Position numbers and translations under genes: made by a program. Source: Patescibacteria group bacterium (GTDB lineage Bacteria; Patescibacteriota; Patescibacteriia; Patescibacteriales; UBA12465). Taken from it: a stretch of DNA of 32,828 nt. Under the pieces are notes generated by a model. The model saw only the letters and a program-made list of their open reading frames with translations, was not told where the DNA came from and ran no database searches. How positions within the stretch are numbered: position 1 is the stretch's first letter; the number at the start of each line of letters is the position of its first letter. Below, piece after piece: positions 1-32,828 of this stretch. Location of the stretch: contig JAQUWT010000012.1 in assembly GCA_028692765.1 (NCBI GenBank), positions 1 through 32,828 on the forward strand, read 5' to 3'.

Positions 1-33
1 AAATGATTAAAAAATATTTTATATCCTAAAAAT

Positions 34-1182
34 ATGAACACCAAAAAAGCCATATCTATAATTGTTGGTCTTGAGGAAACCAACAATTTTAAAACAATTA
101 TCCAACACTTAAAAAGCTTAAATAGTGCAGTTGCTAACCCGCTAAAAATGAAAGAGTTAAGAAGATTAGTTCGCAAAGAAATCAGCGAGAGAAAAAGACT
201 GTCTAAACTAAATACAAAAAATAACCCCCTTAAAATCCAATCTGGCAAAGAATTACTTAAATCTAATCTACACCAAGAATGGATTATTCAAGATATTTTA
301 CCAGAAGGATCAATAAGCATAATTTCAGCGAAGCCTGGCAGCTTTAAAACCTGGCTAACCTTATATTTTGCGATATGTATTGCTAAGGGGGAATCGGTCT
401 TTGGGGTATTTAAGGTGAAGCAATCAAGAGTTTTAATAATTGACGAGGAAGACTCTCGGGCGCTAATAAAAAACAGGTTAATTAAACTTGGTGATAATGG
501 CAATACAGACATTAATTTTAGTATTATGAATGGTTTTATGGCTGATAATGAAGAAAAAATGCAAATATTAATGGACGAGCTAAAAAGAAGAAAAATCAAA
601 GTACTGATTATGGATAGCTTGGTGAGAATTCATTCAGGCGATGAAAATAGCGCTAGAGATATGTCCAGTTTATTTCGTAAAATTTCGATTTTAAAAGAGA
701 ATGGCATAACAGTCCTAATAACACATCATCACAGGAAAGGTCAAAATAACCAAAATTATGATAACCAAGAGATGCGTGGTTCAGTAGATATTCTTGCCGC
801 TCTTGACTGTCATATGATGGTAAAAAAAGACGGCGAAGACTTAAAAATTAAACAAACAAAAAATCGTTATATGCCAGAGATTTCTCCCTTTAAAATCTCT
901 TTTGTAGAAGAGGACAAGAGAATGGTTTTTGCATTCAAAGAATACTCTAACGGATTAAATACGCCCACGGACAAGCAAGATAAAAATAGAGAGGCTGTTT
1001 TGTCTTTTATTAATAAACGAGATGGAGCAATAACTCAGGATGAAATATATCGAGAATTTCAAGGCTCTATTGGTAAAAACAACATCCTAACAATTTTAAA
1101 AAATCTTGAACAGGAACAAAAAATAAAAATTATAACTGGGAATAAAAATAGGAAATTATATATCAAGGGTTCTGTTTTTTAG
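34..1182 (+). CDS. RepA-like / AAA_25 RecA-fold ATPase of a mobile element
   Basis: ORF 382 aa; Walker A-like ISAKPGSFKTW, Walker B-like VLIIDEED and VLIMDSL, THHHRKG motif typical of RSF1010 RepA-like ATPases. Confidence 0.75.
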   Translation: MNTKKAISIIVGLEETNNFKTIIQHLKSLNSAVANPLKMKELRRLVRKEISERKRLSKLNTKNNPLKIQSGKELLKSNLHQEWIIQDILPEGSISIISAKPGSFKTWLTLYFAICIAKGESVFGVFKVKQSRVLIIDEEDSRALIKNRLIKLGDNGNTDINFSIMNGFMADNEEKMQILMDELKRRKIKVLIMDSLVRIHSGDENSARDMSSLFRKISILKENGITVLITHHHRKGQNNQNYDNQEMRGSVDILAALDCHMMVKKDGEDLKIKQTKNRYMPEISPFKISFVEEDKRMVFAFKEYSNGLNTPTDKQDKNREAVLSFINKRDGAITQDEIYREFQGSIGKNNILTILKNLEQEQKIKIITGNKNRKLYIKGSVF

Positions 1183-1222
1183 TTTTTTAATATCTAAGGG
1201 ATTTAAAAAACTAAAAAACAGA
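1171..1222. repeat. Perfect 20-bp inverted repeat (12-nt loop) spanning the ATPase stop codon; possible terminator or recombinase site
   Basis: tctgttttttagttttttaa (1171-1190) and ttaaaaaactaaaaaacaga (1203-1222) are exact reverse complements. Confidence 0.85.
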
Positions 1223-1335
1223 CTTGCTAATTTTCTTTTTTCTGCATGATTACAAGATTTACCGCTAAAACATTTAGATTTTTTGATTTGCGTCTTATAT
1301 TATAAGCATTTCTAATCATCCCCAATCAAAAATCT

Positions 1336-2079
1336 ATGACAAAAAAAGCACTTGCTTATTATCGTGTATCAACCGATCTTCAAAAAGAAGAAGGAACAAT
1401 TGAAGTTCAAAAAATGAAGGTCAGAGAATTTGCTATCAAAAATGAATATCTGATTATTGAAGAATTTTCAGACGATGGGTTTAGTGGTGGCTTAAGTGAT
1501 AGGCCGGGCCTAAAAAATCTTCTTGATTTATTAAGCAACACCGAAGCGGAATATATAGTTATTTATAAACTAGATAGACTGGCGAGAGATTTATACATTC
1601 AAGAAGGACTAATAAAAGAGTTTAATAAAAATAATAAGCAATTAATTTCAGCCCTTGAACCAGATTTAGATAGTAGCGATCCTTTCAGAAAAGCTTTCAG
1701 ACAAATGCTTGGTGTATTCTCCGAATTTGAAAGAGCAATGATCGCTTTAAGACTTGAAGGTGGTAGAGAAAGAAAAGCTAAAAATGGTGGTTGGCATGGC
1801 GGTAAAATTTATGGCTATGACAACAACGAGGGTAATTTAGTTATTAACCAACAAGAAGCTAAGACGATTATACTGATATTCAGCCTAAGGAGAAAAAAGA
1901 AGTCTCTAAAAAACATTGCTAAGACTCTTGCAGAGTTAAATATTCCCACAAAAAGAGGAAACGAGAAATGGAGTCCATCAACTATAAAAAAGATTCTAAG
2001 TAATCCAATCTATAAAAAGGGCTTAATCTCTTATAACGGTGAAAGATATCAATCATCTTTTGAGATAATTTTAAATTAA
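1336..2079 (+). CDS. Serine recombinase (resolvase domain plus short Recombinase domain, no zinc ribbon)
   Basis: N-term ALAYYRVSTDLQ with catalytic Ser, YKLDRLARD motif, EFERAMIALR; C-term LNIPTKRGNEKWSPSTIKKILSNPIYKG. Confidence 0.9.
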   Translation: MTKKALAYYRVSTDLQKEEGTIEVQKMKVREFAIKNEYLIIEEFSDDGFSGGLSDRPGLKNLLDLLSNTEAEYIVIYKLDRLARDLYIQEGLIKEFNKNNKQLISALEPDLDSSDPFRKAFRQMLGVFSEFERAMIALRLEGGRERKAKNGGWHGGKIYGYDNNEGNLVINQQEAKTIILIFSLRRKKKSLKNIAKTLAELNIPTKRGNEKWSPSTIKKILSNPIYKKGLISYNGERYQSSFEIILN

Positions 2080-2095
2080 TCATTTTAATGATTAA
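2076..2095. repeat. 20-bp near-perfect palindrome TTAATCATT-TT-AATGATTAA between the two recombinase genes
   Basis: Read directly; overlaps the stop codon of the first recombinase and lies just before the start of the second. Confidence 0.7.
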
Positions 2096-2098
2096 ACT

Positions 2099-3691
2099 AT
2101 GAAGAAATTTTTTAGCTACATAAGAGTCAGCTCCAAAGAACAGGCTGATACAGGCGCATCATTAGAAGCTCAAAGAGAGTCAAATTTAAAATATGCTCAA
2201 GAGATAGGTGTTGAAATTGTAAAAGAATTTACAGAGGTGCAAAGTGCCGCCAAAAAAGGACGCGTTCAATTTAATTTAATGATTAAAGAGTTAAAAAGAA
2301 AAAGGGATATTAATGGCATTATTTTTCACGACGTTGATAGATCCACTAGACAATATTTTGATTTAGCAGAGCTAATGGAATTGAGTGAGAATGGCTACGA
2401 AATCTGTTACAGCAGAACCAGACTTACTCTTAATTCAACCGGGAGTAAAACGCTTGCCGGAGTTCAGGCAGTAATGGCTAAACAATTTATTGATAATCTA
2501 TCTCAAGAAACTAAAAAAGGAATGTATAAAAAAGCCGAACTAGGTTATTCAGTATTTGGCAAAGTCCTTTTGGGATATAAAAAATCTGGAGTGGGCACAA
2601 GAGAACTTGATCCCATGACCGCACCGTTAATCAAAAAATGTTTTGATTTATACGCCACCAATAAATACACGCTCAAAGAATTAGCTGACGAACTATATAA
2701 AAAGGGGCTAAGAACTCATAATAATAAACGACTTGAATACACAAAGATCAGCAGAATTTTAAATGATAAATACTATATGGGCATTATCGAGATAAAAGGC
2801 AGAGTTTATATCGGACGTCATCCTGCTATTGTTTCTGAAAAACTGTTTAATAAGGTCCAGAGCCTACTACAAAGAAGGTTTACGCCTCATACCAAGAGAA
2901 ATGAATATAAATTTCAACATCTCTTAAAATGTGGTTTATGTGGACAGACCTTAAAAGCAATGACAGCTAAACATAAATACCCGTATTACTACTGTCGCAA
3001 TAAAGATTGCCAAGCAAAAAGCTATTCGGAAAAAATGGTTGAGACCGTCTTGTCGGAGGAACTGGATAAAATAAAGTTTAATAAGCAAGAAACGGCCCAG
3101 CTCTTAAAAGTTGCCAAAGACCTAAAAAGGACTTATTTATTTGAGCTTGAAAAAATGGAACAAGCTCTAAGACTTAAAATAATCAACTGTAACGATAAAT
3201 TAAGCAGTTTAACAGACCATCTTTTAGACGGCACAATTGATAAAGATGTTTATGAGCAAAAAAGAGCCCAATTTACCCTTGAGAAAAAAGCTCTTGAATC
3301 TGAGATTAATGACTTTAAAAAGACAAACGAAAGCTCATTCAGTAAAATTGGAGAGCTTACAAAACTACTCTCTAATCCTGCTCACTCTTTTAAAGTGGCA
3401 AACCACGAAAATAAGGCTAACCTTATTAAGAAAATGATAAAAACTATCAAAATATTCCCGACAGGGGTCAATTTAGACTGGCAAACCACATTTTTACACT
3501 TATATAACAGAAAAAACGAGCTTTTAGACTCGTCTTTTCCAACTGGGGTGCCCATCGGGAATCGAACCCGAAATAACAGGACCACAACCTGCTGTGTTAC
3601 CACTACACCATGGGCACCATGCTTATTAAATCGACTTACTTATGAGAATCACAATGATGGGAACAGCAACTGCAATCGCAACCGAAGCTAA
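2099..3691 (+). CDS. Large serine recombinase/integrase with zinc beta-ribbon and coiled coil; its 3' end reads antisense through tRNA-His
   Basis: SYIRVSSKEQ resolvase motif, DVDRSTR, Recombinase domain, CGLCGQ...CRNKDC zinc ribbon; residues after about FPTGVPIGNRTRNN are antisense tRNA. Confidence 0.9.
   Translation: MKKFFSYIRVSSKEQADTGASLEAQRESNLKYAQEIGVEIVKEFTEVQSAAKKGRVQFNLMIKELKRKRDINGIIFHDVDRSTRQYFDLAELMELSENGYEICYSRTRLTLNSTGSKTLAGVQAVMAKQFIDNLSQETKKGMYKKAELGYSVFGKVLLGYKKSGVGTRELDPMTAPLIKKCFDLYATNKYTLKELADELYKKGLRTHNNKRLEYTKISRILNDKYYMGIIEIKGRVYIGRHPAIVSEKLFNKVQSLLQRRFTPHTKRNEYKFQHLLKCGLCGQTLKAMTAKHKYPYYYCRNKDCQAKSYSEKMVETVLSEELDKIKFNKQETAQLLKVAKDLKRTYLFELEKMEQALRLKIINCNDKLSSLTDHLLDGTIDKDVYEQKRAQFTLEKKALESEINDFKKTNESSFSKIGELTKLLSNPAHSFKVANHENKANLIKKMIKTIKIFPTGVNLDWQTTFLHLYNRKNELLDSSFPTGVPIGNRTRNNRTTTCCVTTTPWAPCLLNRLTYENHNDGNSNCNRNRS
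3544..3618 (-). tRNA. tRNA-His (GTG), encoded CCA, encoded G-1
   Basis: Reverse complement GGTGCCCATGGTGTAGTGGTAACACAGCAGGTTGTGGTCCTGTTATTTCGGGTTCGAATCCCGATGGGCACCCCA; anticodon loop TTGTGGT. Confidence 0.96.
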
Positions 3692-3806
3692 AAGCAAACA
3701 TCTCTTCAATTTCTTCTCTGGTTTTCTTTTTGGCCACCGGCTCTTTTTTCACTGTCTTTGCTTTAGTTGTCTTTTTAACTAACGTCGCTTTTTTCTTATT
3801 TTCCAT
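3636..3806 (-). CDS. Small 56-aa Lys-rich protein with Cys/His-rich C-terminal tail (not in ORF track)
   Basis: MENKKKATLVKKTTKAKTVKKEPVAKKKTREEIEEMFAFSFGCDCSCCSHHCDSHK*; intact ATG to TAA between tRNA-His and tRNA-Arg. Confidence 0.7.
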   Translation of the reverse strand: MENKKKATLVKKTTKAKTVKKEPVAKKKTREEIEEMFAFSFGCDCSCCSHHCDSHK

Positions 3807-3842
3807 ATAACAATAAATAAATTTAATTCAAAATTAACCTCG

Positions 3843-3914
3843 TACGCCCAGTAGGAATCGAACCTACGTATCCAGCTTAGAAGGCTGGTGTTCTATCCGT
3901 TGAACTATGGGCGC
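3843..3914 (-). tRNA. tRNA-Arg (TCT), no encoded CCA
   Basis: Reverse complement GCGCCCATAGTTCAACGGATAGAACACCAGCCTTCTAAGCTGGATACGTAGGTTCGATTCCTACTGGGCGTA; anticodon loop CTTCTAA. Confidence 0.95.
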
Positions 3915-3989
3915 AAATTCTTGATAATATCCAGATAATACAAGATAAAAATGAGACTGTCAAATAGATAATACTAACTAAAGTTAGCA

Positions 3990-4772
3990 TTATTTACCTA
4001 AATCACGCTGACGTCTGGCCTCAAAAATTAAAATACCGGCGCTAACAGAGACATTTAAAGAATCAATGCCGGCCTGCATAGGAATAATTATATTTTCATC
4101 GGCATTATTAATCCAAAAATTACTTAAACCGGTGGCCTCGGTGCCCATAACCAAAGCCGCCGCTTGTTTCCAGTTTATATCGGTATAATTTTTTGCCGCT
4201 TTGATATTGGTGGCAAAAATTTTAATATTTTTAGATTTTAACCAATCCAGGGTGTCTTTCTGGTCGGCTAAAACCACCTGATCGCTAAAAACATGCCCGG
4301 AGCTGGCTTTAATTACATTAGGGTTATATAAATCTGTCTGTAAATTATTTAAAATAACGGCATCCACCTTGGCGGCATAAGCCGTTCGCAGCATCGCTCC
4401 TAAATTTCCCGGTTTTTCCACCGCTTCGAGCACTAAGACTAGAGGATTAGGCTTAACCTTTAAATCGGACAAAGAACGATAGCGCGGCCGCACTAAAGCC
4501 AGCCAGCCATTAGGATTATCGGCGTAAGCAATTTTATAAAACACCTCTTTAGATACTGTAGTGGGATTTAAAGGCGCCTCTAGCCAGGTTTCTTGGCTTA
4601 ATTCTGGGCAATGTAAAATCTCTATAAATTCAAAACCATAATCAAAAGCCACCTTAATTTCTCTAAGGCCGTCGACGGCAACTATTTCTTGTTTTTGCCT
4701 TGACCTTACTTTTCTCAATTTTACAATATTCTTAATCAAAGGATTTTGAAGGCTAGTAATGATTGTATCCAT
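3990..4772 (-). CDS. SpoU/TrmH-family RNA methyltransferase
   Basis: LVLEAVEKPGNLGAMLRTA, VMGTEATGLS and IPMQAGIDSLNVSVSAGILIFEARRQR motifs of the SPOUT family. Confidence 0.95.
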   Translation of the reverse strand: MDTIITSLQNPLIKNIVKLRKVRSRQKQEIVAVDGLREIKVAFDYGFEFIEILHCPELSQETWLEAPLNPTTVSKEVFYKIAYADNPNGWLALVRPRYRSLSDLKVKPNPLVLVLEAVEKPGNLGAMLRTAYAAKVDAVILNNLQTDLYNPNVIKASSGHVFSDQVVLADQKDTLDWLKSKNIKIFATNIKAAKNYTDINWKQAAALVMGTEATGLSNFWINNADENIIIPMQAGIDSLNVSVSAGILIFEARRQRDLGK

Positions 4773-4793
4773 ATCTAGACATTATATCTTATT

Positions 4794-4820
4794 TGACAAA
4801 ATTTCAACATCTGATAAAAT
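4794..4820 (+). promoter_or_regulatory. Sigma70-like promoter (TTGACA ... TAAAAT) for micropeptide ORF
   Basis: tttgacaaaatttcaacatctgataaaatag; predicted start site falls at or next to the ATG at 4828. Confidence 0.55.
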
Positions 4821-4827
4821 AGTTGTC

Positions 4828-4908
4828 ATGTTAAGAAGAAATTTAAAAGCTGTTATCATTATCATTAGCCTGATTATTATCGGTCCGGCCGGCTTTTATT
4901 TGTCTTAA
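4828..4908 (+). CDS. 26-aa predicted single-TM micropeptide
   Basis: MLRRNLKAVIIIISLIIIGPAGFYLS*; framed by a promoter-like sequence and a terminator. Confidence 0.4.
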   Translation: MLRRNLKAVIIIISLIIIGPAGFYLS

Positions 4909-4940
4909 CCAAAATATTTCCCAAAGTTAAGAAAATAGAA

Positions 4941-4968
4941 ATCGGCCCTCGTTTGGACCGATTTTTTT
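4941..4968 (+). terminator. Intrinsic terminator
   Basis: ATCGGcCC TCGTTT GGaCCGAT TTTTTT. Confidence 0.75.
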
Positions 4969-4999
4969 GTTCATTATAAAACCTCAAAAAATAGTAAAA

Positions 5000-5235
5000 A
5001 TGTACAAAATTGAAGAAAAAACCGGAAAAATCCAGCAATCTCGAATTGCTAGTATTAATGATTTACTCTCTGAATGCCAAGTCCAAGGCGCAAAAATAGC
5101 GTCCCTACCAAAAGAACAGCAGCTGGCAGGGATGGAGTTGCTAGAAAAAAACTCGCCGAGTTAATGCAAATGATAAAAACGGCAAAATTTGTAGCCAAAC
5201 ACGGCGAAGACCACGAACGCATGACTTCATGCTAG
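5000..5235 (+). CDS. Small protein, possibly expressed through a -1 frameshift at A_AAA_AAC (0-frame stop at 5164, -1-frame stop at 5235)
   Basis: 0 frame MYKIEEKTGKIQQSRIASINDLLSECQVQGAKIASLPKEQQLAGMELLEKNSPS*; -1 frame after GAA AAA AAC continues LAELMQMIKTAKFVAKHGEDHERMTSC*; terminator follows. Confidence 0.45.
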
Positions 5236-5244
5236 AGAAGTTAA

Positions 5245-5273
5245 AAAGCGGACAAACTAAGTCCGCTTTTTTA
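5245..5273 (+). terminator. Intrinsic terminator
   Basis: AGCGGAC AAACTAA GTCCGCT TTTTT. Confidence 0.85.
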
Positions 5274-5316
5274 TTTGAAGTTAAATCTGATATAATGTTT
5301 ATAAATAAAGAATAAT

Positions 5317-6228
5317 ATGAAAAATCAAGCTCAAATCAGATATAATCCTCTCAACGGCCGCAGTGTTATTTTTGCCCCCAAAAGAGCAAAGAGGCCGAAT
5401 GATATAAAAAATAAGACGAAAGAGGCTGTTTGTCCTTTTTGTGCGTCTAGCGTAAAAAAAGCTACCATCCTGCAACAATGGCCCTCCTCCGGCCAATGGC
5501 AAAGCGCGGCAATAAAAAATATCTATCCCGCCCTATCAAATAAAAACAAGAATGCCTACGGCTATCAAGAAATAATTATCGATTCCGAACATCACTGTGA
5601 AAATTTTTCCGAGCTTAACTTAAAACAAATAGAATCACTGCTTAAACTCTTCCAACTTCGCAATTTGGAATTAGCCAAAGACAAAAAAATTAAATATATT
5701 TTAACCTTTAAAAATCAAGGCCGGGCAGCCGGCGCTTCCTTGCGCCATATCCATTCCCAAATATTCGCCTCTTCAATCCTGCCGCCGGAAATTATTGAAG
5801 AAAGAAACAGAGTGGCTTTATACCAAGCGGAGAATGGAGTTTGCCCCTACTGCCTATTAACAAGCAATGAAAAGAAAAGCCAGAGATCAATTTGGCAAGA
5901 CAGCAAAATGATAGCTATCTGCCCCTTCGCTAGCGAATTTCCGTACGAGGCCTGGATTATTAGCAAGCGGCACGTGGATAATATTACCCTTTTAAACGAA
6001 GGCGAGTTAAAATCACTGGCCAAAATTCTCAAACTAATCGCCGAAAAATTAAAATCATTGGATTACGATTTTAACTTTTTTTCCCATAACGACATTGATA
6101 ACCAGCATCAGCATTTTTATATAAAAATACAGCCACGCCCCAATATCTGGGCGGGCGTAGAACTCGGTTCCGGCCTAATAATCAATCCCATGATGCCGGA
6201 AGACGCCGCTAAATATTACAAGAAATAA
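5317..6228 (+). CDS. galT: Galactose-1-phosphate uridylyltransferase-like (HIT superfamily)
   Basis: RYNPLNGRSVIFAPKRAKRP, CPFC, GASLRHIHSQIFAS, CPYC and FPYEAWI motifs. Confidence 0.85.
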   Translation: MKNQAQIRYNPLNGRSVIFAPKRAKRPNDIKNKTKEAVCPFCASSVKKATILQQWPSSGQWQSAAIKNIYPALSNKNKNAYGYQEIIIDSEHHCENFSELNLKQIESLLKLFQLRNLELAKDKKIKYILTFKNQGRAAGASLRHIHSQIFASSILPPEIIEERNRVALYQAENGVCPYCLLTSNEKKSQRSIWQDSKMIAICPFASEFPYEAWIISKRHVDNITLLNEGELKSLAKILKLIAEKLKSLDYDFNFFSHNDIDNQHQHFYIKIQPRPNIWAGVELGSGLIINPMMPEDAAKYYKK

Positions 6229-6229
6229 T

Positions 6230-8743
6230 ATGCCCATCCCTAAACTAAAAACAGTCAGCGCGCCTAAGGCAGAATTTTGGCGCAAAGGACAATCGCCCAA
6301 GAAAAAAAAGATAAAGATAAAACATAAAATTATTGTAGCCTTGGTTCTGCTGGCCTCCCTGGGCCTGTTATCGGCCTTTATAGTGGTGGCCTGGGTTTCA
6401 AGAGACCTACCCAACCCCAATCAGCTCATAGACAGAGAAATTGCCCAAAGCACAAAAATCTATGACCGGAGCGGAGAACATATACTCTACGAAATCCATG
6501 GAGAAGAAAAAAGGACTTTAATCAGCCTCGATGATATTCCGGAAAACGTAAAACACGCCACCATCGCAATTGAGGATAAAAATTTCTACAAACACGGCGG
6601 ATTTAGCGTTTGGGCAATGTTTAGAACCGCCATTACCAATATAATTTATAATCGGAAAGCCGGCGGCTCCACCCTTACCCAGCAATTTGTCAAAAATGCC
6701 ATCCTCAGTTCAGAAAAAAGCTATATCCGTAAAATCAAAGAATTGGTTTTAGCCCAAAGAATTGAAAAAAAATTTAGCAAAGACGAAATTCTGCAAATGT
6801 ACCTAAACGAAATCCCCTATGGCTCTAACGCTTACGGCATAGAAGCGGCCAGCCAGAAGTTTTTCGGAAAAAGCGTAAAAGATATCAACTTGGCCGAGTC
6901 AGCCTTGCTGGCGGCCCTTCCTCAGGCTCCTAGCCGCTATTCACCCTATGGACAGAATGTTGATATTTTAATGGGAAGAAAAGACTACATCCTCGACTTA
7001 ATGGCTGAACAGGGATATATATCCAATGCAGAAAAAGATGCCGCCAAAAGCTACCAAATCGTCTTTCAAAGAGCGGAAACCAGTATTACCGCCCCTCATT
7101 TTGTCATGATGGTAAAAGATATTTTAGCGGAAAAATATGGGGAAAACGAAGTGGAGCGCGGCGGCTTAAAAATATACACTACCATCGACTGGGATAAGCA
7201 GAAGATTGCCGAAGAGGTGGTAAAAGAAAAAACAGAAAACTACAAAGACAAATATAACGCCAATAACGCTGCCTTAGTGGCCATAGACCCAAAAACGGGG
7301 CAAGTGCTCAGCTTAGTCGGCTCCAGGGACTATTTTAATGATGAGATTGACGGGCAAGTAAACGTGGCCGACAGACCGAGACAGCCGGGTTCTTCAATGA
7401 AACCGATAGTATACGCCGCCTTATTTGAACGAGGTTATAGCCCCAACACCAAGCTATATGATGTGGTCACTAATTTTTCAACCGACACGGGTGCTCCTTA
7501 CACGCCCCACAACTACAACGGCAAAGAATATGGTCCAGTATCCATCCGCCAGGCCTTATCGGGTTCCCTTAATATTCCCGCGGTTAAAGCGATCTATCTA
7601 GCAGGAATAGACAAAGTACTTAATCTGACTGATAATCTTGGCTATAGCACTTTAAGCGACCGCAGCCGCTACGGATTATCCTTAGTATTGGGCGGAGGAG
7701 AGGTAAAAATGATGGAACACGTTAACGCTTATAGTGCCTTTGCTAGAGAAGGAAAAATAAACAAACTGTCGCTTATTTTAAAAATAGAAGATAAAAACGG
7801 CAAAGTGTTAGAAGAGTATAAAAATCAAGAAAGCCGTGCCCTTACCACCAAAACCGCCCAAATGATAAACAGCATCTTAACGGATAACGACGCCAGAACC
7901 TTCATCTTCGGAGCAAAAAATTGGCTCATTCTCAGTGATAGGACGGTAGCGGCCAAAACGGGAACAACGAACGATTATAAAGATGCGTGGACAATCGGTT
8001 ATACACCATCTTTAGTTGCCGGCGTCTGGGTGGGAAACACCGATAACTCTAAAATGAATAGCGGTGCCGACGGCAGCGTGGTAGCCGCCCCAATCTGGAA
8101 TGAGTTTATGAAGCGTTCTCTTACGGGCACGCCGGTAGAATCATTTAACCCCTGGCAAGAAGAAGAAAGCGGAAAAGCGGCTATTGACGGCAGCACTCAA
8201 TACGCCAAAAAAATCATTATTAACAAAGAAACCAGACTACCAGCTGATAGCAGCACCCCGGAAGAATTGAAAGAAGAGATTGAAATCTTTAATCACCACA
8301 GCATCCTATACTATGTTAATAAAGAAGACCCCTTGGGCCCGGAACCGGAAAATCCGGCAGATGATCCTCAATTTAATTCCTGGGAAGAAGCGATAAAAAG
8401 ATGGGCAAAAGAAAATAATCAGCTATCCAGCGAAGACTTAATCAACAATGCCAATCTGATAAAACCGGAAAATAAACCGACAATAATTATTGAATCTCCT
8501 TCTGAAGGCGAGTTAATAAATAAAAAAATACTAAGGGTAAAAGTTAATGCTTCCGCTCCAAGGGGTATTAAATTAATTAAATATCAACTCAATAATTCCG
8601 CCCTGCCCGGACTGGGCGCAGAAACAGAAATAGATGTGCTTCTAGAAGACCTAGAAAAAGGATACCAAAAAATAACCGCTACCGCCTGCGATGATGTTGG
8701 TAATTGCAATAATGCCGAAGTAAATTTCAATTTAGTCTATTAA
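6230..8743 (+). CDS. Class A penicillin-binding protein (transglycosylase/transpeptidase, PBP1A-like)
   Basis: EDKNFYKHGGF, GGSTLTQQFVKN, RKIKELVLA (GT51); PGSSMKP, SGSLN, KTGT (transpeptidase); N-terminal TM. Confidence 0.95.
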   Translation: MPIPKLKTVSAPKAEFWRKGQSPKKKKIKIKHKIIVALVLLASLGLLSAFIVVAWVSRDLPNPNQLIDREIAQSTKIYDRSGEHILYEIHGEEKRTLISLDDIPENVKHATIAIEDKNFYKHGGFSVWAMFRTAITNIIYNRKAGGSTLTQQFVKNAILSSEKSYIRKIKELVLAQRIEKKFSKDEILQMYLNEIPYGSNAYGIEAASQKFFGKSVKDINLAESALLAALPQAPSRYSPYGQNVDILMGRKDYILDLMAEQGYISNAEKDAAKSYQIVFQRAETSITAPHFVMMVKDILAEKYGENEVERGGLKIYTTIDWDKQKIAEEVVKEKTENYKDKYNANNAALVAIDPKTGQVLSLVGSRDYFNDEIDGQVNVADRPRQPGSSMKPIVYAALFERGYSPNTKLYDVVTNFSTDTGAPYTPHNYNGKEYGPVSIRQALSGSLNIPAVKAIYLAGIDKVLNLTDNLGYSTLSDRSRYGLSLVLGGGEVKMMEHVNAYSAFAREGKINKLSLILKIEDKNGKVLEEYKNQESRALTTKTAQMINSILTDNDARTFIFGAKNWLILSDRTVAAKTGTTNDYKDAWTIGYTPSLVAGVWVGNTDNSKMNSGADGSVVAAPIWNEFMKRSLTGTPVESFNPWQEEESGKAAIDGSTQYAKKIIINKETRLPADSSTPEELKEEIEIFNHHSILYYVNKEDPLGPEPENPADDPQFNSWEEAIKRWAKENNQLSSEDLINNANLIKPENKPTIIIESPSEGELINKKILRVKVNASAPRGIKLIKYQLNNSALPGLGAETEIDVLLEDLEKGYQKITATACDDVGNCNNAEVNFNLVY

Positions 8744-8760
8744 TATAAAATAGATTTACA

Positions 8761-8790
8761 AAAAACCGCCATTTAATCGGCGGTTTTTTA
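8761..8790. terminator. Bidirectional intrinsic terminator between convergent PBP and dnaN
   Basis: AAAAACCGCC ATTTAATC GGCGGTTTTTT. Confidence 0.85.
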
Positions 8791-8810
8791 TATATCGGAA
8801 TAAATTAATC

Positions 8811-9932
8811 TTAATTGCGTATCGGCATCACTATATAAAGATAATCATCATCATCTTTTGAAACAATAGCACAGGGAGTATTATTATTAATCACCCTTAT
8901 CACCACCTGCTCGCTATCCACTATATTTAAACCATCCAGTAAATAGCGATAATTAATAGTAATATCATTATCATCCCCAGAAACATCACCATCTAAATCA
9001 ATAGAGCTTTCACCACTCTGGCTTGAAGAAGAATAAACATTAACGACCCCTTTTTTAAGAATAAGGGATATATCATAAACCCCTGATTTAGAAAAAATAG
9101 CGGAAGCTTTAATGGCTCTTATTAAATCCTGTCTTTTTATTTCCACCTCGGTTTTATATTTATCAGGAATAATTTGCCGATAATCAGGATATTGACCGTT
9201 TATTAATCGAGAAATCAGCTCCACCGAGTCTAAAGAAAAGAGGATTTGATTATCAGATAAATAAATCTTAATAACATCAGATTCCAAAGACTGAGCATCG
9301 ACGCTGAAGTTGGAGATAATTCTTAAAATCTCCTGGATGGTGCGAGCGGGAACAATAATATTAGCCTCATTAATGGAATTGTTTTTTATCTTTATTTTTC
9401 TTTCGGCCAGACGATAACTATCGGTGGACGCAATAGTTAGAATATCGTTTTGAAATTGAAAAAATACACCGGACAACTCTATGCGATTATCATTATTAGC
9501 AACAGCAAAGGCTACGCTATTTAAAGCTTTACGAAAATCAAAAATATTTATTTCACAAAAATTATCTCTATCAATAACCGGTATTAAAGGATACTCCTTA
9601 GAAGACTCTCCTTTAACCTTGGTTTTATAATTGCCGCATTTTATATTAATTTCATTACCATCCTCTTTGAATTCTATTTTTTCCTCCGGCAAAAGATTAA
9701 CATAATCACTAATAATTTTTGCATCAATCGTTGTTTCCCCTATTTCTTCCAGTTTACCTCTTAATTGATGTGTTATTCCGATTTCCAAATTAGTACTTAT
9801 TAACTCAATGCCGCTATCATTAGCTCTAATTAAAATATTATTCAATATAGGCAAATTAATATTCTTATTATTAATATGGTTAACAATCGCTAAGCCTCTT
9901 TTTAAATTTTCTTGTAAGCAGATAAATTTCAT
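8811..9932 (-). CDS. dnaN: DNA polymerase III subunit beta (sliding clamp)
   Basis: MKFICLQENLKRGLAIVNHI...LPILNNILI, ANDNRIELSGVFF, ASTDSYRLAE, IVMPIR C-terminus. Confidence 0.95.
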   Translation of the reverse strand: MKFICLQENLKRGLAIVNHINNKNINLPILNNILIRANDSGIELISTNLEIGITHQLRGKLEEIGETTIDAKIISDYVNLLPEEKIEFKEDGNEINIKCGNYKTKVKGESSKEYPLIPVIDRDNFCEINIFDFRKALNSVAFAVANNDNRIELSGVFFQFQNDILTIASTDSYRLAERKIKIKNNSINEANIIVPARTIQEILRIISNFSVDAQSLESDVIKIYLSDNQILFSLDSVELISRLINGQYPDYRQIIPDKYKTEVEIKRQDLIRAIKASAIFSKSGVYDISLILKKGVVNVYSSSSQSGESSIDLDGDVSGDDNDITINYRYLLDGLNIVDSEQVVIRVINNNTPCAIVSKDDDDYLYIVMPIRN

Positions 9933-10194
9933 ATCTGTATATTATATATTTATTTTATATATATTTAATAATAGTAATAATAAGGGTTGGGGATAGATTA
10001 TTTTTGTGCTTTATTTTATCTATTATTAAATTATTTTTTCTGTGTTTTAGCTTCTTGATATCTAGTGGTTTAGTGGTGATAATTTTGGGGATTAATTTTT
10101 TGCTGATATTAACTTTAGATTTTTCACTTTTTATTCAATCTCTAAATAACAGGAAGTTAACAGTTTTTATGGTTTTTTCCACAAGTGTTCCACT
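9933..10194. other. Candidate oriC unwinding region (dnaA-dnaN intergenic)
   Basis: AT-rich tract 9933-9965, six contiguous TAA/TAG triplets 9966-9983, GC-rich GGGTTGGGG 9984-9992, DnaA-box-like TTGGGGATA/T (9987, 10085) and TTTTCCACA (10175-10183). Confidence 0.7.
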
Positions 10195-11574
10195 CTAATA
10201 GGCTGAGGTATTAAATAATTGTTTAATTGATTCCAACTCTTGTTTTAGTTTTTCGTTGTCGTTTTCTTTTATTTCATTAAGAATCTTGTTGTAGGCGTGC
10301 ATAGCGGTGGTATGGTCGCGTCCGCCCATTTCTTGGCCGATACTTGGATAGGAGGTGTTTAGTTCCTCTCTAATAAGAAATATAGCCGCTTGCCGGGGGC
10401 CGACTAATTCCTTGCGGCGGCTGTTGCCGGTAATATCTTTGACGCTAATTTCGTAGAAACGGGAAACAGCCTCTATTATTTCTTTCGGGGTTAATGACTT
10501 TGTTTGCAGGCTGGACACATAGTCGCTAAGAGCGTTTTTTACGCTTTTAAGGGTTGGTATGGAATTATTCAGCTGATGGATGACTACAATCTTATTAAGG
10601 GCCCCTTCTAGTTCACGAATATTATTTTGAACATTATTAGCTATATACATTAATACATCTTTATCTAAAGGAAAATTTTTTTCTAGTGATTTTTGTTCTA
10701 GAATAGCTATTTTGGTTTCAACATCAGGTTTACCCACGTCGGCAACCATTCCTGATTCGAAGCGGGAGATAAGACGCTTTTCAATGGCGGGGATAGATTT
10801 TGGCGGCCTGTCGGAGGTCATGACAATTTGCTTGTCGCTTTGCTGTAATTCATTGAAAGTATGAAAAAATTCTTCCTGGGTACCATCTTTTCCACCCATG
10901 AATTGGACGTCGTCCACCAGGAGAACATCGACGTTGCGGTACATGTTTTTAAAATCTTTAGCTTTTCCTGTTTGTACCGCTTGGATATAATTATTGGTAA
11001 ATTTTTCACTGGTTGTATAAAGTATCTTATCAGTTTTTTTAGCGGCTTCGTTGCCGATGGCTTGTAATAGATGGGTTTTTCCTAGACCAACTCCGCCGTA
11101 GATAAATAAAGGGTTGTAAGCCTTTCCTAAATTATTAACTACAGCTCGGCAGGCGGCGTGGGCCAGTTCATTTCCCCGCCCAACCACAAAATTGTCAAAA
11201 ATATATTTTGGGTTTAATCCGAATCGATTTACATTTTGTCCGACGTGGTTTTCTTTAATTTGATTCTGTTCTTTTGGTGTTATTTTTACGCTCTCGGGAA
11301 CGATAGTGTTTTCTTGTTGGCCGTGGCGCAATTCTATTTTATAAATAATCTCGTTTAATTTTTGTTTGGTGACATTTTCAAGAGAGCCGACAATATTGCG
11401 ATGGTATTTTTCTTCTAACCATTTTTTTACAAAAGCGTTAGGTACGCAGATAATAGCCCGTCCGTTTTCAAAAGAAGACAGAAAAGTGTCTTTAAACCAG
11501 GTAACAAAATTAACCCGGGAAAGATTTATTTCTAATTCACCCAAGGTTGCTTGCCAAATTTGATCATTATTCAT
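10195..11574 (-). CDS. dnaA: Chromosomal replication initiator DnaA (start set at MNNDQIWQATL; ORF extends to 11622)
   Basis: NPLFIYGGVGLGKTHLLQAIGN Walker A, LLVDDVQFMGGK, RLISRFESG, C-terminal GGRDHTTAMHAYNKI DnaA-box binding signature. Confidence 0.98.
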   Translation of the reverse strand: MNNDQIWQATLGELEINLSRVNFVTWFKDTFLSSFENGRAIICVPNAFVKKWLEEKYHRNIVGSLENVTKQKLNEIIYKIELRHGQQENTIVPESVKITPKEQNQIKENHVGQNVNRFGLNPKYIFDNFVVGRGNELAHAACRAVVNNLGKAYNPLFIYGGVGLGKTHLLQAIGNEAAKKTDKILYTTSEKFTNNYIQAVQTGKAKDFKNMYRNVDVLLVDDVQFMGGKDGTQEEFFHTFNELQQSDKQIVMTSDRPPKSIPAIEKRLISRFESGMVADVGKPDVETKIAILEQKSLEKNFPLDKDVLMYIANNVQNNIRELEGALNKIVVIHQLNNSIPTLKSVKNALSDYVSSLQTKSLTPKEIIEAVSRFYEISVKDITGNSRRKELVGPRQAAIFLIREELNTSYPSIGQEMGGRDHTTAMHAYNKILNEIKENDNEKLKQELESIKQLFNTSAY

Positions 11575-11634
11575 AAAAACGGATAATATAACTATATTAT
11601 AGGGGATAAAATCCATAGCCACAAGGACAAACTA

Positions 11635-11665
11635 TGTTTATAAGGTGTTTATAAATAGTGAATAA
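11635..11665. promoter_or_regulatory. DnaA-box-like 9-mer array at 11-bp spacing
   Basis: TGTTTATAA 11635-11643, TGTTTATAA 11646-11654, AGTGAATAA 11657-11665. Confidence 0.5.
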
Positions 11666-11739
11666 ATAACTTATATTTATATTGACCTTTTAAAAAATTA
11701 GTGTTATGTTAGTTATAATTGTTTAATAAATATTAAAGT

Positions 11740-11877
11740 ATGCCAAAAAGAACTTACCAACCGAACAAGAAAAGAGCTCAGAAAAAACATGGATTTTTAG
11801 AAAGAATGAGCACAAAAGACGGGCGCGATGTTTTAAAACGTCGCCGTGATCGCGGTCGCGCCGTTTTGTCTAAATAA
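11740..11877 (+). CDS. rpmH: 50S ribosomal protein L34 (not in ORF track)
   Basis: [45 protein letters not shown]. Confidence 0.98.
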
Positions 11878-11891
11878 ATTGGCTTTCCGCC

Positions 11892-12224
11892 ATGTTAGCT
11901 GCTAATAAAAAATTACACCTAGATAATGATTTTGATAAAATTTTTAAAACCGGCCGTAGCGCATACGGGCGGTTTTTAGGCGTTAAAAGTCTTAACAGTA
12001 ATAAGGAGTTTTCCCGTTTTGGTGTAATATTAGGTATAAAAATAGATAAAAGCGCCGTCCGTCGGCACCTTTTAAAAAGAAAAATTTTTAACATTATTAC
12101 TAAAATTGAAGATAAATTACTTTTTACGCGAGATTATGTTATAATTGCTCTGCCTCCGATTAAAGGCGCTTCTGGTCCAGAATTGGAAAACGAACTGATT
12201 GCTCTTTTAGGCATCAAAAAATAG
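11892..12224 (+). CDS. rnpA: Ribonuclease P protein component
   Basis: Position after rpmH; FGVILGIKIDKSAVRRHLLKRK matches the RnpA signature. Confidence 0.95.
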   Translation: MLAANKKLHLDNDFDKIFKTGRSAYGRFLGVKSLNSNKEFSRFGVILGIKIDKSAVRRHLLKRKIFNIITKIEDKLLFTRDYVIIALPPIKGASGPELENELIALLGIKK

Positions 12225-12232
12225 GGGTATAA

Positions 12233-12496
12233 ATGAGTATGCTTCAATATTTTAATAAATTATTAGGTAAATTCTTTATAAAAATAATTAGATTATATCA
12301 AAAGACCTTATCTTTTGATCATGGTCCGCTTAAAGTTTTTTATCCTCATGGTTTTTGCCGCTTTAGCCCCAGCTGTTCTGATTATGGCATCCAGGCGATT
12401 GCAAAGTATGGCCCGATTAAAGGGGGGCTTAAGTCAGCTTGGCGTATTATTAGGTGTAATCCGTTTAATAAGGGCGGATATGACCCCTTAAAATAA
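12233..12496 (+). CDS. yidD: Membrane protein insertion efficiency factor YidD
   Basis: [57 protein letters not shown]. Confidence 0.97.
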
Positions 12497-12501
12497 ATAT
12501 T

Positions 12502-13254
12502 ATGTATCATTTATTTCAAGTCATTTTTTATCAGCCGATTCTTAATTTATTAGTATTTCTTTATAATTCGGTATCGATGCAAGATTTAGGCTTGTCTATT
12601 ATTCTGTTGACGGTGATTATTAAGTTGATTTTGTGGCCGCTTTCTAAAAAATCAATTAAATCTCAGAAGTCTTTACAAGAACTACAGCCCAAAATTGATG
12701 AATTAAAGACAAAGTATAAAGATAATCAGGCTGAAATGGGCAAAGCTTTAATGTCTCTTTATAAGGAGCATCAAGTTAATCCTTTTTCTTCTTGTTTGCC
12801 CTTGCTATTGCAATTACCTTTTTTTATTGCGGTTTATCGAGTTTTTCGAGATGGCTTAAGCCAGCACTTAGATTTGGTTTATCCCTTTATTCATCGCCCC
12901 GAGTTTATTAATAGTGTCTTTTTAGGATTTTTGGACCTTTCTAAACCCAATATTTACTTAGCTATTTTAGCTGGCTTGGCCCAATTTTGGCAGGCAAAAA
13001 TGATGATGGCTAAAAGAAATAAAAATATAAGCAGCCCCAGTATTAATACCAAGGATGAAAGTATGGCTGCAATTATGAATAAGCAGATGCTTTATTTTAT
13101 GCCGGCCCTTACTATTTTTATCGGCATTACTTTGCCCGGAGGTCTCACCCTTTATTGGCTAGTTTTAACTCTGCTTACTGTTTTACAGCAATTTTTAATG
13201 AATAAAAATACGCTTAATGAGCCTAAAATAATTGAGGGCGAAATTGTTAAATAA
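12502..13254 (+). CDS. yidC: YidC/Oxa1-family membrane insertase
   Basis: DLGLSIILLTVIIKLILWPLSKKSIKSQKSLQELQPKIDELKTKYKDN; GLTLYWLV. Confidence 0.97.
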   Translation: MYHLFQVIFYQPILNLLVFLYNSVSMQDLGLSIILLTVIIKLILWPLSKKSIKSQKSLQELQPKIDELKTKYKDNQAEMGKALMSLYKEHQVNPFSSCLPLLLQLPFFIAVYRVFRDGLSQHLDLVYPFIHRPEFINSVFLGFLDLSKPNIYLAILAGLAQFWQAKMMMAKRNKNISSPSINTKDESMAAIMNKQMLYFMPALTIFIGITLPGGLTLYWLVLTLLTVLQQFLMNKNTLNEPKIIEGEIVK

Positions 13255-13273
13255 TAATTAGTGCAGTTGATTA

Positions 13274-13303
13274 ATAAAAAAACCGGGTAAACCCCGGTTT
13301 TTT
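13274..13303. terminator. Bidirectional intrinsic terminator
   Basis: AAAAAAACCGGG TAAAC CCCGGTTTTTT between convergent genes. Confidence 0.85.
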
Positions 13304-14045
13304 AAATAAAGATTCTATCTTTGCCGACAATTATATTTATTTTTTCCTTTATTAACCCCACCTCTACCGGCAGAGGAACTTCAATTGATTCGTCTAAAAT
13401 TAGGTTGCCCTGGCCTGATATTTTAAAATCATCGCCGGTAATAAAAGTGGTGTCGCCAGGCTTTTTTTCAATAATCAAATTTAATTTATTATCATAAGGA
13501 TCAATGCGTTGTCCTAAACTAAGCTTGGCGTCATCATTTAAATTAATAATTTTAACCGGCGTTTTTTTGTTTATTTCCAAAATATAATCTTCATTTATTT
13601 TAACTTCAGCTTGTTCGCTTACCATTTCCGCTTTGTTTAAAAAAATATTATTACCGGCTATCCCTATATCTATCTGTTTAATTCTTCTGGCCAAGAGGAT
13701 GTTGCACGCCTCTTCTTCTTTTTTAATCCCGAAAGAAGCCGCAATTGAGTTATTGTCGCCTATTGGAATAATTGAAAAAAGCACGTCTTTTTGGAAAAAG
13801 CCGTAAGCTTTATTGGTTATCATGGCGCTTATTACTTTGTTGGCGGTGGCGTTGTTACCGACAGCCACTATTGTCTTTACTCCGTTTTTAATTTCTGCCT
13901 GGATTACTTCTTTAACATTTTTAATCGACCCCAAACGTATTATTTTCCCATTTAATCCTAGGTCGGTTAAGCGAATTTCTACTTTGTTCAAAGCGCGGCG
14001 ATAGCGTCCCTTATTTAGAAAATCATCGTAGATATAAGTGTTCAT
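13302..14045 (-). CDS. Diacylglycerol/lipid kinase-like protein (YegS/DAGK catalytic fold)
   Basis: VKTIVAVGNNATANKVISAM, FSIIPIGDNNSIAASFGI, C-terminal domain of DAGK type. Confidence 0.7.
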   Translation of the reverse strand: MNTYIYDDFLNKGRYRRALNKVEIRLTDLGLNGKIIRLGSIKNVKEVIQAEIKNGVKTIVAVGNNATANKVISAMITNKAYGFFQKDVLFSIIPIGDNNSIAASFGIKKEEEACNILLARRIKQIDIGIAGNNIFLNKAEMVSEQAEVKINEDYILEINKKTPVKIINLNDDAKLSLGQRIDPYDNKLNLIIEKKPGDTTFITGDDFKISGQGNLILDESIEVPLPVEVGLIKEKINIIVGKDRIFI

Positions 14046-14062
14046 AAATAAAGTTTCGGAGA

Positions 14063-14464
14063 TTAAATCTCTTCCTCTTCTTTACTTTTTTTGATTTCTA
14101 TTTTTTTCGCATTTTCTGCAGAAACAATAATCTGGCCGGTAATTGAAGCGCCTCTCTCGATAGAAATTTCACCGCACTGGACATCGCCGGTGATTTTTGC
14201 GGTTTTACCGATGGCTAAATATTTTTTTACCTTAATGTTTCCGTTTATTTCGCCATTGATTAAAGCCTCGTCAGCTTCGACTGAGGCGCCGACCTTGGCT
14301 TTTTCTCCGATAAAGACATTAGCCTCGGTTTTTAGCGAACCTTCAAGCATCCCTTCGATAACAATATCACCCTTGCCGTGAAAGTTGCCTTTAACTTTAA
14401 TGGATGAGCCGATAATAGTCTCGGCGTCTTTAAATTTTTCAAATTTCCCGTCTTTATTAAACAT
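14063..14464 (-). CDS. Bactofilin (polymer-forming cytoskeletal protein); likely start MFNKDGKFEKF
   Basis: TIIGSSIKVKGNFHGKGDIVIEGMLEGSLKTEANVFIGEKAKVGASVEADEALINGEINGNI repeat pattern. Confidence 0.93.
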   Translation of the reverse strand: MFNKDGKFEKFKDAETIIGSSIKVKGNFHGKGDIVIEGMLEGSLKTEANVFIGEKAKVGASVEADEALINGEINGNIKVKKYLAIGKTAKITGDVQCGEISIERGASITGQIIVSAENAKKIEIKKSKEEEEI

Positions 14465-14658
14465 AGATTTAAATAATCGCACCCCTCCTAAAAGATGGAT
14501 TTTTAGTATGCTTATTTGATAAAAAAGCAAAAATTATATTTTCATTTTAATATATATATTTTCTTTTGTCAAAAATTTATTTAATGTTATTATAATACAT
14601 AGGTATTTAGATAATGGTTGTCAAATGTTTTATTTTCGGGTATTATTATTTTGTCTTC

Positions 14659-14733
14659 GCCCTTGTAGTTTAATGGATAAAACGAGAATCTCCTAAGTTC
14701 TAAATCCAGGTTCGATTCCTGGCGAGGGCACCA
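14659..14733 (+). tRNA. tRNA-Arg (CCT), encoded CCA
   Basis: GCCCTTGTAGTTTAATGGATAAAACGAGAATCTCCTAAGTTCTAAATCCAGGTTCGATTCCTGGCGAGGGCACCA; anticodon loop CTCCTAA. Confidence 0.94.
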
Positions 14734-14810
14734 GCATATTGACAAATATTATGTTTTATTGTTATTGACTTTTTATTGTTATTAGTTATTATGTTATTAA
14801 GCAATTGATT

Positions 14811-14826
14811 TGTTCTACAAAGAACA
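14811..14826. repeat. parS-like palindrome copy 1 (TGTTCTACAAAGAACA)
   Basis: 16-bp TGTTC-N6-GAACA palindrome, exact match to copies 2 and 5. Confidence 0.85.
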
Positions 14827-14834
14827 ATTATATT

Positions 14835-14911
14835 GGGCCATTAGCTCAGTTGGCTAGAGCGCTTCCATGGCATGGAAGAGGTCAAGGGTTCAAGTCCCTT
14901 ATGGTCCACCA
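14835..14911 (+). tRNA. tRNA-Ala (GGC), encoded CCA
   Basis: GGGCCATTAGCTCAGTTGGCTAGAGCGCTTCCATGGCATGGAAGAGGTCAAGGGTTCAAGTCCCTTATGGTCCACCA; anticodon loop ATGGCAT. Confidence 0.96.
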
Positions 14912-14918
14912 AAAAATA

Positions 14919-14942
14919 AAGCCGGGTTAATCCGGTTTTTTG
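14919..14942 (+). terminator. Probable intrinsic terminator after tRNA-Ala
   Basis: AAGCCGG GTTAAT CCGGTTTTTT. Confidence 0.6.
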
Positions 14943-14966
14943 TTTATATAAAATATATAATTAAAT

Positions 14967-14982
14967 TGTTCTACAAAGAACA
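14967..14982. repeat. parS-like palindrome copy 2 (TGTTCTACAAAGAACA)
   Basis: Identical to copy 1; extended stem AATTGTTCT ACAA AGAACAATT. Confidence 0.85.
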
Positions 14983-15052
14983 ATTAATGGCTTACTTATT
15001 TTTACTTTAACCATCTACATATTATATTTTTATATTAAATAATATAAAATGA

Positions 15053-15068
15053 TGTTCTTTGTGGAACA
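15053..15068. repeat. parS-like palindrome copy 3 (TGTTCTTTGTGGAACA; reverse complement TGTTCCACAAAGAACA)
   Basis: Same TGTTC-N6-GAACA frame, inverted orientation. Confidence 0.8.
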
Positions 15069-15254
15069 TTGTAGGATGATTGCAAAAAAGTAAGAAAATT
15101 AATGCCTTTAGCCTTTGAGTTGTGATAGAATTTTTAGAAATTATTTTTAATGATTTTTTTAGTTAGATTAAGATTGAGTTATAAAATATGGAGGCAATTA
15201 AAATTTATAAATTATTATTAATTTTTAGATATTATTTTTATTTTATAAAAAATA

Positions 15255-15270
15255 TGTTCTTCGTAGAACA
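15255..15270. repeat. parS-like palindrome copy 4 (TGTTCTTCGTAGAACA; reverse complement TGTTCTACGAAGAACA)
   Basis: Same frame, inverted orientation. Confidence 0.8.
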
Positions 15271-15331
15271 TTTATATATTTTTATTTTAACAAGAAGTTG
15301 AAAATTAAATAATTTTTTATAGTATGTTAAT

Positions 15332-15347
15332 TGTTCTACAAAGAACA
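15332..15347. repeat. parS-like palindrome copy 5 (TGTTCTACAAAGAACA)
   Basis: Identical to copies 1 and 2, including 21-nt TTGTTCTACAAAGAACAATTA. Confidence 0.85.
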
Positions 15348-15484
15348 ATTAAAATTAGCTAATATTAAACATAAAAATAGTTATTTAAATTATTTGTTAA
15401 ATATTAGTTAAAATATTTATCTTTGCCTTTTACCAATAGTCATTGTATAATATAGTATTATTAGTATTATTAATTAAATAATTT

Positions 15485-16417
15485 ATGTACGACACCATTA
15501 TTATTGGCCAGGGTCCGGCTGGCATTACTGCAGGTATTTATGCCGCCCGCAGAGAAATGAAGACTTTAATTTTAGGAAAAGAGCCTGGAGGGCAAATTAT
15601 TTGGGCGGGTGAGATTGAAAATTATCCCGGTTTTACCAGTATTAGTAATTTTGATTTGATTTCTAGATTTAATGAGCACGCTTTAGCTTCTGGAGCGGAA
15701 ATAAAGAGCGCTGAAGTTAAGCGAGTGGAAAAACAGGCTGATGGTAATTTTTTAATTTCTACCGATCGTGATAAGTATGAGGCTAAAACCGTAATTATCG
15801 CTATGGGTCTATCCCCCCGCCGCCTTGCCGTTCCCGGAGAGATTGAATTTAGCGGCAAGGGGGTTTCTTACTGTGCTAATTGTGACGGTCCATTGTATAA
15901 AGGCAAGACCGTGGCGGTTATTGGTAGTGGTAATTCCGCTTTTGATGCGGCCGAGGTGCTTTCCAAAATTGCTGCTAAAGTGTATCTCATTATCCGTAGC
16001 GCTACTTTTAAAGCTTTTGATTCTTTAGTTGAGGAGGTAAAAAGCCGCAATAATATTGAAATAATTACCGGCGCTCAAACTCGTGAGATTAAGGGCGGCG
16101 ATAAAGTTGAATCTCTGGTCTATCAAAATGACTCCGGTCAGGAAATATCTTTGCCTTTGGACGGTGTTTTTGTAGAAATAGGCCGTATTGCCAGTACTGA
16201 CTTAGTGGCTGACTTGGTTAATCGCGATGAAAGGTCGCAAATATTAGTTGATGATAAATATGCTACCCGCACTCCCGGATTATTTGCCGCCGGCGACGTT
16301 GTGGCTAGCGAATTTAAGCAGATTACCATTGCCATGGGTCAGGCCACTTCAGCGGCCCTTTACGCTTATCAGTATATACAAGGAGCGGGAGCACCTAAAA
16401 TTACCACTTCGAAATAA
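15485..16417 (+). CDS. trxB: Thioredoxin-disulfide reductase
   Basis: IIGQGPAGITAGIYAARR, SYCANCDGPLYKGK (CxxC active site), GSGNSAFDAAEVL, LFAAGDVVASEFKQITIAMGQ. Confidence 0.95.
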   Translation: MYDTIIIGQGPAGITAGIYAARREMKTLILGKEPGGQIIWAGEIENYPGFTSISNFDLISRFNEHALASGAEIKSAEVKRVEKQADGNFLISTDRDKYEAKTVIIAMGLSPRRLAVPGEIEFSGKGVSYCANCDGPLYKGKTVAVIGSGNSAFDAAEVLSKIAAKVYLIIRSATFKAFDSLVEEVKSRNNIEIITGAQTREIKGGDKVESLVYQNDSGQEISLPLDGVFVEIGRIASTDLVADLVNRDERSQILVDDKYATRTPGLFAAGDVVASEFKQITIAMGQATSAALYAYQYIQGAGAPKITTSK

Positions 16418-16420
16418 TTA

Positions 16421-16448
16421 AAATCGCCCTTTCAGGGGCGATTTTTTT
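16421..16448 (+). terminator. Intrinsic terminator
   Basis: AAATCGCCC TTTCA GGGGCGATTTTTTT. Confidence 0.85.
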
Positions 16449-16486
16449 ATAGTATAATATAGTCATAATTTTAATCATCTGCATTT

Positions 16487-17764
16487 ATGGATAATAAGAA
16501 AATTCATTTAGTAGCGGCGGATATGGGTTATGGCCATCAACGGGCGGCCTATCCCTTGTTGCCTCTAAGTCGAGCCGGCATTATTAATCTTAATGATTAT
16601 CCAGAAATCGATAATTGGGAAAAATCTTATTGGCTTAATAGCCAAAAATCATACGAAAAAATATCTTATTTCAAGAGAATTCCAGTTTTAGGGGAATTAG
16701 TTTTCCGGGCGATGGATTATTTTCAAAGAATTGACGCTTTTTATCCTCGTCGGGACTTATCGCGGCAAACTTTGCAACAAAAGATATTTTTTAAGGCGGT
16801 AAAAAAGGGCGTCGGTAAAAAGTTAATCGAATCTCTTAATAAAGAGGTTTTACCTTTGGTTACCACTTTTTTTGTCGCAGCTTATTGCGCCGAATATTAT
16901 CATTATCAAGGCCCGATATATTGCATTGTTTGCGATGCGGATATTTCTCGAGCTTGGGCTCCTATCAATCCCCGTTCTAGCCGTATAATTTATTTATGTC
17001 CGAATAAGCGAGTGGGGGAAAGATTAAAAGAATATGGTGTGATTTCAGATAATATAAAAATAACCGGTTTTCCTCTGCCGGCTGACAACCTCGGATTAGA
17101 TGATTCGCTTTTGAATGGTGATATGGCTGTCAGATTGGGCGGACTTGATCCGCGCGGTAATTTTTATAATAAATATAGAAGTTTGCTCGTTGATTTATTT
17201 CCAGAAATCAAACCTGCTTCTCGGCCTTTAGAACTGACTTTTGCTGTCGGCGGCGCCGGCGCGCAGAGAGAAATAGGGGCTTTGATTTTGAGGCGCTTAG
17301 AGGCATCTATAAAATCTGGAAAAGTTAAAATAAACTTAGTGGCCGGTAGTCGTGCTGATGTAAACGAATATTTTAAAAAAGCTGTTTTAAATTTAGGTTT
17401 AGAAAACAATAATAGTGTGAGAATTATTTATCATCCGCAAAAGATGGAATATTTTCGCTTGTTTAATTTATGTTTGCGCCGCACCGATATTTTATGGACC
17501 AAGCCCTCGGAACTAAGTTTTTATACCGGCTTAGGTTTGCCGATAATAATGTCAGAACCGGTTGGCGCTCAAGAAAAATTTAATCGTGAGTGGCTTTTAT
17601 CTATCGGCGCTGCTTTTGATGAAGTTAATCCTGAGTTTGTAAACGAATGGTTGTTTGATTGGCTAGATGACGGACGTTTGGCTAGGGCCTCTTTGAATGC
17701 TTATCTTTATGTTGGGCATAAGGGTGTAGAAAATATGGAAAAAGAAATATTTTCTAATTTTTAA
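16487..17764 (+). CDS. GT-B fold glycosyltransferase-like (MurG/MGDG synthase-like)
   Basis: N-term LVAADMGYGHQRAAYPL, KITGFPLP, AVGGAGAQREIG, C-term WTKPSELSFYTGLGLPIIMSEPVGAQEKFN. Confidence 0.65.
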   Translation: MDNKKIHLVAADMGYGHQRAAYPLLPLSRAGIINLNDYPEIDNWEKSYWLNSQKSYEKISYFKRIPVLGELVFRAMDYFQRIDAFYPRRDLSRQTLQQKIFFKAVKKGVGKKLIESLNKEVLPLVTTFFVAAYCAEYYHYQGPIYCIVCDADISRAWAPINPRSSRIIYLCPNKRVGERLKEYGVISDNIKITGFPLPADNLGLDDSLLNGDMAVRLGGLDPRGNFYNKYRSLLVDLFPEIKPASRPLELTFAVGGAGAQREIGALILRRLEASIKSGKVKINLVAGSRADVNEYFKKAVLNLGLENNNSVRIIYHPQKMEYFRLFNLCLRRTDILWTKPSELSFYTGLGLPIIMSEPVGAQEKFNREWLLSIGAAFDEVNPEFVNEWLFDWLDDGRLARASLNAYLYVGHKGVENMEKEIFSNF

Positions 17765-17767
17765 TTT

Positions 17768-18709
17768 ATGGCTTGGTTTTTTGTAGCTCTATCAGCTTAT
17801 TTTTTGCTGGCGATAGCAAATTTGGTTGATAAATTTTTAGTAGAGAAAGTTGTCGGCAGCGCTAGAGCTTATACTTTCATTGCTTGTGCGATGGGGGCGC
17901 TTGTTTTTCTGACTGCTCCTTGGTTTCTGTCTTGGCCGGGGATATTCCTTTTTTGGTTTAATTTGTTTTTAGGTTTATTATTCGCCTTGGCTTTGTTATT
18001 TTTATATGCGGCCCTAAGAAGAGGGGAAGCTTCCCGTTCCTTGGTAATTGTTGGCGGTTCTACGCCTATTTTTTCTCTGCCTTTATCTTTTTTATTCTTG
18101 GGTGATAAGTTTAGCGGCAATCAGCTAATAGCTATTTTTTTGCTTTTATCCGGATTATTGGTGGTCGTCTTCTTGCCCGGAAAACGCCAGAATTTTTGGG
18201 AAAAGATTTTTACTTCTTTAAATCTAAAACATAATGCCACTCTCTCCAGTGTTTTTTTGGCTTTGGCCTCTGGTCTTTTTTATGCGCTATTTTTTGTTGG
18301 CAGTAAATTTGCCTATTCTTCTCAGGAATTTTTGAGCGCTTTTTTATGGACTAGGCTCGGTGCTCTGTTGGCAGCCAGCTTGATTTTGTTTTCTCCTCGA
18401 GCTCGCCGAGAAATAAAAGCCATCTTTACGCGCCAGCCTAAGCGTCAGCGCAACCAGGGCCTAATTTTTGGCAATCAGGTTTTAGGGGCTATCGGTTTTA
18501 TTTTACAAAATTATGCGGTTTATCTTGGCCCAGTGGCGGTGGTTAATGCCTTACAAGGAGTGCAATATGCCTGGATTATATTTTTAGGAGCAATTATTTC
18601 TTTCTTTTATCCTAAAGCTTTAAAAGAGGATATTTCTAAAAAAGTCTTATTTCAAAAAGGTCTCGCTATTTTTATCATCAGCATCGGCCTTTACTTTTTG
18701 TCTTTATGA
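17768..18709 (+). CDS. EamA/DMT-family transporter
   Basis: About 10 TM helices; YAALRRGEASRSLVIVGGSTPIFSLPLSFLFLGDKFSGNQLIAIFLLLSGLLVV. Confidence 0.85.
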   Translation: MAWFFVALSAYFLLAIANLVDKFLVEKVVGSARAYTFIACAMGALVFLTAPWFLSWPGIFLFWFNLFLGLLFALALLFLYAALRRGEASRSLVIVGGSTPIFSLPLSFLFLGDKFSGNQLIAIFLLLSGLLVVVFLPGKRQNFWEKIFTSLNLKHNATLSSVFLALASGLFYALFFVGSKFAYSSQEFLSAFLWTRLGALLAASLILFSPRARREIKAIFTRQPKRQRNQGLIFGNQVLGAIGFILQNYAVYLGPVAVVNALQGVQYAWIIFLGAIISFFYPKALKEDISKKVLFQKGLAIFIISIGLYFLSL

Positions 18710-19704
18710 AAATCAAGAAAAAAATGGTTTATCTAATAATTATCGTTTTTTTAGTGACCACGGTCTTATTTATGAAGATTTTTCAAAAAAAACAGGATGT
18801 CGAAATCGTGTCTAATCCTGATTTTTTTGGCGTTACTTTTTCTAAAAAATATGCCGCAGAAATAGGTTTAAATTGGCGCGAGCTCTATTTTGCTATTTTA
18901 GACGATTTACAAGTAAAAAATGTCCGTTTGCCGATATATTGGGATGAGATTGAAAAGGAAAAAGGGGTTTTTGATTACAGTGATTATGATTTTATGATTA
19001 GCGAGGGGGCTAAGCGCAACGTTAAGTTTGTTATTAATATCGGCTGGCGTTTGCCGCGGTGGCCGGAATGCCATGCTCCTGAGTGGACAAATCAAGAAGA
19101 TATAAATCAGGTTCAGGAAAGGACTTTGTTAATGTTGGAGAAGACGGTAAAACGCTATCAAGATAACTCTTCAATTTTATATTGGCAGGTTGAGAATGAG
19201 CCCTTTTTAAATACTTTCGGCATTTGCCCGCCCAGTGATGAGGCTTTTTTTGCAAAAGAGATTGCTTTGGTAAAATCTCTTGATAAACGTCCCGTGATGG
19301 TTTCCGGACCAGGTGAATTAAATATGTGGAGGAAGGAGGCTAAATATGGAGATGTTTTTGGTACCACGATGTACCGGGTTATTTGGAATAAGGTTATCGG
19401 TTATATGCGCTATCCTATTCCCGCTTGGTTTTATGGATTTAAGGCTTGGCTGGTTGGGATACCTGTTGATAAACGTTTTATTGCTGAACTTCAGGCCGAA
19501 CCCTGGGTGCCTCAAGGAAAAATTATATATTTGTCTAAAACTGAAGCCGACTACTCTTTTAATCTCGATCAATTTAAAGCTAACTTACAATATGCACTTA
19601 ACACTAAATTTAAAAAGGCTTATCTATGGGGGGTAGAATGGTGGTATTGGCAATATAAACATGGAGACAAGAGTTTTTGGGATTTAGCGCGCACTTTATT
19701 TTAA
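18706..19704 (+). CDS. Membrane-anchored clan GH-A-like glycoside hydrolase
   Basis: N-terminal TM; VRLPIYWDEIEKEKGVFDYSDYD; YWQVENEPF acid/base motif; FIAELQAEPW; YLWGVEWWYW. Confidence 0.8.
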   Translation: MKIKKKMVYLIIIVFLVTTVLFMKIFQKKQDVEIVSNPDFFGVTFSKKYAAEIGLNWRELYFAILDDLQVKNVRLPIYWDEIEKEKGVFDYSDYDFMISEGAKRNVKFVINIGWRLPRWPECHAPEWTNQEDINQVQERTLLMLEKTVKRYQDNSSILYWQVENEPFLNTFGICPPSDEAFFAKEIALVKSLDKRPVMVSGPGELNMWRKEAKYGDVFGTTMYRVIWNKVIGYMRYPIPAWFYGFKAWLVGIPVDKRFIAELQAEPWVPQGKIIYLSKTEADYSFNLDQFKANLQYALNTKFKKAYLWGVEWWYWQYKHGDKSFWDLARTLF

Positions 19705-19705
19705 T

Positions 19706-20407
19706 ATGCTCTCAATCGTCGTTCCTACTTTGAATGAAGAAAAATATTTGCCGCTCCTTATCGCTTCTTTAAAGAAGCAAAGTTTTTCTGATTATGAAAT
19801 TATTGTCTCTGACGGTATGTCGGAGGATGACACCAAAGAGGTGGCTTTAGCCGCTGCTTGTATTTTTATCCAAGACGAAAAACGTTCGCCGGCTAGACAG
19901 CGCAATCGCGGAGCCTCTATTGCCCAGGGAGACACTATTCTTTTTTTGGATGCCGACACAGTCGTTCCCGACAATTTTTTACCGGCAGTGTATGAAGAAT
20001 TTAAGCGCCGCCGTTTAAGCGCCGCCGGTTTTTATTTAATTTTTAATTCTTCTCGCTATATTTATCGCTGGTTTGAGTTTTTTTATCGCTCCGCTTGTTT
20101 TACTGGCCAATTTTTTTTCCCCGCTTCGGTCGGAGTTGGTATTATGGTTGACAAGAAAATACATGATAGTCAAAATGGCTTTGATGAAGGTATTTTTATC
20201 GGTGAAGATTATGATTATATCAAGCGTTTATCTAAGCAGGGGCGTTATCGTATGTTAAATTCATCTTATTTGTATTTTTCTGTAAGAAGACTAGAAAAGG
20301 AAGGAGTAGCTTCGGTTTTATGGAAATGGTTCAAAGGGGGGCTATATTTTTTAATTCGAGGCCCTATTAGAAAAAAGATAGTTGATTATGATTTTGGTAA
20401 ATATTAA
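19706..20407 (+). CDS. Glycosyltransferase family 2
   Basis: LSIVVPTLNEEKYLPLLIASLKKQSFSDYEIIVSDGMSEDDT; LFLDADTVVP. Confidence 0.95.
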   Translation: MLSIVVPTLNEEKYLPLLIASLKKQSFSDYEIIVSDGMSEDDTKEVALAAACIFIQDEKRSPARQRNRGASIAQGDTILFLDADTVVPDNFLPAVYEEFKRRRLSAAGFYLIFNSSRYIYRWFEFFYRSACFTGQFFFPASVGVGIMVDKKIHDSQNGFDEGIFIGEDYDYIKRLSKQGRYRMLNSSYLYFSVRRLEKEGVASVLWKWFKGGLYFLIRGPIRKKIVDYDFGKY

Positions 20408-20433
20408 AAAATCCCCCTTAAGGGGGATTTTTT
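20406..20433 (+). terminator. Intrinsic terminator
   Basis: AAAAATCCCCCTTAAGGGGGATTTTTT. Confidence 0.85.
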
Positions 20434-20438
20434 ATTTG

Positions 20439-20510
20439 AGCGGGTAAGCGGAATCGAACCGCCATCTTCAGCTTGGAAGGCTGACATAATAACCATTATA
20501 CGATACCCGC
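20439..20510 (-). tRNA. tRNA-Gly (TCC), no encoded CCA
   Basis: Reverse complement GCGGGTATCGTATAATGGTTATTATGTCAGCCTTCCAAGCTGAAGATGGCGGTTCGATTCCGCTTACCCGCT; anticodon loop CTTCCAA. Confidence 0.95.
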
Positions 20511-20558
20511 GGGAAAGCTGAGATTATGATAGAAGATTTACCAGTATCCGTCAACTTT

Positions 20559-21740
20559 TTATTTACTATCTTTGATAATATGTAAAAACAGGAAGCTAGA
20601 GGTCATAATTAGGGCAATAAATAGGAATAAATATTGTAAGGGATAAAAATATATAATCAGTATGGCAAATACCGTGCCTAATAAGTACCCTAAGGGAGCG
20701 GTAGTACGGAAAAAGTTGATATATTGGACGTCTTTAGCATCAACAATTTTAAAAAAGTAAGACTCGCGCATCGCTTCCACTAAAGCGGCACCGACACGGC
20801 TAAAAAACAAAATGCCGCCCCACAGCCAGGGGTTGGCCTCTTTAACGGCAAAAAATAAAAATAAAGCGATAATAATTATAGCCAGCCCAGTCCCCATTAT
20901 TTCTTTTTCTCCCCAGTATTTATCCGCCAGCCAGCCAGCCGGGATTTCAAAAATTATAAATGGTAAAAGCATGACAGAAAACATTATACCTAAGACTGAC
21001 CAATTGAAACCAAGGTTTTGATGTAGATAAACGGGAATGTAGACAACGGCGCTGCTGAAAAAAAGATTAAGCAGTAAAGCGATAAAGAAGATGCCGCGGA
21101 GATTGCGGTTTTTCCATAATTTTTTTATCGTTGGCACAATGGGATGTGTGCGATAAGTGTCGCGATCACGCAAGCGGTGGCGGTTTTTTATTAGAATCGC
21201 CATAAATGGCACCAGACAAATAGCCGCCGCAATAAATACCCAATAGTAATCTCCTATTTCTATTAAATAGCTTGATAGAGACGGAGCGATAATCCAGCCA
21301 AGGTTAATGGCCGTAAAATAGATAGTTCTGGTCAGCCCGGTTGAGGCATCATCGGAAAAGCTTTCCACTAAAATATCCATGTTAATCCAAATCAAGTTGC
21401 TGGTTACGCTCAGAAGGATGAAGGCGATAAAAATCACAATCGCATGGTTGGCAAGGCTCATTCCCAAAAGAGAAAATATAAACAGAAACAGGACTATTTC
21501 CGTAGAAGCAATATTGCCTATATTTTTAATAATTTTAGGGAAAAAGATGATAGCAAACACCGTAATTAAATTGGCGCTGGCAAAAAATATACTCACCCAT
21601 GACAGCGAAAAAATTTGTCCCAAAAAATTTGACTGGATATAGGCGGGCAGAGCATTGGCGATGGCAAGGATGGTTCCCAAAATATATAAGAGAATTAGAC
21701 TTCGTTTTTTATTTGTTTTATTGAAGATTTTTAAAAACAT
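20559..21740 (-). CDS. Major facilitator superfamily transporter
   Basis: 12-TM pattern; GWLADKYWGEKEIMGTGLAI motif A-like loop. Confidence 0.9.
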   Translation of the reverse strand: MFLKIFNKTNKKRSLILLYILGTILAIANALPAYIQSNFLGQIFSLSWVSIFFASANLITVFAIIFFPKIIKNIGNIASTEIVLFLFIFSLLGMSLANHAIVIFIAFILLSVTSNLIWINMDILVESFSDDASTGLTRTIYFTAINLGWIIAPSLSSYLIEIGDYYWVFIAAAICLVPFMAILIKNRHRLRDRDTYRTHPIVPTIKKLWKNRNLRGIFFIALLLNLFFSSAVVYIPVYLHQNLGFNWSVLGIMFSVMLLPFIIFEIPAGWLADKYWGEKEIMGTGLAIIIIALFLFFAVKEANPWLWGGILFFSRVGAALVEAMRESYFFKIVDAKDVQYINFFRTTAPLGYLLGTVFAILIIYFYPLQYLFLFIALIMTSSFLFLHIIKDSK

Positions 21741-21741
21741 A

Positions 21742-22563
21742 TTAATCTTTAATTTTTTGCTTAAACGGACGATAGTTAATAAGAAGATAGACTAAACTGG
21801 CGATAATTATTATTAGGCTCATTATCTGCGGCCAGCGCCAGCCAAATAGCATCGGCGTAGCGTCTACTTTGATAAATTCTAAACTGAATCTCAATAAAGA
21901 GTAGAGGGTGAGGTAGGATATAATTATCAGACCGGATTTTTTATTATCCAATTCTTTTTTCCAGCTATAATTTAAAAATATAAGAAAGATAAAAATAAGC
22001 AGGCACCCCAAGCTTTCATATAAGAATGTCGGCTGAAAAAAAGTTTCGTTAATATATTGCCAGGGGCGGTTTATTTCCGCAATCGGTATTCCCCAGGGGA
22101 GCTTGGTCGGCAGGCCAAATAATTCTTGATTAAACCAATTTCCCCAGCGGCCGATAGCCTGCCCTAAAGCCACGCCGGCAACGCTTAAGGCGCCAAGGCG
22201 GATTATCGGTAAGCGGTAGTGTCTGGCAAATAGGAAAAGGGAGATAGCACCGCCGATAATTGCACCATGAATAGCTAAGCCGCCTTCCCAAAATTTAAAA
22301 GTAGCGGCCGGGTGTTGATAATAATATGGAAATTCCAGAAATAATTCGTAAATTCTCGCCCCCAATAAACCTCCTACTATCAGCCAAATAGCCAAATCCA
22401 AAACCCTGTCTTTCGATATTCCGTAAAAAGAGCTTAGCCGCCAAGCGGTGATAATGCCCCCGGCCATTCCTAAAACTAAAAATAAACCGTACCAATGAAC
22501 GGTAAGTGGTCCCAAACTGAAGAGAATCGGATTCGGTAAAAATGAGTGGAGAAAGTAAAACAT
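21742..22563 (-). CDS. lgt: Prolipoprotein diacylglyceryl transferase (start at MFYFLHSF; ORF extension to 22599 is in tRNA-Leu/leader)
   Basis: GLFLVLGMAGGIITAWRL, GGLAIHGAIIGG, GRWGNWFNQELFG, YESLGCL motifs. Confidence 0.95.
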   Translation of the reverse strand: MFYFLHSFLPNPILFSLGPLTVHWYGLFLVLGMAGGIITAWRLSSFYGISKDRVLDLAIWLIVGGLLGARIYELFLEFPYYYQHPAATFKFWEGGLAIHGAIIGGAISLFLFARHYRLPIIRLGALSVAGVALGQAIGRWGNWFNQELFGLPTKLPWGIPIAEINRPWQYINETFFQPTFLYESLGCLLIFIFLIFLNYSWKKELDNKKSGLIIISYLTLYSLLRFSLEFIKVDATPMLFGWRWPQIMSLIIIIASLVYLLINYRPFKQKIKD

Positions 22564-22572
22564 TTGAATAAG

Positions 22573-22654
22573 TGCGGGCGGAGAGACTCGAACTCTCAAG
22601 GGTTGCCCCGCTTGGTCCTAAGCCAAGTGCGTCTGCCAATTCCGCCACGCCCGC
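22573..22654 (-). tRNA. tRNA-Leu (TAG), no encoded CCA
   Basis: Reverse complement GCGGGCGTGGCGGAATTGGCAGACGCACTTGGCTTAGGACCAAGCGGGGCAACCCTTGAGAGTTCGAGTCTCTCCGCCCGCA; long variable arm. Confidence 0.95.
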
Positions 22655-22754
22655 GCGCTTTCATTACTATCTTACGGCATTATTATGAGAAAGTAAAGAA
22701 TGTGCTATAATGGAAATATAATTTTATAAGAAATAAAATTTTAAAATAATATTT

Positions 22755-25163
22755 ATGACTAAGCCCGTGTTTGTTCGTTTTTTTGAAGAATTGTCTATTA
22801 AGGACGTGCCTTCAGTCGGAGGAAAAAACGCCTCTTTGGGCGAGATGTACCGCAAGCTTAAGGATAAAGGCATCAAAGTGCCTAATGGTTTTGCCACCAC
22901 TGCCGATGCTTATCGTTATTTTTTAGAAAGCACTGGATTAAAAAAGAAAATTAAGGAGATTCTAAAAGATTTAGACACCAAGGATACTCGTAATTTAATG
23001 GCGCACGGAAAAGCAGTACGTGAAGCGATTTTATCCGTTCAATTGCCGGCCGATTTTAAGAAGGAAATTGCCGATGCTTATAAGCGCTTATCGGCCGAAA
23101 ATAAAAGCAAAGCTTTAGATGTGGCCGTCCGTTCCAGCGCGACCGCCGAAGACTTGCCGGATGCTTCCTTTGCCGGCCAGCAGGAGACTTTTTTAAATAT
23201 TGTCGGAGAGAAAGAATTATTGTTAGCCGTTAAAAAATGTATTGCTTCATTATTTACCGATCGGGCCATCTCTTATCGGGCCGATAAGGGCTTCGATCAT
23301 TTCTCCATCGCTCTTTCGGTAGGCGTGCAGAAGATGATTCGTTCCGATTTAGGCGCTTCCGGTGTCATGTTTACCATCGATACCGAATCCGGTTTCCGCA
23401 ATACCGTTTTAATCAATTCTATTTACGGTTTAGGCGAAAATATCGTCCAGGGACGGGTCAATCCGGATGAATTTTATGTTTTTAAACCGACTTTGGCCAT
23501 TATTTCCCGCTCAATCGGCAAGAAAGCGGTCAAGATGATTTATAATAAAGGTGGTAAATCGCCGGTTAAAAATATTTCTGTCAGCTCCGCTGATCGTTTA
23601 AAGCAATCTATCAGTGATGCCCAGGTTAAAAAATTAGCCAAATGGGGCATGGAGATAGAAGAGCATTATGGCCGGGCAATGGATATTGAATGGGCGATGG
23701 ACGGCCGCGATCAGAGTCTCTATATTATTCAGGCGCGTCCCGAAACAGTACAAAGTGTCCGTAATCTCAGTGTAATCGAAGAGTATCGCCTGCAGAAGAA
23801 AGGCACGGTTTTGGTAAAAGGCCAGAGCGTCCGCAATAACATCGGTGCCGGCAAAATCAGACGGATGATGGATGTTAAGCAGATTCACAGCTTTAAGCCG
23901 GGAGAAGTCTTGGTAACGGATATGACCGATCCGGACTGGGAGCCGATTATGAAGATTGCTTCAGCGATTGTGACGGATAAGGGCGGGCGTACTTGCCATG
24001 CGGCGATTGTTTCCCGCGAGTTGGGAATTCCTTGCGTAGTCGGCACCAATAACGGCTCTAAAGTCTTAAATAGCGGCGCTAGCGTTACTGTCAGCTGCGC
24101 CGAGGGCGAGGAGGGTTTTGTTTATGCCGGGAAATTACCCTTTAAAGTTTTAAGTACCGATATTAAGAATTTAAAGCGCCCCAAGACGAAGATTATGATG
24201 AATATCGGCGAACCGGAATTGGCTTTTGCCCAATCTTTCGTCCCTAATGACGGCGTGGGCCTGGCTCGTCTCGAGTTTATAATCAATAATTACATTAAGA
24301 TTCATCCTTTAGCTTTAATTAATTATCCCCACCTTCAAGATAAGGAAGCCAAGAAAAAAATTGAGGAACTGACTGCCGGCTACGAGGATAAAGCGCAATA
24401 CTTTGTCGATCGTTTAGCGCAAGGAGTGGCGATTATTGCCGCCGCTTTCCATCCAAAAGATGTGATTGTGCGCTTATCCGATTTTAAAACCAATGAATAT
24501 GCCAACTTAATCGGCGGCCGCGAGTTTGAGCCGGTGGAGTCTAATCCGATGATTGGCTGGCGCGGCGCTAGCCGCTATTATGCTAAGCAGTTTGTGCCGG
24601 CTTTCAATTTGGAATGCAAGGCGATGAAGCGCGTTCGTGATGAATACGGGCTGACTAATTTGAAATTAATGGTTCCTTTTTGCCGAACCGTGGAAGAAGG
24701 TAAAAAAGTACAGGAAATCATGGCTAAAAACGGCTTGAAGCGCGGCGTTAACGGCTTGCAAATATATGTGATGGCGGAAATTCCGAGTAATATTATTTTA
24801 GCTGATAAGTTCTGTGATATTTTTGACGGATTTTCCATCGGTTCTAACGACTTAACTCAATTGTTATTAGGCATAGACCGAGATTCCGGCGGCAGCTTGA
24901 AGATCGAAGGTGTTTCTAACGAGAAGAATGAAGCGGTTAAGACGATGATTAAGAATTTGATTGCTGTGGCTAAGAAGCGCAAGCGCAAGGTCGGCATTTG
25001 CGGCCAGGGACCAAGCGATTTTCCGGATTTTGCCGAGTTTTTAATGGCTGCTGGCATTGACAGTATTTCTTTGATTCCGGATACGGTCATTCCGACCACG
25101 ATGAATTTAGCCAGCAAGGAAAAATCTCTCCGTCGACGTGGCTTTCTTTCCTTTCTCTTTTAA
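22755..25163 (+). CDS. ppsA: Phosphoenolpyruvate synthase
   Basis: VGGKNASLGEM, VRSSATAEDLPDASFAGQQETFLN, GGRTCHAAIVSRELGIPCVVG, FSIGSNDLTQL. Confidence 0.96.
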   Translation: MTKPVFVRFFEELSIKDVPSVGGKNASLGEMYRKLKDKGIKVPNGFATTADAYRYFLESTGLKKKIKEILKDLDTKDTRNLMAHGKAVREAILSVQLPADFKKEIADAYKRLSAENKSKALDVAVRSSATAEDLPDASFAGQQETFLNIVGEKELLLAVKKCIASLFTDRAISYRADKGFDHFSIALSVGVQKMIRSDLGASGVMFTIDTESGFRNTVLINSIYGLGENIVQGRVNPDEFYVFKPTLAIISRSIGKKAVKMIYNKGGKSPVKNISVSSADRLKQSISDAQVKKLAKWGMEIEEHYGRAMDIEWAMDGRDQSLYIIQARPETVQSVRNLSVIEEYRLQKKGTVLVKGQSVRNNIGAGKIRRMMDVKQIHSFKPGEVLVTDMTDPDWEPIMKIASAIVTDKGGRTCHAAIVSRELGIPCVVGTNNGSKVLNSGASVTVSCAEGEEGFVYAGKLPFKVLSTDIKNLKRPKTKIMMNIGEPELAFAQSFVPNDGVGLARLEFIINNYIKIHPLALINYPHLQDKEAKKKIEELTAGYEDKAQYFVDRLAQGVAIIAAAFHPKDVIVRLSDFKTNEYANLIGGREFEPVESNPMIGWRGASRYYAKQFVPAFNLECKAMKRVRDEYGLTNLKLMVPFCRTVEEGKKVQEIMAKNGLKRGVNGLQIYVMAEIPSNIILADKFCDIFDGFSIGSNDLTQLLLGIDRDSGGSLKIEGVSNEKNEAVKTMIKNLIAVAKKRKRKVGICGQGPSDFPDFAEFLMAAGIDSISLIPDTVIPTTMNLASKEKSLRRRGFLSFLF

Positions 25164-25180
25164 TTGAATTATCCAAAAAC

Positions 25181-25219
25181 AAAACACCCGCTACGGAATT
25201 ACCGCGGCGGGTGTTTTTA
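25181..25219. terminator. Intrinsic terminator (bidirectional)
   Basis: ACACCCGC ... GCGGGTGTTTTT. Confidence 0.8.
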
Positions 25220-25235
25220 TAGTCTTTGAAAATTA

Positions 25236-25838
25236 TTAATCAATGAATTCCACTACTTCTATTTTAGCGACTTTGACGCCGAATTGGCGGGCGTCGGTCT
25301 TTTCTTTCATCCAGATATCGACGCGGTCGCTGTAGCGCTTGTTCATACGGTCGCGAACCACGAAGATGTGGTCGCCATATAATTCCGGGATTCTCACTTT
25401 AGTACCGAATTTAAGGAAATTAGCGGCAATCGTGTCCTCCTCGCCGTGTTTGCAAACATTAAAGCCATTGGCGGTGATGCAAGGAGTATCATCGGTTTGA
25501 GCCGGGTCGGAGTTATAGGCGGTAATAGTATGAGTGCTGGTCCGTATAACTTGAATCGTTGGTTTAGTGTTATCTTCTTCTAATATTTCTTCTTCTGCAG
25601 CCTCGGGTAAGCTAGTAGACAGATTATTCTCGATAAGGCTGGCGACTATAGGGTCGATTTCGCTTTTACTGGTAGAGTCCATTTTAATATCTCCTTGAGC
25701 AAGAGTTACGGCTTCAGCCGCTAAGACGGGCGTAAAGAAAAGGACGAATTGAAAGACGCAGGCAATAATCAGAGTAAGAACGGTTCTTTGGCGTCTACTA
25801 AGAGGCACTAAGTCCTCGCTGATCTTGAATTTTTTCAT
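25236..25838 (-). CDS. Secreted/anchored 3D-domain (Asp-Asp-Asp) cell-wall protein
   Basis: N-terminal TM; ITAYNSDPAQTDDTPCITANG...IAANFLKFGTKVRIPELYGDHIFVVRDRMNKRYSDRVDIWM. Confidence 0.9.
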   Translation of the reverse strand: MKKFKISEDLVPLSRRQRTVLTLIIACVFQFVLFFTPVLAAEAVTLAQGDIKMDSTSKSEIDPIVASLIENNLSTSLPEAAEEEILEEDNTKPTIQVIRTSTHTITAYNSDPAQTDDTPCITANGFNVCKHGEEDTIAANFLKFGTKVRIPELYGDHIFVVRDRMNKRYSDRVDIWMKEKTDARQFGVKVAKIEVVEFID

Positions 25839-25865
25839 ATTAGCGTAAGGTTATTTACTCAAACA

Positions 25866-25906
25866 AAAAATCCCTACAGTATTAAACATGACAAGCAGGG
25901 ATTTTT
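25866..25906 (-). promoter_or_regulatory. Leader hairpin (10-bp stem plus T-tract) at the 5' end of the 3D-gene transcript
   Basis: AAAAATCCCT...AGGGATTTTTT immediately downstream of minus-strand TTGACT-N17-TATAAA (25945..25917). Confidence 0.65.
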
Positions 25907-25967
25907 GCGACCTATATTTATACCACAGCTTAATTATTAAGTCAAGGTATAACTTGGGGATAAGTTA

Positions 25968-25996
25968 TTGACATATATTAAAAAAAGTGCTATAAT
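25968..25996 (+). promoter_or_regulatory. Consensus sigma70 promoter for the 26076 gene
   Basis: TTGACA (25968-25973), 17-nt spacer, TATAAT (25991-25996). Confidence 0.8.
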
Positions 25997-26075
25997 AATA
26001 AGTTCTAAGCTGAGATTATAAAAATTTTAGCGAAGAATAAAAAAAAAGAACATTAACAAAAAAATCTATATCATC

Positions 26076-26810
26076 ATGAAAGCAAAAACTTTTGTTGTAA
26101 TTTTCGCCATTTTTATGGCATTTTGTTTGTCTGTCTCCGCTCAGACCCAGAGTCGTCGCGGGGGTGAATTTTATATCGGACAATTACGTCAGACAGATGT
26201 TGAAAAAAAAATCAAACTCTTGAATAAAGAGATTGATAAAAAAAACAACACTCTTGAAAAATTAAATAAGGAGTTGTTGTTGTTATCTCATCGCCCCCCC
26301 TCCATTGAGGGAAGCAATAGGGTAAACGAAATTGCGGAGCAAAAAGAGCAGCTTTTATTGTCCATAAAGAAACTAGAGGCAAACAAAGACTCATTATTAA
26401 TTCGTTCTACCATGGATGATGAACAACTTTATTTTTCTGGTAATTCCCGCAATTTGGATGAGGCAGCTACAGCGTATGCTATTGTACGCACGACAAATGC
26501 TTCAAGTCAGCAGTCTACCCAGCCAGAACGCTTTACTGGCTTGTTGGTTAATTATTGGAATCAATTGGTGACGGCCAAAATTAAAGGACCTGGTAATTTT
26601 TATCGGGAAATTATTTTGCCACCCGGTTCAAAAAAATTACCTGTTCAAAAAGAATTTAAGTTTTCCATACCGGGAAATTACACCGTAACATTTGAGAGTC
26701 AATATGGCTCAAAAAGTGTGACAAAAGAAGGCGGTATGCCAAACGTAATTTATTACGATGATGCCGGCATCACCGCTTACGATTTTCGCGCAGCACAGTA
26801 TGGAAGATAA
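26076..26810 (+). CDS. Secreted coiled-coil protein of unknown function
   Basis: Signal peptide MKAKTFVVIFAIFMAFCLSVSAQ; heptad-rich VEKKIKLLNKEIDKKNNTLEKLNKELLLL; C-terminal beta-rich GNYTVTFESQYG. Confidence 0.7.
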   Translation: MKAKTFVVIFAIFMAFCLSVSAQTQSRRGGEFYIGQLRQTDVEKKIKLLNKEIDKKNNTLEKLNKELLLLSHRPPSIEGSNRVNEIAEQKEQLLLSIKKLEANKDSLLIRSTMDDEQLYFSGNSRNLDEAATAYAIVRTTNASSQQSTQPERFTGLLVNYWNQLVTAKIKGPGNFYREIILPPGSKKLPVQKEFKFSIPGNYTVTFESQYGSKSVTKEGGMPNVIYYDDAGITAYDFRAAQYGR

Positions 26811-26825
26811 TAAATACTTCTGCGC

Positions 26826-26857
26826 AAAAAGGCCTGACTAAGTCAGGCCTTTTTTTG
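26826..26857. terminator. Bidirectional intrinsic terminator
   Basis: AAAAAGGCCTGACTAAGTCAGGCCTTTTTTT. Confidence 0.9.
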
Positions 26858-26860
26858 TTT

Positions 26861-27286
26861 CTAACCTACTGGTGGTTGTGATCCACCCCCACCCCCGCCA
26901 GTAAAGGGTAGTTGGTTGAAGACAAAATAAGTAATGGCGTAGGCCATAAGGACGATGACTAAGCCGATAATTGCTCGTTTAATCATGTCTTGAGCCTTTT
27001 TAATTGATTCTTCATTGCCGGAGGCAGTCATCCAGCGGTAGCCGGCAAAGACGATAATGATTAAAAAAATGATACCGAGTAAACTCAGGGCCCCTTGGAT
27101 AACCACAGCAATAATTTGACCTAAAGTAAAATGATTTAATCCAGTTTGCCCCAACATTACCTGAGTCGGTCCGTCTACGGTTTCAGCTATGCTCTTGGTC
27201 GCGGTGCTTGTTTGGGCTAATACCGCCGAAATTGGCAGAATAATGGCTAAGGCGGCGGTTAATAAGCTTATTTTAATTTTTTTCAT
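26861..27286 (-). CDS. T4SS-pilin-like (TrbC/VirB2-type) small membrane protein, paralog 1, with Gly-rich C-terminus
   Basis: Signal peptide; two TMs; FAGYRWMTASGNEESIKKAQDMIKRAIIGLVIVLMAYAITYFVF; GGGGGG tail. Confidence 0.85.
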   Translation of the reverse strand: MKKIKISLLTAALAIILPISAVLAQTSTATKSIAETVDGPTQVMLGQTGLNHFTLGQIIAVVIQGALSLLGIIFLIIIVFAGYRWMTASGNEESIKKAQDMIKRAIIGLVIVLMAYAITYFVFNQLPFTGGGGGGSQPPVG

Positions 27287-27287
27287 A

Positions 27288-27713
27288 TTATAGAATTTCA
27301 ATGACATTTACTAAAATAAAATTCCAAATAGCCCAGGAGCCGAGCACTATCACTAAGCCGATAATTGCCCGTTTGATAGTATCTTTCGCTTCTTCAATCC
27401 TCTGTTCATTGCCGGAGGCGGTCATCCAATTATAGCCGGCTAAGACCATCAGGATGATAAAAATAACGCCGAGCAAGCTGAGAGCTCCGTTTATTACTAG
27501 GCCGAGTATAGTGGGTAGGGAATTTTCATTGGCTTTATTATATGGACCGCTTTCTCCGGTAGCAATGTTTTCCAAAATTTTAATCGGATTGGCGGATGAG
27601 CCGGTATTAACCGAACCGTTATTGGCATCTTGGGCAAATACGAAATAAGGCAAGGTCATAATAGCGGTGAGAAGCAGTAAGGTAAAAATTGGTTTTAAAG
27701 ATTTTAATTTCAT
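27288..27713 (-). CDS. T4SS-pilin-like paralog 2
   Basis: Signal peptide; LAGYNWMTASGNEQRIEEAKDTIKRAIIGLVIVLGSWAIWNFIL. Confidence 0.85.
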   Translation of the reverse strand: MKLKSLKPIFTLLLLTAIMTLPYFVFAQDANNGSVNTGSSANPIKILENIATGESGPYNKANENSLPTILGLVINGALSLLGVIFIILMVLAGYNWMTASGNEQRIEEAKDTIKRAIIGLVIVLGSWAIWNFILVNVIEIL

Positions 27714-27720
27714 ACGGGGT

Positions 27721-28131
27721 TTAGATAAAGAATTTGATTATGAAATAAGTTAGGGCGTAGGCGCCTAAAATAATAACTAAACCAATAATGTTTTGCGTGA
27801 TGATTGATTTAGCTTTTTTAGTCTGCTCTTCGTTACCGCGGGCAGTCAAATAGAGATAGCCGCCGTAAATAGTAAAAAGAATAAAGATAATGCCGAGCAA
27901 GGAAAATAATCCGGTTATTATTCTGCCCGCCACCGTTTCTAAAACGATGCTATTATTATAACCAGCTCCGCCAGCACCAGATACAATCCCTAAAGCGCTG
28001 CTGCTCCCCGTATCAAAAGCTGTTTTTATATTAGCATTAGTCTGCCCCTGGGCTGAGGCCGCCAATATTCCAGTGGATAGGAATAAGGCTAGGGCAACTA
28101 TAGTAGTGTTGATTGTCTGCTTAGTCGTCAT
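27721..28131 (-). CDS. T4SS-pilin-like paralog 3
   Basis: Signal peptide; YGGYLYLTARGNEEQTKKAKSIITQNIIGLVIILGAYALTYFII. Confidence 0.85.
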   Translation of the reverse strand: MTTKQTINTTIVALALFLSTGILAASAQGQTNANIKTAFDTGSSSALGIVSGAGGAGYNNSIVLETVAGRIITGLFSLLGIIFILFTIYGGYLYLTARGNEEQTKKAKSIITQNIIGLVIILGAYALTYFIIKFFI

Positions 28132-28135
28132 GTCT

Positions 28136-28531
28136 TTATTGAATTAAAGAGCCGGTAGTCGCCTTTAAAACAAAATAACTGATAGCATAAGCGGCTAGGA
28201 CAATAATAATGCCGATGATTGATTCTGTCAGTATTTCTTTAGCTTTGCTGACTTTTTCTTCGTTACCTTGGGCGGTCATCCAAACAATGCCGGCATAAAT
28301 GGCAAAACCTAAAAATACGACGCCTACTAAGGACAGAATCACGGTGATTATTTGAGCAATATAACCATTGACCGAGGTGTCAGTGGTTGTATAGCCGGCA
28401 TTACTACCAGTGTTGCTTAAGCCGCTATTTTGAGAAAAATCATAACTTCCGTTTTGAGCCAAAGCTAAATTAAAAATGCCTAAAGATAAAATTAAGATGA
28501 AAATCAAAGAGATTAAGCGTTTTATTTTCAT
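28136..28531 (-). CDS. T4SS-pilin-like paralog 4
   Basis: Signal peptide; YAGIVWMTAQGNEEKVSKAKEILTESIIGIIIVLAAYAISYFVL. Confidence 0.85.
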   Translation of the reverse strand: MKIKRLISLIFILILSLGIFNLALAQNGSYDFSQNSGLSNTGSNAGYTTTDTSVNGYIAQIITVILSLVGVVFLGFAIYAGIVWMTAQGNEEKVSKAKEILTESIIGIIIVLAAYAISYFVLKATTGSLIQ

Positions 28532-28532
28532 A

Positions 28533-28925
28533 TTAAGTTAATCTATCGCCCACAAAGGCGGTAATGGCATAAGCGGCCATCACAATTACTAAGCCGATAA
28601 CTGCATTAATCATTAAATCTTTAGCTTTATTGACTTTTTCTTGATTACCAGAAGCGGTCATCCAGGTCAGGCCAGCAAAAATCATTAAAATTAAGAAAAT
28701 TACGCCGACAAAAGATAGGACCAGTCCTATAATAGAACCTAGGCGCGTGCTAAGAAAATTACTGTCAGGACTAGCTGCCTGGGCTTTATAAGCATCGACT
28801 ACATTGGCGCTTTGGCTAAGGCCGTAATCATCGGCTGAGACTGGCAAGATACTAAAAAAACCGGCGATTATAAAGCTGGTTATTAAGAATGAAAATACGC
28901 TTTTAGTGATTTGAGCGCGTGACAT
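28533..28925 (-). CDS. T4SS-pilin-like paralog 5
   Basis: FAGLTWMTASGNQEKVNKAKDLMINAVIGLVIVMAAYAITAFV. Confidence 0.85.
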   Translation of the reverse strand: MSRAQITKSVFSFLITSFIIAGFFSILPVSADDYGLSQSANVVDAYKAQAASPDSNFLSTRLGSIIGLVLSFVGVIFLILMIFAGLTWMTASGNQEKVNKAKDLMINAVIGLVIVMAAYAITAFVGDRLT

Positions 28926-28950
28926 ATATTTATTTATTTTTTATTTCACT

Positions 28951-29007
28951 GCTCTGGACGCCAATAATTTGCCGTTCAGAGCGGTGGCCCCCTTGTTAAA
29001 GAGGGCC
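28951..29007 (-). other. Two adjacent imperfect hairpins in the paralog 6 / paralog 5 spacer
   Basis: gctctggacgccaataatttgccgttcagagc (28951-28982) and ggcccccttgttaaagagggcc (28986-29007). Confidence 0.7.
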
Positions 29008-29033
29008 TTTTCCAAAATCGATTCTAGAAATTA

Positions 29034-29417
29034 CTAGTTAGTAGCGGTGATTAAGCGTCCTAAGATGAAGTTGGCAATACCCCAAGCTGATAAGACGATG
29101 ACTAAACCGACAACACCGGCGCCCATTAATTTCTTGGCTTCGCCGACTTTATCTTCGTTGCCACCGGCGGTCATCCACTTGAAGCCTCCCAGTAAGATGA
29201 TGACGACAGCGATGATGCCCAAGAAAAGCATAGCGACGTTAATCAATCTAGCAACAGTGGTTCTCGGGTCGGTGTTACCCAAACCGTTATCACCGAAACC
29301 TTCTTCGATTTCGTTCATACCGACATCAAGGTTGCTTTGCGCCATTGTGACTATCGGCAGGGCCAATAATGACAACATTGCAAACACTACTAAATTCTTT
29401 AAGATTTTTTTACTCAT
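29034..29417 (-). CDS. T4SS-pilin-like paralog 6 (promoter-proximal)
   Basis: LGGFKWMTAGGNEDKVGEAKKLMGAGVVGLVIVLSAWGIANFIL; strong SD AGAAGGGTGGTGA upstream. Confidence 0.88.
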   Translation of the reverse strand: MSKKILKNLVVFAMLSLLALPIVTMAQSNLDVGMNEIEEGFGDNGLGNTDPRTTVARLINVAMLFLGIIAVVIILLGGFKWMTAGGNEDKVGEAKKLMGAGVVGLVIVLSAWGIANFILGRLITATN

Positions 29418-29516
29418 AATTCACCACCCTTCTAGTTGTTGATATTTTTAGATGTTTTTATTTTATCATAATTTATGCCGAAAGACAAACAATTTTTCTT
29501 GTGTTAAAATATAAAG

Positions 29517-31115
29517 ATGAATAATAAAATTAATAGATTGTCAATAGCTATTCTGGGGTTTTTGGCTTTTGTCGCCGTCTCTCTTTTTTTTCTGTCAAAC
29601 TCCTATTCTTATTCCGATGTAGATTTAGGCTGGCATTTGCGCATTGGCCAAGATATCCTAAACAGCGGGCGGGCTCCTGTTTTTAATGACTATAATTATA
29701 CCTTGCTAGGGCAGAAGTGGGTTGATCATGAATGGCTTTTAAATGCCGGTATGGCCCTGCTATTTAATTATGGTAATTTTATCAGTCTACATCTAGTTTT
29801 TCTTTTAGTATTGATGCTGGCGGCGTTTTTTGCTTGGCAACGGAATCTTAATCTTTTGGGAAGCAAATTGGTATTTAAACTTGGCGGCGCTATCTGGTTA
29901 TTTTTTGGTCTAATGGCCAGTAGGCCGCATCTAGGAATTAGAGTTCAAGAGTTTGGTCTACTGGGAGTAGCCATTTTGTTTTGGCTATTTTCCAGGCCAT
30001 CCCATTTCAGGCATTATTCTTGGTATTTACCATTTCTGTTCATGTTTTGGGCCAATGTCCACGGCAGTTTTCTTTTGGGTTTGGTCTTGTTAGGTGCTTA
30101 TTGCGTCTATGCTTTTGTATCCCCGCTTTTTAAATATGTAAGCCATTGGCAGTTTTTTATAATTGAAAATTTTGATATTAAATTTAAAAGACAATTATTA
30201 GCTGTTTTAATTTTATCTGTTTTAGCCACTTTTATTAATCCCTACGGCATTGGCTTGTATGCTTTTTTGGGCACTTATGCGCACACTGCTTATATGGTTT
30301 ATATCCGCGAGTGGCAGAGCCAGTTTATTTTTCCGCTTTTTTATGCCCAGATATTTTATCTGGCCCTAGCCGCCTCCGCTTTAGCCCTGCTCATAAAGAA
30401 TAGGCGTAAAACTTTGTTTAGATTTTCTTGGTGGGAGTCATTTTTATTTATTTTGTTCTTTATTTTAGCTATTAAGTCACGGCGCCACTTTCCTTTATTT
30501 GTCTTAGCCTCTCTACCCTTTTTAAGCGCAGCTTTTCAGGAGCTCGGTGTTCAGATTATTGGCCTAGCTAGGCGTTGCCGTTCTTTAATTTGGAGGGTGT
30601 TTGCTATTTTTTTTGTATTTATTTTAATTGTTTATCAGGCTCTTAATATTCCCTGGCTTCAAAATAATATCCAAGATTTTTGCGGTCGCAAATATCCTTG
30701 TGCAGCCGTAGAATATCTGCGGGCCAGGCCGGAATTGCAGACTAAGCGCTTATTTAACAGCTATGATTGGGGAGGATATTTGTTATGGGCTTATCCGCAA
30801 AGGCAGATATTTATTGACGGCCGGATGCCGCAGGCAAATTATCAGGGCCATACTATTTTAGAGGAGTATTTAAGATTCCGGCATGACGGTGAAGATATCG
30901 GCCATTTGCTTGATGTCTATAAAATTGATTTAGTTTTATTAAAAAAAAGCGCCGGCTCCTTAGGCTTGCGCTCTCTAGAAAAATTATTTTTTCAAATTTC
31001 CGAAGAAGAATTGTCCGCACCCGATTACTTGCAGTCATATTTGGCGTCTTCCCCTGATTGGCAGGTAATTTTTCAGGATAATCTGAGCATTCTTTATGAG
31101 CGTCAGAAAAATTAA
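29517..31115 (+). CDS. Polytopic membrane protein, GT-C-like
   Basis: Many TMs; SDVDLGWHLRIGQDILNSGRAPVFNDYNYTLLGQKWVDHEWLLN; soluble C-term with RLFNSYDWGGYLLWAYPQRQIFIDGR. Confidence 0.65.
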   Translation: MNNKINRLSIAILGFLAFVAVSLFFLSNSYSYSDVDLGWHLRIGQDILNSGRAPVFNDYNYTLLGQKWVDHEWLLNAGMALLFNYGNFISLHLVFLLVLMLAAFFAWQRNLNLLGSKLVFKLGGAIWLFFGLMASRPHLGIRVQEFGLLGVAILFWLFSRPSHFRHYSWYLPFLFMFWANVHGSFLLGLVLLGAYCVYAFVSPLFKYVSHWQFFIIENFDIKFKRQLLAVLILSVLATFINPYGIGLYAFLGTYAHTAYMVYIREWQSQFIFPLFYAQIFYLALAASALALLIKNRRKTLFRFSWWESFLFILFFILAIKSRRHFPLFVLASLPFLSAAFQELGVQIIGLARRCRSLIWRVFAIFFVFILIVYQALNIPWLQNNIQDFCGRKYPCAAVEYLRARPELQTKRLFNSYDWGGYLLWAYPQRQIFIDGRMPQANYQGHTILEEYLRFRHDGEDIGHLLDVYKIDLVLLKKSAGSLGLRSLEKLFFQISEEELSAPDYLQSYLASSPDWQVIFQDNLSILYERQKN

Positions 31116-32466
31116 TGTCTGGAAAATTGTATTTTGGTTTTTTATAGTCGGCTTAGCGGTATTTTTTCATGCTGACCATTTTTTAAACGGCGATGAGGGT
31201 GTCACTTTAAATGGTGCTTGGAATCTATATAATCAGCGCCGCCTTTATTTTGATTTTTTCTCTTTTTTACCGCCTTTAAGCTTTTATCTTATATACTGGG
31301 CATGGCTGGTTTTAGGCTTGAGTTTTTGGTCGGCTAAAGCTTTATCAATTCTATTTTTGCTGGCCGGTGCTTTCGGGCTTTTTAAAATTGCCGAACGCTT
31401 GCGTCCCAATCCGATTAATTATTTTATTCCTCTGCTCTTTGTTTTAATCTCTTCTTGGTGGTGGATTATCAACCATAATTTTTATCAGTTAATTTTCAGT
31501 ATTTGGTCGGCTTATTTTCTTTTGGTTTTTTTGGAAAATAGCCGTTGGCGTCATCTTTTAGCCGCCGCTTTCTTGGCCTCTGCCGGTATTGCCACTTTAC
31601 AGCAGAAAGGCTTGTTATTTGCGTTCGCCTCTTTTTTTATCATATTATTTTTTAATAAAAAGCCGTTCGGACGTCGCAGTCTTTTGGCGGCATTTAGTTA
31701 CGGACTAGGCGTCGCCGCCCCTTTGCTTATCCTATTATTCTTTTGGCCCCTGGCTCTTTTGTGGGATAATTTAGTGATTTTTCCTCTGTTCCATTATGTT
31801 GAGGCCAATCGTCTCCCCTATTATTTATTAGCCTTAGCTTCTGCGTCTTACCTGCTCTTTGCCTGGCCTTTTCACTCCCGTGATTATCGGCGTTTAGGAT
31901 TATTGATTTTAAGCGGCGTTTATATTCTTTCCTGCTACCCCTTGCCTGATTATTATCATTTGAGCATGGCTTTGGTTCTATTGCTGCCGATATTGCCGGA
32001 TTTATTGGATAGACTAGGGCAACAAACCGGATTTTATCGCCGAGTATTGGCGCTTTCCGGTTTAGCTTGGCTTTGGCTTTGGCCGGTAAGCTATTTCTTA
32101 GCTTTTTTATTCTTTAATTTTTCCCTCACCAAGGATTATCCTTTTTTAGATTATGTCCGCCAGGAATGCCCGGGGCAATATTTGCAAGTCGGACCTTTTT
32201 TGCCTAATGTCTATTTTGAAACCGGCAAGCTTAGCGCTACCAGTTTTGATATTTTAATTACTGGGCATCAAACTGATGCACAATTTAAGCGGGCCGCTGC
32301 GCAATTGGAGCTCAATCGACCCAGTTGCGCGATTACCGCCTATCCGGCTTCGTTATCGCGTTTTCGCCATCAACTCGACAATCCGGTCGATAATTTTATC
32401 AGAGAAAATTATCAACCCGCCTTTACTGAAGGGCAAATTACCGTCTGGAAATATAGGGAGAGATAG
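31096..32466 (+). CDS. GT-C/ArnT-like membrane glycosyltransferase
   Basis: NGDEGVTLNGAWNLYNQRRLYFDFFSFLPPLSFYL; multiple TMs. Confidence 0.65.
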   Translation: MSVRKINVWKIVFWFFIVGLAVFFHADHFLNGDEGVTLNGAWNLYNQRRLYFDFFSFLPPLSFYLIYWAWLVLGLSFWSAKALSILFLLAGAFGLFKIAERLRPNPINYFIPLLFVLISSWWWIINHNFYQLIFSIWSAYFLLVFLENSRWRHLLAAAFLASAGIATLQQKGLLFAFASFFIILFFNKKPFGRRSLLAAFSYGLGVAAPLLILLFFWPLALLWDNLVIFPLFHYVEANRLPYYLLALASASYLLFAWPFHSRDYRRLGLLILSGVYILSCYPLPDYYHLSMALVLLLPILPDLLDRLGQQTGFYRRVLALSGLAWLWLWPVSYFLAFLFFNFSLTKDYPFLDYVRQECPGQYLQVGPFLPNVYFETGKLSATSFDILITGHQTDAQFKRAAAQLELNRPSCAITAYPASLSRFRHQLDNPVDNFIRENYQPAFTEGQITVWKYRER

Positions 32467-32494
32467 GATGCTTGTTTTTTTATCTTTTTAAATT

Positions 32495-32527
32495 AAAAAA
32501 TCCCTCCGATGATGGAGGGATTTTTTT
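32495..32527. terminator. Intrinsic terminator (bidirectional)
   Basis: AAAAAATCCCTCCGATGATGGAGGGATTTTTTT. Confidence 0.88.
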
Positions 32528-32828
32528 AAGGAATATATTTTTTAAATTCTTGTTCTTGCGCCAATTGTTTTTGCTTGGCCGGGACCAGACGGTATTGCTT
32601 AACAATCGGCCAAAGCCACCATAACATAATAATTATCCAGATTGCCAGCCAGAAGCGAGCCGATAGGAAGGCTGCTCGTTCATAGTTGAAGAAAAAGAAA
32701 ACGGCGCCGATAATGAGATTGCCGATACTGAAGTTATAGGCTTCTTTCCAAAATATCTTATAGAGCCCTTTGCGGCTTTGCTTGATGCCGGTAAAGATTG
32801 AGGCTAAGAGCAAGAGGATGAGAAATCC
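32526..32828 (-). CDS. Small membrane protein, 5' end cut by window edge
   Basis: Reading frame stays open to 32828 upstream of the listed start; FFFFNYERAAFLSARFWLAIWIIIMLWWLWPIVKQY. Confidence 0.6.
   Translation of the reverse strand, partial: GFLILLLLASIFTGIKQSRKGLYKIFWKEAYNFSIGNLIIGAVFFFFNYERAAFLSARFWLAIWIIIMLWWLWPIVKQYRLVPAKQKQLAQEQEFKKYIP

Follow-up and report, generated by a model that had tools for sequence, protein, structure and literature searches.

Few regulatory DNA sites of bacteria are as well conserved as parS, which is normally near-invariant. The locus described here raises the question whether palindromes that share the arms of parS, but not its centre, could serve as the centromere of a bacterial chromosome, and whether the cognate ParB might have changed along with them. 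The window, i.e., the whole stretch of DNA that was analyzed, comprises 32,828 nt of a Patescibacteria group bacterium (GCA_028692765.1, contig JAQUWT010000012.1, positions 1-32,828 of the forward strand) and belongs to a genome of 879,919 bases in 21 contigs that is 99.3% complete. Judged by ParB, the closest named relatives are Parcubacteria/Candidatus Falkowbacteria assemblies (75-88% identity), and the genome is that of a Falkowbacteria-related lineage (Patescibacteria). Five palindromes in the window are, with high probability, the predicted parS sites of this chromosome, i.e., a bacterial centromere, with a diversified centre. This reading is based on the observations that the sites are unique in the genome, lie close to the origin, and are kept or turning over in relatives, and that the genome encodes one ParB and a ParA while lacking canonical parS.

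Three of the palindromes, sites 1, 2 and 5, share the sequence TGTTCTACAAAGAACA on the forward strand and are located at 14811..14826, 8 bp upstream of a tRNA-Ala gene, at 14967..14982, with AATT on either side, and at 15332..15347, 137 bp upstream of the start of a trxB-like gene. The other two lie on the reverse strand: site 3, TGTTCCACAAAGAACA (15053..15068), has the exact canonical half-site TGTTCCAC as its left half, and site 4, TGTTCTACGAAGAACA (15255..15270), has a central CG as in the canonical sequence. All five fall within 537 bp with start-to-start spacings of 156, 86, 202, and 77 bp, and each is a 16-bp inverted repeat in which the TGTTC/GAACA arms are exact. The canonical chromosomal parS is TGTTYCACGTGRAACA, e.g., TGTTCCACGTGGAACA in Pseudomonas and TGTTCCACGTGGAACG in Myxococcus (PMC7022226). 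Identity to TGTTCCACGTGGAACA amounts to 12/16 for copies 1, 2, and 5 and to 13/16 for copies 3 and 4. A preliminary description of this DNA had reported the five 16-bp palindromes, the 12-13 identities per copy and the exact half-site in copy 3, and its positions and sequences were reproduced exactly. What sets the sites apart is their centre, which is ACAA/ACGA instead of the canonical CAC-GTG: the CACGTG core is absent from all five copies, and the best of them is 3 mismatches away from TGTTYCACGTGRAACA. When up to 3 mismatches were allowed, the window contained nine matches versus 0.70 expected, with a maximum of 4 in 100 shuffles.

On the scale of the whole genome (~880 kb), TGTTCYNNNRRGAACA has five matches, all of them in the cluster, and the reversed-pattern control has none. 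With 3 mismatches allowed, every match outside the cluster is at the three-mismatch noise level, and none is closer. The expectation that copies would concentrate near oriC is thus borne out, as the motif is confined to one origin-proximal cluster and is not randomly distributed. No canonical parS was detected in the genome, where the closest sequences to TGTTYCACGTGRAACA, copies 3 and 4 among them, have 3 mismatches. The genome does encode a chromosomal-type ParB and a ParA: ParB_N and HTH_ParB yield one hit each, which corresponds to the single ParB-family gene found (contig C7, L006:1381-2256), and parA (L006:27-761) is located two genes upstream in the ORF order parA, rdgB-type NTP pyrophosphatase, parB. 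As described before, parA and parB are absent from the window genes that were scanned, the sole ParB hit being on another contig. The ParB protein aligns to solved Spo0J and ParB chains (E down to 6e-51) and features an N-terminal LGRGLGSLIP segment, the helix-turn-helix (HTH) stretch GKARSSVANTLRLLDLP, and a GERRWRS motif; the arginine-rich GERRxR motif mediates CTP binding (PMC7333895). In two one-contig assemblies of the family, parB is located far from dnaA (300-420 kb; G031:C1: parB at 288798 and dnaA at 710967 in a contig of 976925 bp; G015:C1: parB at 300946 and dnaA near 1 in 717294 bp). In these assemblies, parB thus lies a long way around the chromosome from the parS-like sites, unlike the usual arrangement, in which parAB is origin-proximal.

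The origin is marked by dnaA (10195..11622, reverse strand; TIGR00362, E=3.5e-153). Next to it lies rpmH (ribosomal protein L34; about 11740..11877, forward strand, read from the translation), which is followed by rnpA (11892), yidD (12233), and yidC (12502); the genes to the left of the sites are hence yidC, yidD, rnpA, rpmH, dnaA, and dnaN. The five copies are located 3.2-3.7 kb from dnaA, and the coordinates of dnaA and rpmH confirm the previously given distance of about 3 kb to the border between these genes. Perfect DnaA boxes (TTATNCACA), sought in order to place oriC, number zero in the window, and the GC skew indicates a turning point only roughly, at ~10-15 kb of the window. Two genes that keep their synteny in relatives frame the cluster: tRNA-Arg (CCT; 14659..14733, forward strand) as the left landmark, and, on the right, the trxB-like gene (thioredoxin-disulfide reductase-like; 15485..16417, forward strand; TIGR01292, E=1e-94), which scores 316.7 bits, under the 343.45-bit cut-off of that model. 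The intergenic DNA around the sites has 17% GC (tRNA-Ala excluded), in line with the AT-rich, non-coding stretch described earlier, but the stretch is only partly non-coding, because a tRNA-Ala gene (GGC; 14835..14911, forward strand), absent from that description, is located between copies 1 and 2. This tRNA gene is a landmark of the predicted centromere locus in the family.

Such sites are present in five of seven same-genus genomes and in the wider family. The five genomes (G001, G002, G004, G005, and G006) contain 6-8 matches of TGTTCYNNNNRGAACA each, with none in the control, grouped in a single block that is bounded by tRNA-Arg and trxB and lies some 3-5 kb from dnaA; some of the six matches in G001 may be duplicates, because its block is split across two contig ends. 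G003 and G007, the assemblies of which are without a full dnaA gene, yielded no sites. In G001, the ortholog of site 1 is TGTTCTACGTAGAACA, and that of site 2 is TGTTCTTTGTAGAACA in reverse orientation, i.e., with the asymmetric centre flipped compared to the window. In genera g1, g9, g10, and g4, sites occupy the corresponding interval, from tRNA-Arg/tRNA-Ala to trxB; several g4 genomes have this entire block, sites included, at a distance of about 30-37 kb from dnaA. Genera g5 and g8 differ in that their sites are flanked by yidC and a lipid-kinase-like gene (dgk) and are remote from tRNA-Ala and trxB, and G011, G014, G019, and G024 harbor one copy inside an intact dgk ORF. The sites are therefore separable from any one neighbour gene and its transcript, and what relatives conserve is the DNA sites themselves, irrespective of the adjacent genes.

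Toward the periphery of this distribution, a de novo search for repeated palindromes revealed only one or two weaker sites beside tRNA-Ala in g6, g7, and g11 (e.g., AGTTCTACAAAGAACA in G013 and AGTTCCTTAAGGAACA in G017), and none were found for g2, g3, and part of the g4 genomes, in which assembly and analysis covered the locus in some cases only. Another family of the same order has sites near the same tRNA pair, namely TGTTCCACGAGGAACA in three tandem copies in G095 and TGTTCTACATAGAACA in G079, and the distant class genomes G137 and G140 contain single matches of the same sequence type. A further distant class genome, G439, has two TGTTCCACAAAGAACA copies (L322, 7933 and 8204), which are identical to copy 3 and adjoin, at the end of a contig, tRNA-Arg(CCT) and tRNA-Ala(CGC). 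These are perhaps an independent or ancient occurrence; since G439 has the copy-3 sequence, the altered centre may be old or have more than one origin.

Across the family, 74 sites from 24 genomes (148 half-sites; positions 6-8 were left free in the search) define the half-site TGTTC-Y-(A/T/G)-Y, with the caveat that these sites have a common descent and do not provide independent counts. Position 5 is C, and position 6 is C or T, in 148/148 half-sites; position 7 is A in 56, T in 67, G in 23, and C in 2 (A/T/G in 146/148); position 8 is always a pyrimidine (C in 100, T in 48). The canonical half TGTTCCAC conforms to this pattern. In the 22 family genomes with at least 85% completeness, TGTTCYDYRHRGAACA has 60 matches versus none in the control. 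Near-canonical forms do occur in the family (TGTTCTACGTAGAACA three times in G021, TGTTCTACGTGGAACA in G028), and canonical TGTTYCACGTGRAACA is present in 2/25 sampled order-mates outside the family. The variant sites appear to replace canonical parS, because TGTTYCACGTGRAACA is found in 157/382 class genomes, but in 0/22 of the family.

Inverted repeats next to tRNA genes could also act at the RNA level, as hairpins at which transcripts from the tRNA or trxB region end or are processed. All five sites fold into hairpins of 7-11 bp (z about -3 to -6), as would any such palindrome; however, none of the five is called a terminator, and the terminator-like hairpin that follows tRNA-Ala (14918-14939) has a different sequence. 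Throughout the family, the four bases that would form the loop are under constraint, and pairing is not kept: within the genus, a C at position 6 is always opposite A, not G, at position 11 (7/7 such sites). The two half-sites thus vary separately, as predicted for degenerate half-site recognition by a dimer and not for an RNA stem. The flipped centre of the orthologous G001 site and the location of sites inside coding sequence in relatives likewise argue against hairpins, which we regard as extremely improbable. Very unlikely, too, is a role as operators of a transcription factor, e.g., a redox or stress regulator, controlling trxB or the tRNA genes. In the window genome, the sites do flank tRNA-Ala and lie at least 137 bp upstream of trxB, and promoter-like matches in the stretch are hardly above those in shuffles (14 vs 9.4). 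Yet no further copies exist elsewhere in the genome, five to eight sites spread over 0.5-1 kb with changing spacing are unlike an operator, and the g5/g8 sites occur between yidC and dgk, with one copy inside the dgk coding sequence in four genomes. Different flanking genes, partly intragenic sites, and the lack of compensatory pairing are hence not compatible with either explanation.

Alternatively, the sites could be bound not by the segregation ParB but by another member of the ParB family, e.g., a Noc-like protein. The best NCBIfam bit score of the ParB is indeed to the Noc model, but at 231.6 versus a cut-off of 315, and the genome yielded a single gene of the ParB family. R173 is the parS-type residue, while Q173, K179, K184, and R201 confer Noc specificity (PMC7383237). 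The protein is not Noc-type because it has R173, and it carries T179, D184, and A201 at the remaining positions; moreover, G1 of the parS half-site is retained in the sites. Taken together, a Noc-type target is exceedingly unlikely. With ParB present and the motif clustered, the parS-like centromere proposed in the preliminary description is therefore the supported reading.

In known ParABS systems, parS nucleates ParB clamps with bound CTP; these spread across the region of the origin, and ParA moves them (PMC7333895, PMC7022226). From this biology we infer ParB binding, clamp loading, and segregation at the sites described here. As a dimer, the one ParB of the genome would bind each 16-bp site, with one HTH for every half-site of 8 bp; it would then form a closed, CTP-dependent clamp and slide onto the neighbouring origin DNA, and ParA would move ParB, such that newly copied origins separate. 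Within the family, the TGTTC/GAACA arms have been retained, and it is the centre of the half-site that has drifted, with Y-(A/T/G)-Y in place of the canonical C-A-C.

Whether such drift involved a change in ParB was addressed by comparing specificity residues. G201, which is located near half-site base 6, has been described as absolutely conserved in ParB (PMC7383237). The ParB of this genome has A201 and K204, both of which differ from model ParBs, and family ParBs have A201 in 32/37, K204 in 37/37, and Y205 in 32/37 cases, with K171/R173/N178 kept in all 37. Among 109 class ParBs from genomes with known canonical-parS status (58 with, 51 without), K204 is common where canonical parS is present, and residue 201 is A, S, or T in 15/109, 12 of which belong to the 58 genomes with canonical parS. 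These exceptions contrast with the absolute conservation of G201 stated in PMC7383237. The combination G201+R204 occurs in 16/58 genomes with and in 20/51 without canonical parS, i.e., the expected direction is absent, and residues 201/204 were rejected as the cause of a changed specificity. They do not explain the altered centre, since both occur together with canonical parS. Y205 is found in 3/109 class ParBs, all from order-mates without canonical parS and none from canonical genomes, an association that is confounded by descent.

The ParB variant with changed specificity that had been proposed earlier is thus a hypothesis: residues 201/204 do differ from model ParBs, but relatives that have canonical parS share them. 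A cognate ParB with changed or relaxed specificity is plausible, and so is an ordinary ParB that tolerates such sites; both readings stand. A more specific proposal, which we judge to be close to, but short of, evenly balanced, is that ParB and parS co-evolved off the CACGTG core. The outer TGTTC would still be read, with R173 kept, and helix alpha-6 (residues 196-207, including A201/K204/Y205) would read a changed or relaxed centre, such that this ParB might bind canonical sites no better than its own, to which ParBs of other bacteria might bind poorly. If so, the genera would represent a natural series from TGTTCTACGTAGAACA via TGTTCTACAAAGAACA to TGTTCCTTAAGGAACA. A family of reduced-genome bacteria in which the centre varies by genus and the ParB sequences are at hand is a natural experiment that may show how a centromere can change along with the protein that binds it without loss of segregation.

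The sites resemble canonical parS in being 16-bp palindromes with TGTTC/GAACA arms in several origin-proximal copies, accompanied by one ParB and a ParA. They differ in the centre (ACAA/ACGA here, Y-(A/T/G)-Y family-wide), in the often asymmetric copies, and in having at least 3 mismatches. Divergent parS sites are known from chromosome I of Deinococcus radiodurans (NGTTTcgcGtgaAACN), from Streptomyces coelicolor (tGTTTCACCTGAAACa), and from the secondary chromosomes of Vibrio and Burkholderia (PMC7022226). These demonstrate that parS can depart from its usual form, whether at its centre or on a secondary replicon, but their changes are other ones, whereas here the centres are graded across a whole reduced-genome family and are located on the primary chromosome. 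The Noc-binding site (NBS) differs from parS at half-site bases 1 and 6, with A at 1 and C at 6 (PMC7383237). Like the NBS, the present sites are ParB-family sites a few bases away from parS; unlike it, family sites keep G at base 1 and have C at base 6 in 2/148 half-sites only. Among the papers searched, none joins parS and ParB with Patescibacteria, and a single broad review does so with the Candidate Phyla Radiation. Overall, the window contains a predicted parS cluster with a diversified centre on a primary chromosome, which is moderately surprising.

Two other regions of the window deserve mention. At 1336-3691 (forward strand), two adjacent genes encode large, CcrB/XisF-like serine recombinases, and the 3′ end of the second overlaps tRNA-His (3544-3617) on the opposite strand, which suggests a mobile element integrated at tRNA-His. 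At 26861-29417 (reverse strand), six consecutive small ORFs of similar size (127-148 aa) adjoin two larger ORFs (29517 and 31096) on the other strand; the six might be pilin-like genes.
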